Shown here one piece after another: positions 1 to 64,000 of a stretch of 64,000 nucleotides of DNA (position 1 is the first letter of the stretch; each line of letters begins with the position of its first letter). This DNA is from Glutamicibacter protophormiae. GTDB lineage: Bacteria; Actinomycetota; Actinomycetes; Actinomycetales; Micrococcaceae. A program made the translations under genes and the position numbers. The stretch spans positions 62,001 through 126,000 of the forward strand of contig NZ_BMPH01000007.1 of the NCBI RefSeq assembly GCF_014647495.1. The letters run 5' to 3'. Below the pieces are notes generated by a model, which searched no databases, was not told the origin of the DNA, and saw nothing but the letters and a program-made list of their open reading frames with translations.

Positions 1-164
1 GCGCTGGCCAGATAGGCCAGCGCCACCACGGCGGCGAGCACCCAGACGTAAATCTCGGAGAACGAGTCGAAGCGTTCGGAAAAACTGCGCGCCGAGCGCA
101 CGCGGCGAAGGATGTCGCGCGGATCGTAACCGCTGGCCGCCGAGGTATCTGGACTAGCGCTCAA
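1..164 (-). CDS. Membrane protein, N-terminal part only (probable ABC transporter membrane partner)
   Basis: The gene runs off the left edge of the window, and only about 54 codons are visible. A TTG start at 164 overlaps the end of the upstream ABC ATPase gene by 11 nt in another frame, which indicates translational coupling. The visible protein begins with a polar, Arg-rich cytoplasmic segment (PRDILRRVRSARSFSERF). The first hydrophobic span then starts (IYVWVLAAVVALAYLAS) and is cut off. Position directly behind an ATPase subunit suggests the membrane partner of that ABC exporter; this is inference from context. Actinobacterial ATPases of this kind often sit beside large membrane proteins of unknown function. 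Confidence 0.55.
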   Translation of the reverse strand, partial: MSASPDTSAASGYDPRDILRRVRSARSFSERFDSFSEIYVWVLAAVVALAYLAS

Positions 165-849
165 GCCACTGCGCTCCGTCTTCGGACTCCACGTATTCCC
201 CGGCGTCGCCATCCAGCAGGAGCGCCCTATCCAGGCAAAGCCGCAGCATGGCCGGATCGTGCGTCACCGCCAGGATGCTGACCATGTCGCGGCGCAGCCC
301 TGCCAGCCGTTCATAAAACTTCTGCCGGATCCTCAAGTCCAGCCGCTGCTCGGGCTCATCGAAGATCAGGAGCCCGGCCGGGCGGATCAGCGTCGCGGCC
401 AGCAGCAGTTTGCGCCGCTGCCCCGAGGAGAGTTCCCCGGGCAGGTGGTCGGCGACCGCGGTGAGCTCGAAGAACTCCAGCTCGCTCTCGACTTTCGCTT
501 CCCATTCGGGCACTCCGTGCCCCCGTGCCACCATTTCCAGGTGCTCGGCGACGCTCAGTTCTTCGAAGAATGCACCGTCGCTGACCTGCACGGCAACGGT
601 CCGCCGGAAGTCCAGCGAATCCTCGTCCAGCGGCAGGCCCCGAAATGCCGTTTCACCGGACTGGGCCGGGATCCGGCCGAGCAGCGTTGCCAGCAGCGTG
701 GATTTGCCGCTGCCGTTGGAACCGATGATTCCCAGCCCGTCGCCGGTGCCGATCCGCAGGTCGATGGGGCCGCAGATCGTCTGTTCCGGATAGCCGATGA
801 CCAGCCCGTGGGCTTCCAGGTGCGTCCGGTGCTCTGATTCTGTCGCCAT
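154..849 (-). CDS. ABC transporter ATP-binding protein
   Basis: This 231-residue nucleotide-binding subunit would power an ABC transporter with the membrane protein encoded just downstream (overlap 11 nt). The Walker A loop is GSNGSGKST near residue 43, the signature is LSSGQ near 141, and Walker B is LLIFDEPEQ near 160. The switch histidine follows in AVTHD. The length is that of a single-domain ATPase of the small exporter type. The substrate cannot be read from the sequence. No Shine-Dalgarno sequence precedes the ATG; instead TACGCT lies 6 nt upstream (856-861 on the minus strand), which fits a leaderless transcript starting at the ATG. Confidence 0.9.
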   Translation of the reverse strand: MATESEHRTHLEAHGLVIGYPEQTICGPIDLRIGTGDGLGIIGSNGSGKSTLLATLLGRIPAQSGETAFRGLPLDEDSLDFRRTVAVQVSDGAFFEELSVAEHLEMVARGHGVPEWEAKVESELEFFELTAVADHLPGELSSGQRRKLLLAATLIRPAGLLIFDEPEQRLDLRIRQKFYERLAGLRRDMVSILAVTHDPAMLRLCLDRALLLDGDAGEYVESEDGAQWLER

Positions 850-909
850 CTGCCCAGCGTATCGAGGGCGGCGACGGCGGGGAGTCGCTCGAAATGATGA
901 CTTGGAGGA

Positions 910-1623
910 TTAACCTCGCCCGGCCGCCAGCTGCCCGTAGCCCGGCTCGCGCTTCTTGAACCAGCGGATCACCAGCGAGGTGACCGGGACGAAAATAATC
1001 TCCACCGCGGTCTTGTAGAGGAAGCCGACCACCACGTAGTTGATGAACGTGGGAGCGTCGGCGATGCCGATGACCGGAGCTGCGATGGCGCAGAAGATGA
1101 TGGTGTCCAGCAGTTCGCCGACGCCGCTGGACCCGATCAAGCGCGCGGCCAGCCCGCGTTCGCCGGTGCGCTCCTTGAGCTTGACCAGCACCCACGAGTT
1201 GGCCAGCTGGCCGACCAGGAAACCGGCGGCCGAGGCGACGACGATCTGCCAAATCGGTCCGAGCGTGCGTTCAAGGGCTTCCTGGCCGTCGTAGAAGTCG
1301 GCGGCGGGCAGCTGGATCATGATCCAGAAGCAGGCTACGGCGAAGAATGCGAGCACGAAGGTGGTGATGATCGATCGCCGCGCCGCTTTCAGCCCATATA
1401 CCTCGGAGATGACGTCGCCGAGGATGTAGGCCAGCGGAAACAGGAAGAACCCGCCGTCGGTCACGAGCGGTCCCAGGGTGACTCCCTTGGAAGCGCCGAT
1501 GTTCGAGAGGATGACCACCGCGCCCATCAGGGTCAGAACGGTGGAGAAGTACGGTGAGCCCGCAGCAGCGAAAACCGCTTTCGATGATGCGGGCAGAGTG
1601 GTTCTGGCGTTGGATTCGCCCAT
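910..1623 (-). CDS. yhhQ: Queuosine precursor transporter (YhhQ / VUT family)
   Basis: The product is an integral membrane protein of about 237 residues with six hydrophobic spans. It matches the YhhQ family, which imports queuosine precursors (preQ0/preQ1 or queuine) for tRNA modification. Recognisable features are GGFFLFPLAYILGDVISEVYG near residues 55-75 and, later, GSSGVGELLDTIIF and FINYVVVGFLYKTAVEI. The start at 1623 (MGESNART) was chosen because AAGGA lies 8 nt upstream and the length matches the family; a longer reading from a TTG at 1767 would add a low-quality, Arg-rich tail. A strong hairpin sits in the leader. The window also encodes GluQ, the enzyme that glutamylates queuosine in tRNA-Asp. 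Confidence 0.88.
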   Translation of the reverse strand: MGESNARTTLPASSKAVFAAAGSPYFSTVLTLMGAVVILSNIGASKGVTLGPLVTDGGFFLFPLAYILGDVISEVYGLKAARRSIITTFVLAFFAVACFWIMIQLPAADFYDGQEALERTLGPIWQIVVASAAGFLVGQLANSWVLVKLKERTGERGLAARLIGSSGVGELLDTIIFCAIAAPVIGIADAPTFINYVVVGFLYKTAVEIIFVPVTSLVIRWFKKREPGYGQLAAGRG

Positions 1624-1663
1624 GATTTTTTCCTTGTCAAAGTGGTTCGCCAGGAGAGCCATT

Positions 1664-1709
1664 GCCCGACGCCGCCTCGCCACGGTGCGTGGTTCGCGAG
1701 GCGTTGGGC
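1664..1709 (-). promoter_or_regulatory. Stable hairpin in the yhhQ leader
   Basis: On the minus strand, 40-85 nt before the yhhQ start, CGCCTCGC pairs with GCGAGGCG around a 15-nt loop. The stem can be lengthened by GCCCAACGC against GCGTCGGGC with a 3-nt bulge. It lies inside the probable 5' UTR. Queuosine genes are often controlled by preQ1 riboswitches, but this sequence does not visibly match the preQ1-I or preQ1-II consensus, so only a leader structure is claimed. Confidence 0.45.
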
Positions 1710-1921
1710 GTTTGGCATGCTGTCCCGCTGTATTAGCACTTACCCAGCAAGTATCCCACGCGCCCAAACGACCCGCTAAGTGACCTACTTCATAGTAACA
1801 ATGATTCTTGGACTCAAGGTTCGAGAAAGAGACATCTCACTTGAACTTCTTTGGAACATGCAATCGAGGTACGAAGGAGCAGGGTGATGGGCCTCCCCTA
1901 CTTCCGCATGAACTCGAGACA

Positions 1922-1953
1922 TTTTTGAACGCGTTCAAAAAGCTCGGTAGAAT
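1922..1953 (+). promoter_or_regulatory. Promoter and 20-bp palindromic operator of the TetR gene
   Basis: TTTTTGAACGCGTTCAAAAA at 1922-1941 is a perfect 20-bp palindrome. It contains the -35 hexamer TTGAAC (1925-1930). A 17-bp spacer leads to the -10 hexamer TAGAAT (1948-1953), and the TetR ATG follows 6 nt later. The transcript would therefore start at or next to the ATG (leaderless). A palindrome over the -35 box directly before a TetR gene is the classic layout of autorepression. Confidence 0.75.
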
Positions 1954-1959
1954 CGCCCC

Positions 1960-2664
1960 ATGACCATTCAGCCGCGCACGCTCAAGGGGCAGGAAACCCA
2001 AGCCAAGCTCCTGCAAACCGCGCTGGACTGCTTTGCCGCCGAGGGGTACAAGGCATCCAGCATGCGTGTCATAGCGGCACGAGCTGGGGTCTCACTGTCC
2101 CATGCCTATTACTATTTCTCCTCCAAGGAAGACATCGTCGCCCGGTTGCTGCTGAATCTGCGTACCGAGCAGTTCGAGCGGTGCCGTTCCGCGCTCGACG
2201 AAGGCAACACGCTTGAAAGCAATATCCGGGCAGTTTTCACCTCTGGTTTGAGCGTCATGCAGCCGTACCACGAGTTCGGTCCGGCATTCCTCAAAGTTCT
2301 GCTATCCCAAGACCAGGTGGACAATGAACTTTCGGCCGTCGAATTCTCCCTCTGGGAAAAAGCCGTTTCCGGTGCGCGCCCGCTGCCACCGCTGGGCATC
2401 CGCAGTGATCTGCCGAAGTTCCTCTCGCTTCTGTCGCGGCAACTGTTTTCCGTCTGGGCCTACGACCAGTCGGCCAACCAACGGCGTTCGCTGCTGCTCA
2501 TGGACAACGCCGCGCCCGTGGCCGCGAAGTTCGCGGTCCTCTGCCGACTTCCCGTCGTGCGCTCACTGTTCGCAGATGTTCTGGCGCTCATGGACTCCGG
2601 AAGTTCGGTACAGGATCATCAGGACCGACAGACCACCAGATCAAAGGTCCCCAAGGCTTCCTGA
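1960..2664 (+). CDS. TetR-family transcriptional regulator
   Basis: This 234-residue regulator has an N-terminal TetR helix-turn-helix: TKLLQTALDCFAAEGYKASS-type helix 1 (here AKLLQTALDCFAAEGYKASS), then MRVIAARAGVSLSHAYYYFSSKEDIV at about residues 36-60. The rest is a ligand-binding and dimerisation domain with no family assignment possible by eye. It is probably autoregulated through the 20-bp palindrome in its promoter, and it is transcribed away from yhhQ. The next gene starts 118 nt downstream and might be a target. The ligand is unknown. Confidence 0.88.
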   Translation: MTIQPRTLKGQETQAKLLQTALDCFAAEGYKASSMRVIAARAGVSLSHAYYYFSSKEDIVARLLLNLRTEQFERCRSALDEGNTLESNIRAVFTSGLSVMQPYHEFGPAFLKVLLSQDQVDNELSAVEFSLWEKAVSGARPLPPLGIRSDLPKFLSLLSRQLFSVWAYDQSANQRRSLLLMDNAAPVAAKFAVLCRLPVVRSLFADVLALMDSGSSVQDHQDRQTTRSKVPKAS

Positions 2665-2782
2665 CACCGAGTTCACGCATCACACAGGCCGTTCACGGTT
2701 CGCGTTCTGGTGCCGCCATATTTTGAGCGTAAAGTCGGAAGTGACAACCGGCGACTCTGGCCACGAAGGAGTGCAATACAAC

Positions 2783-3397
2783 ATGAGCGGAACACGACGC
2801 GAATTGCCAGTCTGGGCCGAGGCCTACGCGCTCCTGCGGGATCGCATTGCCACGTTTCCAACTCTCGGCGAGATTCGATCGGTCAACCATGACGGCGAGG
2901 ATGTCGAGATCCTCGGATACTGGCCGGACGCGCCCTGGACTGCGCCGGCCGATGCCCAGCGATTGGTCTTCCTCGGTCCCGTCAACGAGCGGACCGCGGA
3001 AAGCCTGCAGAGCGCCGGCTGGACGGAAACCGCGAAAATGTCGTTGCTGGCGGGCAAGCCCGAGGATGTGGAGCAGGTAGTGAAGCTGCCCGACACCTCC
3101 GCCTTGTTCGAAGCACCGATGAACGACTACGACGTTGTCGAGGTCACCGACTTCGACCGCCCTGTTGCCCGCGGACGAATGCACTACGGTCCTTCTTTCG
3201 GCCTGCTGACGGATCCCGACCTGTACGCGCCCACAGACCCCGACACCGCCCGCCGGGCGATTCTCGCAAACTTTGCCGGAGCAGCCTACGGCCACGGTAT
3301 ACCATGGCTGTTATTGGTCGCGTCCAGCGAAAACGCGGGAACGTTGGCCGAAGGCTGGTCCAAGGCCACCGACCTCAGCTTCTGGCAACAGGGCTAA
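2783..3397 (+). CDS. Hypothetical protein, possibly GNAT-like
   Basis: This 204-residue protein starts at an ATG with GAAGGAG 11 nt upstream. It has no signal peptide or membrane span. The C-terminal part (PDTARRAILANFAGAAYGHG, then IPWLLLVASSENAGTLAEGW) has the rhythm of a GNAT acetyltransferase: an acetyl-CoA loop region followed by a beta strand. The usual Q/RxxGxG/A signature is not visible, so the assignment is weak. It follows the TetR gene and precedes pdxK on the same strand. Function is not known. Confidence 0.75.
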   Translation: MSGTRRELPVWAEAYALLRDRIATFPTLGEIRSVNHDGEDVEILGYWPDAPWTAPADAQRLVFLGPVNERTAESLQSAGWTETAKMSLLAGKPEDVEQVVKLPDTSALFEAPMNDYDVVEVTDFDRPVARGRMHYGPSFGLLTDPDLYAPTDPDTARRAILANFAGAAYGHGIPWLLLVASSENAGTLAEGWSKATDLSFWQQG

Positions 3398-3433
3398 AAG
3401 TAATCACCAGTACACACAATCATTCATGGGACT

Positions 3434-4258
3434 ATGACTAATACAAACACTGCAAGCGGCCCTGCACTCACCCTGACCATCGCAGGTTCCGAAGCCACCG
3501 GCGGCGCCGGCGCCCAGGCCGACCTGAAGACCTTCCAGGAACTGGGAACCTACGGCATCGTTGCGCTGACTTGCATCGTATCCTTCGACCCCAAGGATTC
3601 CTGGAACCACCGCTTCGTGCCGGTGGATCAGCAGGTCATCGCCGACCAGCTCGAAGCGATCCAGACCTGCTACGAGGGCAAGCTCGGCACCGTGAAGCTG
3701 GGCATGATGGGATCACCTGCCACCATCGACACCGTTGCCACGGCGCTGAAGTCGCAGAAATGGGACAACGTCCTGCTCGATCCGGTACTGATCTGCAAGG
3801 GCCAGGAACCGGGCCATGCGCTGGACACCGACGAAGCACTGAAGTCCACCTTGTTGCCGCTGGCTACTTTCGTCACCCCGAACCATTTCGAAGCAGAGCA
3901 GCTCTCGGGCCTGACCATCACCTCCGAGGAGGACCTGGTGACCGCAGCCAAGAAGATCCACGAGATCTCCGGCGCTGCGGTGCTGGCCAAGGGCGGCGTA
4001 CGCATTGCCGGCGAAGACGCAGTAGACGTGTTCTACGACGGCGAGACCCTCGAGGTCCTGCGCGAGAAGAAGATCGGCGAAGTTGCTGTTTCTGGTGCCG
4101 GATGCTCGTTAGCCGCCGCAGTGACTTCCGAACTGGCCAAGGGCGCGACCCCGCTGGAAGCCGCACGCACCGCAAAGGCTTTCGTTACCGAAGGCATCCG
4201 CAACCGCGTCGCTGGAAAGACCCCATTCGACGCGCTGTGGCAGGGCGGCCGCCGCTAG
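3434..4258 (+). CDS. pdxK: Pyridoxine/pyridoxal kinase, ThiD-like (PdxK)
   Basis: This 274-residue ribokinase-fold kinase phosphorylates pyridoxine-type B6 vitamers and possibly hydroxymethylpyrimidine. The N-terminal motif is LTIAGSEATGGAGAQADLK (residues 13-31). The sequence FDPKDSWNH matches the Bacillus PdxK branch of the ThiD family rather than classical ThiD. The catalytic region reads VSGAGCSLAAAVTSELAKGA near residue 222, with the GAGC form of the GTGD-type anion-hole motif that is typical of this branch. No clear Shine-Dalgarno sequence is present. A hairpin terminator follows 23 nt after the stop, so the gene is probably the end of its transcript. Confidence 0.85.
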   Translation: MTNTNTASGPALTLTIAGSEATGGAGAQADLKTFQELGTYGIVALTCIVSFDPKDSWNHRFVPVDQQVIADQLEAIQTCYEGKLGTVKLGMMGSPATIDTVATALKSQKWDNVLLDPVLICKGQEPGHALDTDEALKSTLLPLATFVTPNHFEAEQLSGLTITSEEDLVTAAKKIHEISGAAVLAKGGVRIAGEDAVDVFYDGETLEVLREKKIGEVAVSGAGCSLAAAVTSELAKGATPLEAARTAKAFVTEGIRNRVAGKTPFDALWQGGRR

Positions 4259-4281
4259 GTCGATCCGCAAGCAGAACCACC

Positions 4282-4323
4282 GACGCCGAGGAAAACCACC
4301 GTTCTCCTCGGCGTCTGCTTTTA
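4282..4323 (+). terminator. Rho-independent terminator after pdxK
   Basis: An 11-bp perfect stem GACGCCGAGGA / TCCTCGGCGTC with a 12-nt loop is followed by TGCTTTTT-like T-rich sequence, 23 nt after the pdxK stop. Confidence 0.85.
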
Positions 4324-4641
4324 AATCCCTGACCACACCTTCTTGGGGCAAGCGGGCCGGCTTGCTAAAGTGGTTGAAGAATCTCAATTTGTTGCGTGCC
4401 TGGGCACGGGAAAGGGCGGTCGGCGATGCACGCCACTTTGACGCTCTGCCCGTTCGTCCCTGCGGCGGACGGGGCAACTGGCAAGTAGCTAGGCTGCAAC
4501 CCCTGCGTTGACAGTCATTGCCTTGCTGCGCCTACGTCATTTCCGCCATAGACGGGACCTGTTCCTCCCCACCATTCAGCGCTTTTGCGCGCCGTCCGGA
4601 AGTTCCCGCCGGGCATCGGACGGAATACCCAAGGAATTGCC
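4324..4641 (+). promoter_or_regulatory. 318-bp gene-free leader region of the FBP-domain gene
   Basis: No coding frame is convincing here. Two small hairpins are visible: GCAAGC/GCTTGC at 4348-4365 and CCGTCCG/CGGACGG at 4592-4623, the second within the likely 5' UTR. A TTGACA hexamer lies at about 4508, but no convincing -10 box sits at the expected distance. No known riboswitch motif was recognised. Confidence 0.35.
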
Positions 4642-5130
4642 ATGCAGCCATTGAACGAAAAAACCATCCGCGCCAGCTTTATCAACGCCAGCCGCCAGGA
4701 AGCCAAAAAACTCACCCCGCCGGAAAACTTCAACAGCCTCGACTGGGAATCGCTGGAATACCTCGGTTGGCGCGATCCGAAGATGCCGCAGCGCGGGTAC
4801 ATGATCTACACGAACGCCAACGGCGAAACCCGCGGCTTGTTGCTGCGCGCCACCGAAGGCGCACGCAAAGCGGGCAGCGCGGCCATGTGCGAGATGTGCC
4901 GCGACGTCACCCTGCCGTGCGCGGTAGGAATGTTCACCACCCGCCGTTCGGGCCAAGCCGGCCGCGACGGAGACACGCTGGGCACCCTGCTCTGCACCCG
5001 CTTCGAGTGCTCCGCCAATGTACGCATCGCCCCGCCAAAGGATCCCATCAACCCGGATCCAATGGTTGTCGTTGCGCAGCGGATCATCCAGCTCGATGAG
5101 CGCGTGAACAGCTTCATCGAACGCGTCTAA
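4642..5130 (+). CDS. FBP-domain protein (EF-G-binding, treble-clef zinc finger type)
   Basis: This 162-residue protein resembles the FBP/FusB-type family, whose members bind elongation factor G and can relieve fusidic-acid arrest of ribosomes. The C-terminal half carries a four-cysteine zinc site: CEMCRDV near residue 74 and LCTRFECSANVR near 118. The N-terminal half is helical (NEKTIRASFINASRQEAKKL). The start was set at 4642, with AAGGA 6 nt upstream. An FBP domain alone does not prove fusidic-acid resistance; in actinobacteria this family is mostly uncharacterised. A strong hairpin terminator follows. Confidence 0.8.
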   Translation: MQPLNEKTIRASFINASRQEAKKLTPPENFNSLDWESLEYLGWRDPKMPQRGYMIYTNANGETRGLLLRATEGARKAGSAAMCEMCRDVTLPCAVGMFTTRRSGQAGRDGDTLGTLLCTRFECSANVRIAPPKDPINPDPMVVVAQRIIQLDERVNSFIERV

Positions 5131-5139
5131 CGGGCACGT

Positions 5140-5170
5140 GGTGGAGCGGGGCACTTTGCCCCGCTCCACC
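5140..5170 (+). terminator. Hairpin terminator after the FBP gene
   Basis: GGTGGAGCGGGGC pairs perfectly with GCCCCGCTCCACC (13 bp, 5-nt loop), 9 nt after the stop. There is no T tract, which is common in high-GC actinobacterial terminators. Confidence 0.7.
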
Positions 5171-5352
5171 GGCATCACCTTCCATGCAGGAGCGCATTCC
5201 GAATAGACCGCTTGAGCCGGAATGGAATAATCTAAAAATTTTTGCTCGCGCAGGTTGACCTATTGGCGCTTCTCCGTTGTAATTCCCGATGACTAAATCT
5301 GAAAGACCGGTCCGCACTATCCATCGGACCGCAATATTTGTTCAATATCCCC

Positions 5353-5380
5353 TTGATATATGACGTACGTCACCTATGAT
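5353..5380 (+). promoter_or_regulatory. Subtilase promoter with a 12-bp palindrome in the spacer
   Basis: TTGATA (5353-5358), a 16-bp spacer and TATGAT (5375-5380) form a good sigma-70-type promoter in an AT-rich stretch. The perfect palindrome TGACGTACGTCA (5361-5372) fills the spacer, so a bound dimeric regulator would block RNA polymerase. The start point near 5387 would leave a 5' UTR of about 120 nt. The remaining gene-free sequence from 5171 to 5508 shows nothing else. Confidence 0.6.
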
Positions 5381-5508
5381 TCCACACTAGGGGCTCGATG
5401 CTTCAGCGGACGTCTGCCCTCGGACGATCATCATGGCACGCACCGCTTTGTCGTATCGGCCACCCGGCATCGGGAGCATTTCCGCTGTCCAGCTCGGCTA
5501 GGAGAATC

Positions 5509-8500
5509 ATGGTCACACGGCGCACTGACAAACTGCCGCGCCTCCTGCTGGGATCGGCCACTGCTTTGGCATTGGCGGTCACCATCGGCGGTCCGGCAAG
5601 CGCAGTCAATATTCCACAACCTGCGGATGGTGATGAGGCAGCTTCGCTGTCGATCACCCGCAGCGATACCCTTTCAAACCTCAAGGTTTCCAAACCCTTG
5701 GCCAAGGCCAGCGGAGAAGTCTCGGTCTTCGTCCAGCTGGAAGGCGACGGAGCCTTCCAGGAGGTCAAGAAGTCCGGCAAGTCCAAGGACGCGGCAAAGG
5801 TCAAGAAGATCCGATCCGAAGTCAAGCAAAAGGGCAAGGAACTTGCCGCTCAGGCAGATTCAGAGGTCATCTATTCGACATCGAACGCCCTGCGCGGCGT
5901 GGCACTGACCGGCGACGCAGACGAGCTCCGGGCACTGGCCGAGCGCACGGATGTCGCCAAGATCAGCGGCATCGTTCCAAAGAAGCCTTCCAATCGCGGA
6001 TCGGTCATCGACACCGGCGCCCTGGAATCATGGACGGCGCTGGGCAAGACCGGCGACGGGGTGAAGATCGCGGTGCTGGACACCGGCATCGACTACACCC
6101 ACGCCAGCTTCGGCGGCCCCGGAACCCTAGAGGGCTACAAACAGGCACAGGCATCGGAAGGTCTTCCCGCTCCGGATTCAGGTCTCCTAGACCCGAAGAA
6201 GTTCATCGGCGGCTGGGACTTGGTCGGAGACAACTACAACGCCGACCCGGATGCCGACGACTACCAGCCGATCCCGAACCCGGATCCCAACCCGTTGGAC
6301 TGCGAGCTCGCCGGGCACGGATCCCACGTGGCAGGCACCGCAGCGGGGTACGGCGTCAACGCGGACGGCACCACGTTCACCGGGGACTACTCCAAGCTCA
6401 AGGCTGACGATGTCATGGGCATGAAGGTCGGTCCTGGTTCCGCCCCGGAGGCGCAGCTGATCGGCATCCGCGTCTTCGGCTGCACCGGATCCTCCGAAGT
6501 GGTGGGCCAAGCACTGGACTATGTAATGGATCCCAATGGCGACGGAGACTTCTCCGACCGCGCCGATGTGGTGAACATGTCGCTCGGTTCGGACCATTCG
6601 CCGGTCGAAGATCCGGAAAATGACATCGTCGATGCTCTGTCTGAAGCCGGCATCCTCTCCGTGGTGGCCTCCGGCAACGCCGGAGATGTCACCGACGTGG
6701 GCGGCTCGCCGGGCAACTCCCGCAGCTCGTTGACCGTGGCGAATTCCGTCGGCTCGACGCTCACCATGGACAAGATCCGCGTCGAAGCGCCGGCAGATGT
6801 CGCCGGTGATGTGGCCGGGCAGTACTCGTCGAACTTCAATTACACCGCCGCAGACCCGGCCGAGCTGACTGGTGAAGTTGTCATGGCTCCGTCGTCCAAT
6901 GCCTTCGGTTGCAGCGCGTTCGCCCCAGGTTCGCTGAACGGCAAGTGGGTCTGGCTGCAGTGGAGCGAAAACGGCGCATTCCCGTGCGGTTCCGCAGCCC
7001 GTTTCAACAATGCCGAAGCCGCCGGTGCCACCGGAGTCCTGCTGGATTCCGAAGCCAATGTCTTCGACGCCGGCATCGCCGGCAACACGACGATTCCCGG
7101 AGCCCAGCTCACCCTGGACAACGCCACCAAACTGCGCCCGGCCGCCGAGGCCGGAACGATGAAGGTCACCCTGTCTCCGGATTTCGCCGGTGCAGCTTCC
7201 AGCCCTTCCGGTGTGCTCGATACCTTGAATTCGTCTTCATCGCGCGGCGTGCACGGCTCCAATGGCATCGTGAAGCCTGATGTCGCTGCAATGGGTACCC
7301 AGATCGGTTCGGTGGGCGTGGGCACCGGCAACGGCGTCGCCGTCATGTCCGGGACTTCCATGGCAACCCCGCTGGTTGCCGGCATTGCAGCCCTGGTGCT
7401 TGAGGACACGGATCTGACTCCGGCCCAGGCCAAGAGCATCGTGATGAACACCGCCGCCACCGACATCAAGGATGCCGACGGCGATATCTACGGGCCAAAC
7501 CGTGTGGGTGCCGGCCGTGTCATGGCCGACAAGGCCATCTCCACTCCGGCTTATGCCTACGCTTCCAAGGACTCGGATCTGACCAGCGTCGTCTTCGGCG
7601 TTATCGAGCTCGAGGGCAAGAAGAAGTACAAGAGCAGCCGTGACATCACGGTGAAGAACACCAGCAAGAAGACCCAGACCTACGCGGCGAAGTATGTTCC
7701 TGCGACCCAGATTCCGGGCGCTACGTACACCCTCGACCGCCGGTCGGTAACGGTCGCACCGGGCAAGAGCACCAAGGTGAAGGTCACGCTGCAGGTTGAT
7801 CCGAAGCGTTGGGCCAAAACCATGGATCCGACCATGGACGCCCAGCAGTCGGGCCTCGACCGCGCTTGGCTGGCAGACGCCACCGGCCGCGTGGAGCTGA
7901 CCAGCGAGTCCGCGCCAACCCTGCGCGTCCCTGTGCAGGCTGCTCCGAAGCTCGCCGCTGATATGTCGGCCAAGGTCAAGAAGGTCAAGAACGGCAAGCA
8001 CGATTCGGGCCTGGAGCTCTCGCTCAAGGGTGATGACGTCATTGCAGGCCAAGGCCCGAGCCAGGTCTTCTCGTTAATGGGTGCCTTTGAACTGGGTGCC
8101 AGCAGCAAGCGCGGCCCGTCCTCGCTCGACGCCATTCCAGGCGCACGGTCGATGGACCTGCAGCATGTCGGCGCCTCGAGCACCGCTCCGCGCACCGGTG
8201 TTGCCGACGGCCTGCTGAACGTGGGCATTTCGACCTACGCCAACTGGGCCCACCTGGCTGGCGGCACAGAGCTCGATGTCGAGATCGACACCAACAATGA
8301 TGGAAAGGCAGACTTCGTCACCTTCACCACCGCAATCGACGAGATCGACCTCGATCTGGCGGCGACCTACGATCTGAAGACCCTCAAGCAGGTCGACCTG
8401 CAGCCGGTCAACGGCGTGCTGGGGGACGTGGACACCAACAGCTTCGACACCAATACGGCGATCCTGCCGGTGTCGCTGGCCGCGCTCGGACTGTCCGAGA

Positions 8501-8772
8501 AGTCATCGGACATTTCCTACCGCGTGGCAAGCTACTCCTGGTACAACACCAACGAGGAAGGCTCGATGGTTCCCGTTGACCAGACCGGATGGGTCAAGTT
8601 CAACGTGACCGCTCCGAAGGTCGACTTCGGTGCCACCGGAACCTTGTTCACCGATCTGGACGGCACGCGCCTGCCAGTCTCGGTTGACCGCAAGGCCAAG
8701 GACGCCAAGGCGCTGCTGTTGCACCTGCACAACGAGTCGGGCGAACGCGCCCAGGTGCTCAAAGTCCGCTAG
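5509..8772 (+). CDS. Secreted subtilisin-like serine protease (S8) with PA insert and long C-terminal region
   Basis: This 1087-residue exported protease starts at 5509 with AGGAG 4 nt upstream. It has a Sec signal peptide (LLLGSATALALAVTIGGPASA, cleavage near residue 32), then an inhibitor-I9-like propeptide to about 150. The S8 domain follows: catalytic Asp in VKIAVLDTGIDYTH, His in GHGSHVAGTAAG and Ser in GTSMATPLVAG near residue 616. A PA-type insert (GCSAFAPGSLNGKWVWLQ to about 560) lies between His and Ser. After residue 690 come Fn3-like and beta-rich segments, probably for substrate or surface binding. No sorting motif (LPxTG) is visible at the C terminus, so it is probably released. 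It is a single-gene unit with its own promoter and terminator. Confidence 0.92.
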   Translation: MVTRRTDKLPRLLLGSATALALAVTIGGPASAVNIPQPADGDEAASLSITRSDTLSNLKVSKPLAKASGEVSVFVQLEGDGAFQEVKKSGKSKDAAKVKKIRSEVKQKGKELAAQADSEVIYSTSNALRGVALTGDADELRALAERTDVAKISGIVPKKPSNRGSVIDTGALESWTALGKTGDGVKIAVLDTGIDYTHASFGGPGTLEGYKQAQASEGLPAPDSGLLDPKKFIGGWDLVGDNYNADPDADDYQPIPNPDPNPLDCELAGHGSHVAGTAAGYGVNADGTTFTGDYSKLKADDVMGMKVGPGSAPEAQLIGIRVFGCTGSSEVVGQALDYVMDPNGDGDFSDRADVVNMSLGSDHSPVEDPENDIVDALSEAGILSVVASGNAGDVTDVGGSPGNSRSSLTVANSVGSTLTMDKIRVEAPADVAGDVAGQYSSNFNYTAADPAELTGEVVMAPSSNAFGCSAFAPGSLNGKWVWLQWSENGAFPCGSAARFNNAEAAGATGVLLDSEANVFDAGIAGNTTIPGAQLTLDNATKLRPAAEAGTMKVTLSPDFAGAASSPSGVLDTLNSSSSRGVHGSNGIVKPDVAAMGTQIGSVGVGTGNGVAVMSGTSMATPLVAGIAALVLEDTDLTPAQAKSIVMNTAATDIKDADGDIYGPNRVGAGRVMADKAISTPAYAYASKDSDLTSVVFGVIELEGKKKYKSSRDITVKNTSKKTQTYAAKYVPATQIPGATYTLDRRSVTVAPGKSTKVKVTLQVDPKRWAKTMDPTMDAQQSGLDRAWLADATGRVELTSESAPTLRVPVQAAPKLAADMSAKVKKVKNGKHDSGLELSLKGDDVIAGQGPSQVFSLMGAFELGASSKRGPSSLDAIPGARSMDLQHVGASSTAPRTGVADGLLNVGISTYANWAHLAGGTELDVEIDTNNDGKADFVTFTTAIDEIDLDLAATYDLKTLKQVDLQPVNGVLGDVDTNSFDTNTAILPVSLAALGLSEKSSDISYRVASYSWYNTNEEGSMVPVDQTGWVKFNVTAPKVDFGATGTLFTDLDGTRLPVSVDRKAKDAKALLLHLHNESGERAQVLKVR

Positions 8773-8810
8773 GACCGCAGGCACCCGGCCAGCGTCCCAG
8801 CAATTAGACC

Positions 8811-8851
8811 GGCCCGGACGGCTTCCTCGCGAGTAGGAAGTCGTCCGGGCC
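8811..8851 (+). terminator. Bidirectional terminator between the subtilase and GH3 genes
   Basis: GGCCCGGACG and CTTCCT pair with AGGAAG and CGTCCGGGCC around a 7-nt loop, interrupted by one mismatch. The two flanking genes converge here, so it can serve both. Confidence 0.75.
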
Positions 8852-8890
8852 GCCGCCTGTTAAGAATCGATTCTCCGGCGCGCCGCCGGC

Positions 8891-10180
8891 CTATTCTCCG
8901 TCCAGCTTCTCTTCCAGCACCTTCACCACCGCCTCACGAACCTGGGCCGCGAACTGCTTGTCTTTCCCGGCTTCGCGGGCCAGCGCGGCGGCCATCGTCA
9001 CGGCATCGGCGGTATTCACGCACAGCGGGACGGTGCCGCCGGCCGCAATGAATCGCACGGCTCGCTGCCCCACCGCCACGCTCGAAACCTGTTTCGCCTC
9101 GCACAGGTCATCGGAGATGACCAGTCCCTCATATCCCAGCTTTTCGCGCAACAGTCCGGTGATCACCTTGGAGGAAAACGGCGCGTCGTTCTTCTGGTCG
9201 ATCTGCGTGTAGCGGGCGTTGGAAACCATCACCCAGGACAGGTCCTGCGCGATCGCCTCCTTGAAGGGCGCGAGCTCCTCGGATTCGGAGCCTGTCGAGG
9301 TGTCGGCGACGGAGCGGGACGTGTCGGTATTCGCCGTGACCCGCCCCAGCCCCGGGAAGTGCTTGACCACCGGCTGGACGCCTTCGGCCGCCAGCGCCTG
9401 GTTGACCGTCAGCACATCCTGCGCGGCATCTGCGGAGTTGTTCGCGTACTCGCGGCCGAAGTAGCCGATCGGATCGTTGGCCGTGCCGATGCTGGAAGGA
9501 ACCACATCGGCCACGGGTGCCAGGTTCACGTTGATTCCCGCCTCGGCCAGCTCGGCGCCTACGGCAGACATCCTGGATTTCAGCGTGGCTTGGGACCAGG
9601 CTCCCTGTTTCACTGCGGTGGGAAGTTCGGTGAACCCGGGCCCCTGCAGGACGCGGACGAAGCCGCCTTCCTGGTCGGTGGCCACCCAGACCGGAAGCTT
9701 GCCCGGGACGTTCCGCTCCAGGGCGCCGGTGATCTTCCGGACCTGCGCCGCGGTTTGCGAAACCGAAAGCTGCGAGCGCCCTCGCAGGAAGACATTCGAG
9801 ATGCCCTGCTCCTGCAGCGCGGCGATCTGCGCCGCGCTGGCGCCGGAGGCCGGAACACCCGCCATCACCAGGCTGGCGGCCTGCTCCTTCACGCTCATCC
9901 CATCAGCCAGGGCTTCGGCTTCGTCCCGCACGCTGGAACCATCGCCGGGCACCGAGGGCTGGGCGCCCTGCGTGGTGGGCACCGGAGTTTTCCGTGAAGG
10001 TTCACTCGGCGAGGACGGCTGCTGCGGGCTTGAGGACGCGGAGCTGCCAGGCGCCGGCGCAGGGGTTGCGGACGCACTGGAGGAAGGGGCCTGGCTGTCG
10101 GGTACCGTGGTGCTGCATCCGCTCAAGGCCAGGACGGAGAGCATCCCCAGCGAAGCCAGCTGGCGTGCACGAGGTGTCAT
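8891..10180 (-). CDS. Glycoside hydrolase family 3 lipoprotein (NagZ-like)
   Basis: This 429-residue protein has a lipoprotein signal (LSVLALSGC, Cys at about 22), a Ser/Pro-rich linker to about residue 85, and a GH3 TIM-barrel domain. ATDQEGG is the substrate-binding motif and VISDDL carries the likely nucleophile Asp. NagZ enzymes remove N-acetylglucosamine from cell-wall fragments using a catalytic Asp-His dyad in the loop after KHFPGHG. Here the loop reads KHFPGLGRVTANTDTS and has no DxH, so the acid/base residue differs or the activity is altered. It is anchored outside the membrane, which suggests a wall-turnover or glycan-scavenging role. The start has GGAAG about 9 nt upstream. Confidence 0.82.
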   Translation of the reverse strand: MTPRARQLASLGMLSVLALSGCSTTVPDSQAPSSSASATPAPAPGSSASSSPQQPSSPSEPSRKTPVPTTQGAQPSVPGDGSSVRDEAEALADGMSVKEQAASLVMAGVPASGASAAQIAALQEQGISNVFLRGRSQLSVSQTAAQVRKITGALERNVPGKLPVWVATDQEGGFVRVLQGPGFTELPTAVKQGAWSQATLKSRMSAVGAELAEAGINVNLAPVADVVPSSIGTANDPIGYFGREYANNSADAAQDVLTVNQALAAEGVQPVVKHFPGLGRVTANTDTSRSVADTSTGSESEELAPFKEAIAQDLSWVMVSNARYTQIDQKNDAPFSSKVITGLLREKLGYEGLVISDDLCEAKQVSSVAVGQRAVRFIAAGGTVPLCVNTADAVTMAAALAREAGKDKQFAAQVREAVVKVLEEKLDGE

Positions 10181-10235
10181 GGGAACATTCTTCCACTCGA
10201 TCCTGCGAGGAAACTTGGCTTGGGGGCCGGGAATG

Positions 10236-11528
10236 TCATGCCCTCACCAGCGGCAGTTCGTCCCACTCGGTGGTGTAGCGCTGGGAGATATGCTCGCGCT
10301 TCATCGACCAGGACGGGGCCTGCGCGATGCCGGCGCGGCCCAGCCCGATGGCCTTGGCCCCGAATCGCGCCGAAATGTCCTGCACCACACCCGAGACGTT
10401 CACCCGTTCGTCCTGGGGATCGTTCCCGCCCTGGCCGAAGAGGTCCAGCTGGGCTTCCCCCGGTGTGTCGCCCAGGCCGGAAAGGATGACGCCGCCGCGG
10501 ACGTAGTCCACCCCCGTCTGCATCAGCCCGTTCATGGCCGCCACCGCGAGGCGCGTGAGCAGGATCGGATCGCGGGTGGGCTTGGGAAGCCGCACCTGGG
10601 TGCTGGGAAAGGATGCCTCGCCCTTGGCGAAGCGGCTGGTCCCGGCCATCACCGTGAGCAGCGAGGCGTAGCGGCCTTCCTTCGCAAGGCGCGCGGCGGC
10701 CTTCTGCGCGTAGATGGACATGACTTCTTCCATGGCTTCACGGGTGCGCACCGGGGTGGAGAAGGATCGGGTGAACATGACCTGCCCCTTGTCGCTGCGT
10801 TCCTCGACAGGGCCGATGCACCGCCGCCCGTTGAGCTCGTACACCGTGCGCTGCAGGACGACCGAGAACTTGCGCCGGATCAGCTGCGGATCGGCCGCTT
10901 CGAGATCCGCGATGGATTCGATGCCCATCCCTGCCAGCTTGGCCCCGGTCTTGCGCCCGACGCCCCAGACATCCGTGGCCGGCACCAGTGACTTGATCCG
11001 TCCGAGCACTTCCGGGTCCATGAGCTCCTGCACGCAGACCCCGCCGAGGTTCACATTGTGCTTGGCGACGTGGTTGGCGAACTTGGCCAGCGTTTTGGTC
11101 GAGGACACCCCGACGCACACCGGCACCCCGATCAGGCGGTCGATGGACGAGCGGATCTGCGCGGCGGTAGTGCGCACCTGCTCCAGGCTGCCTTCGAGTC
11201 CCACAAATGATTCGTCAATGGAATACACCTCATGCCAGGTGCCGAAACGGCCCAGCAGTTCCATGACCCGAGCTGAAATGTCGCCGTAGAGTTCGTAGTT
11301 GCTCGAACGCACTGCGAGGTTGTGGCTTTGCATGTGGCGCTGCACCTTGAAGAACGGCTCGCCGGTGCCAATGCCCAAGTCCTTGGCTTCCTGGGAGCGG
11401 GCGACCACGCACCCGTCGTTGTTCGAGAGCACCACCACTGGCCGGTTCATCAGCGAACGGTCGAAAACGCGCTCGCAGGAGACGTAGAAGTTGTTGACGT
11501 CGACGAGCGCAACGTGGTCACCGGACAT
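10236..11528 (-). CDS. umuC: Y-family DNA polymerase, UmuC type
   Basis: This 430-residue translesion polymerase subunit has the palm motif [18 protein letters not shown] at the N terminus, with the metal-binding Asp. The motif IDESFVG near residue 106 carries the catalytic Asp-Glu. A helix-hairpin-helix region ([17 protein letters not shown] near residue 167) and a C-terminal little-finger domain follow. Its start overlaps the end of umuD by 11 nt, so the two are cotranslated. With UmuD it would form an error-prone polymerase used after DNA damage. It lacks the beta-clamp-only layout of DinB and is closer to UmuC. Confidence 0.92.
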
Positions 11529-11964
11529 GGTGCAGGCACCTCGTGACCACTCCGAAGACGCTCACGTCGTCCCCTTCGGCGAGCAGCACCGGCAGCGTGG
11601 ATTCGTCACACAGCAGGCCGACCCGCTGTCCGTCGATCTGCCAGCGGCGTACCAGCAACTGGCCGTTGAGCGTCAGGACCACTACGGAGTTGTGGCGCAC
11701 CGGCATCGAGCGGTCCACGATGATCTCATCGCCGTCGTAGATTCCGGCGGACTGCATGGACCCGCCGCCCACGCGCATGATGAAAGTGGACACCCGGTCC
11801 TTGACCAGCAGTCGGTTCAAATCGAATCCGCCGTCGAAATAGTCGCGGGCAGGCGAAGGGAAACCCATGGCGGACACCGCTTGAACGGGTCCCTGGCTGG
11901 CGCCTTCCGGCACGAACGGTTCTGCATCTGCCACCGCTATCTCACCCGCTTCGGTCCATCCCAC
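11518..11964 (-). CDS. umuD: UmuD-like S24 peptidase
   Basis: This 148-residue LexA/UmuD-fold protein has no helix-turn-helix domain. The self-cleavage catalytic Ser is in [19 protein letters not shown] and the Lys is expected near [17 protein letters not shown]. The second catalytic residue aligns with an Arg-Arg pair rather than an obvious Lys and deserves a check. In the family, cleaved UmuD' joins UmuC to form polymerase V. It is the first gene of the umuDC operon. The GTG start at 11964 lies 1 nt after a 24-bp palindrome, so translation and transcription signals are compressed. A second in-frame GTG (VADAEPF) is a less likely start. Confidence 0.85.
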
Positions 11965-11965
11965 G

Positions 11966-11989
11966 GAAAGTTTATTCGCATAAACTTTC
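11966..11989 (-). promoter_or_regulatory. 24-bp interrupted palindrome directly before umuD
   Basis: GAAAGTTTAT-TCGC-ATAAACTTTC has 10-bp perfect arms and a 4-nt centre. It ends 1 nt before the umuD GTG. It is not the actinobacterial LexA box (GAACN4GTTC). A TACAAT hexamer at 12001-12006 (minus strand) would put the transcription start just upstream of this palindrome. Confidence 0.6.
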
Positions 11990-12131
11990 GAACAATTGGA
12001 ATTGTACCTTGTTTGGCCGGAGCCCTGCCGACGACCCTGTGTGAAGCCCGGAGTGGCTCGGCCACTGCGCTGCGCCTACGCTGGAAGTGCGCGGCCTTCC
12101 GGAGCCCGCACCCTTCCAGCCAAGGAGTACC

Positions 12132-12986
12132 GTGAAAATTCTGCTGATCAGCTGCGGAGACGTGGCCACCGAGGCCGGACTGCGCTTCGCCGCCCTGGGC
12201 CACGAGGTGACAGGATGGCGCCGGAACAGCTCCAAACTGCCCGAGACGCTGCACCGCCAGGACGTCGACCTGCAAGCAGAGGGCCCGTGGCCGCGGATCG
12301 ACCCGGAAACCCGGATTGCGGTGCTCACCCCGGTGCCGTCCAGCCGCGACGTGCCGGGCTACGAGCGCGCCTACCTGCAGGTGGCTCGCAAGCTGGTCGC
12401 AGCGCTCAAGGAGCAGGCCCCGGAACTCCAGCGCATCATCTACGTCTCCTCCACGGCGGTTTCCGGCGGAGAGAACGGCGACTGGGTGGACGAGTCCACG
12501 CCCGCCGAGCCCAACCGCGAAACCTCGGTGGTGCTGGCCCGCACCGAGCAGGTGCTGGTTGAATCCGGGCTGCCGGTGACGGTGCTGCGCGCCTCGGGGA
12601 TCTACGGCCCGGGGCGCAACCACCTGATCACGCAGGTGCGCAACGGCACCGCGCAGCTGCCCTTCGGGTCCCACTGGACCAACCGCATCCACCGCGACGA
12701 CCTGGCCGGGGCCATCGTCCACGTGGCGGGCCTGGGCGACCTCGCCGAACAGCTGTATCTGGTGACCGACAACGAGCCGGCGCAGCTGGAGGAGGTTTTC
12801 ACGTTCCTGGCCGGGGAATTGGATCTGCCGACTCCCCCAGCCGCCACCGAACCCTCCGTCCGGCGCGCCGCGGACCGCAGGATCGCGAACTCCAAGCTGC
12901 TATCCACCGGCTTCACGCTGGCGTTCCCCGGATACCGCGAAGGCTACCGATCGGTGCTGGCCGGGGAATCCACGCGCCACCCCTGA
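12132..12986 (+). CDS. NAD-dependent epimerase/dehydratase-like SDR protein
   Basis: This 284-residue protein has a Rossmann N terminus (VKILLISCGDVATEAGLRFA) resembling atypical SDRs such as E. coli YeeZ. The strand RIIYVSSTAVSG ends in Ser where active SDRs usually place the YxxxK tyrosine downstream; no clear YxxxK is visible, so catalysis is uncertain. VLRASGIYGPGRN and NRIHRDDLAGAIVHV are the conserved epimerase-family segments. The GTG start at 12132 has AAGGAG 4 nt upstream. The gene is divergent from umuD and ends at a strong terminator. The substrate is unknown. Confidence 0.82.
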   Translation: MKILLISCGDVATEAGLRFAALGHEVTGWRRNSSKLPETLHRQDVDLQAEGPWPRIDPETRIAVLTPVPSSRDVPGYERAYLQVARKLVAALKEQAPELQRIIYVSSTAVSGGENGDWVDESTPAEPNRETSVVLARTEQVLVESGLPVTVLRASGIYGPGRNHLITQVRNGTAQLPFGSHWTNRIHRDDLAGAIVHVAGLGDLAEQLYLVTDNEPAQLEEVFTFLAGELDLPTPPAATEPSVRRAADRRIANSKLLSTGFTLAFPGYREGYRSVLAGESTRHP

Positions 12987-12997
12987 GCAGCGGTTAA

Positions 12998-13060
12998 ACG
13001 TGAACGGACCGGCCTGGACGCCCCCAAGGGGTGCGTTCAGGCCGGTCCGCCTTTTCACGT
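12998..13060 (+). terminator. Bidirectional terminator between the SDR and dadA-like genes
   Basis: CGGACCGGCCTG (13005-13016) pairs with CAGGCCGGTCCG (13038-13049), and an outer ACGTGAA/TTCACGT pair flanks it. CTTTT follows on the plus strand. The flanking genes converge. Confidence 0.85.
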
Positions 13061-13082
13061 TCCGGGTGTGGACCGAAACGGG

Positions 13083-14357
13083 CTAGAAACCCTTGCGCAG
13101 CGGGTTGAAGTGGCGGGCAATGGCCGGTGCGGCCTGTCCGGTGATCTGGGCAGCCAGGATCTTGCCGGTCAGCGGGCCCAGGGCGACGCCCCACATGCCG
13201 TGGCCGCCGCCTACCGAGACGCGAGAGGAGGAGGTCTGGCCAACCAGCGGCAGGCCGTCGGCGGTGCACGGACGGCCGCCAACCCACTCTTCCTTGCGGT
13301 TCTCCCAGTTGATGCCCTTGTAGACCGGGGCGGCCGCGGCAACGATGGCCTCGATGCGCTTCGGCTCCAGCTTGTGGTTGACGTCGCGGAATTCCATGGT
13401 GCCGGCCACGCGGAAGCGGTCGCCGAGCGGGGTGCAGGCCACGCGCTGGGACGGGAAGTAGATCGGGTGGGTCGGCATGTGCTCCGGCTCGACGGTGAAC
13501 GAGTAGCCGCGGCCTGCCTGGACAACCACCTTGACGCCGAACTTGGCGGCCAGATCGGTCATCCACGCGCCGGTTGCCAGCACCACGTGGTCTGCGGTGA
13601 TGGCGCGGCCCTCGGAACCGATCACGGTAACGGAGCCGCCGTTGTCGCGCACGTCGGTCACGTTGAAGGCGCCGATGATGTCGCCGCCGCGGGCGATGAC
13701 GGACTCTGCCAGCGAATCCATGAACTTCGGCGGGTTCAGGTAGCGCTGGCCCTTGATGGCGATGCCTGCGGCAACGTTGTCCGACAGGGTCGGTTCGATG
13801 CCGCGCAGCTGGTCGCCGGACAGCAGGTCGAAGTCGACGTGCCCTCCGGTCTTGTGGATCATCTCGAACTCATGCAGCAGCGCGTCGCGGTCCTTCATCG
13901 AGACGAAGCCGGTCAGGAACGGGTCGGCCGGCTTGGTCAGCTCGCGGGTGCCCGGCCCGGCGGAGGTGTCTTCGGCGATCTCGTCGAAGGCGTCCAGGCC
14001 AGTGTGGCCCACCTCGGAGAAGATGCGCATGGCTTCTTCCCACTTCTTCGGGGTCGAGTGCCAGGCGAAGCCGAGCAGGAAGCGCAGCAGCTTCCCATCG
14101 GCCTTCAACGGAATGTAGAGCGGCGAGGCCGGGTCCAGCATCATCTTCAGGCCGTTGGAGAACACCGACGGTTCGGCAATCGGCAGGGTCAGCGCCGGAG
14201 TCAGCCAGCCGGCATTGCCCCACGATGAGCCGGAGGCCACGCCGCCGCGGTCCACGACGGTGACCTTGACGCCAGCTTCCTGCAGGTACCAAGCGGTCGA
14301 CAGACCAACGAAACCTGCACCGGCAACTACTACATGATCAGGAACTGCTGCAGCCAT
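13083..14357 (-). CDS. dadA: FAD-dependent D-amino acid dehydrogenase-like oxidoreductase
   Basis: This 424-residue flavoenzyme of the DAO superfamily resembles DadA, which oxidises D-amino acids (e.g. D-alanine) to keto acids and passes electrons to the membrane. The FAD-binding dinucleotide motif VVVAGAGFVGLSTAWYLQEAG sits at residues 8-28, followed by the acidic residue in VTVVDRGG. GNAGWLTPALTLPIAEP and the C-terminal GGGHGMWGVALGPLTGKI are typical of the DadA branch. The start at 14357 has AGGAG about 9 nt upstream. No alanine racemase gene is adjacent, so the symbol rests on sequence resemblance only. Confidence 0.83.
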   Translation of the reverse strand: MAAAVPDHVVVAGAGFVGLSTAWYLQEAGVKVTVVDRGGVASGSSWGNAGWLTPALTLPIAEPSVFSNGLKMMLDPASPLYIPLKADGKLLRFLLGFAWHSTPKKWEEAMRIFSEVGHTGLDAFDEIAEDTSAGPGTRELTKPADPFLTGFVSMKDRDALLHEFEMIHKTGGHVDFDLLSGDQLRGIEPTLSDNVAAGIAIKGQRYLNPPKFMDSLAESVIARGGDIIGAFNVTDVRDNGGSVTVIGSEGRAITADHVVLATGAWMTDLAAKFGVKVVVQAGRGYSFTVEPEHMPTHPIYFPSQRVACTPLGDRFRVAGTMEFRDVNHKLEPKRIEAIVAAAAPVYKGINWENRKEEWVGGRPCTADGLPLVGQTSSSRVSVGGGHGMWGVALGPLTGKILAAQITGQAAPAIARHFNPLRKGF

Positions 14358-14666
14358 GATCCACACTCCTATGGTTTTCAGAGCCCCTCCACACGGGGCC
14401 GTCGCAACTCACTTTCGCGTGAAACCAGGCGAAAATCAACGAGGTCTGGGGAATCCACGGTGAGCACGGACACACCACCTTGTGATCTGCGTTTTATGCG
14501 GAGGAGTTGGTTGAACACCGTATTTATTTCGGTCAATTACGCCCCAATGGGCAGATTCGCCCCGGCGCACCACTGATTGGAGCGGTTGGGAGTCGAGGAT
14601 TTCTTTGCCTGCGTAGACTGGAGTGGAATCATCTTTCCTGCCAAGCTAAGGAAATTCAGCAAACCT
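14358..14666 (+). promoter_or_regulatory. 309-bp divergent intergenic region
   Basis: This region lies between the divergent dadA-like gene and the unknown gene at 14667. A short hairpin (CCCC tccacac GGGG) lies near 14385. TAGACT at 14614-14619 is a possible -10 box for the downstream gene. No operator-like palindrome was found. Confidence 0.3.
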
Positions 14667-15890
14667 ATGGCATCACGCAAACCAGCCAAGAAAAAGCAGT
14701 CGCAGGGTCACCCAGCCCGCCGCGAAGGAGCAAGCTCGGTTCCCTTCGAATCCGAGGTTCGACAGGATCTGCAGCCTCTCAAGTCCCAGCTCTTCCGCCA
14801 TTTCCAGGAAGAGGGCCGCCCTGCCAGCGAAACGCGCGCAGCACTGGAAGGGCTGACCACGTTGTTGACCGTGCACGCCCAGTTGCGCAAGTCCGTGGAC
14901 GTGAAGACGCTTGACCCGGAAGTTCTCGGCGAGCAGTTGGGCCATCTGTCGTCGCTGGGCAAGGAAGTTGCCGAGGCCAGCGCCGCGATCCTCAAGCACT
15001 ATCTGACGTTCCTGGGCACCACCGCCAACTTCGGCGGCAGCGTGGATGACTTCAAGCAGACCTTCGAGTTCCTCTCACGCATGGCTGGCGATTCCCCGAT
15101 CATTGCGCCGTTCCTCGAAGACGACGAGGCAAATGCCGCACTGGAATCCATGCCGTTCGTCTATGCTGCTCGCGAGCTGGTCAGCTGGGTCGGCGAAGGC
15201 AAACCCACCTCTCCATCCGGTGTGCTGACCGGCCAGACTCTGCAGGATGCGGCGTCCGTGCTGGGTCTGATGCTCACCGTCGACGAGGCCGCAGAACCGG
15301 CGACGGCCGGATCAGTTCTCTGGGAGCCGGAAGACGGCACTACCGTCTCCAGCCTCGCCGAGGTCCCGCGCCTTTCGGCCTATTGGGACGCGCTGATCGG
15401 CACCGCCATGCTGCGCTACCAGGCGCCGAACGCCATGCCTACCGAGTCCTTGGCCCAGGCGCTGCTCGGCTCGACCGGTCCCGGCTCACGTCTGGTCAAG
15501 GAACTCGTCGCGGAAGTCCTGTTCTCCCACGTGCTGATCAATACGTTGGAGACCCCGGGGCAGTCGACCATTGCGGAAATGACTGCCGGCGTGCTGAGCA
15601 ACGCAGCATCCAGCACGCCTCCACGGACGGAATTCGCGCTGCAGGTCCCAACCACCGACGACCTGCCGGAAGAACAGCACCACCTGATCCCGAGCCTTGA
15701 GGTTGTCATCCCGCAGGTCGAGAGCCTGCTGCGCAACTTCCAGCGTGAAGGCCTAGTGGTTATCGAAGACGAGATCACCGTGCCAGTTGTCCTGCGTTCC
15801 GCCCTGGAACGTGCGCTCTCCAAGGTTTCCGACCATGTGCTTGACGGCGGTCAGGATTCCGAAAGTTCCGAGGGCGGCAAGGCCCAATAG
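14667..15890 (+). CDS. Hypothetical protein of unknown function
   Basis: This 407-residue protein is not recognised. The start at 14667 (MASRKPAKKK) is chosen over an upstream in-frame codon at 14577 because the extra residues look non-coding; AAGGA lies rather far upstream (15 nt). It has a Lys/Arg-rich basic N terminus of about 25 residues. A largely alpha-helical body follows, with a run similar to a winged helix near the end (VESLLRNFQREGLVVIEDE). No signal peptide, membrane span or catalytic motif is visible. It is a single-gene unit between a divergent flavoenzyme gene and a terminator. Confidence 0.75.
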   Translation: MASRKPAKKKQSQGHPARREGASSVPFESEVRQDLQPLKSQLFRHFQEEGRPASETRAALEGLTTLLTVHAQLRKSVDVKTLDPEVLGEQLGHLSSLGKEVAEASAAILKHYLTFLGTTANFGGSVDDFKQTFEFLSRMAGDSPIIAPFLEDDEANAALESMPFVYAARELVSWVGEGKPTSPSGVLTGQTLQDAASVLGLMLTVDEAAEPATAGSVLWEPEDGTTVSSLAEVPRLSAYWDALIGTAMLRYQAPNAMPTESLAQALLGSTGPGSRLVKELVAEVLFSHVLINTLETPGQSTIAEMTAGVLSNAASSTPPRTEFALQVPTTDDLPEEQHHLIPSLEVVIPQVESLLRNFQREGLVVIEDEITVPVVLRSALERALSKVSDHVLDGGQDSESSEGGKAQ

Positions 15891-15909
15891 GGCCCTTCGG
15901 CAGGAAAAT

Positions 15910-15957
15910 TAAAGGCATGGGGAGCGCGACGCATGCGTCGCGCTCCCCATGCCTTTA
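15910..15957 (+). terminator. 48-bp perfect palindrome, bidirectional terminator
   Basis: Positions 15910-15957 form a perfect palindrome. The arm TAAAGGCATGGGGAGCGCG continues to the centre GCA|TGC, giving 24 bp per arm. T-rich sequence flanks it on both strands. The neighbouring genes converge on it, so it probably ends both transcripts. Confidence 0.85.
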
Positions 15958-15978
15958 CTTCTTTAGCCAGGCCATCCG

Positions 15979-16599
15979 TTAGATGCTGCGGGTCGCCAGC
16001 TCACTTGCGTGGCGCGGCAGGCGGTCGAACCAGGGGTTCTCGCCCGGCTTGCCGACATTCACGACAAGGAAGGACTTGTGGTTGTTGTCCGCGTTGATGA
16101 TCTGGTCCACGGCAGCCTTGTCGAAACCGCCCATAGGGCCCGCAGCCAAGCCGACCGCACGCACGGCCATGATGAAGTATCCGGCCTGGAGCCAAGCATT
16201 GTTGTTTCCCACTGCGGTGCGCACGTCGGAATTTTCGAACATGGCCTTGCGCTCGGGAGCATGCGGGAAGAAGTTCGGGAATTCCTCGTGCCACTCGGTG
16301 TCGAAGGACAACACAGCCAGCGCAGGAGCGGACAGGGCCTTCTGCGCATTTGGTCCCGACATGGTGCCGGCGATGGACTTTCGCGCCTCGTCCGACTTAA
16401 CCCAGGTAATGCGAAGCGGCTGGTTGTTCATCAGCGTCGGGCCCATCTTCATCGCATCGTAGATGGCATCGAGAGCTTCGTCTGATACCGGCTCTTCGCT
16501 GAATGAATTTGCGCTGCGCGCCTCAAAGAAAAGCTGATCGGCAGCAGCCGGATCAATGGAAAGTGCTTCGTAGATGCTGGAATCAGCTTGAATGGTCAT
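15979..16599 (-). CDS. Nitroreductase-family protein, RutE-like (malonic semialdehyde reductase)
   Basis: This FMN-binding nitroreductase-fold protein of about 206 residues resembles RutE/HadB-type reductases, which reduce malonic semialdehyde to 3-hydroxypropionate in pyrimidine breakdown. Family segments seen are ARSANSFSEEPVSDEALDAI, MGPTLMNNQPLRITWV and AGYFIMAVRAVGLAAGPMGG. The ATG at 16599 gives the usual family length. An upstream ATG at 16623 with AAGGA only 3 nt away would add 8 residues. No other rut genes are nearby, so the substrate is uncertain. Confidence 0.82.
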   Translation of the reverse strand: MTIQADSSIYEALSIDPAAADQLFFEARSANSFSEEPVSDEALDAIYDAMKMGPTLMNNQPLRITWVKSDEARKSIAGTMSGPNAQKALSAPALAVLSFDTEWHEEFPNFFPHAPERKAMFENSDVRTAVGNNNAWLQAGYFIMAVRAVGLAAGPMGGFDKAAVDQIINADNNHKSFLVVNVGKPGENPWFDRLPRHASELATRSI

Positions 16600-16707
16600 G
16601 GGGCTCGCTTTCACGGTGTACATGGATCCTTGGAAAATAGAATACAAAGATTCCGCGTAGCCCTTGCCGCTTTGTGAACACTGTCACTAGAATGCGCATA
16701 AGCCTTA

Positions 16708-16810
16708 GATTATAAAAGGTACGTTGCGTCACTTGCGAACAACGGCGTGCGATGGGGGCACAACGCCGATGAAAGATCGTCCGCTCAGTAACGCAACGTA
16801 CCTTCTAATC
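16708..16810. repeat. Long-range inverted repeat forming a structured element
   Basis: AAGGTACGTTGCGT (16716-16729) is the exact reverse complement of ACGCAACGTACCTT (16791-16804), 61 nt apart. The stem can extend outward through a small internal loop by GATTA (16708-16712) with TAATC (16806-16810). Inside the loop, CGGCGT pairs with ACGCCG. A second hairpin follows at 16814-16852 (CTTGGT/ACCAAG enclosing GGTG/CACC). It lies in the 300-bp gap between the histidine kinase stop and the nitroreductase start. It may be a small RNA, an unusual terminator or a short mobile-element relic. Confidence 0.6.
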
Positions 16811-16942
16811 ACCCTTGGTCCTTCGTGGTGCCACTCGCAAAACACCACCAAGTACCTAACCGGTGATCGGTCTTCACCGATACATCTATAATTTATCGCG
16901 TCTGCAAGAATTGCGAAATCATACTTTAGTAGGAGGGTAGCC

Positions 16943-18127
16943 CTAGAACGGGATACTGGCGGTCAAAATCCAGTGACCATTATGCTCCGAAGCTTTGAAC
17001 TTGCCACCAAATGCCTTCATGCGATCCTCCATACCAATGAGTCCGCTGCCCCCTAGTGGCAAGGAGTGCTTGCCAATGGTCGAATCCGCAACCTGATTAG
17101 TGATTTTGAGTCTTGCTTCCTTGCCGTGAGCTGTCAGTGAGATCGAGCATTCGCCACCCGGCAAGGCGTGCTTAATGACGTTGGTCGTCGCCTCCTGCAT
17201 GACTCGATACAGCGCAGTCTGCGCCGAGCGAGGGAGGTCAGAAATTTTTTCTTCGGTGTGCGAGGACACAACAAAATTTGCCTCACGAAGTCGCTGGGAA
17301 AATAGTTCAACACCCTGGACCGCATAAACTGTGGTTGCGGCGGGCTTGTCGGTAGCACCCACGGCCGGATCTGCCATGGTTCCATCGGTGCGCAGGACGT
17401 TGAGCATCAGGCGCAAGTCATGAAGCGTTTCCGTACTGAGTTTCGCGATCACATCAATGGCATCCAGAGCCATTTGGCCATCGTTGGCGAATTTAGCGGC
17501 CTTGGATTGCATGGCGACCACAGTGATGTCATGGGCCACGATGTCGTGGAGATCGCGAGCGATATTCTTACGTTCCGCCTCAATCGCCTGACGTGAACGC
17601 GCGTCTGCTTCTTCCATTTCCTTGACGGCCTTCGCGTTTCGTTCACGCAACAGAAAAATACTGCGAGTTAGCGCGTAGGACAATGCCGACAACGGGGCAA
17701 GAAACAGGATTAGTATCGAATCGTCGCCAGCTCTGAAGATGAACTGGATCATCCAACCAGTAAGAAAAGTCAGATACCAGACCCGGACGTGTCTCGACAA
17801 GGCAGTCGCAGCGAGGGCCGAAAAAATAACAACCGAAAACACCATCCAAAAAAGCAGCTGGCCGTTCCCAAAAAAGAAGAAGGCAGACGCAATATAAATA
17901 CCAAGCGACGCACCCACCCAGCGGCGCCCGACGATAAGTGCAACACATAGAACGATGCCTGCTAACGCACCCCGAATCGATTTCTCGGAGGACTCAATGA
18001 AACCGTCCTGCAGGATCGTAACAATTTCGCTGGCTGATATGGCCAATAATATGGCCATACCACCCCAAATAATGACACCCCGACCAGCAAACTGCTTGGT
18101 CAGGGTGCCTTTAAGCCGTGCAATCAT
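16943..18127 (-). CDS. Sensor histidine kinase, NarL-system type (HisKA_3), with multi-pass membrane sensor
   Basis: The product is a 394-residue membrane kinase. Residues 1 to about 160 are almost entirely hydrophobic, about six spans (e.g. IIWGGMAILLAISASEIVTIL and ASAFFFFGNGQLLFWMVF), with no large extracellular domain. This layout is typical of receptors for small peptides or membrane stress. A short coiled linker leads to the HisKA_3 H-box ERKNIARDLHDIVAHDITVV, with the phospho-accepting His near residue 197. The HATPase domain ends in GGSGLIGMEDRMKAFGGKF. It lies 49 nt downstream of the small secreted peptide gene on the same strand. The matching response regulator is divergent at 18448. 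Confidence 0.9.
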   Translation of the reverse strand: MIARLKGTLTKQFAGRGVIIWGGMAILLAISASEIVTILQDGFIESSEKSIRGALAGIVLCVALIVGRRWVGASLGIYIASAFFFFGNGQLLFWMVFSVVIFSALAATALSRHVRVWYLTFLTGWMIQFIFRAGDDSILILFLAPLSALSYALTRSIFLLRERNAKAVKEMEEADARSRQAIEAERKNIARDLHDIVAHDITVVAMQSKAAKFANDGQMALDAIDVIAKLSTETLHDLRLMLNVLRTDGTMADPAVGATDKPAATTVYAVQGVELFSQRLREANFVVSSHTEEKISDLPRSAQTALYRVMQEATTNVIKHALPGGECSISLTAHGKEARLKITNQVADSTIGKHSLPLGGSGLIGMEDRMKAFGGKFKASEHNGHWILTASIPF

Positions 18128-18176
18128 ACGCCGAATACTTCACCGGGCAAGCCGTGAAGTCAAGCGGACGAACTTG

Positions 18177-18365
18177 CTAGCAGGAGATGCCGTAGTTCTT
18201 GCAGAACCAGTTCGACAGGTCGGTGCCCCAACCAGCCGGGGTAGCAACAGCGCCACCCTTCGAGATCACCTGGCTACCAGCGGTAGCAGCGGATGCCGGA
18301 GCCGCAACTGCAGTAACCGGCGCGAGTACTAGTGCCGCAACTGCGAGCATCTTCAGTGCCTTCAT
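18177..18365 (-). CDS. Small secreted peptide with two C-terminal cysteines (candidate signal peptide for the adjacent kinase)
   Basis: The gene encodes 62 residues from the ATG at 18365, which has GGGGTG about 4 nt upstream. The ATG at 18377 has no ribosome binding site. Residues 1-26 are a textbook Sec signal peptide (MKALKMLAVAALVLAP, then AAPASA|A). Predicted cleavage leaves about 36 residues, mostly Gly/Ala/Ser-rich. They end in the aromatic, two-cysteine tail GWGTDLSNWFCKNYGISC. The two cysteines enclose six residues and could form a disulfide ring. The gene is first in an apparent operon with the histidine kinase and is divergent from the response regulator. An autoinducer or bacteriocin role is inferred from this context; no homolog is recognised. 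Confidence 0.75.
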   Translation of the reverse strand: MKALKMLAVAALVLAPVTAVAAPASAATAGSQVISKGGAVATPAGWGTDLSNWFCKNYGISC

Positions 18366-18447
18366 AACACACCCCATGTTTGAGTATTCTTATATAGTTC
18401 GAGTGAGCAGTCCGGAGCTGGCCTGTAGTGACTTTCTAAGGAAACTG

Positions 18448-19125
18448 ATGGAACAGATCAAAGTGCTCATCGTCGATGACGAGCCCCTTATTCGGAATGC
18501 TTTGGGCACAATCCTAGCAACGGATCAGAGAATTGTAACGCTTCAATCTGTAGATAACGGATTAAAAGCTGTCGAATTCTGCAGGGACAATGAAGTCGAC
18601 GTTGTTTTGATGGATTTGCAGATGCCCATCATGGACGGAGTCGAAGCTACACGGGAAATCAAGGCCGCAAGGAACAGCCCTGCGATCCTTGCCATCACGG
18701 CGTTCTCATCCGACGACTACCTCGTGCCTGTGCTTGCCGCCGGCGCAGGCGGCTACTTGGTTAAAGACACTGAACCGGCAGAGATCATCAGCGCAATACA
18801 TGCTGTCCACAATGGCACCGCAGCTATTTCCCCGTCAGTTTCTTCGGACCTCGTCTCCGCGATTCAATCGGCGTACCGGGACACCAGCCAGGAAGTCCGC
18901 GATCTGATCGAAGATCTCGGCCTCACTGCGCGTGAGGTGGAAATTCTGAACCTCTTGGCGAAGGGTCTTAATAACACCGAGATCAGCCGAAAATTGAAAA
19001 TTTCAGAAGCCACCGTAAAAACGCATATGGCCAAAATCTTTTCCAAGCTCGAAGTGCGCGACCGTGTCCAGGCGCTGGTAACGGCCACGCGCATGGGCCT
19101 CATCGAGATTCCACGCGACCAGTAG
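18448..19125 (+). CDS. Response regulator, NarL/FixJ (LuxR-type HTH) family
   Basis: This 225-residue regulator starts at 18448 with AAGGA 5 nt upstream. The receiver domain has the acid pair in VLIVDDEPLIRNAL, the phospho-accepting Asp in VLMDLQMPIMDG near residue 57, and Lys in GGYLVKDTEP. The C-terminal LuxR-type HTH reads LTAREVEILNLLAKGLNNTEI, then ATVKTHMAKIFSKL. The gene is divergent from the peptide and kinase genes, with 82 bp between the starts. This shared promoter region is the natural target for control of both sides. Confidence 0.92.
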   Translation: MEQIKVLIVDDEPLIRNALGTILATDQRIVTLQSVDNGLKAVEFCRDNEVDVVLMDLQMPIMDGVEATREIKAARNSPAILAITAFSSDDYLVPVLAAGAGGYLVKDTEPAEIISAIHAVHNGTAAISPSVSSDLVSAIQSAYRDTSQEVRDLIEDLGLTAREVEILNLLAKGLNNTEISRKLKISEATVKTHMAKIFSKLEVRDRVQALVTATRMGLIEIPRDQ

Positions 19126-19248
19126 TCGGCTTCGCCCAAGGTGAGCTGGGCCTCCTCGCGAACGTTTCCGGAGGGTATCGGGAATAGATCTGCTTAAATT
19201 ACGTTGAACATGAGCATAGACCGCTCAAGTTTCTACTAGGAGGCTCAC

Positions 19249-21804
19249 TTGCCAGCATTCTTCGGCTCTCCCGACAACGGCTCGTTCGAGGAATTCCTCT
19301 CCCGGTTCCTTTCCTCGCGCGCCCAGGCTGCCCGGCCGATCGATATCACCCGCCTGCTTTCTGCACGCACCCATGAGGCAGTCACCACCGCCGCGTCGAT
19401 TTCGCATGAGCACGGCCACGACGAAATCGATTCGCTCCACCTTCTCATAGCGCTGCTGCGCACCGAACCAATCCGGTCGCACCTCGAAACCATGGGCACG
19501 GACATCGAGTCCCTGGCCAAGGACGCCATCGCCCACCTGCCGCAGCGCCAGGAGCAGCAGGAGAAGCCGACGCGACTTTCCTCGGCCGCCCAGCGCAGCC
19601 TCTTCGACGCCTACCAGGTAGCCCGCAACTACGGTTCGACCTACATCGACCCAGACCACCTGTTCCTTGCGTTCGTCTTCAACCCGGAATCGCCGGTCAG
19701 CAACTTGCTGGCCCAGCACGGGATCACCGGCCAGTCGTTGCAGCAGGCAGCCCTGGAACAGGTCCAGCGCGCCCAGTCCGGGCAAAACCAGGATTCCGAG
19801 GAGTCCGAGGTCTCCATGCTGGAGCGCTACGGCACCGACCTGACCGCGTTGGCCGCCGACGGCCAGATCGACCCGGTCATCGGCCGCGAGGAGGAGCTGG
19901 CCCAGGTCATCGAGATCCTGGCCCGCCGCACCAAGAACAATCCGGTGCTCATCGGCGAAGCCGGCGTGGGCAAGACCGCCATCGCCGAGGGGCTGGCCCG
20001 TGCCATCGTGGCCGACGAGGTCCCCGAGCAGATCCGCGGCGCCCAGCTGATCTCCATCGACCTGCCCGGCATGCTCGCCGGCACCCGCTACCGCGGCGAC
20101 TTCGAGCAGCGCCTGACCGGCCTGCTGGAAGAGGTCGCCGATGCCGAGGGCCAGGCCATCGTGTTCATCGACGAGATGCACCTGCTGGTCGGCGCCGGCT
20201 CGGGCGAGTCCGGCAACATGGACGCAGCCAACATCCTCAAGCCGCGTCTGGCGCGCGGCGAACTGCACCTGATCGGTGCCACCACGCTGGACGAGTTCCG
20301 CAAGGTGGAGAAGGACTCCGCGCTGGCCCGCCGCTTCGGCAAGGTCACCGTGGAGGAGCCCTCGCAGGAGGTCGCGCTGGCAATTCTCGAGGGCCTGCGC
20401 GAATCCTACGAGGACCACCATCAGGTGCAGTACACCCCCGAGGCGCTGAAGGCCGCGGTGAGCCTGTCGGCCCGCTACCTGACCGACCGTCGCCTGCCGG
20501 ACAAGGCGATCGACCTGATCGACATCGCCGGTGCCCGCCGTTCCATCGCGGCCGGCGACACCGAGGACGTCCAGGGGCTGCGCTCCGAGCTGGTCGACGC
20601 CGAGCGCGACAAGGCCCGGGCCGTCGGCGAGGAGCGCTTCGAGGACGCCAGCGCCTGGCGCGACCACATCACCGCGCTGACCGAACGCATCGCCGCCGCG
20701 GAGGAGGCCGGCGACGCCGGCATCACCCGCGTGGTGGACGAAGCCCAGATCTCCGAGGTCATCGCCCGCTCCACCGGCATCCCGACCTCGCGGATCTCCG
20801 GGGACGACAAGGCCCGCCTGTCCGTGCTGGAAGAGTCGCTGCACGCCTCGGTGATCGGCCAGTCCGAAGCCGTGGCCGCGGTGGCCCGCGCCGTGCGCCG
20901 CAACCGCACCGGCTTGTCCCCCGCCCAGCGCCCCATCGGCTCGTTCCTGTTCCTCGGCCCGACCGGGGTGGGCAAGACCGAGCTGGCCAAGGCACTGGCC
21001 ACCAACCTGTTCGGCTCGGCCGACGCGATGATCCGCGTGGACATGAGCGAATACGGCGAGAAGCACACCGTCGCGCGCCTGATCGGCGCCCCTCCGGGCT
21101 ACATCGGCCACGACCAGCCGGGCCAGCTGACCGAGAAGGTGCGCCGCAACCCGTACTCGGTGATCCTGCTCGACGAAATCGAGAAGGCCCACCCGGACGT
21201 GTTCAACGTGCTGTTGCAGGTGCTCGATGACGGCCGGCTGACCGACTCGGCCGGACGCACCGTGGACTTCTCCAACACGCTGATCCTGATGACCAGCAAC
21301 CTGGGCGGCGAGTACCTGGCCAACAAGGCCGGCAACTTCGGTTTCACCTCCGCCAACGCGGCCAGCGAGGCCGGAGAGATCCGCGCCAAGGTGATGGGCA
21401 AGGTGCGCGAATTCATGCGCCCCGAGTTCCTGAACCGGCTGGACGAGGTGCTGCTGTTCAGCAAGCTGAGCCAGTCGGAGATCGGCCAGATCGTCAAGCT
21501 GGTGTTGGCCGAAACCGGCGAGCGCCTGGCCGACCAGGAGCTCTCGCTGGATGTCAGCGACGCCGCGGTGGCTTGGCTTGCCGACGAGGGCTACGATCCG
21601 GAGTTCGGCGCCCGCCCGCTGCGCCGCTTGGTGCAGCGCAAGGTGCAGGACGCGATTGCCGACCTGCTGATCAACGACGCGGTCGCCGCCGGCGACACCA
21701 TCGCCGTGGACTACGCCGACGGCAAGCTGAAGGTCGCCAAGCAGGTTGCGCCTCAGGCTCCGCCGGCGGCCGAGGAAAAGGTCATGGACTTCTTCGGCAG
21801 CTAG
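19249..21804 (+). CDS. ClpC-like AAA+ unfoldase (Clp ATPase)
   Basis: This 851-residue protein has a Clp N domain (residues 1-150), a first AAA+ module with Walker [10 protein letters not shown] and Walker B IVFIDEMH, and a second with GPTGVGKTE and [15 protein letters not shown]. The linker between modules is short and UVR-like ([13 protein letters not shown]), not the long ClpB coiled coil. A GF motif (GNFGFTS) after the second Walker B fits the ClpP-docking loop. A ClpC-type partner of ClpP is therefore more likely than a ClpB disaggregase. The N-terminal sequence ([20 protein letters not shown]) differs from housekeeping ClpC1, so it may be a second paralog. The start is TTG with a strong AGGAGG 6 nt upstream. 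A terminator follows. Confidence 0.85.
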
Positions 21805-21827
21805 CCTCCGCGCCAGCAGCCGCCCGG

Positions 21828-21870
21828 GGCGGCCTGCGGGAACCAGCAAGGGTCCCGCAGGCCGCCTTTT
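21828..21870 (+). terminator. Rho-independent terminator after the Clp gene
   Basis: GGCGGCCTGCGGGA pairs with TCCCGCAGGCCGCC (14 bp, 11-nt loop) followed by TTTT. Confidence 0.88.
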
Positions 21871-21937
21871 GTCCACCCGGAGAATTGCCGGTGCGCTGCC
21901 CTACCCAAGAACCGCACCTCCCGGTAGGTTGGTACTC

Positions 21938-22294
21938 ATGGCGAACATCGGCATGATCACTCTCGATACCCTGGACGAGCAGGCCGCGTCCGCATGGTGG
22001 CGGCTGGTGCTGCACGGCGAATACGCGGGGCAGTATCCGGGCTTCACCATGATCTCGGTTCCGGGCTTCCCGGCCAGGATTGGATTCCAGCAGGTCGACG
22101 AGGTGACCCCCGGCAAGAACCGGGTTCACCTGGATCTTGAAGCCAAAACCGACCGGGCCAAGGAAGTCGCTGAGCTGCTGGCGGCCGGAGCCACCCTGGT
22201 CGAGGAGCACACGGACGACCCTGACTTCGGGTGGAGCGTACTGCGCGACCCGTTCGGCATTGTCTTCTGCTTGTCGGATCCCCACGGGGACTAG
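21938..22294 (+). CDS. VOC-superfamily (glyoxalase-like) protein
   Basis: The product is a 118-residue single VOC domain. It opens with MANIGMITLDTLDEQAASAWW, has the central GKNRVHLDLEAKTDRAKEVA and ends with WSVLRDPFGIVFCLSDP. These are the beta-alpha-beta-beta-beta units of Glyoxalase_6-type proteins. Metal ligands cannot be assigned with confidence and the substrate is unknown. TAGGTT lies 7 nt before the ATG and there is no ribosome binding site, so the mRNA is probably leaderless. The next gene starts 4 nt after its stop. Confidence 0.82.
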   Translation: MANIGMITLDTLDEQAASAWWRLVLHGEYAGQYPGFTMISVPGFPARIGFQQVDEVTPGKNRVHLDLEAKTDRAKEVAELLAAGATLVEEHTDDPDFGWSVLRDPFGIVFCLSDPHGD

Positions 22295-22298
22295 TTCC

Positions 22299-22886
22299 AT
22301 GGGTCTTTTCTCCAAGAAGTCCGCGGAGCCGGCAAGCCACCGCATCGATGTGCATTTCGCGCAGCCGATGACCGTCCGCCTGCGCCAGCAGCAGGAACAG
22401 GCCCTGCTGGAGGTGGCCACCGCCAGGCCGCAGTGCACCGCGCGCGTGGTCGCTTCGGGCACCGCGATCTCGGACCATGAGGAACCGCTCTCCAGCGATG
22501 TGCAGTTCGAGGTCTCCTGCCCGGATGTGAAAAAGCTGGTCGCCGCCTTCAGCAGCTGGCTGATGGCCAACGGGCTGGCCCGCGGTTCATGGATGGAAGT
22601 GGACGGCGAGCGCACCGCCCTGGGCACCAGCGAATACGTATTGCTGCGCACCCGGCTGGCCGAGGAATCCGATGCGGACCTGGAGGCCACCGTGCTGGCG
22701 TTGCACCGCGCGCTGGGCGACGGCACCATCGGCTGGCACGAGGATGTCTATTTCCGCTTCGACGGACCGGTGTTCGTCTTCAACGGCGATTCCGCGCGGG
22801 CGATCATGGACGCGCTGGCCGAGGAACTTGCCAAGCACCCCTTGCTCCGCAAGGCGGAACTGGTGGCGGCTAACGCGGCGGGCTGA
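22299..22886 (+). CDS. Hypothetical protein
   Basis: The product is a 195-residue protein of unknown function (MGLFSKKSAEPASHRIDVHF). It is probably cytoplasmic: no signal peptide or membrane span. Strand-rich segments such as SDVQFEVSCPDVKKLVAAF and DVYFRFDGPVFVFNGDSARA alternate with helices. The 4-nt gap from the VOC gene indicates translational coupling, so the two probably act together. No motif was recognised. Confidence 0.75.
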   Translation: MGLFSKKSAEPASHRIDVHFAQPMTVRLRQQQEQALLEVATARPQCTARVVASGTAISDHEEPLSSDVQFEVSCPDVKKLVAAFSSWLMANGLARGSWMEVDGERTALGTSEYVLLRTRLAEESDADLEATVLALHRALGDGTIGWHEDVYFRFDGPVFVFNGDSARAIMDALAEELAKHPLLRKAELVAANAAG

Positions 22887-22904
22887 GCCGTCTACGCTGG
22901 TTCC

Positions 22905-23576
22905 ATGAGCTTAGAGCTTTCAATTCCCGTCGAATCCGTCGCGCTCAGCGCCCTGCTGGACGCTGCCGACCACCCTGCCGCACTGGTGCTCCTGGCCCAT
23001 GGCTCGGGCGCAGGCAAGGACCATCCGTTCATGTCAGGGTACGCGCAGGCGGTCGCAGCATTGGGCTGCAGTGTCTTGCGGTTCAACTTCCCGTACATGG
23101 ATGCCGGCAAGAAGTTCCCGGACAAGGCGCCGACGGCTGTCTCTGCTTGGAATCACGTGCGCAATTGGGCCGCGGAGAACCTCGCCGGCGATCTTCCCAT
23201 TTTCGCCGCCGGCAAATCCTTCGGCGGACGCATGGCATCCGTGGCCGTATCCGAGGGAATGGACGCTGCGGGCCTGGTCTTCCTCGGCTACCCGCTGCAT
23301 GCGCCGAAGAAAGACGAGAAACTGCGCGACGAGCACCTGTACGCGTTGCAGGTTCCGATGCTTTTCCTCGAAGGCACCCGCGATCCCTTCGCCAATCCGC
23401 AGATCATGGCGGATGTGGCATCCAGGCTGAACGAGAAGACCGAACTGGTCTGGTTCGAAGGCGGAGACCACTCGTTCAAGGTGCCCCGCTCGGGGCGCAC
23501 CCCGGAGCAGGATGGCGCGGGCCTTGCCGAGGCAACGGCTCGCTTCATCCGCTCCGTCCTGGGCCATCGGAGCTAG
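22905..23576 (+). CDS. Alpha/beta hydrolase of the KANL3/Tex30-like type
   Basis: This 223-residue hydrolase fold has the oxyanion segment VLLAHGSGAGKDHPFM near residue 29, the nucleophile elbow GKSFGGRMAS near 103, the Asp strand MLFLEGTRDPF near 150, and His in GGDHSFKVP near 188. The order and spacing fit the small KANL3/Tex30-like hydrolases (dienelactone-hydrolase clan). The substrate is unknown. TACGCT lies 6 nt before the ATG, which fits a leaderless start. It runs in the same direction as the two genes before it but has its own promoter-like hexamer. Confidence 0.83.
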   Translation: MSLELSIPVESVALSALLDAADHPAALVLLAHGSGAGKDHPFMSGYAQAVAALGCSVLRFNFPYMDAGKKFPDKAPTAVSAWNHVRNWAAENLAGDLPIFAAGKSFGGRMASVAVSEGMDAAGLVFLGYPLHAPKKDEKLRDEHLYALQVPMLFLEGTRDPFANPQIMADVASRLNEKTELVWFEGGDHSFKVPRSGRTPEQDGAGLAEATARFIRSVLGHRS

Positions 23577-23621
23577 GTTCCGTCCGGCAGTGCCACGGGC
23601 TCCTGCCTGCCCAATAGGCGC

Positions 23622-24046
23622 TTAGCCGGCGGCGAATGCGCTGGCGTTCTCGGGACAGATGGTGTCGATGCTCTCGGCGGCGATGCCGAAGGACATGGTC
23701 ATGCCGATGCCCGAGGTAACCGTCACCACGCGGGTCTGCTCGTCCGGCTCCTCAACCAGCAGGCTCGTCAGCGCGCTGCTCGCATACACTCCCTGCCAAC
23801 GCTGGGTGATCTGCAGCGGAGCCCCCAGCACCTTGCTGATCTCGCCAACGAGGCGATCTGTCCACCACTCGTCGAGGAACGGGTCCACCGTATTCCCATA
23901 CACATGGCTGTCGCCCAGCAGCAGCGTACCGTCCGGACGCCGGGTAAACATCACGTTCGCGACCATGTCGACCAGCTCAGGGCTGTTGCGGTAGATCTCT
24001 TCGCGGACATCCGCGGCCCCCGGCATCGCGGTTAAAACTTCGGGTC
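23622..24046 (-). pseudogene. C-terminal remnant of a phosphonate-associated FAD oxidoreductase (TIGR03364-like)
   Basis: About 135 residues remain (MPGAADVREEIYRNSPELVD to the stop), and the frame can be read back a further dozen codons (QRPEVLTA). They match the C-terminal third of DAO-superfamily oxidoreductases found in phosphonate catabolism clusters: NVMFTRRPDGTLLLGDSHVY, then VVTVTSGIGMTMSFGIAAE. The FAD-binding N terminus (about 230 residues) is missing. The fragment starts exactly where the upstream phosphonoacetate hydrolase fragment stops, so one deletion probably removed the material between them. Confidence 0.72.
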
Positions 24047-24349
24047 GTTGATCAGAACCTCTTCACCGGTGGACGGGTCCAGGATGTAGTTGCCGCAGAT
24101 GCCATGCACTGCCGGCGGATGACCTGTGGCAATGAACATGTTGTTCGGGCTGGTGAGCGTCGGAATGGCGCAGTGTGCGCCCCAGGAGGTGCCGCGGCCT
24201 TCAATCTGCTCTTTGAGCCAAGGCATGCGACCGGCCTTGATCGCTTCCTCGTGGTAGGCAGGCTCGCTGCCGTCGATGCCGATGACGACGGCAGGGTCGC
24301 CCTGGTGGATGTATTCGCGACCGTTGACCAAGAACGTGGTGCGACTCAT
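24032..24349 (-). pseudogene. phnA: N-terminal remnant of a phosphonoacetate hydrolase
   Basis: About 105 residues remain from an ATG at 24349 (MSRTTFLVNGREYIHQGDPA). They match the N terminus of phosphonoacetate hydrolases of the alkaline phosphatase superfamily: VVIGIDGSEPAYHEE holds the first metal-binding Asp, PTLTSPNNMFIATGHPPAVH the nucleophile Thr, and GICGNYILDP follows. Family members are about 400 residues; the rest is absent. The frame runs into TAA right after the fusion to the FAD oxidoreductase fragment. This is a decayed phosphonoacetate-use locus, not a working enzyme. Confidence 0.75.
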
Positions 24350-24559
24350 GGAGATGCCTTCGGCAACCCGGAGCCCCTCACGTCGCATGATGAGACGGAA
24401 CTGCGGAAGATTCCCTGAAATCACCCGCAGGCAGATCCGCGGAGATGCGCAAGCCGCGGAACCGCCGAGCTGAACCGCACATGAAACCCACAGGAAAAAT
24501 GCGGAGCGCTACGCGACCGCCGGTCGTTGGAAGCAGTAACGCACACCCCAAGGAGAACC

Positions 24560-25219
24560 ATGGTTCCAGTTCCACCGCAGGATGCTTCCCGGGAAATCCT
24601 CGCCGGCAGCATTCGACGTACCCTGGTCATCGTGGGGACCGATGGCGCCGGAAAAACCACATCCGCCCAGGCGCTGGCCAGCAGTCTGGAACGCGACGGA
24701 TTCACCGCGCGATTCGCGGCAAACGTTTCGGGACGGCGCTGGCTGACACGGCGTTCAAGAGCCTGGGGACTCGACTTTCCCACCTTCACCCAGGACTTCA
24801 TCGAGGCGGTCATCCGCACGGCCAATGTGGCAGTCAACTCGTTGCGGGCACGCAGCTTGAATGGCCTGACCGTCATGGACCGGCACCTGTACTGCCAACT
24901 GGTCCTTCGCAGGGTGCGCGGCCAGCCGCTGGGCCTGCTCATGCCGTGGCTGGCCCACAAGTCGGTAGAGCGGTCGCTGGTAGTGGTGCTGGATGTCGAG
25001 GAGAAGGTCGCCTACAACCGCATCGCCTCGCGCGAGGACGACTTCGAGACCTTGGAATACCTGCAGTCCAGCAGGCTCGAATATCTGCGGCTGGCCAAGG
25101 ACAACGGCTGGAGCATCGTTGACGGGTCGCAATCGATTCGGCAGATTACTGCTGAGTTGCGTTTCCTAGCCGGATACCCGGCGGCGCTCACGCGTCACCC
25201 GGCCCCGAGTCCCAGCTAG
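24560..25219 (+). CDS. Thymidylate kinase-like P-loop protein
   Basis: This 219-residue protein has the Walker A loop VIVGTDGAGKTTSAQALAS at about residues 24-42 and the DRH motif TVMDRHLYCQLVL near 103, as in thymidylate and deoxynucleoside kinases. The lid-like region EKVAYNRIASREDDFETLEY is also in place. The start at 24560 has AAGGAG 4 nt upstream. It is not adjacent to holB as the housekeeping tmk often is, so it is probably an accessory nucleotide or sugar-nucleotide kinase. The substrate is unknown. Confidence 0.78.
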   Translation: MVPVPPQDASREILAGSIRRTLVIVGTDGAGKTTSAQALASSLERDGFTARFAANVSGRRWLTRRSRAWGLDFPTFTQDFIEAVIRTANVAVNSLRARSLNGLTVMDRHLYCQLVLRRVRGQPLGLLMPWLAHKSVERSLVVVLDVEEKVAYNRIASREDDFETLEYLQSSRLEYLRLAKDNGWSIVDGSQSIRQITAELRFLAGYPAALTRHPAPSPS

Positions 25220-25226
25220 CCGAGAC

Positions 25227-25367
25227 TCAGGCAAATCGTTCGGGGTCCGACTCGATGCGCCAGCAGTGCGGCGGTGGACCGGCAGCGGAAATCCAGCCAC
25301 CGGGCATCATCCCTTGTTCGATCGAACGGATCGCGGGCATGCGGCAGCCCAGCCGTTCCGGCGGCAT
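25227..25367 (-). CDS. Possible small protein downstream of ramB
   Basis: A 46-codon frame starts at MPPERLGCRMPAIRS and ends GPPPHCWRIESDPERFA. It lies 28 nt after the ramB-type stop on the same strand. It has no clear ribosome binding site and no family match. Its composition is plausible but it could equally be chance in high-GC DNA. It is listed because the 176-bp gap otherwise holds nothing. Confidence 0.25.
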   Translation of the reverse strand: MPPERLGCRMPAIRSIEQGMMPGGWISAAGPPPHCWRIESDPERFA

Positions 25368-25395
25368 TTGCCGGACAGAAATCGCACGACCCGGT

Positions 25396-26883
25396 TCAGG
25401 CCTGCTCTTCCAAGAACCTGTAGACTTCGGTTTCGTCCACCCCGGGGAACGCGCCGGTTGGCATGGCCGCGAGCAGGTGCGTATTCGCGCGCGTCGCAGG
25501 CCAGGCATTGCCGAACCACATGGAAGACAGCTCCGCCGGCGGACGGCGGCAGCAGTTTTCATCCGGACACTTGGACTGGCAGCGTTCCTTGGTGTCGCGT
25601 CCGCGGAACCATTTCACATGCTCGAAAGGCACGCCGATGGACAAGGAATACATCCCCGAGGAATGGCGCTCCGTACGAGCCGTGCACCAGTAGGTGCCGT
25701 TGATCGTGTCAGTGAACTGTTCAAAGGAGCGGAACTTGTCCGCCACGTCGAACACCACACGGCTGGTCCAATAGCGGCAGATAGTCTGCCCCTCAATGGC
25801 GCCGGTATGGTCGGCCGGGAAGTTCACCCCGTCGTTTTCATATGCCTTATGCAGGATCCCGGACTCGTGGACCTTCTGGAAGTGGCAGGTAAGCCCCAGG
25901 TGCTCCGTCGCCAAATTGGTAAAGCGGTGGGCGGCCGACTCATAGGAAACCGCGAATGCGTCGCGGATGTCCTCCACGGCAATCTCCCTGTTTTTCTTGG
26001 CCCGCTGAAGAAAATCGGTGGTCTCCTTTTCCGGCATCATCAGCGCCGCGGCAAAGTAGTTGGTCGCCACGCGCTGCGAGAGGAAATCCGCATAGTCCAC
26101 CGGCGTCTGGTGCCCCAGCACGTAGTGGCCCAAGGCCTGCAGCAGCACCGACCGCGGATCGTGGTCCACGCGGGAGGCTTGGGTGAGGTAGATCCGGCGG
26201 TTCTTCAGGTCGGTGACCGAACGGGTCGAATGGGGAAGGTTGCTGACATACCGCAGGCTGAATCCCAGGTATTCGGCAATGTCCGCGGCACGGTGGTGCG
26301 ACAGCGGGCCGCCGCTGTGCCCGGCGGCTTTCAGGATCCGCCCTGCTTCCTGCTCGATCTCCTTGTAGTAGTTGTTGCGCTGGCGCATTTCTTCGCGCAA
26401 TTGCGTATTGGCCCGGCGGGCTTCCTCCGGAGTGGCCGCCTGTTCGTCGAGGCGGTGCTCCAATTCGCGCTGCAGTCCGACCAACGATTCAAGCACATCC
26501 ATGGACAAGCGGCTGGAAATCCTGACCTTCGGCAGACCCAGGGATGCGTAAAGCGGTCCGCGCTGCGCACGTTCCAATGCGATTTCCAACGCAGCCCGTC
26601 GCGACGGCGGCTCAGCCCCGAGCAGGTCGTCCACGCTCACGCCCAGTGCGGAAGCCAGGGATTTCAGCAGCGACAACTTCGGTTCGCGCTTGCCGTTCTC
26701 CACGAGAGACAGATGGCTTGGCGCAGTTTCGACCAACGCACTGACATCGTCAAGCGTCAGGCCTTTCTCCTTGCGGAGGTAGCGGATGCGTCGTCCCAGC
26801 GCGATGACGTCTAGCTCGTCGTTCGCCTCAGCGCCGCCCGTTCCGTCAGCACGGGCATCCCGGTTCCATGTGGTAGCAGTCAC
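25396..26883 (-). CDS. ramB: RamB/ScfR-type regulator of acetate metabolism (XRE HTH plus IrrE-like domain)
   Basis: This 495-residue protein has an XRE helix-turn-helix at residues 30-85 (RIRYLRKEKGLTLDDVSALV, SHLSLVENGKREP). A central ImmA/IrrE-like region follows (LQALGHYVLGHQTPVDYADF), then the C-terminal DUF2083-like domain with a cysteine cluster (CQSKCPDENCCRRP). This is the architecture of the short-chain fatty acyl regulator family, including RamB of Corynebacterium, which controls aceA and aceB. Its divergent position from aceA supports that role. In ScfR proteins the HExxH of the IrrE domain is usually degenerate; here it reads LGHYVLGHQ. The GTG start has TATTCT 6 nt upstream and no ribosome binding site, so it is probably leaderless. 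Confidence 0.88.
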   Translation of the reverse strand: MTATTWNRDARADGTGGAEANDELDVIALGRRIRYLRKEKGLTLDDVSALVETAPSHLSLVENGKREPKLSLLKSLASALGVSVDDLLGAEPPSRRAALEIALERAQRGPLYASLGLPKVRISSRLSMDVLESLVGLQRELEHRLDEQAATPEEARRANTQLREEMRQRNNYYKEIEQEAGRILKAAGHSGGPLSHHRAADIAEYLGFSLRYVSNLPHSTRSVTDLKNRRIYLTQASRVDHDPRSVLLQALGHYVLGHQTPVDYADFLSQRVATNYFAAALMMPEKETTDFLQRAKKNREIAVEDIRDAFAVSYESAAHRFTNLATEHLGLTCHFQKVHESGILHKAYENDGVNFPADHTGAIEGQTICRYWTSRVVFDVADKFRSFEQFTDTINGTYWCTARTERHSSGMYSLSIGVPFEHVKWFRGRDTKERCQSKCPDENCCRRPPAELSSMWFGNAWPATRANTHLLAAMPTGAFPGVDETEVYRFLEEQA

Positions 26884-27743
26884 ACACTCAGAATAGGGGA
26901 AGAAGTTGTATTTTTTCCAGCAAATTCGGCATATGACCCTAAATCACCGCCTTGTCGCCACCAAGTTAACGAATTATCGGAAAATTTATCGCCGCACAGC
27001 CGTTGCGCCTGCGCACCCCCACGGCCGCGCGGCGCCGACGCCGCCTCAATCAGCAGGCCCGATGGCAGCAGGGGAAGCGGCTGCCTCGGGGCACTCCGGG
27101 CGACCCCGGACTGAGGACGTTCAAGCGCGGCTCCAGCATTCCCCCGCAGGCGGAGCCGGTGTTCCGACGCACGCGCCGGCACCCCGGTGCATCGCCGTGA
27201 GGCGCCCTGTATCCAACCCACCGCCGTGCCAACGGCCGAAAAGCCTAGTTTTGAAAGAAATCGACTTTTTCACCTACGTCGAACTCGCCTCGAACTTGCC
27301 CGATACCCCGCAGGGCACCTCGTGGCCTTCCCCGGCAATCTCGCGCCTTTTGCGCGCCGCGACGAGTAGCGCAGAACGCCAGCCGCGGTGAATTTCCATG
27401 AGATTCGCCCGGCAACCCCCAATTCACCTGCATGCCAAGAATCGGATCGCAACGCCGGGGAGCTAACCTGTGACCTCCGCTACACCAGAATTTCGAGGAA
27501 TTTCAGAACTTCTTCAGTGTGATTCTGTGGGAAAATAACCATTTTTCGAGCTTTGGATCACAATCGATGAAAGAAGTGAACAAATTTCACAGAAGAGAAA
27601 AACGTTGAATCTTATTCCGGAAAACCTCTGTTGGAGGGGTTGCAGGCAGGGAATAGTTGGTGTCACGAAGAAGTTCACCGGATCGAAACCGCAGGGTTCA
27701 CCGGTCCGAACGAACACCGAGCTTGTGCGAAGGAGCCAGCAAC
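26884..27743. promoter_or_regulatory. 860-bp ramB-aceA intergenic control region
   Basis: No convincing gene is present; open frames at 26906-27391 and 26880-27221 have no family features. The middle (27000-27240) is very GC-rich, with a hairpin TCCGGG/CCCGGA at 27095-27110. The flanks are AT-rich and promoter-like. GTGAA-caaat-TTCAC at 27576-27590 is a 15-bp palindrome about 150 nt before aceA and resembles a CRP/GlxR half-site pair with altered spacing. The size suggests several regulators act on aceA. Confidence 0.5.
27576..27590 (+). promoter_or_regulatory. Palindromic site upstream of aceA
   Basis: GTGAACAAATTTCAC has 5-bp arms around a 5-nt centre and is followed by AG. It is a candidate operator for RamB or a CRP/GlxR-type protein, both known regulators of glyoxylate-bypass genes in related bacteria. 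Which one binds cannot be decided by eye. Confidence 0.4.
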
Positions 27744-29048
27744 ATGACTACCAACGAGAATTCCATCGAAAACCGCGTCGCAGCCCTGGAGAATGACTGG
27801 GCAACCAACCCTCGATGGGAAGGCGTCACCCGCGATTACTCCGCTGCAGACGTCGTGAAGCTGCAGGGCCGGGTCCAGGAAGAGCACACCCTGGCCAAGC
27901 GCGGTTCCGAGAAGCTCTGGAAGCAGCTCACCGAGGAAACCCCGACCGGCGGCTACACCAACGCACTCGGCGCACTGACGGGCAACCAGGCAGTCCAGCA
28001 GGTCAAGGCCGGCCTGCGAGCCATCTACCTTTCCGGCTGGCAGGTTGCCGCCGATGCAAACCTCTCGGGCCAGACCTACCCGGACCAGTCGCTGTACCCG
28101 GCGAACTCGGTTCCGCAGGTTGTCCGCCGCATCAACAACGCGCTGCAGCGTGCAGACCAGATCGAGTTCTCCGAAGGCATCCAGACCGTCGAGGACTGGA
28201 TGGTCCCGATCGTCGCAGACGCCGAGGCCGGCTTCGGCGGCCCGCTGAACGCCTACGAGCTGATGAAGTCCATGATCACCGCCGGCGCTTCGGGCGTCCA
28301 CTGGGAAGACCAGCTGGCCTCGGAGAAGAAGTGCGGCCACCTGGGCGGCAAGGTCCTGATCCCGACCCAGCAGCACATCCGCACCTTGAACGCAGCACGT
28401 CTGGCAGCTGACGTCGCCGGCACCCCGTCCGTCGTCATCGCCCGCACCGACGCCGAGGCGGCAACCCTGATCACCTCCGACGTCGACGAGCGCGACCAGG
28501 AATTCATCACCGGCGAGCGCACCCCGGAAGGCTTCTACAAGGTCCGCAACGGCATCGAGCCATGCATCGCCCGTGCCAAGGCCTACGCTCCTTATTCGGA
28601 TCTGATCTGGATGGAGACCGGCACCCCGGACCTGGAGCTGGCTCGCAAGTTCGCCGAGGCAGTCAAGAAGGACTTCCCGGACCAGATGCTCTCGTACAAC
28701 TGCTCCCCTTCCTTCAACTGGAAGAAGCACCTGGACGACGCAACCATCGCAAAGTTCCAGCGCGAGCTCGGTGCCATGGGCTTCAGCTTCCAGTTCATCA
28801 CCCTGGCCGGCTTCCACGCACTGAACCACTCGATGTTCGATCTGGCCAAGGGCTACGCGAAGGACGGCATGAGCGCCTACGTCGAGCTGCAGGAGCGCGA
28901 ATTCGCTGCCGAGGTTGACGGCTACACCGCCACCAAGCACCAGCGCGAAGTCGGCACCGGCTACTTCGATGCCATCTCCACCACGCTGAACCCCAACGCC
29001 TCCACCCTGGCGCTGGTCGGTTCCACCGAAGAAGGCCAATTCCATTAG
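27744..29048 (+). CDS. aceA: Isocitrate lyase
   Basis: This 434-residue enzyme splits isocitrate into glyoxylate and succinate in the glyoxylate bypass. The catalytic motif KKCGHLGGK carries the active-site Cys near residue 193. The metal- and substrate-binding segments are [20 protein letters not shown] and [12 protein letters not shown]. The later [13 protein letters not shown] region completes the active site. The start at 27744 has GAAGGAG 8 nt upstream and the usual family length. It is followed by aceB, with a hairpin in the gap. Expression is probably under the divergent RamB-type regulator. Confidence 0.97.
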
Positions 29049-29063
29049 ACCCTAACGGGTCGA

Positions 29064-29108
29064 TGGTGCCGGCTGACAATGACGTCAGCCGGCACCACCA
29101 CCATTTTT
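29064..29108 (+). terminator. Hairpin with T tract between aceA and aceB
   Basis: TGGTGCCGGCTGAC pairs with GTCAGCCGGCACCA (14 bp, 6-nt loop), followed by ACCACCATTTTT. It may end most aceA transcripts and lower aceB expression, acting as a partial terminator, or stabilise the 3' end. Confidence 0.75.
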
Positions 29109-29127
29109 AAGCTTTAAGGACGCTGTC

Positions 29128-30765
29128 ATGAACACCCCGATCACCCTGAACAACATCACCATCACCGCCACCGAAGTGCGCTACCAGGAACAGATCCTCA
29201 CCAGCGAGGCACTGGACTTCCTCTCCGCACTGCACCAGGGTTTCGAGAACCGCCGCACCGAGCTGATGCAGAGCCGCCAGCTCAACCGGGCCCGCATCGC
29301 CAACGGCCGCGACCCGAAGTTCCTGGAAGAAACCCGGAACATCCGCGAGGACGCTTCATGGCAGGTCGCCCCGATCGCTCCGGGTCTGGAAGACCGCCGC
29401 GTGGAGATCACCGGGCCGATCGAGCGCAAGGCGGCAATCAACGCACTGAACTCCGGCGCCAACGTGTGGCTGGCCGACATGGAGGACGCCTGCTCCCCGA
29501 CCTGGCAGAACGTGATCAAGAACCAGGTGAACCTGATCCGCGTGCTCGACAACGAGCTGGACTTCACCGCACCGGACGGCCGCGAGTACAAGCTGGACAC
29601 CCACGACCTGAAGCAGCTGCCGACCATCGTGGTCCGCCCCCGCGCACTGCACCAGCCGGAGAAGCACCTGCGGGTGAACGGCGCGCCGATGTCCGCTTCG
29701 CTGGTCGACTTCGGACTGCACTTCTTCCACAACGCCAAGCGCCTGATGGCAGCCGGCCGCGGCCCGTACTACTACCTGCCGAAGCTGGAGAACCACCTGG
29801 AGGCACGCCTGTGGAACGACGTGTTCAACATGGCCCAGGACATGATGGGCATCGACCGCGGCACCATCCGCGCCACCGTGCACATCGAATGCATCACCGC
29901 GGCCTTCGAGATGGAGGAAATCCTCTACGAACTGCGTGAGCACTCCTCGGGCCTGAACGCCGGCCGCTGGGACTACATCTTCTCGATCATCAAGAACTTC
30001 CGTTCCCGCGGACCGCGCTTCGTGTTCCCGGACCGCGATTCGGTGACCATGACCGCACCGTTCATGCGGGCCTACACCGAGCAGCTGGTGCGTGCCTGCC
30101 ACCGCCGCGGCGCCACCGCCATCGGCGGCATGAGCACCTTCGTGCCAAGCCGCAAGGATGCCTCGATCAACGAGATCAACCTGGCCAAGGTGCGCGAGGA
30201 CAAGGCCCGCGAGGCAGCCGACGGCTTCGACGGCTCGTGGGTAGCCCACCCGGACCTGGTGGCAGTGGCCCGCGAGGTGTACACCGAGGTGCTGGGCGAC
30301 AACCCCAACCAGATCGGCCGCACCCGCGAAGACGTTCAGGTTTCCGCCACCGCGCTGCTGGACGTGGCCGGGCTGGAAGGCAAGATCACCGAGCAGGGCA
30401 TCCGCGACAACATCGAGATCGGCATCCGCTACATCGAGTCGTGGCTGCGCGGCAACGGCGCCGTGGTGCTGCGCAACCTGATGGAGGATTCGGCCACCGC
30501 CGAGATCTCCCGCTCGCAGCTGTGGCAGTGGATCCACCAGTCGGCCATCACCGACCAGGGCGAGATCATCACCCGCCGCTGGGTGCAGGAGCTGGCCGAG
30601 GAGACCATGGACCGCATGGAGCGCTTCGAGGGAGACCGTTTCGAGTCCGCCATGGAGATCTTCGAAGCCTGCGCACTGCGCGACGACTTCCCGACCTTCA
30701 TGACCCGCAACGCCTACCTGCGCTACCTGGACATGCCGGTTCCAGTACTGGAAATGGCAGGCTAG
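29128..30765 (+). CDS. aceB: Malate synthase A
   Basis: This 545-residue enzyme condenses glyoxylate with acetyl-CoA to malate, the second glyoxylate-bypass step. Signature regions are GANVWLADMEDACSPTWQNV with catalytic residues near 110-125, VRPRALHQPEKHL, and KLENHLEARLWNDVF. GTIRATVHIECITAAFEMEE and DYIFSIIKNFRS also match the family. The length matches the A form (about 530-550), not the 720-residue G form. AAGGA lies 8 nt upstream of the ATG. It lies 79 nt after aceA and shares its direction; a terminator follows at 30838. Confidence 0.97.
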   Translation: MNTPITLNNITITATEVRYQEQILTSEALDFLSALHQGFENRRTELMQSRQLNRARIANGRDPKFLEETRNIREDASWQVAPIAPGLEDRRVEITGPIERKAAINALNSGANVWLADMEDACSPTWQNVIKNQVNLIRVLDNELDFTAPDGREYKLDTHDLKQLPTIVVRPRALHQPEKHLRVNGAPMSASLVDFGLHFFHNAKRLMAAGRGPYYYLPKLENHLEARLWNDVFNMAQDMMGIDRGTIRATVHIECITAAFEMEEILYELREHSSGLNAGRWDYIFSIIKNFRSRGPRFVFPDRDSVTMTAPFMRAYTEQLVRACHRRGATAIGGMSTFVPSRKDASINEINLAKVREDKAREAADGFDGSWVAHPDLVAVAREVYTEVLGDNPNQIGRTREDVQVSATALLDVAGLEGKITEQGIRDNIEIGIRYIESWLRGNGAVVLRNLMEDSATAEISRSQLWQWIHQSAITDQGEIITRRWVQELAEETMDRMERFEGDRFESAMEIFEACALRDDFPTFMTRNAYLRYLDMPVPVLEMAG

Positions 30766-30837
30766 CCGCGCAGGCGCCACCCCATAGACCCGGCCGATTC
30801 GTTTCCAAGTCGTCCTCGTAAAATCGGCCACGAATTG

Positions 30838-30884
30838 CGGCATTCATCCGTTGGTAACCATTCCCGCGGGTGGATGCCGTTTTT
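30838..30884 (+). terminator. Rho-independent terminator after aceB
   Basis: CGGCATTCATCC pairs with GGGTGGATGCCG (12 bp including two G-T pairs, 18-nt loop), followed by TTTTTT-like sequence. Confidence 0.75.
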
Positions 30885-30923
30885 CGCGCCCTGAAAGCGC
30901 GGGCTACTGGGTAGGCTGAAGCC

Positions 30924-31988
30924 ATGGCGTTCCAGTTTAAAAACCCGGCCGAGGACCTGTGGGAGCCCGATGTCCTGGGCGAGGGCTTCACCCGGCGCAC
31001 GCTGCCGCTGCTCGACGGATCCACCGCCACGCTGGTCCGCCACCGCCGGCCTTCCCGACTCCCGCGGCTGGCCCCGCCGCTGCGCGGGCTGTCGATCCTC
31101 TACGTGCACGGCTGGTCCGACTACTTCTTCCAGCACGAGCTGGCGCGGTTCCTCAGCGACGCCGGCGCCGACTTCTACGCCCTGGATCTGCGTCACTACG
31201 GGCGCAACCTCCCGCTGGATGCCCAGCGCGAGTCGGCCGCCGACACCTCCCCGGGGTTCACCAACAACCTGGAGCAGTACTTCGAGGAGTTCGACGCGGC
31301 GCTGCGCATCATCACCAGCGCCCACCCCGGCACCCGGGTGGTGCTGCTGGGGCATTCGACCGGCGGGCTGAGCGCGTCGCTGTACGCGGCCGCGAACCCG
31401 CACAAGATCGAGGCGCTGGCGCTGAACAGCCCGTGGCTGGAATTCCAGGCCAGCGAGCTGGGGCGCACTGCCCTGTCCAAGCTGTTCCAGGCCTCCAGCG
31501 CGCGCAACCCGCACCGCTTCCTGCCCAGCATCGACCCGGGCTTCTACACCCGCACGGTCTCCAGCCAGTTCGAGGGCGAATGGGACTACGACCTGGCCTG
31601 GCGCCCGGTCAACGGCTTCAAGATCACCACCGGGTTCATCTCAGCGGTCTTCGACGCGCAGGCGAAGGTCAAGAAGGGCCTGGACCTGGCGATGCCGGTG
31701 CTGGTGATGCTCTCGGCCAAGGACTACCTGCTGCCGCGCTGGCAGGACGCCGCGTCGAAGTCCGACGTCGCGCTGAACGTCCAGCAGATCGCCGAGCGCA
31801 GCCTCGATTTGGGCCGCGAGCTGCACCTGGTGCGGCTGGCCGACGCGCTGCACGACGTCTTCCTCTCCGCGCCGCCGGTGCGCACCCGGGCCTATCTGGA
31901 CCTGGGCTCGTGGCTGGTGGCGATCAAGAACCGCCAGCACGACTCGCAGCTGACCGCCAGCGTGCAGCGCGTGGTGCCGGGCGCCTAG
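30924..31988 (+). CDS. Alpha/beta hydrolase (S33-like, monoacylglycerol-lipase type)
   Basis: This 354-residue hydrolase has the oxyanion segment ILYVHGWSDYFFQ near residue 59, the nucleophile elbow VVLLGHSTGGLSAS near 138, the Asp strand PVLVMLSAKDYLLP near 256, and His in ADALHDVFLS near 308. The lid region between 165 and 240 is large, as in monoacylglycerol lipase-like members of clan S33. No signal peptide is present. TAGGCT lies 6 nt before the ATG, indicating a leaderless mRNA. The substrate is unknown. Confidence 0.85.
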   Translation: MAFQFKNPAEDLWEPDVLGEGFTRRTLPLLDGSTATLVRHRRPSRLPRLAPPLRGLSILYVHGWSDYFFQHELARFLSDAGADFYALDLRHYGRNLPLDAQRESAADTSPGFTNNLEQYFEEFDAALRIITSAHPGTRVVLLGHSTGGLSASLYAAANPHKIEALALNSPWLEFQASELGRTALSKLFQASSARNPHRFLPSIDPGFYTRTVSSQFEGEWDYDLAWRPVNGFKITTGFISAVFDAQAKVKKGLDLAMPVLVMLSAKDYLLPRWQDAASKSDVALNVQQIAERSLDLGRELHLVRLADALHDVFLSAPPVRTRAYLDLGSWLVAIKNRQHDSQLTASVQRVVPGA

Positions 31989-32000
31989 CGGGACGACGTC

Positions 32001-32564
32001 CTAGCGGGCGGCGGGCACCTGGTCGTTGACCAGTTCAAGGCGCAGCCGGCCGGCTTCGTCCTGCCCGAGCACCGCCACCGAGCCGTTGCGGATGGTGTCC
32101 AGCGTGTAGCCGGCGAAATCCGAGAGGGTGTAGCGGATGATCGTGCCGTGGCAGACGACCGCGACGTTCTTCCCGGGGAAATCCTCCATGATCTGCTCGA
32201 TGGCGCGCCGCCCGCGGGCCACCACCGATTCCAGCGGCTCGATGCCGCCGCCGATCTTCCCGGGCCAGCGCTCCAGCGCCTCGGCCTCGATCATGCCCTC
32301 GCCCTGCGCATAGTCGCGCTCGACCAGCAGCTCGTAGCTCGGGCCCAGCTCAAGGCCCAGCCCGTCGGCGATGATCTGCGCGGTCTGCCGCGCGCGGTCC
32401 AGCGGGGAGGAGACGACCACGTCCCAGTTCCCGCCGGCCAGCACCTGCACCGCGTCGGCGGCCTGCGCGCGGCCAGTGCCGTTCAGCGGGATGTTGCTGC
32501 TTCCCTGCAGGCGGCCTTCGAGGTTCCATTGCGTCTGTCCGTGGCGGACGAATCCCAGCTTCAT
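32001..32564 (-). CDS. Histidine phosphatase-family protein (phosphoglycerate mutase-like)
   Basis: This 187-residue branch-1 histidine phosphatase has the catalytic RHG in LGFVRHGQTQWNLEGRLQG at residues 3-21 and the second His in VAVVCHGTIIRYTL near 150. SSPLDRARQTAQII supplies the conserved Arg. The size fits small phosphatases such as PhoE or GpmB-like enzymes rather than glycolytic mutase. The start is not certain: ATG at 32564 is chosen, and an in-frame ATG at 32573 is also possible. It converges with the hydrolase gene upstream, 12 nt stop to stop. Confidence 0.85.
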   Translation of the reverse strand: MKLGFVRHGQTQWNLEGRLQGSSNIPLNGTGRAQAADAVQVLAGGNWDVVVSSPLDRARQTAQIIADGLGLELGPSYELLVERDYAQGEGMIEAEALERWPGKIGGGIEPLESVVARGRRAIEQIMEDFPGKNVAVVCHGTIIRYTLSDFAGYTLDTIRNGSVAVLGQDEAGRLRLELVNDQVPAAR

Positions 32565-32751
32565 GCGCACCATTCTTCCACCGGCGCGTGCCCCGCGCCC
32601 GGCGGGTGTGGGCAATCCCACGGGTTTGCCCAGACACAATTTCACCCCATCTCCTTGCCGGAACCCGTACGATTTGGTACGTTGCACCGGCCCTCCGCGG
32701 CACCGGAGCACGTGCACCCCAACCCCCGAATGAGGATCCAAGCAGTTCATC

Positions 32752-34185
32752 GTGACCGAAATCAAGGCATCCCTCGCCCGCGGGCTCACCGCCCGCCACA
32801 TCCGCTTCATGGCCCTGGGCTCGGCCATCGGAACTGGCCTGTTCTATGGCTCGTCCGCCGCCATCCAGGCCGCCGGCCCGGCCGTGCTGTTCGCCTACAT
32901 GATCGGCGGCGCCGCCGTCTTCATCGTCATGCGCGCCCTGGGCGAGATGGCGGTGAAGCATCCGGTCTCCGGGTCGTTCGCGCACTACGCCTCGCGCTAC
33001 CTGGGCCGCTTCGCCGGGTTCATCACCGGCTGGACCTTCACCTTCGAGATGGCCATCGTGGCCATCGCCGACGTGACCGCCTTCGGCGTCTACATGGGCT
33101 TCTGGTTCCCCGACGTCGCCGCCTGGATCTGGGTGCTGGCGGTGGTGCTGCTGATTGCCTCGATCAACCTGATGAAGGTCAAGGTGTTCGGCGAGACCGA
33201 GTTCTGGCTGGCGATCATCAAGGTCAGCGCCATCATCGCGATGATCGGCGGCGGCATCGCGCTGATCATCTTCGGCTTCAACGCCCCCGACTCGCAGACC
33301 GCGACCGGCATCGACACCCTGATGGCCGCCGGAACGCTGTTCCCCAACGGCTTCACCGGGCTGTTGCTGTCCTTCGCCGTGGTGATGTTCGCCTTCGGCG
33401 GCATCGAGACCATCGGCATCACCGCCGGCGAGGCGGACGACCCCGCGCGCTCGGTGCCGGCCGCGATCAACACCGTGCCGTGGCGCATCCTGCTGTTCTA
33501 CGTGGCCTCGCTGGCAGTGGTCATGATGCTCTTCGACTGGCGCCAGATCGACGGCAGCGCGAGCCCGTTCGTGCAGATCTTCGACGCGCTGGGCATCCCT
33601 GCCGCAGCCCACGTGCTCAACGCCGTGGTGATCACCGCCGCCGTGTCAGCGATCAACGCGGACACCTTCGGCGCCGGGCGCATGCTCTTCGCGATGTCGG
33701 CCGAGGGCCATGCCCCGAAGTCCTTCGCGAAGGTCTCCTCCAACGGCGTGCCGTGGATGACGGTGGTCGTCATGACCATCGTGCTGCTGGTCGGCGTGGT
33801 GCTCAACGTGCTGCTGCCGGAGCAGCTGTTCACCATCATCGCCTCGATCGCCACCTTCGCGACCGTGTGGGTCTGGATCATGATCCTCGCCTCCTACCTG
33901 GCGATGCGCCGGGCCGAGAAGAAGGACGCCGCGGCCGCGCCACAGGGCCCGCGCGAGTTCGCGGTTCCCGGCGGGACGACCACCGCCTGGATCGCGCTGG
34001 CGTTCATGGTCTTCGTGGTCGTGCTGCTGGCGCTGAGCGCGGAAACCCGCGTGGCCCTGTACACCGGCGCCGCCTGGCTGGCCATCCTGGCCGTGGTCTA
34101 CCGCTTCGCGGTGCGCGGCACCTCCGGCGGCCCTTCGGCGGACGGGCGCGAACGCGATTCGGAAGCGGTCTCCACCGGCCGCTAG
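32752..34185 (+). CDS. Amino acid permease (APC superfamily, AAT family)
   Basis: This 477-residue transporter has twelve hydrophobic spans. The family signature [23 protein letters not shown] follows a short cytoplasmic N terminus. The first-domain motif [20 protein letters not shown] and the later [20 protein letters not shown] place it in the amino acid transporter (AAT) family with proline, aromatic and GABA permeases. The substrate cannot be fixed. It begins with GTG at 32752. The C-terminal 25 residues are a hydrophilic tail rich in Gly and Glu. Confidence 0.9.
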
Positions 34186-34200
34186 GCGGCCGCCGGCAGG

Positions 34201-34971
34201 CTAGCGGATCTCGCGGCGCACCCCGACGGGGTTTTCCGGCTGCTGCGCGGTGCGCCGTTCCGAGGCCAGGGCCAGCGTGGCCCACAGCAGCATGCCTCCG
34301 GCCGCGATCCACAGGCTGGACAGGCCCAGGTGCAGGTAGGCGAACACCCCGGCCAGCGAGCCGAGCGTGATCATCGCCCACAGCACCGCGTAGCGGACCC
34401 AGAGCAGCCGCCCGGCTCCGCGGTCCGAGCCGGTCAGCAGCCCCAGGATCGCGCCGCCCAGGTGCTGTCCGAGCTTGACCAGCGTGCCGGTCATGTAGGT
34501 CAGCCCCAGCGACACCTCCCCCGAGCGCGTGTAGGAGACGTTGACCGCGCCCATCGAGGCCGCCAGCAGGCAGGCCCCGCCGAAACCCAGCGTGCCCAGC
34601 GAACCGAGCAGCGCGGCGGTGACCAGCAGCGCGCCGCTGAGGTACATCACGATTGGCCTGCGGTAGCGCGCGGCCCGCGCGGTGAGCACCGTCGCCAGCA
34701 CCACACCGCCCACGAAGCTGCCCACGAACCCCATGGCCATGGCCCAGCCGCCGGCATCGCCGGTGAGCAGGGCGGCCGAGGAACGCGTCGAGTTGCCGGA
34801 CATGAAGGACAGGAAGTAGCCGCCGAGGTGGATGAAGCCCACGCCGTCGACGAACCCCGCCATCGCGGTGATCGCCCCCGCGAAGAAAATTCCGCGCCAT
34901 CCCAGATTTCTGGCCACCGAACGCCGCCCCGCCCTTTCCGTTCCCGACTGCGGTTTCCCGCCTGCTGCCAT
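34201..34971 (-). CDS. YoaK/DUF1275-family membrane protein
   Basis: This 256-residue membrane protein has six hydrophobic spans. The conserved opening AGAITAMAGFVDGVGFIHLG and the following LSFMSGNSTRSSAAL are typical of the YoaK (DUF1275) family. NVSYTRSGEVSLGLTYMTGT is the second conserved unit. Function in the family is unknown. The ATG at 34971 (MAAGGKPQS) is preferred to an upstream start at 35118 that would overlap the divergent gene. It converges with the permease gene. Confidence 0.82.
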   Translation of the reverse strand: MAAGGKPQSGTERAGRRSVARNLGWRGIFFAGAITAMAGFVDGVGFIHLGGYFLSFMSGNSTRSSAALLTGDAGGWAMAMGFVGSFVGGVVLATVLTARAARYRRPIVMYLSGALLVTAALLGSLGTLGFGGACLLAASMGAVNVSYTRSGEVSLGLTYMTGTLVKLGQHLGGAILGLLTGSDRGAGRLLWVRYAVLWAMITLGSLAGVFAYLHLGLSSLWIAAGGMLLWATLALASERRTAQQPENPVGVRREIR

Positions 34972-35036
34972 TATCCCGTGCCGCAGGCAACGCCCTGCCG
35001 AAGGAATGCCCGCGCGCCGCGGCGCGTTATACGGGC

Positions 35037-35729
35037 ATGAGTGAAACCGCTGCTTCCCAGAATCCCGCCGATGCCAAGCGCCTGCGCGTGGACATCTTCT
35101 CCGACATCGCCTGCCCATGGTGCTTCATCGGCAAGCGCCGCTTCGAATCCGGCCTGGAATCCTCAGGCCTGGCCCAGGACGTCGACGTCTACTGGCACGC
35201 CTACCAGCTGGACCCGACCCTGCCCGAGCACTACGACGGCAGCGAGCTGGACTACCTGGCCAAGGCCAAGGGCATGGACCCGGCCCAGGTCGAGGGCATG
35301 CTGCAGCACGTCACCGCCCAGGCCGCCGAGGAGGGCTTGAACTACGACTTCGGGAAGCTGGTGGTCGCCAACTCCTTCACCGCGCTGCGCGTGCTGGAGC
35401 ATGCCAAGCAGCAGGGGCTGGGCGGCGAAATGAAGGAAGCGCTGCTCTCCGCGCACTTCGAGAAGGGCCTGGACACCGGCAGCGTGGACACCCTGCTGCA
35501 GCTGGCCGCCGACGTCGGGCTGGATGCCGCCGCGCTGCGCACCGCGCTGGAGGCCGGCAGCTACGCCGACGAGATCAACGCGGACATCGCCCAGGCGCGC
35601 CAGATCGGCGTCACCGGGGTGCCGTTCTTCATCCTCGACGGCAAGTACGGAATTTCCGGCGCCCAGCCGGCCGAGGTCTTCGCCAACGCGCTGACCCAGG
35701 TCCACGCCGAAACCGTCGGAGCCAGCTAG
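35037..35729 (+). CDS. DsbA-family oxidoreductase, FrnE-like
   Basis: This 230-residue thioredoxin-fold protein has the CxxC active site CPWC in DIFSDIACPWCFIGKRRFE near residue 28. The cis-Pro loop IGVTGVPFFILDGKYGISGA near 190 completes it. FrnE-type DsbA proteins are cytosolic, and the absence of a signal peptide agrees with that. Related proteins act as disulfide isomerases or in stress tolerance. It is divergent from the YoaK gene with 65 bp between the starts. The start lacks a strong ribosome binding site. Confidence 0.88.
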   Translation: MSETAASQNPADAKRLRVDIFSDIACPWCFIGKRRFESGLESSGLAQDVDVYWHAYQLDPTLPEHYDGSELDYLAKAKGMDPAQVEGMLQHVTAQAAEEGLNYDFGKLVVANSFTALRVLEHAKQQGLGGEMKEALLSAHFEKGLDTGSVDTLLQLAADVGLDAAALRTALEAGSYADEINADIAQARQIGVTGVPFFILDGKYGISGAQPAEVFANALTQVHAETVGAS

Positions 35730-35751
35730 CACCCGCCGGGCCGGCGGCCCG

Positions 35752-36381
35752 CTACTGCTGCGCGATGCACTCCAGCGTGCCCGGGGCGGTGTCCAGCTTG
35801 CGCTCCTTGACCAGGTGCTCGAATCCGGTGCCCAGCGCCAGGTCCACCTCGGTGCCGTACATCATCTCGTCGTAGACGAATTCGGAGCCGGGCACCTGGC
35901 GCTGGATGGTCAGCGCCTGCGCATAGCCCTGGGGCCCGGCCAGCACCACGGCGACCTTGTCCTCGTACCTGTCCAGCCCCGAGGTGGTCGCCGAGATCTG
36001 GAAGCCGCGATTCTTCAGCGCCTCGGCGGTTCTGCCCGCCAGCCCCGAAATGGTGGTCGTGTTCAGCACGCGCACCTTGAAGCTCGCAGGGTCCTGGTAG
36101 TTGAAAATGGAGGTGGGGCAGGCCGGGTTGGCGATCGGCTCGGCCGGCTGCTCGTCGGCCTGCACCGGCGTGGGCCTGCCGCCGATCTTCAGCACTCCGG
36201 TGAAGGACAGGGTGGCGGCGATGAACGCCACGAGCACCGCAATGGCCATGATCGAGAAGATGACGTTCTGGCGCCTGCGGGCAGTGCGCTTGGCCTGGGC
36301 GCTGGACACGAAGCTCAGCTCGCGCTCGCCAACGATGTGGGCCCCGCGCAACGTCGCAGGATCCTCGCGTTCGTGCATCAT
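35752..36381 (-). CDS. LytR_C-domain membrane-anchored protein
   Basis: This 209-residue protein has a short cytoplasmic N terminus rich in Arg/Lys (AKRTARRRQN). One transmembrane helix follows (VIFSIMAIAVLVAFIAATLSF, about residues 42-62), then an extracellular LytR_C domain (VRVLNTTTISGLAGRTAEAL through VVLAGPQGYAQALTIQRQVP). LytR_C is found at the C terminus of wall-polymer ligases; here it stands alone, so a wall-associated but non-catalytic role is inferred. An in-frame GTG at 36390 could extend it by three residues. Confidence 0.8.
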   Translation of the reverse strand: MMHEREDPATLRGAHIVGERELSFVSSAQAKRTARRRQNVIFSIMAIAVLVAFIAATLSFTGVLKIGGRPTPVQADEQPAEPIANPACPTSIFNYQDPASFKVRVLNTTTISGLAGRTAEALKNRGFQISATTSGLDRYEDKVAVVLAGPQGYAQALTIQRQVPGSEFVYDEMMYGTEVDLALGTGFEHLVKERKLDTAPGTLECIAQQ

Positions 36382-36424
36382 CGCACCCACTTTCAGGCAG
36401 CTACCCTTTGTGGCGACAGCTTAC

Positions 36425-36739
36425 CTAATCCGCGTCGAGATCCAAGACCCTGGCATGGATCACCGACCGGTGGTGCAGCGCCGAACGCAGCGCCCGGTGC
36501 AGCCCGTCCTCCAGATACAGCACGTTCCGGTAGCGCACGACGTGCGGGAACAGGTCGCCGAAAAACGTTGAATCCTCGGAGAGCAACGTTTCCAGATCAA
36601 GAGTTGACTTGGTGGTTACCAGCTGGTCGAGCTTGACCTGCGAAGGCGGGATGGCGCTCCAGTCGCGGGGGCTGGACAGCTCGTGCTCGGGGTACGGACG
36701 CGAATCGCCTACGGCTCGGAAAATCACTCTTTCAAGCAT
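36425..36739 (-). CDS. Small conserved protein (possible VapB-like or ParB-fold protein)
   Basis: This 104-residue protein reads like a conserved actinobacterial family: MLERVIFRAVGDSRPYPEHE, WSAIPPSQVKLDQLVTTKST and VRYRNVLYLEDGLHRALRSA. Such proteins are sometimes labelled VapB antitoxin, but no toxin gene is adjacent. The pattern VLYLEDGLHRALRSAL loosely recalls the ParB/sulfiredoxin fold. Function is unknown. It runs in the same direction as the LytR_C gene 43 nt downstream. Confidence 0.7.
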   Translation of the reverse strand: MLERVIFRAVGDSRPYPEHELSSPRDWSAIPPSQVKLDQLVTTKSTLDLETLLSEDSTFFGDLFPHVVRYRNVLYLEDGLHRALRSALHHRSVIHARVLDLDAD

Positions 36740-36923
36740 AGGGAACCGCGTAACAAATTACCTGATTCAGCGACGCGTTCGCCGGCCCAGGCGCCGAATC
36801 GGGCATTATCCACGTCGAACGGGGCGACGCCGAATCGCGAACCGCAAGCATCCGCTTCACAGCCAGATCCATCCACCGGGCCCCGCAAGCGCAAATTATG
36901 CGCCCGGAAACAGGCCTTGGCAA

Positions 36924-36983
36924 GGATTGTTACGACGGCGGAAACGTGGCGGAACGGTGCGTAATTTTAGATAGTAACAATCC
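36924..36983 (+). promoter_or_regulatory. Inverted repeat flanking the putative promoter of the oxygenase gene
   Basis: GGATTGTTAC (36924-36933) and GTAACAATCC (36974-36983) are perfect 10-bp inverted copies with centres 50 bp apart, about five helical turns. They end 24 nt before the ATG at 37008. A weaker palindrome GCGCA-AATTA-TGCGC lies at 36889-36903. The rest of the 268-bp gap (36740-37007) shows no gene. Confidence 0.55.
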
Positions 36984-37007
36984 ACCGAACGGGTGCACCC
37001 TAGGGTT

Positions 37008-38048
37008 ATGAACAACGTAGTAACCGAGATCCCAGTCCTTGATATCTCCACTTCCCGGAATGCCGATGGCACGTTCAATCCCGAGTTCGTTGCCGCACTG
37101 CTCGACGCTGCCCACCGCGTCGGCTTCTTCCAGATCGTCGGGTACGCCTCGCGCGCCAACCAGGATCAGGAACTGCTGGACACGGTTGCCGAGTTCTTCG
37201 CGAAGCCGGTCGACGAGAAGATCGCGCTCGACAACCGCAACAGCGCCCAGTTCCGCGGCTACACCCGCTTGGGCACCGAGATCACCCGCGGCCGCGCCGA
37301 TTCCCGTGAACAGATCGACTACGGTCCGGACCGCGAGCCGCTGGCCGTAGTGCCGGCCGACAAGCCGTACTTGAATCTGCAGGGCCGCAACCAGTTCCCC
37401 GAAGACTTCCCCCAACTGCGCGAACGCGCCATGGAATGGGCCGAGCTGATGAACCGCACCGGGCACGAACTGCTCTCCGCGATTTCCGTGGGCCTGGGCC
37501 TCGGCGAGGACTACTTCGACGAGCCGTTCTCAGGGGCTCCAGCCTGGATGGGCAAGCTGGTGCACTACGTGGGCGGCGGGATCGTGCCGGAGGCAGGAAA
37601 CCAGGGCGTCGGCCTGCACGCGGACTACGGCTTCGTCACCCTGCTGCTGCAGGACCAGGTTGGCGGGCTGCAGGTACAGCCCTACGGCCAGGATTCATGG
37701 ATCGAGGTTCCTCCGACCCCCGGGGCACTCGTCGTGAACCTGGGTGAAATGCTCGAAGTCGCCACCGACGGCTACCTGATGGCGACTATCCACCGAGTGA
37801 TTGCCCCGCCAGCCAACGTTGACCGCTACTCGGTGCCATTCTTCTACTCCCCGCGCTTGGACGCGGTCATCGACAAGGTCGAGCTGCCAGCTGAGCTGGC
37901 CGCAGACGCCCGCGGCGTCTCCGACGATCCGCACAACCCGATGCTCGCCTCATACGGGGCCAATGTCCTCAAGGGTTGGCTGCGCGCCCATCCGCAGACT
38001 GCCGCGATCCATTACCCGCAGCTGGTCCAGAACAGGGCCACAGCCTAG
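37008..38048 (+). CDS. 2-oxoglutarate/Fe(II) oxygenase, isopenicillin N synthase-like family
   Basis: This 346-residue protein is a double-stranded beta-helix oxygenase. The iron ligands are visible: His and Asp in GLHADYGFVTLLLQD near residue 205, and His in MATIHRVIAPP near 261. The RxS motif that binds 2-oxoglutarate is RYSVPFF, a little further on. The N-terminal DIOX_N-like region starts TEIPVLDISTSRNADG. The real substrate is unknown; the family covers synthases and many decarboxylating oxygenases. The ATG at 37008 is chosen; an in-frame GTG at 36993 is possible. A strong terminator follows. Confidence 0.88.
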   Translation: MNNVVTEIPVLDISTSRNADGTFNPEFVAALLDAAHRVGFFQIVGYASRANQDQELLDTVAEFFAKPVDEKIALDNRNSAQFRGYTRLGTEITRGRADSREQIDYGPDREPLAVVPADKPYLNLQGRNQFPEDFPQLRERAMEWAELMNRTGHELLSAISVGLGLGEDYFDEPFSGAPAWMGKLVHYVGGGIVPEAGNQGVGLHADYGFVTLLLQDQVGGLQVQPYGQDSWIEVPPTPGALVVNLGEMLEVATDGYLMATIHRVIAPPANVDRYSVPFFYSPRLDAVIDKVELPAELAADARGVSDDPHNPMLASYGANVLKGWLRAHPQTAAIHYPQLVQNRATA

Positions 38049-38085
38049 CCTTAGCGGCTCAAGAAGAGCTCGGATAAACAAAAAT

Positions 38086-38139
38086 AAACGTGAAGACTTC
38101 GACGGGGTATTGCGCCACCGCATCGAAGTCTTCACGTTT
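38086..38139 (+). terminator. Rho-independent terminator after the oxygenase gene
   Basis: AAACGTGAAGACTTCGA pairs with TCGAAGTCTTCACGTTT (17 bp, 20-nt loop) and ends in TTTTT. The remaining sequence to 38354 is AT-rich and shows no gene. Confidence 0.9.
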
Positions 38140-38354
38140 TTCCGCGAGCTTTCTGTCTTACCCGACGCCTCCCCCAAGGCGATTTGGCTATTCCCCCAAA
38201 ACCCAGCCATCGTTCAGTTTCATAGTTCCCGCTAGGCCCTTCGGCCATGGGACTCATTGTGCAAGATCACACTTAAGCTGTGTTATCAATTAGCTCAAGA
38301 TTGCATCAAGCATATGAAAGTCTAAAGAGTGGTTTTAAAAGGCTACAGCTACCA

Positions 38355-39107
38355 CTAGTATGAACCGGGGTCATTTACAAATCTGTATCCAACCCCTCTG
38401 ACTGTCTCAATCCACAGTGAAGAACGCGCAGAGTCACCTAGCTTGCGTCGGAGGTTAGCTATGTGTACCTCAATACTTCGAACGTCCGAGTCCGAAACAT
38501 AGCCATGCTCAAGATCGTCGTTGTCGAGACTGACCCTTCGGGCAAGCTCTTTCTTGCTCCGCACCCTTCCCGGAACCTGCATCAGCACATGGAGGAGAGC
38601 GAATTCGGTAGCCGTCAAGACAATGGGAACACCGTCCAGATGAACTTCCCACGTTGAAGAATCCAGTCGCAGTGCGCCGTGGCTGAGCACTTTCACGACA
38701 GAACCCTTCCTGTCGCTGATCATCTGATTGATGCGGGCCTGTCGGCGCGAGAACGAATCTATTCTGGCCCGGAATTCGCGTTCACGCAGGGGCTTCGGAG
38801 AATACCCATCCGCTCCCGCATCGAACGCCAAGACCACCTCAATCTCTTCGCTGATGTCCATCACGGCCAACACGTACGCATCTAGATTGGCGCTGACACG
38901 GCGTATCGTTTCGATGCCGTCGATATCGGGCAGGCCAAAGCCGACGACAACGAGATCCGGCTTTGCCCTCTGGGCCAGCGCAACACCCCTTTGCCCGCTG
39001 GACTCCTCCTGTATGGCGAACCCGATCTGCCGAAGCAGTGTTGTCATCTTTCCACGCACGGCCTCGTCATACTCAATGACGACCGCCTTTGCTATTTCCC
39101 CAACCAC
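38355..39107 (-). CDS. Orphan OmpR-type response regulator with degenerate receiver
   Basis: This protein of about 250 residues has a receiver-like domain and a C-terminal winged helix (LTATEFALLHVLMQVPGRVR, IEVHIANLRRKLGD, TVRGVGYRF). The receiver lacks the phospho-accepting Asp: the site that normally reads LLD reads VVVGFGLPDIDG. The acidic pair is also altered (VVIEYDE). The conserved Lys is kept in YSPKPLRER. No histidine kinase gene is adjacent. It probably works without phosphorylation, for example through dimerisation or ligand binding. The GTG at 39107 with GGGGA 6 nt upstream is the preferred start; a TTG at 39119 is an alternative. Confidence 0.87.
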   Translation of the reverse strand: MVGEIAKAVVIEYDEAVRGKMTTLLRQIGFAIQEESSGQRGVALAQRAKPDLVVVGFGLPDIDGIETIRRVSANLDAYVLAVMDISEEIEVVLAFDAGADGYSPKPLREREFRARIDSFSRRQARINQMISDRKGSVVKVLSHGALRLDSSTWEVHLDGVPIVLTATEFALLHVLMQVPGRVRSKKELARRVSLDNDDLEHGYVSDSDVRSIEVHIANLRRKLGDSARSSLWIETVRGVGYRFVNDPGSY

Positions 39108-39170
39108 GTTTTTCCCCAATCCCCTGTTAAGGCGATCGCGGCGGCCTAACGTTACAGACCGCTGCGTGGA

Positions 39171-39536
39171 CTAAATGCTACCGGAGAGCACGCAGAACTC
39201 GTTACCTTCCGGGTCATAAAGAACGACCCAGTCCTCGTTATCGTCCTGACCGACGTCTGCGTATTGCGCCCCCAGCGCCAGCACTCGGTCAATCTCGTCC
39301 TGTTGCGAAGTACCTTGCGGCCTGAGGTCAAGATGCAACCGGTTCTTGATGCTCTTTTTCTCCGGCACCTGCGCAAAACAGATAACCACCTCGTTTGGCC
39401 CGCCTCCGCGCCGCCCAATGGTCACCAGACCAACGGCTTCCTCTCGAACTTCAAAACCCAGAACTTCACACCAGAACTTGGCAACGAGCATTGGATTTTG
39501 GCAATCAACGGCAATCTCACTGCTGACTACGGACAT
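39171..39536 (-). CDS. VOC-superfamily (Glyoxalase_6-like) protein
   Basis: This 121-residue protein opens with the typical IAVDCQNPMLVAKFWCEVLG, followed by NRLHLDLRPQGTSQQDEIDR and WVVLYDPEGNEFCVLSGS. These are the paired beta-alpha-beta units of the VOC fold. The start at 39536 gives the normal family length, and a longer upstream frame does not look coding. The substrate is unknown. It is close to, and in the same direction as, the orphan regulator gene. Confidence 0.82.
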   Translation of the reverse strand: MSVVSSEIAVDCQNPMLVAKFWCEVLGFEVREEAVGLVTIGRRGGGPNEVVICFAQVPEKKSIKNRLHLDLRPQGTSQQDEIDRVLALGAQYADVGQDDNEDWVVLYDPEGNEFCVLSGSI

Positions 39537-39852
39537 GGCCCACGACTTCCCACTCCACCGGCAGACCTTGGATGTCCACCTTCGCCTCGGATGATACGCC
39601 GATCTCCCGCCAATGCGGCCAAAACTGGAAGTTGTCGGCAAATCGGGCAAAATGCTCATTCTGGATGCTGTCCAGACCCGGAATTCCAGGGCAGAATCAT
39701 GGATCGCATGGAAACCAGCAGATGACTCACTTGGCTCGGGTCAGCATGCCGGTGAGGGGTTGTTCCAGTAAACCAGCTGACAGTCCAAGACCATGCTGGT
39801 TCGCTTCGGGGAACCCCGCATTCCTGAGATCACATGCAAGTGGAATTAAACG
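39537..39852. other. 316-bp gene-free stretch upstream of the VOC gene
   Basis: No gene or clear regulatory element is seen. A small hairpin GGTTC gcttcggg GAACC lies near 39800. An apparent frame at 39572-39961 only reads through the tRNA antisense strand and is not real. Confidence 0.4.
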
Positions 39853-39876
39853 AAAAAACCCCCGATTTCTCGGGGG
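39853..39876 (-). terminator. Terminator of tRNA-Ser
   Basis: On the minus strand CCCCCGA pairs with TCGGGGG around GAAA, followed by six T residues. It lies 9 nt after the tRNA 3' end. Confidence 0.92.
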
Positions 39877-39884
39877 CTTTCCAA

Positions 39885-39972
39885 TGGCGGAGGATAGGGG
39901 ATTTGAACCCCTGAGGGCGTTAACCCAACACGCGTTCCAGGCGTGCGCCATAGGCCGCTAGGCGAATCCTCC
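39885..39972 (-). tRNA. tRNA-Ser (anticodon GGA)
   Basis: The acceptor stem is GGAGGAT/ATCCTCC, with discriminator G and an encoded CCA. The anticodon arm is CACGC CTGGAAC GCGTG, giving anticodon GGA (reads UCC/UCU). A long variable arm, expected for tRNA-Ser, lies between it and the T arm GGGGTTCAAATCCCC. The length of 88 nt fits the class II type. Confidence 0.95.
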
Positions 39973-40159
39973 TCATTTTGCTCCGTGGAGCAGAATCAAG
40001 CATATCTAAATTTCCGCTCAATCACGAATCGAAGGCAGCGCGCCGGCAAAACTCACTCCACTCAACATCGTAATCCTCTAGATTTGGCGTTTTTCGCGCT
40101 TTCCCCACATTGAAACCGGCTCCTCCAAACTGTCCGTGGCAGGGAGGATACTCAATAAC

Positions 40160-41692
40160 ATGAGCAAAAGAGAGGTATTTCACAGCGACGATGATGCTCA
40201 TCGTCTACCGATGTATCCTCCTGGCCTTCGAATGAATTTTGGCTCAGGAGGAGTGTGGGATGGGGAGCTCGACCAGCATAAGTTCTTCAATAAATTCGCT
40301 TCGACAGCCTTGGATTTATACAACCTTCCGCCAGCGGATTCGCCAGCAGACGGAATGAAACGCCTTGAAATCATCGGCCGGCTTCGAAGCATGCTGGATG
40401 CAGCCGAAGCATCCCTCATGGCAGACACCTTGGAAATGTGCGCCCGCGAAGCTACCAGCCGGGGTGTCCAAGAGTCCCTGCTCGATCAAGGTGACGATCA
40501 AGCCCAGCAGCTTTCCGCCAAGTACTACGGCGTCAATTTGGCTGACGAGATCACTGTCAGGTCCTCTTTCATCGCCGAAGCAGCGATTGCCATGCGTGAT
40601 TCGGAAACACACATTCAAGGCAAGCTGTTTACGGCGGAAGGTCTTCGCAATCTATGCGTCGATACCCTTTCGGCCCTGGCCAACGGTGAGATCACTACCA
40701 AAGCAGCCAGAGAAATAGTCAAGCAATCTCAAGACTTGGTCCCTGAAGACATCAAGCAGATGGAACATGTGTTGCTCCCTCTGGCTAAGACGGCAACTGA
40801 TTCAGCGATCTCTCAACGAGCTCGCCGCATGCGAGAGCGGCTCCATCCGAAACCCCTTGACGAACGGCACAAGGAGGCCCGTGAGCTCCGCTCCGTGACG
40901 TGGTGGGCGGACGAAAATGGCATGGCCACTTTGCAGGTGTATCTTCCTGCGGAAGATATTTTCAGCATGGTCAACACCGTCAACTGGTTCGCCGTAACGA
41001 ATGTGGATGAGGATGATGAACGGACCGAACGTCAACGCCGAGCCGATATTTTCCGGGATGCAATGATCGATGGATGGCCGGACAGCAATGGCACTCCGTT
41101 GAAAGCCCGCGTTGCCGTAACGATTCCTGCCTTGGAAATGTTGGCGGATCCCAAGAAAGCCCTTGCCGAGCTGGAAGGTTACGGCCCCATACCCATTGGC
41201 ACTGCATTGAAGATCGCGCAGGAAGCGCCCTCGTTCATCAAGGTACTAACCGATCCCTGGACCGGCGCCGCGATTGATGTCGCCAGGGAAAAGTACCGTC
41301 CAAGCAAGGCTCTCAAGGATCTTCTACGTTTCCGCGACGTTCAATGTCGTTTCCCAGGCTGCAATCGGCTGGCCGAACAGTCCGAGGCTGACCATATCGA
41401 CGGTTGGGCTCAGGGAGGCCACACATCGCGTACGAACACCGAGCTACTTTGCAAAAGGCATCAGCTGTTCAAGCACGCTTTGGGTTGGGAAGTAACCTAT
41501 CGTCCAGATGGCTCTGTCAGCTGGCGCACCCCGAATGGAATCGTCTGCCTAGAAGTTCCGGGAAGCGTGAAAACGGTTCAGAACTTCGACTTCGAGAAGA
41601 GCCAAACACCAGTCCTTCCCGAAGTTGAGATGACTGATCGCGTTCGCAGAGTACTTGGCTGGTACGACCCTCCGGAAGCTGCAGCTGGCTAG
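40160..41692 (+). CDS. DUF222 / HNH endonuclease-domain protein (13E12-like)
   Basis: This 510-residue protein belongs to the actinobacterial DUF222-HNH family. The N-terminal two thirds is helical (IIGRLRSMLDAAEASLMADT; VNLADEITVRSSFIAEAAI). The C-terminal HNH domain reads CRFPGCNRLAEQSEADHIDG, then TNTELLCKRHQLFKH, so both zinc-cysteine pairs and the catalytic DHI are present. These genes are often multicopy and thought to be mobile; no associated transposase is seen. The start is ATG 40160 with GGGAGG 12 nt upstream, or possibly GTG 40136. GC content is visibly lower than in the neighbouring genes, a sign of transfer. Confidence 0.85.
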   Translation: MSKREVFHSDDDAHRLPMYPPGLRMNFGSGGVWDGELDQHKFFNKFASTALDLYNLPPADSPADGMKRLEIIGRLRSMLDAAEASLMADTLEMCAREATSRGVQESLLDQGDDQAQQLSAKYYGVNLADEITVRSSFIAEAAIAMRDSETHIQGKLFTAEGLRNLCVDTLSALANGEITTKAAREIVKQSQDLVPEDIKQMEHVLLPLAKTATDSAISQRARRMRERLHPKPLDERHKEARELRSVTWWADENGMATLQVYLPAEDIFSMVNTVNWFAVTNVDEDDERTERQRRADIFRDAMIDGWPDSNGTPLKARVAVTIPALEMLADPKKALAELEGYGPIPIGTALKIAQEAPSFIKVLTDPWTGAAIDVAREKYRPSKALKDLLRFRDVQCRFPGCNRLAEQSEADHIDGWAQGGHTSRTNTELLCKRHQLFKHALGWEVTYRPDGSVSWRTPNGIVCLEVPGSVKTVQNFDFEKSQTPVLPEVEMTDRVRRVLGWYDPPEAAAG

Positions 41693-42360
41693 ACTCCGCA
41701 GTGGTACTGCCCAGTGAAGTGAATCTGATCAATTTTTTTGATCAGGAATCCAGACTTCCAGTTCTTTCGACAGCCAGTAGGACGACAAAAACGCTCCTCC
41801 GGAAAAACGAGCACCCACGTTGAAGGGCTTAGTTCGCCATGTGTTCCTGGCTAACCAACAAAATCCCCAATCACAACACGCAACGGCTCTGACTATCTGC
41901 GGCTCAAGCAGAAACAGCGGTCAGCGTTGCCGCGCCATGACGAATTCTGATCAAATTTCTTGCTCAGTTCGCCTCAGCCTTCGTCCCAAGCCAGCAGATC
42001 CACTGCCCGACTGAGTTGTGTTTCTGATCATTTTTTTGTTCAGAATCCTTCCTCACTGTTTCGGCCAGCTCGCCCGTCCTGCGCGAACACGGTGGCTCAG
42101 GCAGTGCCCATCTAAAAATTTTGACCAGATTTTTTCCTTCAGCGCCTCGCGAGTGCTAGAGCATTTCACCCTCCCAGTCGCTCTTGACCAACCTTCATCT
42201 GGCCAATTTTCTGATCAAAAATTTGCCTCAGATTTCTCTCCCGTCATCAAAATGCCACCCGTTGGCCGCTGGGGTTACGAACCGCGTGAGGAATCTGATC
42301 AAAATTTTCGTTCACTTCTACTCCGGGCAACCGGTGAGAGCAAGCGCACGCCTTACGATT
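41693..42360. other. Gene-free AT-rich region carrying interspersed repeats
   Basis: The 668 bp between the HNH gene and the SRP RNA promoter contain no convincing gene. They hold six copies of an AT-rich semi-palindrome, described separately. Confidence 0.6.
41725..42314 (+). repeat. Six interspersed copies of a CTGATCA...TCAG semi-palindrome
   Basis: Copies start at 41725, 41947, 42024, 42121, 42211 and 42295 and are about 20-22 nt long. Each has CTGATCA (TTGACCA in the fourth), a run of A/T, and TCAG at the end (TTCAC in the sixth). The first copy is a perfect hairpin, CTGATCAA/TTGATCAG. The last four gaps between starts are 97, 90 and 84 bp and 77 bp before those, so they are near-periodic. 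The sequence between copies is not repeated. Confidence 0.7.
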
Positions 42361-42389
42361 TTTATACACACCCCTTCCTCGGGTAGTAT
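42361..42389 (+). promoter_or_regulatory. Promoter of the SRP RNA gene
   Basis: TTTATA (42361-42366), a 17-bp spacer and TAGTAT (42384-42389) precede the predicted 5' end of the RNA at about 42397. The -35 box is weak. Confidence 0.5.
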
Positions 42390-42396
42390 TTTTGGT

Positions 42397-42484
42397 GACC
42401 CCTCGTGTGGTGTCATCCTGTTGAACTCCCCCAGGACCGGAAGGTAGCAAGGGTAGATGGGCTCTGGCAGGTGCATGAGGGGTC
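42397..42484 (+). ncRNA. ffs: Signal recognition particle RNA, small bacterial type (4.5S)
   Basis: The ends pair as GACCCCTCGTG with CATGAGGGGTC, and the interior forms a long hairpin. The apical region contains the SRP54-binding sequence AGGACCGGAAGGTAGCAAGG, with the GGAA tetraloop and the asymmetric loop. TTTACTTTTTT follows directly as terminator. The order ffs, gluQ, dnaX is typical of related actinobacteria. The exact ends are estimated from the pairing. Confidence 0.93.
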
Positions 42485-42517
42485 TTTACTTTTTTACGCA
42501 AGCCGAATGGAGTCCAA

Positions 42518-43438
42518 GTGGGCGCTGGCCGTTTCGCCCCTAGCCCGTCAGGGCGCCTCCACATCGGTAATCTGCGCACCGCAGTCCTGGCTTGGCTTTT
42601 CGCCCGTTCCACTGGACGCGATTTTCTCCTGCGCGTCGAAGACTTGGATCGTGTTCGCGCAGGATCCGAAGCCGAACAGCTTGCCGAGCTCGACGCTCTA
42701 GGTTTGAGCTTCGATGGCACACTGGTGCGCCAGTCCGACCGGTTGCCTGTGTACCGAACCATTGTGGACGAACTGAAAGCACAGGGGCTTGTCTACGAAT
42801 GCTTCTGTTCCCGCAAGGATATTGCCGAAGCGGGCAGCGCTCCGCATGCTGCGCCAGGATCCTACCCGGGCACCTGCCGGAATCTCACCGCCGGAGAACG
42901 TGCCGAAAAGGCGCTGCACCGTCCGGCGGCGTTGCGCCTGCGCGCCGAAGTGAACGAATTTTCTGTTCAGGACGAGCTCGCCGGCCGCTACACCGGCGCG
43001 GTTGATGATTTCGTGCTGGTGCGCAATGACGGAGCACCCGCATACAACTTGGCGGTCGTCGTCGACGATGCCGCCAGCGGAATCGATCAAGTAGTCCGCG
43101 GCGACGACTTGCTCTCGTCAGCCCCGCGTCAGGCGCATCTCGCCCAGTTGCTCGGCTACACCATTCCGACCTACGCGCACGTTCCGCTGGCGCTGAATGA
43201 AAAGGGCCAACGGCTGGCCAAGCGCGACGGCGCTGTAACGCTCGAAGAGATCACCGAACAAGGTGTGCGTCCGGCCGAAGTACGCGCATTTTTGCTAGAG
43301 TCATTGGGCTTGCCGGGTCAGGATTTGCAGGCAGCCCTGGAGGCATTCGACCCGGCCGCGCTTCCGCGCGAACCGTGGATCGTGAAGCCTGAAAACATTG
43401 TCCAACAGCTGATGCCCCCGGCATCGCGCAACCGATAG
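42518..43438 (+). CDS. gluQ: Glutamyl-queuosine tRNA(Asp) synthetase
   Basis: The product is a 306-residue paralog of the GluRS catalytic domain without an anticodon-binding domain. It attaches glutamate to queuosine-34 of tRNA-Asp. The HIGH motif is [20 protein letters not shown] at residues 6-25. The KMSKS-like site is [12 protein letters not shown] near 229. Zinc ligands lie in [10 protein letters not shown] and YPGTCRNL. The GTG start at 42518 has GGAG 5 nt upstream. It lies between ffs and dnaX with a 9-nt gap to dnaX. Its presence implies tRNA-Asp carries queuosine; the window's yhhQ would supply the precursor. Confidence 0.92.
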
Positions 43439-43447
43439 GGAACCGGC

Positions 43448-46400
43448 GTGACTACAGCGCTTTACCGCAGATATCGTCCCGATACCTTCGCCGATGTCAT
43501 CGGACAGGAGCACGTGACCGCTCCGCTGATGACCGCTCTGGAGAAAAACCGGGTCAATCACGCATACCTGTTCTCCGGCCCGCGCGGTTGCGGCAAGACC
43601 ACCTCGGCCCGCATCCTCGCACGCTGCCTGAACTGCGAGCAGGGCCCCACCCCGATCCCGTGCGGCACCTGCCCGAGCTGCGTAGAGCTGGCCAACGGCG
43701 GCCCCGGATCCCTGGATGTCATCGAAATCGACGCGGCCAGCCACGGCGGCGTGGAAGACGCCCGCGACCTGCGCGAACGCGCGACCTTCGCCCCAGCCCG
43801 CGACCGTTACAAGATCTTCATCATCGATGAGGCCCACATGGTCACCTCGGCAGGCTTCAACGCGCTGCTGAAGATCGTCGAAGAGCCGCCGGCGCACATC
43901 AAGTTCATCTTCGCGACGACCGAACCAGACAAGGTCATCGGCACCATTCGTTCGCGCACCCACCACTACCCGTTCCGCCTGGTACCGCCCGAAGCGCTGC
44001 TGGAATACCTCAAGGTGCTCTGCGACCGCGAAAACGTCGCGGTCGCCGACGGCGTGCTGCCACTGGTCATCCGCGCGGGCGCCGGCTCGGTCCGAGATAC
44101 CCTGTCGGTGCTCGACCAGCTCATGGCCGGTGCGCGCGAGGGGATCCTGGACTACGAAACCGCCATCGCGCTGCTGGGCTACACCCACTCCACGCTGCTG
44201 GACGAGGTCGTGCTCTCGCTGCACGAATCCGACGGTGCTGGACTGTTCAGCGCGATCGACCGCATCATCCAGACCGGTTTGGATCCGCGCCGTTTCGTCG
44301 AGGATCTGCTGGAGCGTTTCCGCGATCTGGTCATCGCCAAGGCAATGCCGGAGGGCTTGGAGAAGATCTTGCGCGCCGTTCCCGCCGACCAGCTCGAAGC
44401 ACTGCATCTGCAGGCAGGACTGGCCGGGGCCGGCGAACTGTCCCGCTGGGCCGATGTCACCAATCAGGCGCTGACCGACATGACCGGCGCAACCTCGCCG
44501 CGCCTGCATCTGGAGCTGCTGGCGGCGCGCCTGCTGCTTCCCGGTTCGCAGAATTCCGACAGCTCCTTCGCCGCACGACTGGACCGCTTGGAACGCCATG
44601 CGATGACCGGTGGGGCGCTGCCCGCGCTGGACGGCGACGATTCCGAGGCCGCCGCCCTCGCGATGGGCTCGGCACCGAACCCGGGGGCCGCGCGTCAGGG
44701 CGCCGCCGCCGTGCGCCAGGCGCTGGCCGCGGCCAAGGCCCGTCGCGACGGGGAGCCCGTTCCCGATGCTCCTGCCGAGGTCCAGGCCGAAGCCCAGCCA
44801 GCACCGGTTCAACAAACCGACATGCAGCAGGCTCCGGTACAGCCTGCGCCGGCCCCGCAGGTCCAGCATGCCCAGCCGGCCCAGCCGCAGCAGGAAGCCC
44901 CGGCGTCTCATGCACCGGCCCAGCCGCAGCCCGTCGCGCAGCAGGCGACCCAGGCTCCTGCGCCGGCAGCGGATGACATCAACGCTCCACTGGACCCGGG
45001 AGCGGCAGCCTCGCTGAACTCGGGAGCGGATGCCGATTGGGGTGCCACGTGGGGGCCGAAGGAAGACCGCCACCCGGTCACCACCGAAATCCAGCCTGGC
45101 CCGAGCGTTCCCGCCGAGCGCCCCGACGGCGTTGCACCATTCAGTCTGGTGCCGGATCCGGCCAGCGGCGAGGACCTGTCCTTCGGGACCGGTGTCTCCA
45201 TCGACGACGTCAAGCAGAACCCTGCGATGGCTGAGTTCGCGCGCCGTGCGGCCGAAAACCGCGCCCAGCAGAGCCACGCGCCGCAGCAGCAGGCAGCCCA
45301 GGTCCCGCCAATCCAGCCGGACTCCGAGGCCCAGCAGCGCGCCGCCTACGAACAGGCCCAGCAGCAGGTGCAGAACCCGGTTCAGCCAAGCCATGCACCG
45401 CAGCAACCCCAGCAGCAGCAGGCAGCCCAGGTCCCGCCAATCCAGCCGGACTCCGAGGCCCAGCAGCGCGCCGCCTACGAACAGGCGCAGCACGAAGCAG
45501 CACAGCGCGCAGCTCAGGAACAGGCCGCCCGCGAACAGGCCCAGCGTGAAGCAGCCCAGCGCGCGGCTCAGGAACAAGCCGCCCGCGAACAAGCCCAGCG
45601 GGAGCAAGCCCAGCGGGAAGCTGCAGAGCGCGAAGCGGCGCAACGCCAGCAGGCACAGGCGGCCCAGCAGCAGAACCAGTACCAGCAGCAACAGCAGGCT
45701 CCTCAGCAGCCTCAGCCGCAGGGAAACCAGCCAGCTGCCGCTGCCGGCGGAGGTTCTCCGGTCGCCAAGTTCCAGCAGGCATGGCCCCAGATTCTGGAAC
45801 AGCTGCAGTCCAGCTCGCGCGTGCTGCACTCCATGGTCTCGAACTACGGATCGGTGGCTGGATTCGACGGCCGCACGCTGACGCTGGCCTTCAGCAATTC
45901 CGGCCCGATCGTCAACCTGAGAAACCGGCCGGATATGATGCAGAAGCTCACCGGCGTGCTTTCGCAGGTGGCCGGAGGGCCGATCGAGGTTGTCATCACC
46001 GAAGGCGGCTCGAACCCCGCAGGCGGTGGTTCCCCAAAAGGTGAGCGCCGGCCGATCCCGGCGCCAACCCCAGCACCAACCAAGTTCACCAAGGCTGACA
46101 CCGCTGGGGTAGGTCCGCGCCCCGCGAAGCCTGCGCCGGCTCGGCCTGAGCCTGCTGCCGCCCCGGCGCCGCGCCAGGCCCCGGCCCCGACGGCGCCGAC
46201 GGCTCCGACGGCCCCGGCCGCCGCGCCCGCGCGCGACAACGGCTACATGTCCAGCTACGACGATGTGCCCCCGCCCTACGACGAACCGTACATGGACGAG
46301 CCGCCGTTCCCGGACGACGGCGCCTTCGGCGACCCCTACGCGGCACCGGCTCCGGCGCAAGCGCCGGCCCAGCCAGCGGCTCCGACCGCGCAGCCGAACC

Positions 46401-47194
46401 GTGCTCCGCAGGTGCAACCGGTCCAGTCAGTCCCGCAGGAAGCGCCTGCCGCCCAGGCCCCGGTGGCCCCGGACGCGCAGCGCAGCAGCGCTCCGCGTCC
46501 TTTCGACGGCCCTCCGGTGGCTCCGCGTCCGCGCATGACCGCCGGGATGAGCGCCCGCCAGGCCGAGCCCCCGGGCTTCACGATCGACCGCCCGGTATCA
46601 TCGACGCCGCTGCGCCCGGGCAGCACGACGGAGTCCTTCGAGCCGGCGGCCATCGCCCGCGACCCCGAACCGCAGGCCCCGGCTCCGTTGCCGGAACAGC
46701 CCCATGCTCCTGCGCAGCAGGCTCCGGTCCAGCAGGCTCCGGTCCGTCAAGCCGCACCAGCGCCGGTCGCCCCGGCACCGCACAGCGCGCCGCAACCGTC
46801 CCGGCCGGTCCAGCAGCCGCAGGCCCCGGCCCGGGAAACCGCGCCGTCCTGGGGCGCCCCGGATCCCGTCGCGCCGTCCGCGAGCGTTCCGACGGCCCCG
46901 ACCCCGAACGCCGGCACCGGGCGCATGAGCCGCTACCAGCAGCTGATGAACCAGGCCAAGGACGCAGCTCCGGCCGCCGGGCCGGTGCAGTCCGCCAGCA
47001 GTTGGGGAGGCATCCCGCTGCCTCCGGAGCCGCCGATGGATGATCCGGCGGAGTTCATCCCGAGCGACGACGACATCGAGGTGGAGGACTCCGCCTTGAT
47101 CGGTGTCCCGGCGGTCGAGCGGCTGCTCGGCGGCATGGTCATCGAGCAGCGCGACGTGAATGGCAACATCGTGGAAATCAAGCGCAGCCTGTGA
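43448..47194 (+). CDS. dnaX: DNA polymerase III subunits gamma/tau, with greatly extended low-complexity region
   Basis: This 1248-residue clamp-loader ATPase is about twice the usual length. The N-terminal domain (1-370) has the opening LYRRYRPDTFADVIGQEHV, Walker A GPRGCGKTTSARIL, the zinc site CLNCEQGP-CGTCPSC and DEAHMVT. Residues about 400-760 and 860-1180 are Ala/Gln/Pro-rich and probably disordered. A conserved middle segment (FQQAWPQILEQLQSSSRVLH, about 775-860) resembles the gamma/tau C-terminal domain. The Gln-rich part contains a 129-bp in-frame duplication. GTG start, 9 nt after gluQ. No programmed frameshift site was sought beyond the eye. Confidence 0.93.
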   Translation: MTTALYRRYRPDTFADVIGQEHVTAPLMTALEKNRVNHAYLFSGPRGCGKTTSARILARCLNCEQGPTPIPCGTCPSCVELANGGPGSLDVIEIDAASHGGVEDARDLRERATFAPARDRYKIFIIDEAHMVTSAGFNALLKIVEEPPAHIKFIFATTEPDKVIGTIRSRTHHYPFRLVPPEALLEYLKVLCDRENVAVADGVLPLVIRAGAGSVRDTLSVLDQLMAGAREGILDYETAIALLGYTHSTLLDEVVLSLHESDGAGLFSAIDRIIQTGLDPRRFVEDLLERFRDLVIAKAMPEGLEKILRAVPADQLEALHLQAGLAGAGELSRWADVTNQALTDMTGATSPRLHLELLAARLLLPGSQNSDSSFAARLDRLERHAMTGGALPALDGDDSEAAALAMGSAPNPGAARQGAAAVRQALAAAKARRDGEPVPDAPAEVQAEAQPAPVQQTDMQQAPVQPAPAPQVQHAQPAQPQQEAPASHAPAQPQPVAQQATQAPAPAADDINAPLDPGAAASLNSGADADWGATWGPKEDRHPVTTEIQPGPSVPAERPDGVAPFSLVPDPASGEDLSFGTGVSIDDVKQNPAMAEFARRAAENRAQQSHAPQQQAAQVPPIQPDSEAQQRAAYEQAQQQVQNPVQPSHAPQQPQQQQAAQVPPIQPDSEAQQRAAYEQAQHEAAQRAAQEQAAREQAQREAAQRAAQEQAAREQAQREQAQREAAEREAAQRQQAQAAQQQNQYQQQQQAPQQPQPQGNQPAAAAGGGSPVAKFQQAWPQILEQLQSSSRVLHSMVSNYGSVAGFDGRTLTLAFSNSGPIVNLRNRPDMMQKLTGVLSQVAGGPIEVVITEGGSNPAGGGSPKGERRPIPAPTPAPTKFTKADTAGVGPRPAKPAPARPEPAAAPAPRQAPAPTAPTAPTAPAAAPARDNGYMSSYDDVPPPYDEPYMDEPPFPDDGAFGDPYAAPAPAQAPAQPAAPTAQPNRAPQVQPVQSVPQEAPAAQAPVAPDAQRSSAPRPFDGPPVAPRPRMTAGMSARQAEPPGFTIDRPVSSTPLRPGSTTESFEPAAIARDPEPQAPAPLPEQPHAPAQQAPVQQAPVRQAAPAPVAPAPHSAPQPSRPVQQPQAPARETAPSWGAPDPVAPSASVPTAPTPNAGTGRMSRYQQLMNQAKDAAPAAGPVQSASSWGGIPLPPEPPMDDPAEFIPSDDDIEVEDSALIGVPAVERLLGGMVIEQRDVNGNIVEIKRSL
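45284..45486 (+). repeat. 74-bp direct repeat inside dnaX
   Basis: Positions 45284-45357 and 45413-45486 are identical 74-bp copies, 129 bp (43 codons) apart, so the duplication is in frame. It encodes the repeated stretch QVPPIQPDSEAQQRAAYEQA. Identity at the nucleotide level points to a recent event. Shorter degenerate repeats (AAQEQAAREQAQRE) follow immediately. Confidence 0.9.
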
Positions 47195-47325
47195 CCGATC
47201 CGGCAGCCATACAGAGTGTCGGAGTGAGACACTAGTGTGTATGTTGGCGGGGTGCGCAGAGCTCCCCGCAGCTGGCCTTCGGGCCGCGCAAGACATAATC
47301 CTGCAAGCGACGAAAGAAGGCGCAC

Positions 47326-48096
47326 GTGTACGAAGGTGCTGTACAGGAACTGATCGATGAGCTCGGTCGGCTGCCTGGCATCGGCCCGAAATCGGCGCAG
47401 CGCATCGCTTTCCACATCCTCGATGCCGATGCCGAAGACATGACCCGCCTGGCCGCTTCGATCCAGTTGGTCAAGGAGAAGGTGAAGTTCTGCGAGATCT
47501 GCTTCAACATCTCGGAGCAGGACACCTGCGCGATCTGCCGCGATGAGCGGCGTGAAGGCTCGATGATCTGCATCGTCGAGGAGTCCAAGGACGTCCTGGC
47601 GATCGAACGCACCCGGGCCTTCGGCGGTCGCTACCATGTGCTGGGCGGATCCATCAATCCACTGGCCGGGGTTGGCCCCGAGCAGTTGCACATCCGCGAG
47701 CTGGTCACCCGCCTGGCCGACGACTCGATCACCGAGCTGATCCTGGCCACGGATCCGAATCTCGAGGGCGAGGCCACCGCGGTGTATCTGGTGCGCGCGT
47801 TGGCTCCGCTGGGCATCAAGATCACCCGCCTGGCCTCCGGGCTTCCGGTGGGCGGCGATTTGGAGTACGCCGACGAGGTCACCTTGGCGCGCGCCTTCGA
47901 GGGACGCCGGGTTGCAGGACGGGCGGCGGCCCCGCAGGTTGCACCGCAGTTGCCGGCTCCCGAGCCCCGGACCGAAGTCCCCGCACGCGGCAAGCCCGAG
48001 GCCGGGGAGTCGACGTCCGACCATCCGGTTGATGCGCAAACCCAGCAGCGATTCGTCGTTCCGGAAATGGACGACCACCGCAGCGCGACCCGCTGA
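47326..48096 (+). CDS. recR: Recombination protein RecR with C-terminal extension
   Basis: The product is the RecFOR-pathway DNA-binding protein. Helix-hairpin-helix [20 protein letters not shown] is at residues 8-27. The zinc finger [18 protein letters not shown] spans residues 57-74. The TOPRIM domain has [12 protein letters not shown] and [17 protein letters not shown]. RecR is normally about 200 residues; here 256, with about 55 extra Pro/Ala-rich residues at the C terminus, probably disordered. GTG start at 47326. The 131-bp gap after dnaX holds no ybaB-type gene. Confidence 0.95.
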
Positions 48097-48202
48097 TCAC
48101 GGAATATCCGCAGAATCCCACCTCGCCGACCACGCCCAACGCGCTGCCGGCGGGGTGTTTTTTATTCCCGACGCAGCCCTTTTGTGGAGCACCGCACATA
48201 TG

Positions 48203-48246
48203 GTTGATGATCGTCAACTAATCATTTATAGTTGACTGGAATCAAC
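48203..48246 (+). promoter_or_regulatory. Promoter of the MFS-marR operon with two identical-layout operators
   Basis: GTTGA-N6-TCAAC occurs twice, at 48203-48218 and 48231-48246, with centres 28 bp apart. The promoter TTGATG (48204-48209), 17-bp spacer, TATAGT (48227-48232) is covered by both. This is the expected design for repression by the MarR protein encoded two genes downstream. Confidence 0.75.
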
Positions 48247-48272
48247 CTTCTTCTTTCTTCTTTGGAGCGCTA

Positions 48273-49991
48273 ATGACCGCAACCGCACCGGTCGCACAGC
48301 CCAAGATGAGCCACCGTGAAATCATGCAGGCCCTGACGGGCCTGCTGATGGGCATGTTTGTCTCCATCCTGGCTGGCACCGTCGTTTCCAGTTCCCTACC
48401 TGTGATCGTTTCCGATCTGGACGGCGGCCAGACCGCCTTCACGTGGGTCGTCACCGCCACGCTGCTGGCGACCACCATCTCCACCCCGATCTGGGGAAAG
48501 CTCGCAGACCTCGGCAACCGCAAGCTGCTGCTGCAGCTGGCACTGGCCATGTTCGTGCTGGCCTCGGCCGCCGCGGGCTTCGCGCAGAACACCGAATTCC
48601 TGATCGCCATGCGCGTCGTCCAGGGCTTGGCCGGCGGCGGCATGGGCGCGCTGAGCCAGATCGTCATGGCCGACATCCTCTCCCCGCGTGAACGCGGCAA
48701 GTACATGGGCCTGTTCGGCGCCGTCATGGCCGTGGGCACCGTAGGCGGACCGCTGATCGGCGGTTTCATCACCGACACCATCAACTGGCGCTGGAACTTT
48801 TTCGTGGCGCTGCCGTTCGCCGTGGTCGCGATCCTGCTGATCCAGCGCACCCTGCACCTTCCGGCCTTAGCCAAGCGCAAGGTCACGATCGACTATCTGG
48901 GCATCATGCTGCTGTCCTCGGGTGTAGCCCTGCTGCTGATCTGGCTGTCCATGGGCGGTTCGCAGTTCGACTGGAATTCCTCCACCAGCTACCTGATGGT
49001 CGGCGGTTCCGTGGCCCTGCTGTCACTGTTCGTGCTCACCGAGTTCAAGGCGCCCGAACCGCTGCTGAACCTGCAGCTGTTCAAGAACCGCACCTTCACC
49101 TTCGCGGTCATCGCTTCGCTGGCCGTCGGCGTCTCGATGTTCGGCACCTCGGTGTTCCTCAGCCAGTACATGATCATGGCCCGCGGCGCGACCGCCACCC
49201 AGGCCGGCTTGATGACCTTCCCGATGATGGCAGGCCTGCTGGTGATCTCCACCATTGCCGGCGCGCTGATCACACGCTTCGGCAAGTGGAAGGCCTTCGT
49301 GGTCACCGGCTCGATCCTGCAGGTCATCGGCCTGTTCCTGCTGGGAACCATCCACTACGACACCGACTTCGTCCTGGTGGGCGTGTACATGTTCATCCTG
49401 GGCGCCGGCGTCGGCCTGGTCATGCAGAACATGGTCCTGGTGGTGCAGAACGCCGTTCCCGTCAAGGAACTCGGAGTGGCTTCCTCAGCCGTGAACTTCT
49501 TCCGCACCCTGGGCGGCACCGCCGGCACCGCCGGACTCGGCGCCCTGCTGGCGATCAACATTCCGAACATGATCGCCGACCGGCAGTCGGACCTGGCCAA
49601 GGCGATGGCCGCACTGGGCGACAAGGCCGCAGAGGTCTCCGCGCAGCTGGCCTCCGGCAGCCTGCCGACCATCTCCACGCTGCCCGAGCCGGTGCGCGTG
49701 ATCTTCGAATCCGTCTACGGCGACGGCGTCGCGGCGCTGTTCGCGGTGGCTGCCCCGATCTCGCTGATCACCGTCGTGGCAGTGTGCCTGCTGCCGAACC
49801 AGAAGCTGCGCACGCAGACCGCCGTTGAACGCCACCAGGAAGGCGAGGGCCAGGCCCCGGCTCCGGCTCCCGTCGTGGAAAACTCCGAAGGCCTTGAGGT
49901 GCGGCGCGCCGAAGGCACCGTGCTCACCGAGGCTCCGGCCATCCATGAAGGCGACAACGAGAAGAAGCCCGGCTCCCCCGCCGGGGCGTAG
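48273..49991 (+). CDS. Multidrug MFS exporter (DHA2, 14-span EmrB/QacA type)
   Basis: The product is a 572-residue transporter with about 14 hydrophobic spans. Motif A-like WGKLADLGNRKLLLQLAL lies in the second loop. Motif C-like MAVGTVGGPLIGGFITDT in span 5 is characteristic of drug:proton antiporters. The long loop around residues 440-480 (MAALGDKAAEVSAQLASG) and a hydrophilic C-terminal tail of about 55 residues are typical of the DHA2 family. The start has GGAG upstream. The marR gene follows 8 nt after the stop, and paired operators lie in the promoter, so export is probably induced by its substrates. Confidence 0.9.
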   Translation: MTATAPVAQPKMSHREIMQALTGLLMGMFVSILAGTVVSSSLPVIVSDLDGGQTAFTWVVTATLLATTISTPIWGKLADLGNRKLLLQLALAMFVLASAAAGFAQNTEFLIAMRVVQGLAGGGMGALSQIVMADILSPRERGKYMGLFGAVMAVGTVGGPLIGGFITDTINWRWNFFVALPFAVVAILLIQRTLHLPALAKRKVTIDYLGIMLLSSGVALLLIWLSMGGSQFDWNSSTSYLMVGGSVALLSLFVLTEFKAPEPLLNLQLFKNRTFTFAVIASLAVGVSMFGTSVFLSQYMIMARGATATQAGLMTFPMMAGLLVISTIAGALITRFGKWKAFVVTGSILQVIGLFLLGTIHYDTDFVLVGVYMFILGAGVGLVMQNMVLVVQNAVPVKELGVASSAVNFFRTLGGTAGTAGLGALLAINIPNMIADRQSDLAKAMAALGDKAAEVSAQLASGSLPTISTLPEPVRVIFESVYGDGVAALFAVAAPISLITVVAVCLLPNQKLRTQTAVERHQEGEGQAPAPAPVVENSEGLEVRRAEGTVLTEAPAIHEGDNEKKPGSPAGA

Positions 49992-49999
49992 GGAGCGCC

Positions 50000-50476
50000 A
50001 TGGAAACCGCGAGCAACGAGGCCGCAACCAGGGGCACCGAGCGTGCCGAGCTCTACGAAGCCGCCGAGCAGCAGCTGCTGGACTTCGTTGCGGTGATTTC
50101 CCGCACCAAGCGGGAGGTCGCCGCGCGCATGGAGCACCGGCTGACCCCGGCCGCGCTGCCAGTGCTCGGGCTGATCATGCGCTCCAAGCGCATCTCGCAG
50201 TCCGAGATCTGCGACCGGCTTCTGATCGACAAGGCGGCGCTCTCGCGCATGGTCGCCAAGCTCGAGGAACTCGGCCTAGTCACCCGCGAAGTGGACCCGG
50301 AGGATCGCCGGGTCTCGCAGCTGCTGCCCACCGATCTGGCGGTAACCCGGTGGCGCGAGTGGCTGCACAGCTGGCGAATGGATCTCAGGGCGCGGATGGA
50401 GCAGTGGAGCGATGGCGATCTTGGCGCGCTGACTTCATTGATCGGCCGCCTGAACTTGGACATCGCCTGCCCCTAG
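50000..50476 (+). CDS. MarR-family transcriptional regulator
   Basis: This 158-residue winged-helix regulator has the recognition region RISQSEICDRLLIDKAALSR, then the wing VTREVDPEDRRVSQLLPT (DxRR motif). Dimerisation helices flank it. GGGAG lies 4 nt before the ATG. It is the second gene of an operon with the MFS exporter and probably represses it through the two GTTGA-N6-TCAAC sites. The inducing compound is unknown. Confidence 0.9.
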   Translation: METASNEAATRGTERAELYEAAEQQLLDFVAVISRTKREVAARMEHRLTPAALPVLGLIMRSKRISQSEICDRLLIDKAALSRMVAKLEELGLVTREVDPEDRRVSQLLPTDLAVTRWREWLHSWRMDLRARMEQWSDGDLGALTSLIGRLNLDIACP

Positions 50477-50544
50477 CTTGCGGGCGCCGCCAAGGCTGCC
50501 GCGGGCTTCGCCAAACTGTCGGAGTCCGCGGCTATCGTCGTTTT

Positions 50545-50739
50545 ATGGATTCGCAAACGAAAATCGAAGCCGCCACGGGAACTTCCTGGGGCGAATGGGC
50601 CGGCATGCTGGACGCGATCGATGCAGACTGCCTTCCCTACGGGGAACAGGTGGAGCTGCTCGCCCGAACACTGGATGTCCCGGAAAACGAACGCCTGGCA
50701 CTGGCACGCTCCATCGTGCGCGCCTACCGCAAGAAATAG
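50545..50739 (+). CDS. Small DUF4287-like protein
   Basis: The product is a 64-residue protein (MDSQTKIEAATGTSWGEWAG). The pattern TGxxWxEW followed by a helix pair (YGEQVELLARTLDVPENERL) resembles DUF4287, a small domain of unknown function. TATCGT lies 6 nt before the ATG, indicating a leaderless mRNA. The next gene carries the same motif at its N terminus. Confidence 0.72.
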   Translation: MDSQTKIEAATGTSWGEWAGMLDAIDADCLPYGEQVELLARTLDVPENERLALARSIVRAYRKK

Positions 50740-50786
50740 CACTTCCCCAACTGGATGGCACGGTGCATTCAGGCTAGATTTCAAGC

Positions 50787-51338
50787 ATGTCAACACGAAG
50801 CAGCAACACCGAGGCAATCGCCAATGCGACCGGACGGCCGTGGAGCCAATGGACGAAGGCCCTGCACGAGGCTTCGGCCGCCGAACTGGCCCACCAGCAG
50901 ATTGCCCGGCTGGCCGCCGCACTCATGCCCCGGGACCTGGCGAACCCCCAGTGGTGGGCGCAGGGTGTCGCGGTAGCCTTCGAACAGGAAATCGGCCGCC
51001 GCCTTCCCGGTCAGGCCCAGGATGGAACATTCCAGGGATCGACCACCGCGACGCTTCCGACGACGCTGGACGGCGCTCTGGAGCGCTGGCTGCGGGCGGT
51101 GTCCGGCCTGGCGGAATTCAACGGGCAGACGCTGACCGCGGACCCCGCGATCAGTTCCAGCGAACGCTGGCGCTATTGGCGCGCGAGCTTCAGCGACGGC
51201 ACCAAGACCCAGGTGGACATTGGTCTCAAGGGCGAAAAAGCCGTCGTTGCCGTAAACGTTACTAAGGCTGGGAGTCCAGAGATGGTGTCGGAGTGGAAGT
51301 CCTTTTGGCGACAAATTTTGGCTCGCACCAAGGAATAA
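50787..51338 (+). CDS. DUF4287-like N-terminal motif fused to an SRPBCC-like domain
   Basis: This 183-residue protein has the motif ATGRPWSQWTKALHEASAAE near the start, like the previous gene. The segment WWAQGVAVAFEQEIGRRLPG follows, and then a beta-rich C-terminal domain (SSERWRYWRASFSDGTKTQV, VAVNVTKAGSPEMVSEWKSF) that resembles the AHSA1/SRPBCC fold. Function is unknown. TAGATT lies 6 nt before the ATG, so the mRNA is probably leaderless. The 207-bp gap to lysC shows no further gene. Confidence 0.78.
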   Translation: MSTRSSNTEAIANATGRPWSQWTKALHEASAAELAHQQIARLAAALMPRDLANPQWWAQGVAVAFEQEIGRRLPGQAQDGTFQGSTTATLPTTLDGALERWLRAVSGLAEFNGQTLTADPAISSSERWRYWRASFSDGTKTQVDIGLKGEKAVVAVNVTKAGSPEMVSEWKSFWRQILARTKE

Positions 51339-51545
51339 GGCGCGATAATAGGCACATTCACCGGCGCTCTCTAGGCAATATGACCAACCGTTAACGTCAC
51401 AAGTAGGTCATGATCGAGCGAAGCTGTCACAATATTTATCTGGTAGATGTCTCGCGCGGCATGATCCTGTACCCGCCAACCACGGTGTCGGCGGCGCTTC
51501 GGGAGGCGCGCGAGCCACAGCTTTCAACAGGTGGAGTGAGTGCCC

Positions 51546-52832
51546 ATGGGCCTAATTGTGCAAAAGTTTGGCGGTTCGTCCGTATCGGATGCCGAAGGCA
51601 TCAAACGCGTCGCGCGCCGAATTATTGACACCAAGAACCAGGGCCACGAGGTGGTTGTGGTGGTTTCCGCCATGGGCGACACCACCGACGACCTGCTGGA
51701 CCTTGCCGGCCAGCTGACCGACGAGGCTCCCGCCCGCGAGATGGACATGCTCCTGTCCGCAGGTGAACGCATCTCCATGTCCCTGCTGGCCATGGCGATC
51801 GACCAGTTCGGCGAACGCGCCGCTTCCTTCACCGGCTCCCAGGCCGGCCTGATCACCGACTCGACCCACGGCAAGGCCCGCATCATGGAGGTCTCGCCGC
51901 AGCGCGTGCGCCGCGCCATCGACCGCGGCTTCATCGCCATCGTCGCCGGCTTCCAGGGCATGAGCAAGGAATCCAAGAACATCACCACGATGGGCCGCGG
52001 CGGCTCCGACACCACCGCGGTGGCGCTGGCCGCAGCGCTCGGCGCCGACGTCTGCGAGATCTACACCGACGTTGACGGCATCTACACTGCCGACCCGCGC
52101 GTGGTCCCGTCCGCGACCAAGATCGAGAAGATCACCAGCGAGGAAATGCTGGAAATGGCGGCCAGCGGATCCAAGATCCTGCACCTGCGTTGCGTGGAAT
52201 ACGCGCGCCGCTTCGGAGTGCCGCTGCATGTGCGCTCCTCCTTCAGCACCAACGAGGGCACCTGGGTGCTCCCGGACCCCAACGACAAGATCAAGATTCA
52301 AGAGGGAGAACCCTTGGAACAGCCAATCATCTCCGGTGTTGCCCACGACCATTCCGAGGCGAAGGTCACCGTCATCGGCGTCCCCGACATCCCGGGCAAG
52401 GCAGCACAGATCTTCGGCGTGATCGCCGCGGCCCAGGCCAACATCGACATGATCGTGCAGAACATCTCGACCCGCGGCTCGGGCAAGACCGACATCTCCT
52501 TCACCCTGCCGATGACCGAGACCAAGCATGTGCTGGACGCGCTGAACACCGCCAAGGGCGAGATCGGCTTCGAGGACATCGAGCACAATGACGAGGTCGG
52601 CAAGCTGTCGCTGATCGGCGCCGGCATGCGCTCGAACCCGGGCGTCTCCTTCACCTTCTTCGAGGCCCTGCACCAGGCCGGCGTGAACGTGGACATGATC
52701 TCCACCTCCGAGATCCGCATCTCCGTGGTGACCGATGCTGACAAGCTCAACGACGCGGTCCGCGCCATCCACACCGCGTTCAACCTGGACACCGAGGTGG
52801 AAGCCACCGTGTACGGCGGCACCGGCCGCTAG
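51546..52832 (+). CDS. lysC: Aspartate kinase
   Basis: This 428-residue enzyme phosphorylates aspartate, the first step to lysine, threonine, methionine and diaminopimelate. The N-terminal kinase signature is [35 protein letters not shown] near residue 140 and [13 protein letters not shown] follow. Two ACT domains occupy the C-terminal 170 residues ([40 protein letters not shown]). The ATG at 51546 has GTGGAG 9 nt upstream; an in-frame GTG at 51540 is possible. An asd gene, usually next, is not here. An internal start for a beta subunit is listed separately. Confidence 0.95.
52314..52832 (+). CDS. lysC: Aspartate kinase beta subunit (internal in-frame start)
   Basis: A TTG at 52314, in the lysC frame, has GAGGGAG 5 nt upstream. 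It would start [20 protein letters not shown] and give 172 residues made of the two ACT regulatory domains. In Corynebacterium the beta subunit of aspartate kinase comes from an equivalent internal start and has the same length. This supports an alpha2beta2 enzyme with feedback control. The internal product itself is inferred. Confidence 0.7.
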   Translation: MEQPIISGVAHDHSEAKVTVIGVPDIPGKAAQIFGVIAAAQANIDMIVQNISTRGSGKTDISFTLPMTETKHVLDALNTAKGEIGFEDIEHNDEVGKLSLIGAGMRSNPGVSFTFFEALHQAGVNVDMISTSEIRISVVTDADKLNDAVRAIHTAFNLDTEVEATVYGGTGR

Positions 52833-52854
52833 GCGAACCTTCCACTTGATCCGC

Positions 52855-52888
52855 CAGGCGGCCAGGCACTTCGGTGCCCGGCCGCCTG
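52855..52888 (+). terminator. Hairpin terminator after lysC
   Basis: CAGGCGGCC-A-GGCAC pairs with GTGCC-C-GGCCGCCTG around TTCG (14 bp plus one mismatch). There is no T tract. Confidence 0.7.
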
Positions 52889-52944
52889 CGGCGTTAACAC
52901 CCCGGACTTTGCGGCGCGCTCCGGGGCGCTGTCATGCTTGGGGC

Positions 52945-53724
52945 ATGAGCAAACCCCTTTTCCTGGCAGCTCCCCCGCCCGCGGATCTGGCGGTGCCGCC
53001 CCGCGTGCTCCAGGCGGCCGGCGGCGAGCCGATCCACGGAGTCTGGCTCAACGGCCCGGGCGGGGTGACCTACCGGCTCGGTGAAGGACCTTCGCCGCGC
53101 TTCGCCAAGTGGTCCCCGCGCCCGGACGCTTCCGGCGAGGCCCGGAGCACCGCGGCCGATGAACTCGATCTGCGCCTCGAGGCCGAAAGGCTGCGCTGGG
53201 CGGCGGACTACCTGGCGGTGCCGCGGGTGCTGTCGCTGGAGGAATTCGACGACGGCCAGCTCATGGTCACCGCCGCGCTTCCCGGCCAGAATCTGGTCTC
53301 CGATTTCGGCAAGGCCGAACCGAGGCTGGCGGCCCGCGCACTGGGCCGGGGGCTGCGCCGGCTGCACGAAGCGCTGCCGGTGGGGCGCTGCCCGTTCCGC
53401 TGGGATCTGGAAACCCGTGCGGGATGGCTGGGGGACGAACTGCGCGCAGCATTCCTGGCCGAAGCGCCCGAGGAGGACCTGGTGGTCTGCCACGGGGATG
53501 CCTGCGCGCCGAACACCCTGGTCGGACCGGGGTACGAGGTCACCGGACACGTGGATTTCGGCGAGCTGGGCGTGGGCGACCGCTGGGCCGACCTGGCGGT
53601 GGCCGCATGGAGTACCGAATGGAATTTCGGGGCCGGGGTCGAAGCCGAGGTCTATGCCGGGTACGGCATCGAGCCCGACGCGCGCAAGATCGACTTCTAC
53701 TGCCGCCTCTGGGACGCTACCTAG
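52945..53724 (+). CDS. Aminoglycoside phosphotransferase-like kinase (APH(3') family)
   Basis: The product is a 259-residue kinase fold. The catalytic loop is VCHGDACAPNTLV near residue 182 and the metal-binding segment is GHVDFGELGVGDRWADLA near 200. ATP-lobe residues are FAKWSP and ELDLRLEAERLRWA. These match APH(3')-type enzymes, but chromosomal relatives in actinobacteria often act on other substrates, so resistance is not claimed. CATGCT lies 6 nt upstream of the ATG. Its stop overlaps the convergent regulator's stop by four bases (CTAG). Confidence 0.82.
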   Translation: MSKPLFLAAPPPADLAVPPRVLQAAGGEPIHGVWLNGPGGVTYRLGEGPSPRFAKWSPRPDASGEARSTAADELDLRLEAERLRWAADYLAVPRVLSLEEFDDGQLMVTAALPGQNLVSDFGKAEPRLAARALGRGLRRLHEALPVGRCPFRWDLETRAGWLGDELRAAFLAEAPEEDLVVCHGDACAPNTLVGPGYEVTGHVDFGELGVGDRWADLAVAAWSTEWNFGAGVEAEVYAGYGIEPDARKIDFYCRLWDAT

Positions 53725-54395
53725 CGGGAGAGGTAGCGGTGCTCGGGGCGGCCGCGCGTCCCGTAGCCCAGTTGCAGCTCCAGCGCCTCGTTCGCGACCA
53801 GCGCCGCAAGGTAGCGCTGCGCCGTGGCCCGCGCGACGCCCACGGCCTCGGCCACCTCGGCGACGCTCATCGGCCGGGCCGACTGCTTCACGCAAGCCAG
53901 CACCGCCTGCTCGGTGGGCGCCGCGCTCGCGCCGGCGGCCGGCGCGTCATCGGCCCCTTGCAGCGTCTTGTAGAGCCGGTCGATGCCCTGCTGGTCCAGC
54001 TGCCCCGCGCCCTCCAGCTGACGTCGGTAGCGGGCCCAGCCCTTGAGCTTGGAGGACAGCGTCTTGGCGCCGAAGGGCTTGATGATGAAGGACAGCGCCC
54101 CGCGCGAAATCGCCTGGGAGATGTTCTCCGGTTCGGTCGCGGCGGAGATCATGATTGCGTCCACGCCCAGCGCGGGCAGCAGCTCCAGGCCGCTGACATG
54201 CGGCAGGTACAAATCCAGCAGGACCAGATCCGGTTTCTGCGCGGCGACCACCTTGGGCACCACCCGCGGATCCTGCACCGGTTCCAGCGCCTGGAATCCG
54301 GGCAGCGCGTTGACCATGTCCGCGTGCAGGGCGCCGACGCGGAAGTCGTCGTCGACGATCAGCACCCGATAGTTTCCCGTGGTTTTGCCGCTCAT
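53721..54395 (-). CDS. CitB/DcuR-type response regulator
   Basis: This 224-residue regulator pairs with the CitA-type kinase upstream. The receiver has the acid pair in VLIVDDDFRVG, the phospho-accepting Asp in LVLLDLYLPHVSG near residue 61, and Lys in SFIIKPFGAK. The C-terminal DNA-binding domain (MSVAEVAEAVGVARATAQRY) is the CitB/DcuR type. The start codon overlaps the kinase stop by four bases (ATGA), so the two are cotranslated. The likely target is the divergent citrate transporter. Confidence 0.92.
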   Translation of the reverse strand: MSGKTTGNYRVLIVDDDFRVGALHADMVNALPGFQALEPVQDPRVVPKVVAAQKPDLVLLDLYLPHVSGLELLPALGVDAIMISAATEPENISQAISRGALSFIIKPFGAKTLSSKLKGWARYRRQLEGAGQLDQQGIDRLYKTLQGADDAPAAGASAAPTEQAVLACVKQSARPMSVAEVAEAVGVARATAQRYLAALVANEALELQLGYGTRGRPEHRYLSR

Positions 54396-56089
54396 GGGCG
54401 AGGTCCTTCCGGTCGTGGATTTTCGGCGGGGGCCTGCGTTTCGGCGAGTACCGCGGGCAGCCGGGCGGCGAGCACGGCTCCGCCCTCGGCGCCTCCGGGG
54501 TCGGCCACCCAGACGTCCCCGCTGCGCGACTGGGCCAGCCGGCGGATCAGCGGCAGCCCCACCCCGGCGCCGTGCTCCGCGCCCTGCGCGGAGCCGGTGG
54601 AGACCGCGGGCGCGAAGATGTCCAGGCCGGCGGCGATGCCAGGGCCGGAATCCGCCACGGCCAGGTGCAAGGTGGTTCCCTCGGAGAGCAGGTCCACCTC
54701 CACCCAGGGGTCTCCGACGCCGCGCAGCGCCGCGGTGAAGGCGTTGTCCAGCAGGTTGCCGAGCACCGCGGTGGCGTCCTGCGCGTCATGGGCGGAGGCG
54801 ATCTGGCCGAAGAGCATCGACTGCGGCGAGACACGCAGCTCGATGCCCTGCTCGTGGGCGCGCACCGCCTTCGCGGAGATGAAGGCGGACAGGTAGGCGT
54901 CGCGCACCGCCTCAAGCCCGGGGACCTGGGCAATCTTCGGCCCGGTCTCCATGACCTCCTGCAGGTACTGTTCGGCCTGCTCGATCTTGCCCAGGTTGAT
55001 CAGCCCCAGCACCGCATGCATGCGGTTGGCGAATTCGTGGCGCTGGGCGCGCAGCGCATCGGCCATGTCTTGCACCGCGTCAAGCTTGGTGCCCAGTGCC
55101 TCCACGGTGGTCACGTCGTGGATCAGCACCACCTGCCCCAGGTCCACGCCGTCGCGGTTCACGTCGGTGACCCGGGCGATCAGCGAATTCCCGTTGGCAT
55201 TCAGCCGCAGCGGCGCCTTGGCGTGCTCGCGGATGGCGCGCACCAGGGCCGCATCCAGCCCGGCCGACGCGTAGTGGCGCCCGACGACGTCCTTCAGCTC
55301 GGTGCGGTGAGGCAGGCCCAGCAGCTGGCGGGCCGCCTTGTTGCGCACCGTGATCCGGTGGTCCACGCCGATGCCCATGACGCCTTCGGTCACTCCGTAG
55401 AGCACCGCCTGCTGGTCGCGGACCAGCTGCGCGATCTCAGAGGGTTCCAGTCCCAGGGTCTGCCGCTTGAGCTTGCGCACCGTGTAGCGACCGGCGAGCA
55501 CCGCCAGCACGGCAGCCAGCAGGGCGAACAGCACGATCCAGCTGAAGGACTGCGCCAGCGCCCCGGTCAGCGAATCGGTGGTCACGCCAACCGATACCTC
55601 GCCTATGACTATGCCGGAAGAGGAATATATCGGGACCTTGGCGCGGACCGATTCCCCCAGGGTGCCGTGCTCGCGCGAGAGATCCTCCACGCCGCTCAGC
55701 GCCACCGGCTCGGTGGACACCTTGCGCCCGATTTCCGCCGGGTTGGGATGGCTCAGCCGCAGCCCGCGGTCCTCGGTCACCACCACGAAATAGGCTTCGC
55801 CGCGGGCCACGATGGCCTCGGCCAGCTGCTGCAGCGGTCCGGTCCGCAACGCCTGGACATCAAGCCGATCCTGGGCCGCGTAGCGCTCGACCTCCCGGAC
55901 CACCGAGGGCATGACCGCCACCGAGCGCGCGATGGTCAGCGAGCGGTCCTCGGCCCGGTTGAACACCTGGTTGTAGCTGGCATAGAGCGTGCCCGCGGTA
56001 ACCAGCACAATCAGGAAACCCACCACGATGAACTGCAAGCGCATGATGCGCGAGGCGAAGTGTCGGGTTCCGGTGCGGGAGGAAGGCAT
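54392..56089 (-). CDS. CitA/DcuS-type sensor histidine kinase
   Basis: This 565-residue membrane kinase has TM1 at residues 18-40 (FIVVGFLIVLVTAGTLYASY) and an extracellular PAS-like citrate/dicarboxylate-binding domain to about 175 (RSLTIARSVAVMPSVVREVE; YFVVVTEDRGLRLSHPN). TM2 follows near 185, then a cytoplasmic PAS. The SPOB-type H-box is LRAQRHEFANRMHAVLGLIN, His near 348. The HATPase domain has LLDNAFTAALRG, DSGPGI and GAGVGLPLIRRLAQ. The start at 56089 has TATGCT 7 nt upstream and no ribosome binding site; ATG at 56101 or GTG at 56107 are alternatives. Divergent from the CitMHS gene. Confidence 0.92.
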   Translation of the reverse strand: MPSSRTGTRHFASRIMRLQFIVVGFLIVLVTAGTLYASYNQVFNRAEDRSLTIARSVAVMPSVVREVERYAAQDRLDVQALRTGPLQQLAEAIVARGEAYFVVVTEDRGLRLSHPNPAEIGRKVSTEPVALSGVEDLSREHGTLGESVRAKVPIYSSSGIVIGEVSVGVTTDSLTGALAQSFSWIVLFALLAAVLAVLAGRYTVRKLKRQTLGLEPSEIAQLVRDQQAVLYGVTEGVMGIGVDHRITVRNKAARQLLGLPHRTELKDVVGRHYASAGLDAALVRAIREHAKAPLRLNANGNSLIARVTDVNRDGVDLGQVVLIHDVTTVEALGTKLDAVQDMADALRAQRHEFANRMHAVLGLINLGKIEQAEQYLQEVMETGPKIAQVPGLEAVRDAYLSAFISAKAVRAHEQGIELRVSPQSMLFGQIASAHDAQDATAVLGNLLDNAFTAALRGVGDPWVEVDLLSEGTTLHLAVADSGPGIAAGLDIFAPAVSTGSAQGAEHGAGVGLPLIRRLAQSRSGDVWVADPGGAEGGAVLAARLPAVLAETQAPAENPRPEGPRP

Positions 56090-56277
56090 GGCACCAAGCA
56101 TATCCACCGGAGCGCACCCGGGTGAGTTTTATGAGCAAAAAGATTCCAATGACCTAAAGGGGACAGTAATCAGCACAAGCATCGCGACGTGAGCGCCGAC
56201 ACGTAGCTTGAAGGGGATTCCTCATTCCACCGGATGCCACGCCGATGTGGCACCACAGATCCAAGGAGGTCGGGGCA

Positions 56278-57717
56278 ATGCTTGTTGCACTCGGATTCCT
56301 CATGGTCATCACCTTCATGGTGCTGATCATGACCAAACGCATGACTCCGCTGCTGGCGCTGATCATAGTCCCCACCGCGTTCGGCCTGTTCGCCGGCGCC
56401 GGGTTCGGCCTGGGCGACATGATCATGGACGCCATCAAGTCAATGTCCGGCACCGCGGCGCTGCTGATGTTCGCCATCATGTACTTCGGCCTGATGATCG
56501 ACGTCGGGCTCTTCGACCGCCTGGTGGCGGGCATCCAGAAACTGGTCGGCAACGACCCGGCCAAGGTCGTCATGGGCACCGCCCTGCTGACCGCAGTGAT
56601 CTCGCTGGACGGCGACGGCTCCACCACCTTCATCGTGGTGACTGCCGCGCTGCTGCCGATCTACCAGCGGCTGGGCCTGAGCCCGGTGGTGCTCACCTGC
56701 GTGGCCGGCTTGACCAACGGCACCTTGAACATCGTCCCCTGGGGCGGCCCGACGGCCCGCGCCGCCGCGGCGCTGGGTGTCGAGGCCTCCGACGTGTTCG
56801 TCCCGATGCTCCCGTCGCTGGGCATCGCCCTGGTGGTCATCGGCATCTTCGCCTGGCAGATGGGCATCGCCGAGCGCCGCCGCATGCAGCGCGAACGTCC
56901 CGAGCTCTGGGGCACCTCCTTGGGCGGCGGCAATGTGACCGCCGGCGCAGGCGGTTCCGGCAAGGGCCGCAGGACTCCGGGCGGCGCGTCGGCCGGCGGC
57001 TCCCCCATCGCCGTGCTGGAAGCCGTGGCCACCAAGGGCAACGGCACCGAGGCCGCGACGCTGGACGGCACCGTGCTGGACCCTAACCGCGAGACCCTGC
57101 GCCCGAAGCTGTTCTTCTTCAACCTGGCGCTGACGGTGGCCATCATGGTGCTGCTGGTCGTCGACGTGCTGCCGCTGTCCTACCTGTTCATGATCGGCAC
57201 CGCCATCGCGCTGGTGGTCAACTTCCCGAAGGTCTCAGACCAGGTGAAGATGATTTCCTCGCACTCCAGCGAGATCATCGCGGTGGTCTCCATGGTGCTC
57301 GGCGCCGCGGTGCTCACCGGCGTGCTCTCCGGCACCGGCATGGTCGACGCGATGAGCCAGTGGCTGGTGGCGATCATCCCGGATTCACTGGGCCAGTACA
57401 TGGCGGTGATCACCGGCCTGATCTCCATCCCGGCAACCTTCTTCATGAGCAACGACGCGTTCTACTTCGGCATCCTGCCGGTGCTCACCGAGGCCGGCGC
57501 GCACTTCGGAGTCCCCGCGGTGGACATGGCCCGCGCTTCCATCACCGGCCAGCCCGTCCACATGCAGTCCCCGCTGGTCCCGGCGATCCTGCTGCTGGTG
57601 TCCCTGGCCCGCGTGGACCTGGGCGACCACCACAAGAAGGTGCTGTGGCGTGCGCTGGTGGTCAGCCTGGTCATGCTCGTCTCCGGCGTGCTGTTCGGAG
57701 CGATCGCCATGGGCTAA
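56278..57717 (+). CDS. CitMHS-family citrate transporter
   Basis: The product is a 479-residue permease with about 12 hydrophobic spans and a cytoplasmic loop of about 60 residues in the middle (GGNVTAGAGGSGKGRRTPGG region). CitMHS proteins import citrate complexed with Mg2+ or other divalent metals using protons. Family segments are LISLDGDGSTTFIVVTAALL-like (here AVISLDGDGSTTFIVVTAAL), NIVPWGGPTARAAAAL and PATFFMSNDAFYFGILPVL. AAGGAGG lies 8 nt before the ATG. It is divergent from the CitAB-type pair, which probably activates it in response to citrate. Confidence 0.92.
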   Translation: MLVALGFLMVITFMVLIMTKRMTPLLALIIVPTAFGLFAGAGFGLGDMIMDAIKSMSGTAALLMFAIMYFGLMIDVGLFDRLVAGIQKLVGNDPAKVVMGTALLTAVISLDGDGSTTFIVVTAALLPIYQRLGLSPVVLTCVAGLTNGTLNIVPWGGPTARAAAALGVEASDVFVPMLPSLGIALVVIGIFAWQMGIAERRRMQRERPELWGTSLGGGNVTAGAGGSGKGRRTPGGASAGGSPIAVLEAVATKGNGTEAATLDGTVLDPNRETLRPKLFFFNLALTVAIMVLLVVDVLPLSYLFMIGTAIALVVNFPKVSDQVKMISSHSSEIIAVVSMVLGAAVLTGVLSGTGMVDAMSQWLVAIIPDSLGQYMAVITGLISIPATFFMSNDAFYFGILPVLTEAGAHFGVPAVDMARASITGQPVHMQSPLVPAILLLVSLARVDLGDHHKKVLWRALVVSLVMLVSGVLFGAIAMG

Positions 57718-57753
57718 GCGCCCAGCGGACCGTCCCCCGTTCCGCCCTCGTCC

Positions 57754-57792
57754 TCGGCCCGTGCTCCGCCCCTCCGGCGGGACACGGGCCGA
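57754..57792 (+). terminator. Hairpin terminator after the citrate transporter
   Basis: TCGGCCCGTG pairs with CACGGGCCGA (10 bp, 19-nt loop), followed by AGTTCTT. Convergent with the next gene. Confidence 0.65.
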
Positions 57793-57805
57793 AGTTCTTG
57801 CATGC

Positions 57806-58360
57806 TCAGGTCCGGGGATACCACGGCGGCAGATAGTCCCGCGGCGGATCCTCCCCGACGCGCCCGTCGATCGCTTCGCGCAGCAGATCCGCGTGGCCTG
57901 CATGACGGCCGTACTCCTCGATGAGGTCGCACACCAGCCGTCGGACGCTTGCCTTGCCGCCGTCGAATTCCAGCGCACTGGGCTGGTCCAGCGCCCCGGG
58001 TTGCAGCAGCCCTTGCTGGATGCGGCGGCTCGCGGCCACCGCCTGGTCGTACCTCCGGTAGGCCGCCGCAGGGTCGGTGCCGATGAGCTGGAACTGGTCG
58101 ACCCCCTCCGCACTCAGCGCCAGCAGCGTTTCAGGCTTGCGCCGGGCGATCAGCCAGGTGAACTTCTCGTCCTCGACGGCGGCCAAGTGCTGCAGCAGCC
58201 CGCCCAGGCTCAGTTCGCTGGATTCCAGCCGGAAATCCAGCTGCTCGATGCCCAACCCGTCGGCCTTGTAGCGGAAGGTCGCGCGCAGCCGGTCCAGCAT
58301 GCCGAACAGGTGCTGCTGCTCCGTGCCCGCCGGCGGCGGCTCCCATAGTGGTTCATTCAT
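57806..58360 (-). CDS. DinB-like (DUF664) protein
   Basis: This 184-residue protein of the DinB/YfiT four-helix family has LRATFRYKADGLGIEQLDFR, GGLLQHLAAVEDEKFTWLIA and GRHAGHADLLREAIDG. Conserved His residues in the last two segments could bind a metal. Actinobacterial members are linked to mycothiol-dependent reactions in the family, but the substrate here is unknown. GGGAGG lies about 9 nt before the ATG. Confidence 0.83.
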   Translation of the reverse strand: MNEPLWEPPPAGTEQQHLFGMLDRLRATFRYKADGLGIEQLDFRLESSELSLGGLLQHLAAVEDEKFTWLIARRKPETLLALSAEGVDQFQLIGTDPAAAYRRYDQAVAASRRIQQGLLQPGALDQPSALEFDGGKASVRRLVCDLIEEYGRHAGHADLLREAIDGRVGEDPPRDYLPPWYPRT

Positions 58361-58505
58361 CGTGCGGCCTCCCGGGTTTTCGGTTTTGCTGCCTTGCAGT
58401 ATGCGCGCCTGGGGCCCTGTCCGCCAACATCAACCGGCGGCCGCGCAGGTGTGAACTGGAGTACCAAAGGTGGAGTTGCAGCGCGCGGGACAGGATAATT
58501 GAGCC

Positions 58506-59399
58506 ATGCCCCAAACCCTTGAGGTCCTCGCCCCGGCCGATTGGCTGGCCCGGGCGGCCGCGCACGAGCGCCGCGCCCGCGCCTTCGGCGAACCCTTCGT
58601 GGCGCGGCGGATGACGGGGCGCAAGCACCCGATCGAGGACTTCCTGTTCACCTACTACACGCAGAAACCCGGCCAGCTCTACCGCTGGCATCCCGGGAAC
58701 GGCGTAGTGCTCTCCGGCCCCGAGGCCGCGCAACGCGGGAACTGGAAGTTCTACCGCCAGGTGGACACCGAAGGTGGACCCGGCTGGGGCTTCGACGCCG
58801 AGGCCTTCGGCCGAGCCCGCACCGAGGCCATCAGGTTCGCCCGCATCATCCTCTCCGGCACCGCGCAGCGCCCGGGAAATTTCGCCTGCTTCGGCCTGCA
58901 TGAGTGGGCCATGGCGTACAAGTCGGAGGCCAACGGCATCCGCCACGAGTACCTGCCGCTGCGCTTGGGCGCCGCCGGCACGGACGAGGTCGTCGAGTCC
59001 CACCGGATCCGCTGCACGCACTTCGACGCGTTCCGCTTCTACACCCCGCAGGCCGCGCCGCTCAACGAGCTGCAGCCCACCCGCGAAACCCAGCGCGACC
59101 TTGAACAGCCCGGCTGCCTGCACGCTAACATGGACCTGTACAAATGGGCGTACAAGCTGACGCCCGCGGTGCCCAGCGACCTGGTGATGGACTGCTTCGA
59201 GCTGGCGTGGGACATCCGCACCATGGACATGCAGGCCTCCCCCTATGACTTGGGCGACTGGGGCCACGATCCGATCCGCATCGAAACGACCGAAGGCAAG
59301 GCCGAGTACGTGCGCCTCCAGAAGGAGTTCGCGCAGCGGGCCGAGGTGCTGCGCGCCCGGCTGCTGGACGTGGCCAGTGCGCTGGTGCTGCCCGAGTAG
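58506..59399 (+). CDS. Conserved protein often named 3-methyladenine DNA glycosylase
   Basis: This 297-residue protein matches an actinobacterial family commonly labelled 3-methyladenine DNA glycosylase. I see no helix-hairpin-helix-GPD motif of the AlkA/Tag glycosylases, so the label is doubtful. Conserved-looking parts are GRKHPIEDFLFTYYTQKPGQ, GNFACFGLHEWAMAYKS and QPGCLHANMDLYKWAYKLTP; His, Cys and Tyr residues are frequent and could bind metal. GATAAT lies 6 nt before the ATG and there is no ribosome binding site (leaderless). Confidence 0.75.
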   Translation: MPQTLEVLAPADWLARAAAHERRARAFGEPFVARRMTGRKHPIEDFLFTYYTQKPGQLYRWHPGNGVVLSGPEAAQRGNWKFYRQVDTEGGPGWGFDAEAFGRARTEAIRFARIILSGTAQRPGNFACFGLHEWAMAYKSEANGIRHEYLPLRLGAAGTDEVVESHRIRCTHFDAFRFYTPQAAPLNELQPTRETQRDLEQPGCLHANMDLYKWAYKLTPAVPSDLVMDCFELAWDIRTMDMQASPYDLGDWGHDPIRIETTEGKAEYVRLQKEFAQRAEVLRARLLDVASALVLPE

Positions 59400-59465
59400 C
59401 GGCAGGCCGGGATTCCCGCGGCCGCGGCTCTGGCAAAGTCCGCGACCGGCGTGGAGAATGAGCCC

Positions 59466-59927
59466 ATGGATGATGCGCAGACGCTGAAACGCCGGACGGC
59501 CCGGGTCTCCGGATTGCGGGTTGCGGCCGTGGCGCTCGCCGCCGGAACGGCGCTGGCCGGCTGTTCCCCGGCGACAACGGAGGCTTCCCCGACGGACCTG
59601 GAGATCGTGGTCCGCAATGACGGCACCACGGTGTCCCATGAGTACCGGCTTCGCTGCCAGGGCGAGCAGGTCGGCGAGGGCAGCACGCTGCCCACCGCGC
59701 AGGCGGCCTGCGCGCTGCTCGCCTCTGACCCCTCGGCGCTCTCCCCGTCGACGGACCAGAACCGGGTCTGCATCGAGATCTACGGCGGTCCGGATACCGC
59801 CGAGGTCACCGGGATGCTGGCCGGCCGCGCGGTGAGCGCGTCCTTCGACCGGCACAACGGCTGCGCCATCGACGACTGGTCTGCCGCGGCGCCGCTGCTG
59901 GGCGATGGGGCGCTCGGCCACCGGTAA
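59466..59927 (+). CDS. SSI-like (subtilisin inhibitor) lipoprotein
   Basis: This 153-residue protein has a lipoprotein signal (VAAVALAAGTALAGC, Cys near residue 33). The mature part resembles the Streptomyces subtilisin inhibitor family (I16): four cysteines in SSI order (YRLRCQGEQV, AQAACALL, CIEIYGGPDTAEVTG, HNGCAIDDW). The segment YGGPDTAEVTGMLAGRAVSA is the clearest match. Aligned with SSI, the P1 position after CxE is Glu (CIEIY). Because it is membrane-anchored, it may protect the cell from secreted proteases such as the window's subtilase; this is inference. ATG 59466 with GGAG 9 nt upstream; GTG 59451 is an alternative. Confidence 0.72.
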   Translation: MDDAQTLKRRTARVSGLRVAAVALAAGTALAGCSPATTEASPTDLEIVVRNDGTTVSHEYRLRCQGEQVGEGSTLPTAQAACALLASDPSALSPSTDQNRVCIEIYGGPDTAEVTGMLAGRAVSASFDRHNGCAIDDWSAAAPLLGDGALGHR

Positions 59928-59969
59928 TATCCCCGATCCTGCGGGTCAAGCAATTAGAATAGGAAGACT

Positions 59970-61547
59970 ATGGAGTTTTTCCTGCTGGTCATCGCATTGT
60001 TGTTCGCCACGATCTTGATCGTGGGCATTGGTGAGCGGATCAAGCTCCCCTACCCCATCTTGATGCTGGTTTTCGCGACCCTGGCCGGTTTCCTCCCCTT
60101 CATGCCGGAGATGCATATCGATCCGGAGCTGATCCTGCCGATCTTCCTGCCGCCCTTGCTGTTCGCCACGGCGCAGCGCAGCAGCTGGTCCGTCTTCAGG
60201 TTCCGCTGGAAGGCGCTGATCCGGCTGGCGGTGATCCTGGTCGTGGTCACTGCGGGACTGGTCGCGACGGCGGCCTGGGCCTTCGCACCGATCGCCTCGG
60301 TGCCGCTGGCACTGGCGCTCGGCGCGGTGGTCGCCCCGCCGGACCCCGTGGCGGTGGACGCGATCGCCACCAAGGTGAAGATGCCGCGGCGGCTGACCTC
60401 GCTGCTGGAAACCGAGGGCCTGTTCAATGACGCCATGGCCATCGTGATCTTCCAGCTGGCGGTGCAGGCCACCGTGAACCAGTCCGAGGTCGGGCTGTCC
60501 ATCATTCCGCAGTTCCTGCTGGGCGCGGCCGGCGCGGTGGTCCTGGGCCTGGCCATGGGCTGGCTGATCGGCGCGCTGAACCGCTTCGTTCCGAACCTCG
60601 CGGCCCGCAGCGCGGCCACCCTGGTGGCGCCCTATGCGGTCTACATGATGGCAGAGGAAGTGCACGTCTCCGGCGTGATCGCGGTGGTGGTGACCGCACT
60701 GGAGATGGTGCGCCGCGACCGCCCGCAGGACTCGCAGGAGCGCCTGACCCGCCACGCCTTCTGGGAGGTGCTGGAGATGCTGGCCACCGGCCTGGCCTTC
60801 GGCCTGATGGGCATCGAGATGAACTCGGTGATCCAGGAGGAGGGCAGCAACCTGCTGGGGTTCATCCCGGGCATCATCGCGATCTGCGTGGTCGTGATCG
60901 GCGTGCGCGCCGTGTGGATGTTCGCCTCCTACTACCTGCCCAACCGCAAGAACCCGAAGATCTCCGCAGCCAAGGACACGCTGGTGCTCACCTGGTGCGG
61001 GATGCGCGGGCTGGCCACACTGGCGCTGGCGCTGGCGCTGCCCAAGGTCACCGCCGACGGCGCCCCGATCGAGGGCCGCAACTTCGTGGTGGTCGCCGCG
61101 TGCTCGGTGCTGCTGACGACGCTGGTCATTCCGGGGCTGAGCCTGCCGGCGTTGATGCGCGTGCTGAAGCTGCGCGGCAACGAGCAGGACACCAAGCGGG
61201 CGCGGCGCGCGCTGGCCCGCCGGGCGGAGGCGGTGGCCATCGCCGCGCTGAAGAAGAACGTGGAACTGCAGGAGCTGCCGGAGAACTACCAGCAGGCGGT
61301 GCGCCGGCGAATGAACTCGCTGCACACCATCCTGGCCACCGACCCGGATCCGCACGATGCGATCACCGACGAGAAGTACACGCAGATCCGTGCCGTGATC
61401 GCCAAGGCGGACGCGATCCAGGGCATCGCGCTGCAGGCGGCCCGCGCCGAGCTGCTCAAGGCGCGGCGCGAACCGAACGTCGACCCGCATCTGGTGGACG
61501 AGATCATGGGGCGCCTGGACCGGCGCACCGCGACCCTGGACCGCTAG
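59970..61547 (+). CDS. Cation:proton antiporter, CPA1 (NhaP-like) family
   Basis: This 525-residue antiporter has about 12 hydrophobic spans in the first 410 residues and a cytoplasmic C-terminal tail of about 110 residues. Family signatures are VVAPPDPVAVDAIATKVKMP and ETEGLFNDAMAIVIFQLAV, with the paired acidic residues of the ion-binding site. WCGMRGLATLALALALP lies in the later spans. It probably exports Na+ or K+ for protons in pH or salt homeostasis; the ion is not fixed by sequence. AGGAAG lies 3 nt before the ATG and TAGAAT 15 nt before it. Confidence 0.9.
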   Translation: MEFFLLVIALLFATILIVGIGERIKLPYPILMLVFATLAGFLPFMPEMHIDPELILPIFLPPLLFATAQRSSWSVFRFRWKALIRLAVILVVVTAGLVATAAWAFAPIASVPLALALGAVVAPPDPVAVDAIATKVKMPRRLTSLLETEGLFNDAMAIVIFQLAVQATVNQSEVGLSIIPQFLLGAAGAVVLGLAMGWLIGALNRFVPNLAARSAATLVAPYAVYMMAEEVHVSGVIAVVVTALEMVRRDRPQDSQERLTRHAFWEVLEMLATGLAFGLMGIEMNSVIQEEGSNLLGFIPGIIAICVVVIGVRAVWMFASYYLPNRKNPKISAAKDTLVLTWCGMRGLATLALALALPKVTADGAPIEGRNFVVVAACSVLLTTLVIPGLSLPALMRVLKLRGNEQDTKRARRALARRAEAVAIAALKKNVELQELPENYQQAVRRRMNSLHTILATDPDPHDAITDEKYTQIRAVIAKADAIQGIALQAARAELLKARREPNVDPHLVDEIMGRLDRRTATLDR

Positions 61548-61554
61548 CCGGACC

Positions 61555-62685
61555 TCAAGCCGCGCTGCGCTGCAGCTTGACGATGACCTCGAAGTGCTCG
61601 GTCTGCGGGAACATGTCCATGACGCGGGCCAGCTGCGGGGTGAACTTGTCCAGGCGCTTGAGGTCGCGGGCCAGCGATGGCGCGTTGCAGCTGGAGTAAA
61701 TCAGGTGCTCCACGTCCGAGGCGTTCAGCCAGGCGGCCAGCTCGGCGGAGATGCCGCGGCGCGGCGGATTGACGATGACCGCGTCCGGCGCCCATCCGGC
61801 GCCCAGCGCGTACTCGGTGGCGTCGCCGACGATGAATTGGACGCCGTCCAGCCCCAGGCTGGCTGCGCTGGTGCTGGCCGCCTCGACGGCCTCGGCGCTG
61901 GTCTCGATGCCGTGCACCGTGCGGCCTTCGCCGGCGCAGTGCAGGGCGAAACCGCCCACGCCGCTGTACAGGTCCCAGAGGCTTTCCGGGTTCACGTCGT
62001 CGATCCACTGGCGGGCCTGGCGGTAGAGCGCGGCGGCGATGTGGGTGTTGGTCTGGAAGAAACCCTGCGGGCGCAGGTGCATGGGGATGCCGTTGAGCTC
62101 GAACTGCAGTGTGGTGCGGCGCGTGAGGATGATCTCCTCCGAGCCTTCGAGCACCGCCTTGTGCTCGGGCAGGAAATTCACCGACACCACCGAGCCGGGC
62201 GGCATCTTCTCCACGAACTGCGGCAGCGAGTTGCGCAGGGCCACGAAGTGCTTCTTGGTGCGCAGCACCCAGCGGACCATGATCGCCCCGGTGTCCGAGA
62301 GCGTGAGGATCACGTGCTTCAGTTCGCCCTTGCGCCGGGGGACGTCGTAGGGGATCAGCTTCAGCTCGTGGATGAAGCGTTCGACGACCGGGAACATGGC
62401 GCGCAGGGCGGGGTCGATAACGCCGCAATTTCGCAGGTCGACGCCGTGTCCATCGGCGTCGAGGATGCCGATGGTCGGATGCTCGGTGGTGCCGGAGATG
62501 ACCATCTTGGCCTTGTTCCTGAAGCCCTGTTCCGGGCTTGGCTGGGCGGGCAGGAAGGCCAGCTGCCCGAAGTCGGAGAGCAGCTCCTGGCAGCGCTCCA
62601 CCTTCGATTGCAGCTGAAGTTCGTAGGGCACCGTCATCAGGGTGCAGGAGCGGCAGCGATCGGCGGAGAAGTAAAGGCATTCCAT
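61555..62685 (-). CDS. rlmC: 23S rRNA (uracil-5-)-methyltransferase RlmC-like
   Basis: This 376-residue SAM-dependent enzyme has the Fe-S cysteine cluster at the N terminus (ECLYFSADRCRSC, then LRNCGVIDP), as in RumB/RlmC. The SAM-binding motif is LWDLYSGVGGFAL near residue 232. The catalytic region has VIVNPPRRGIS and the nucleophile Cys in YSSCNAPSLARDL. The length matches E. coli RlmC (about 375). The 5-methyluridine would be placed in 23S rRNA; the exact position is by family analogy. The ATG at 62685 fits the family N terminus. It converges with the antiporter, 7 nt stop to stop. Confidence 0.88.
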   Translation of the reverse strand: MECLYFSADRCRSCTLMTVPYELQLQSKVERCQELLSDFGQLAFLPAQPSPEQGFRNKAKMVISGTTEHPTIGILDADGHGVDLRNCGVIDPALRAMFPVVERFIHELKLIPYDVPRRKGELKHVILTLSDTGAIMVRWVLRTKKHFVALRNSLPQFVEKMPPGSVVSVNFLPEHKAVLEGSEEIILTRRTTLQFELNGIPMHLRPQGFFQTNTHIAAALYRQARQWIDDVNPESLWDLYSGVGGFALHCAGEGRTVHGIETSAEAVEAASTSAASLGLDGVQFIVGDATEYALGAGWAPDAVIVNPPRRGISAELAAWLNASDVEHLIYSSCNAPSLARDLKRLDKFTPQLARVMDMFPQTEHFEVIVKLQRSAA

Positions 62686-62861
62686 GGTGCCTACGATTTT
62701 AGCGAAGAACCCTGGGGTTGAACGCCAAGTGTTCTCGACGCGGATTGCCCGCAAATTTTCAGCTTCGAGGGCTAAGCTCAATTTCAGATCAACCAGTTAC
62801 CGAGCAGTGTTCAACGCCGCGCTGCGGCGGCGAATGAGGTTTGCGGACCGCGAAAGGAACG

Positions 62862-63827
62862 ATGGCACTTCGTACCGGACTCACCACAACCCGTCGTGGC
62901 ATCGTGTTGATGGCCATTCCGCTGGCCGCCGCGATCGGCGCCTGCACCGCCTGCGGGCCCGCGGCGCCGCAGGCCGAAAGCGTCCAGTCCAGCCCGTCGC
63001 CCTCAGCGAAGACCACCGCCGCCACCGCCCAGGGCCCGGAGGCGACAGCGGCGCAGGACGAAGCGAAGAAGCCATCCACCGGAAACACCGCATCGGCCGA
63101 GCCCACCGCTGCCCCTGGAAGCAAGGCCGCGAAGACTCCGGCTCCCCCGACGGCGAGCGTTGCTCCGCTGTCTTCCGGCGCGGCGGCCGGCGCGACGCTC
63201 AGCGCCCTTCCCACCACCAGCGCCAGCTTCTCGAAGGCGACCTCTGCGCTGTATCGCGCGATCGAGGACGGCAGTCCGGAAGCGGTGCGCAAGGCAGTCA
63301 AGGGCGGAGCGGACCTGGACACCGCGGATTCCTCCGGGCGCACACCGCTGATGCGCGCGGTCATCGCGGGAAATGCCGCCATCTGCAAGCAGCTGCTGGA
63401 TGCAGGTGCGGACCCGAACGCCAAGGACGACTACCAGGAGTCGCCGTTCCTGCGGGCCAGCGCCTCGGGCATGGTCGGCACGCTGGCCGAGTTCCTGGAC
63501 AACGGCGCCGACACCCACTCCACCAACCGGGTCGGCGGCACCGCGCTGTCGGTGGCCGCGGAAAACGGGCAGGTGGGTTCCGTGCGGGCGCTGCTCAAGA
63601 CCGATATTCCCGTCGATCACGTCAACGACCTGGGCTGGACCGCGCTGCATGAAACCATCGTGCTGGGCCAGGGAAGCACGAACTCCATCACCATTGCCCG
63701 CCTGCTGGTGACCCACGGCGCGAATCCGGCGCTGAAGGACCAGACCGGATCGGACGCCTTCGAGCTGGCCAAGGAACGCCAGCAGACGCAGATGCTGAAC
63801 ACGCTCGTCGCCGCCAGCCGCTACTAG
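62862..63827 (+). CDS. Ankyrin-repeat lipoprotein
   Basis: This 321-residue protein has a lipoprotein-type signal (MAIPLAAAIGAC, Cys near residue 31), a long Ala/Pro/Thr-rich linker to about residue 120, and four to five ankyrin repeats. The repeats include LYRAIEDGSPEAVRKAVKGG, RTPLMRAVIAGNAAICKQLL, ESPFLRASASGMVGTLAEFL and GTALSVAAENGQVGSVRALL. Ankyrin repeats bind proteins, so it is probably an extracytoplasmic binding protein; the partner is unknown. AAAGGA lies 4 nt before the ATG. Its stop overlaps the convergent gene's stop by CTAG. Confidence 0.85.
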   Translation: MALRTGLTTTRRGIVLMAIPLAAAIGACTACGPAAPQAESVQSSPSPSAKTTAATAQGPEATAAQDEAKKPSTGNTASAEPTAAPGSKAAKTPAPPTASVAPLSSGAAAGATLSALPTTSASFSKATSALYRAIEDGSPEAVRKAVKGGADLDTADSSGRTPLMRAVIAGNAAICKQLLDAGADPNAKDDYQESPFLRASASGMVGTLAEFLDNGADTHSTNRVGGTALSVAAENGQVGSVRALLKTDIPVDHVNDLGWTALHETIVLGQGSTNSITIARLLVTHGANPALKDQTGSDAFELAKERQQTQMLNTLVAASRY

Positions 63828-64000
63828 AGCGCGTCCAGGTAGAACCAGGCCCCGTTCTCGCGCACAAACGTGCTGACCTCATGCTGGCTTCCGCGCTGTC
63901 CGTCCTGGGCATAGTGCGCGATGAACTCCACGACCCCGCGCACGGCCTGGGCTCCTCCGGAACGGGTCTTCACGATCTGCAGCCCTTCCCAGTGCAGTTC
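63824..64000 (-). CDS. YchJ-family protein, C-terminal part only
   Basis: The gene enters from the right edge; 58 residues of the C terminus are visible. They match YchJ/UPF0225-type proteins: RGVVEFIAHYAQDGQRGSQH, then EVSTFVRENGAWFYLDAL. This is an NTF2-like domain often paired with an N-terminal SEC-C zinc motif, which would lie outside the window. Function in the family is unknown. Confidence 0.75.
   Translation of the reverse strand, partial: ELHWEGLQIVKTRSGGAQAVRGVVEFIAHYAQDGQRGSQHEVSTFVRENGAWFYLDAL

Follow-up and report, generated by a model that had tools for sequence, protein, structure and literature searches.

A conserved trio of secreted two-cysteine peptide, membrane histidine kinase and divergent regulator as a candidate peptide-signalling system in Glutamicibacter and its relatives

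The stretch of DNA analysed here, 64,000 nucleotides from Glutamicibacter protophormiae and called the window below, contains a compact three-gene locus in which a small secreted peptide and a histidine kinase lie on one strand and a response regulator diverges from them. Its genes and features are as follows, each with the evidence on which it rests.

18177 to 18365, minus strand: gene for a secreted peptide precursor, 62 aa (sequence, genus conservation, alignment, purifying selection)
18288 to 18365, minus strand: Sec signal peptide, residues 1-26 (cleavage predicted by eye from the A-x-A rule; conserved in the alignment)
18180 to 18209, minus strand: C-terminal core WFCKNYGISC, residues 53-62, a candidate CX6C ring (alignment)
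16943 to 18127, minus strand: HPK7/HisKA_3 histidine kinase, 394 aa, with a transmembrane-only sensor (Pfam, alignment, AlphaFold2 model, PDB structure match)
17663 to 18082, minus strand: sensor domain of the kinase, made up of transmembrane helices (six in the model), residues 16-155 (hydropathy, AlphaFold2)
17384 to 17575, minus strand: HisKA_3 dimerisation and phosphoacceptor domain, residues 185-248, with H194 (Pfam; H194 invariant in the alignment)
18135 to 18163, minus strand: promoter-like TTGACT-N17-AAGTAT before the kinase ATG (16 of 18 genus loci; single occurrence in the window)
18366 to 18447, no strand assigned: divergent promoter region between peptide and regulator, 82 nt (gene coordinates, genus comparison)
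18389 to 18406, minus strand: the window's form of an AT-rich element conserved in the genus (consensus CTTATATACTTNCAAGTGA, plus strand); predicted peptide -10 and candidate regulator site (genus comparison)
18448 to 19125, plus strand: divergent NarL-type response regulator, 225 aa (Pfam receiver and GerE HTH, regulator profile)

The initial annotation of this DNA described a secreted 62-residue peptide ending in WFCKNYGISC, and such a gene is found exactly where it was placed. Its product begins with a basic n-region and a hydrophobic core, followed by a signal-peptidase site of the APASA/ATAG type; no second hydrophobic anchor is seen in the precursor beyond this signal peptide. In an alignment of 23 precursors from four genera, W53, C55 and C62 never change and the linker varies in both length and sequence. 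Because the gene is present in all 18 Glutamicibacter genomes searched, the source genome among them, and shows a dN/dS of about 0.17 in the 20 codons leading up to the second cysteine (with dS near saturation), we regard it as real. The peptide is without a convincing match to any library family: Pfam and PADLOC gave nothing at E ≤ 1, and the best NCBIfam (E 0.06) and PHROG (E 0.057) matches, together with the best PDB match of a 23-row profile (E 0.086), are all worse than 0.05. The lactococcin 972 family (NCBIfam TIGR01653) was considered and rejected, as the likeness (E 0.06) scores 13.6 bits against a cut-off of 32.1 and covers residues 1-41 only, leaving the C-terminal core unmatched.

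The kinase gene starts 49 nt after the peptide stop. Its HisKA_3 domain clears the Pfam cut-off and its HATPase_c domain falls slightly under its own (25 versus 26.4 bits). Hydropathy gives five helices in the sensor part and an AlphaFold2 model six; the model, built from nine sequences, is of moderate confidence (mean pLDDT 68; 64-87 in the sensor-part block) and places six helices with short loops and no extracellular domain ahead of a kinase core whose best PDB matches are DesK. Both analyses bear out the earlier description of a sensor made only of transmembrane helices. The protein is 83% identical to its counterpart in G. soli NHPC-3 and 78% to that in G. uratoxydans NBRC 15515. By analogy with AgrC and ComP, membrane sensors with comparable ligand action, the modelled shape would suit a small, hydrophobic ring that acts at the face of the membrane.

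The regulator, with receiver and GerE HTH domains above curated cut-offs, lies divergently across the 82-bp region as had been proposed. A longer, 308-aa version from a TTG start is a mechanical open-reading-frame call that we set aside; the start at 18448 is preceded by a ribosome site of the AGGA type that recurs in the 18 genus loci. The AT-rich element in the shared region sits at the likely -10 position of the peptide gene, and may also be a regulator site. When 16 Glutamicibacter genomes were searched with the consensus CTTATATACTTNCAAGTGA, allowing up to two mismatches, 11 gave a single match per genome, at the trio locus, and five gave none, including the source genome, where the site falls one base short of the pattern's length; a control search with the pattern reversed gave one match. 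Used as a regulon search, this promoter element found nothing in the 16 genomes beyond the trio's own site, a once-per-genome occurrence that is compatible with autoregulation and nothing further.

A second conserved element, TTGACT-N17/18-[AG]A[GT][TC]AT, ends 7 nt before the kinase ATG in 16 of 18 Glutamicibacter loci and occurs once in the whole window; the site is absent from the list returned by a consensus promoter scanner. Because of this position, the kinase probably also has a leaderless promoter of its own. The initial annotation's two-gene operon is thus an incomplete description. A hairpin between the two genes in the window is not conserved across the genus.

The initial annotation also anticipated that the three genes would stay linked while the peptide tails differ. 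We searched 395 genomes of the family with a peptide profile (up to 16 first-look candidates scored per genome) and with a regulator profile (up to seven per genome; 107 places at E ≤ 1e-76, all examined). Regulator scores show a gap, with 51 places at 326 bits or more and the remainder at 306 bits or less. All 51 of these closest loci (18 in genus g1, 15 in g23, nine in g15, seven in g4 and two in g27, by our own handles) have a divergent kinase and a small secreted peptide that ends in CX6C with 0-4 residues after it, and the rings differ strongly between species; in all 18 Glutamicibacter loci the kinase follows the peptide and the regulator diverges. Peptide homologues standing alone, which would have spoken against a tie to the kinase, did not appear: the 41 peptide-profile matches at E ≤ 3e-5 lie without exception inside trio loci. 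Ten of the 51 trios are not among these strong matches. Matches listed past the top 41 (E about 6e-5 to 0.01) were left uncounted, being mostly N-terminal profile stretches in long frames; one genuine trio, in genome G031, falls among them. Three genus peptide matches (L031, L033 and L034) were dropped, as neither kinase nor regulator adjoins them. We also note a weak match at L203 (about 4843-4968, genome G060), which covers profile positions 1-43 with E 2.6e-4 and lies close to a regulator and kinase in tandem.

The 56 lower-scoring regulator places comprise 35 divergent pairs, 19 tandem pairs and two without a kinase within 2.5 kb. For these we used a peptide criterion of 35-125 aa with a Sec-like signal and a C-terminal CX5-7C followed by at most five residues. 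Fifteen of the 35 divergent pairs satisfy it, one more does so by eye (L131) and 19 do not; the rings at these more distant loci, such as CYYVPFWC and CFFFKRC, have five to seven residues between the cysteines. An order-wide sample of 297 genomes gave 29 loci, of which ten are divergent and three of these carry a qualifying peptide; the sample overlaps the family set (L086 and L087 repeat two family loci), and one of the ten divergent pairs is such a repeat. Both named Kocuria loci, in K. varians and K. salsicia, carry a qualifying peptide, with the rings CGYFPYLC and CGYLPLLC.

Because the criterion was fixed after peptides had been seen, controls matter. Dinucleotide shuffles of the same gaps satisfy it in 14 of 1860 trials, and tandem kinase-regulator loci never do (0 of 32, with 600 nt upstream searched and one locus counted twice). 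The source genome has nine HPK7 kinases, and no such peptide is present at the seven loci examined among the eight others. In a class-wide sample of 345 genomes, the best 30 regulator loci comprise four divergent pairs, all from genomes already met, six tandem pairs and 20 without a kinase in the examined stretch. Since these best 30 loci give no trio from new genomes outside the order, the system seems limited to this order, to the extent that similarity of the regulator in these samples can tell.

Genus g13 accounts for 15 of the 19 distant divergent pairs that fail the criterion, by a criterion scan with three loci also read by eye.

L130, L132, L133, L175, L178-L180, L182, L184, L185, L192, L193, L195, L200, L201: g13 divergent pairs of HPK7 kinase and regulator without a secreted CX5-7C peptide

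As the criterion misses leaderless peptides, absence here means absence of a peptide of the secreted CX5-7C kind. Since none was found at these 15 loci, a divergent pair may work without such a peptide.

Leaderless peptides may in fact occur in another family, in genus g59, where 7 of 79 genomes have a close regulator. The divergent gaps there contain micro-ORFs of 13-18 residues, preceded by Shine-Dalgarno sequences, whose distance from the start of the regulator hardly varies (about 150-170 nt).

L265-L271, L088, L089, L093-L095: g59 micro-ORF loci, in the gap between regulator and kinase

The predicted peptides include MGIFYIFGKMIGIFR, MWDWLGRWLGIWK, MWYWLGQLIGIFK, MTVWTWLCQQLGVCSN, MFASSIWTALCKLLRACS and MTFWQGVGKFFGFTR, and several have no cysteine. 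Two stretches, WLGRWLGIWK and WLGRYLGIWK, show a likeness to the ring core WFCKNYGISC (p 0.0004-0.002 by shuffling, uncorrected for eleven tests), MTVWTWLCQQLGVCSN does so weakly (p about 0.04, likewise uncorrected), and the other eight of the 11 micro-peptides show no significant likeness to it in the shuffle test. These micro-ORFs are possibly ligands of the related kinases; if they are real, the element kept at this place would be a ligand, with the disulfide one way to build it. Elsewhere, in genus g10, the divergent pair L181 (genome G448) is accompanied by a short ORF with the C-terminus MCKTMRLCR, which may encode a further ring peptide of the leaderless kind.

Around the trio, a Pfam scan of five neighbouring window ORFs recognised no maturase, exporter, immunity or modification gene; the five are a nitroreductase, a ClpB-type ATPase, a DAO oxidoreductase and two ORFs without a Pfam match. 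Comparison of 21 neighbourhoods found the nitroreductase in six and a 437-aa ORF in eight (the window included), in Glutamicibacter and four g23 loci; other trio loci, those of g15 included, have different neighbours. This 437-aa ORF (14577-15890, plus strand, start uncertain) has no Pfam match. Plasmid and phage records gave no match to the peptide, and viral contigs none to the regulator. Taken with the neighbours common to two genera, this suggests a resident chromosomal regulatory system, and the same observations led us to reject a mobile bacteriocin.

The peptides are highly diverse, with 42 distinct ten-residue cores among the 51 closest loci. Genus g15 has the trio in nine of 11 species, with rings including CRHFGIWC, CRNFGVWC, CTVFPFMC, CFNFGMFC, CERWGLFC, CDYVPRWC and CKHLGLYC; measured against genome G194, its regulators are 73-88% identical, its kinase cores 50-78% and its sensor domains 31-62%. 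Within Glutamicibacter, too, the sensor is the part of the kinase that changes most quickly. Against G. soli, the window's regulator is 98% identical and the sensor part of the kinase 72%; among eight HPK7 kinases compared, none has a lower sensor identity or a larger sensor/DHp contrast. Against G. uratoxydans, by comparison, the sensor identity of 70% is mid-range (61-75%) among seven HPK7 kinases with an orthologue, so that its divergence is ordinary for the class. Partial Mantel tests of ring against sensor distance, with the regulator controlled, gave for Glutamicibacter r 0.16 (p 0.07) and for g23 r 0.35 (p 0.015), where no signal came from the kinase core (p 0.34 and 0.25). When all 51 loci are taken together, the ring tracks the kinase core, and the sensor remainder with the core controlled gives r 0.007 (p 0.44), a test that cannot separate the two. 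These results are at best suggestive of coevolution between ring and sensor.

Several known systems resemble the trio in part. ComQXPA of Bacillus (ComX, ComP and ComA), with its polymorphic signal and sensor, likewise has a secreted precursor, encoded next to a kinase of the HPK7 type whose membrane sensor has several helices and to a regulator of the NarL/LuxR type, a combination that the trio shares. The trio differs in that no ComQ-like prenyltransferase is found among the five window neighbours scanned, its precursor begins with a Sec signal peptide and has two cysteines at the C-terminus, and its regulator is divergent whereas that of ComQXPA lies downstream. The Agr system of staphylococci (AgrB, AgrD, AgrC and AgrA) combines a hydrophobic ring signal of about 8-10 residues with a multi-helix sensor kinase, signal and sensor both being hypervariable, and the trio, with its candidate ring, is alike in each respect. 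Unlike Agr, however, it has no AgrB-like protease among the window neighbours scanned, thiolactone chemistry is not expected, the kinase core is closest to DesK, and the regulator carries a GerE HTH and not LytTR. We accordingly did not assign the trio to either type: by analogy it would work like ComX-ComP-ComA or Agr, yet components that define them are missing from the trio and the window neighbours scanned. Circuits with double-glycine peptides (ComCDE, bacteriocin inducing peptides) also place a small secreted peptide beside a kinase and regulator, but the trio has a Sec signal peptide and proteins of the HPK7/NarL type, with no peptidase-containing ABC transporter among the window neighbours scanned. 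DesK-DesR and other HPK7-NarL pairs share the kinase core fold and regulator class, and the HisKA_3 and receiver-GerE assignments place the trio's proteins among them; the tandem pairs differ in having no such upstream peptide at any of the 32 loci tested. The feature that marks a pheromone class, a secreted peptide, membrane kinase and regulator kept together, is found at every one of the 51 closest loci.

Peptide quorum sensing is known mainly from Bacillota. That one trio recurs with very different rings in related bacteria points to an undescribed chemical language in this group. The literature covered by our search, which included parts of PMC12849477 and PMC8467076 and had most subscription journals outside its scope, gave no account of the peptide or trio. 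One published passage, concerned with competence only, argues against a single secreted signal with one threshold in that setting.

We think it likely that the trio is an autocrine or paracrine peptide-pheromone two-component system resembling ComX-ComP-ComA or Agr in how it works, and that the peptide is the extracellular ligand of the neighbouring kinase; a role as a density signal we rate lower than that of ligand. The precursor would be exported by Sec and cut by signal peptidase, as its signal peptide implies. Its C-terminal core, roughly WFCKNYGISC, may then, perhaps once trimmed, form a disulfide ring by extracellular oxidation, which we infer because CX6C is invariant at the C-terminus and no modification gene was recognised beside the trio. 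The ring would bind the membrane domain of the adjacent kinase and shift its balance between autokinase and phosphatase activity; the kinase, to judge from the conserved linkage, would set the phosphorylation of the divergent regulator, and the regulator may bind the shared 82-bp region and control both the peptide gene and itself. With a leaderless kinase promoter, receptor level need not track peptide induction, so that cells could listen before signalling. The conserved linkage with varying tails speaks for the peptide-signalling reading first proposed, and the weak covariation of tail and sensor and the 15 g13 pairs without such a peptide count against it.

Other explanations must be weighed against this one. 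Small secreted aromatic two-cysteine peptides can be antimicrobial, and the peptide might be an effector of the bacteriocin kind, expressed under the control of the adjacent two-component system in response to another cue such as envelope damage; envelope-stress kinases also have transmembrane-only sensors, although the LiaS model scores the kinase at 47.5 bits against a cut-off of 450. We consider this unlikely, given the presence of the peptide throughout the genus genomes searched, the neighbours common to another genus, the lack of an immunity or export gene among the five ORFs scanned and of plasmid or phage matches to the peptide, and the fact that none of the 41 strong matches lies apart from the kinase pair.

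The peptide could also be a membrane or extracytoplasmic accessory subunit of the kinase, either an inhibitor or a two-cysteine redox sensor, that stays with the cell producing it. The invariant cysteines and the strict linkage with the kinase suit such a subunit as well as they suit a ligand, and what makes it improbable is the predicted signal-peptidase site with no other hydrophobic anchor seen, ring sequences that vary far more than a redox module needs, and the leaderless micro-ORFs at the same place in related g59 loci, several without cysteine. It is very unlikely, finally, that the peptide gene is functionally unrelated to the kinase pair and a neighbour merely by descent: synteny is partly vertical and the g13 pair stands without such a peptide, but the linkage persists where flanking genes differ between genera and despite peptide divergence strong enough to put ten of the 51 trios outside the strong profile matches.

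The pheromone reading can be extended. We hold as evenly balanced the broader proposal that ring-peptide pheromones of an undescribed family, leaving the cell through Sec and closed by a simple disulfide with no dedicated maturase or exporter, are a main means of signalling between cells in Micrococcaceae and relatives (Glutamicibacter, Kocuria, probably Micrococcus luteus and others). The rings, of five to seven residues between the cysteines, would have diverged until signals became specific to species, some genomes having two systems, and one branch would have replaced the ring by leaderless peptides of 13-18 residues. The conserved, diversified trio is in any case a directly testable candidate for cell-cell signalling in the family. 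If the reading is true, a ring pheromone can be made with one gene, by Sec and extracellular oxidation only, and high-GC Gram-positives would gain many potentially orthogonal signal-receptor pairs.

One further observation concerns genus g6, in which each of three genomes has two trio systems (L186 and L194, L131 and L188, L190 and L198) with different rings, for example CKWWPVFC and CGFLFLRWC; these paired systems could be parallel channels.
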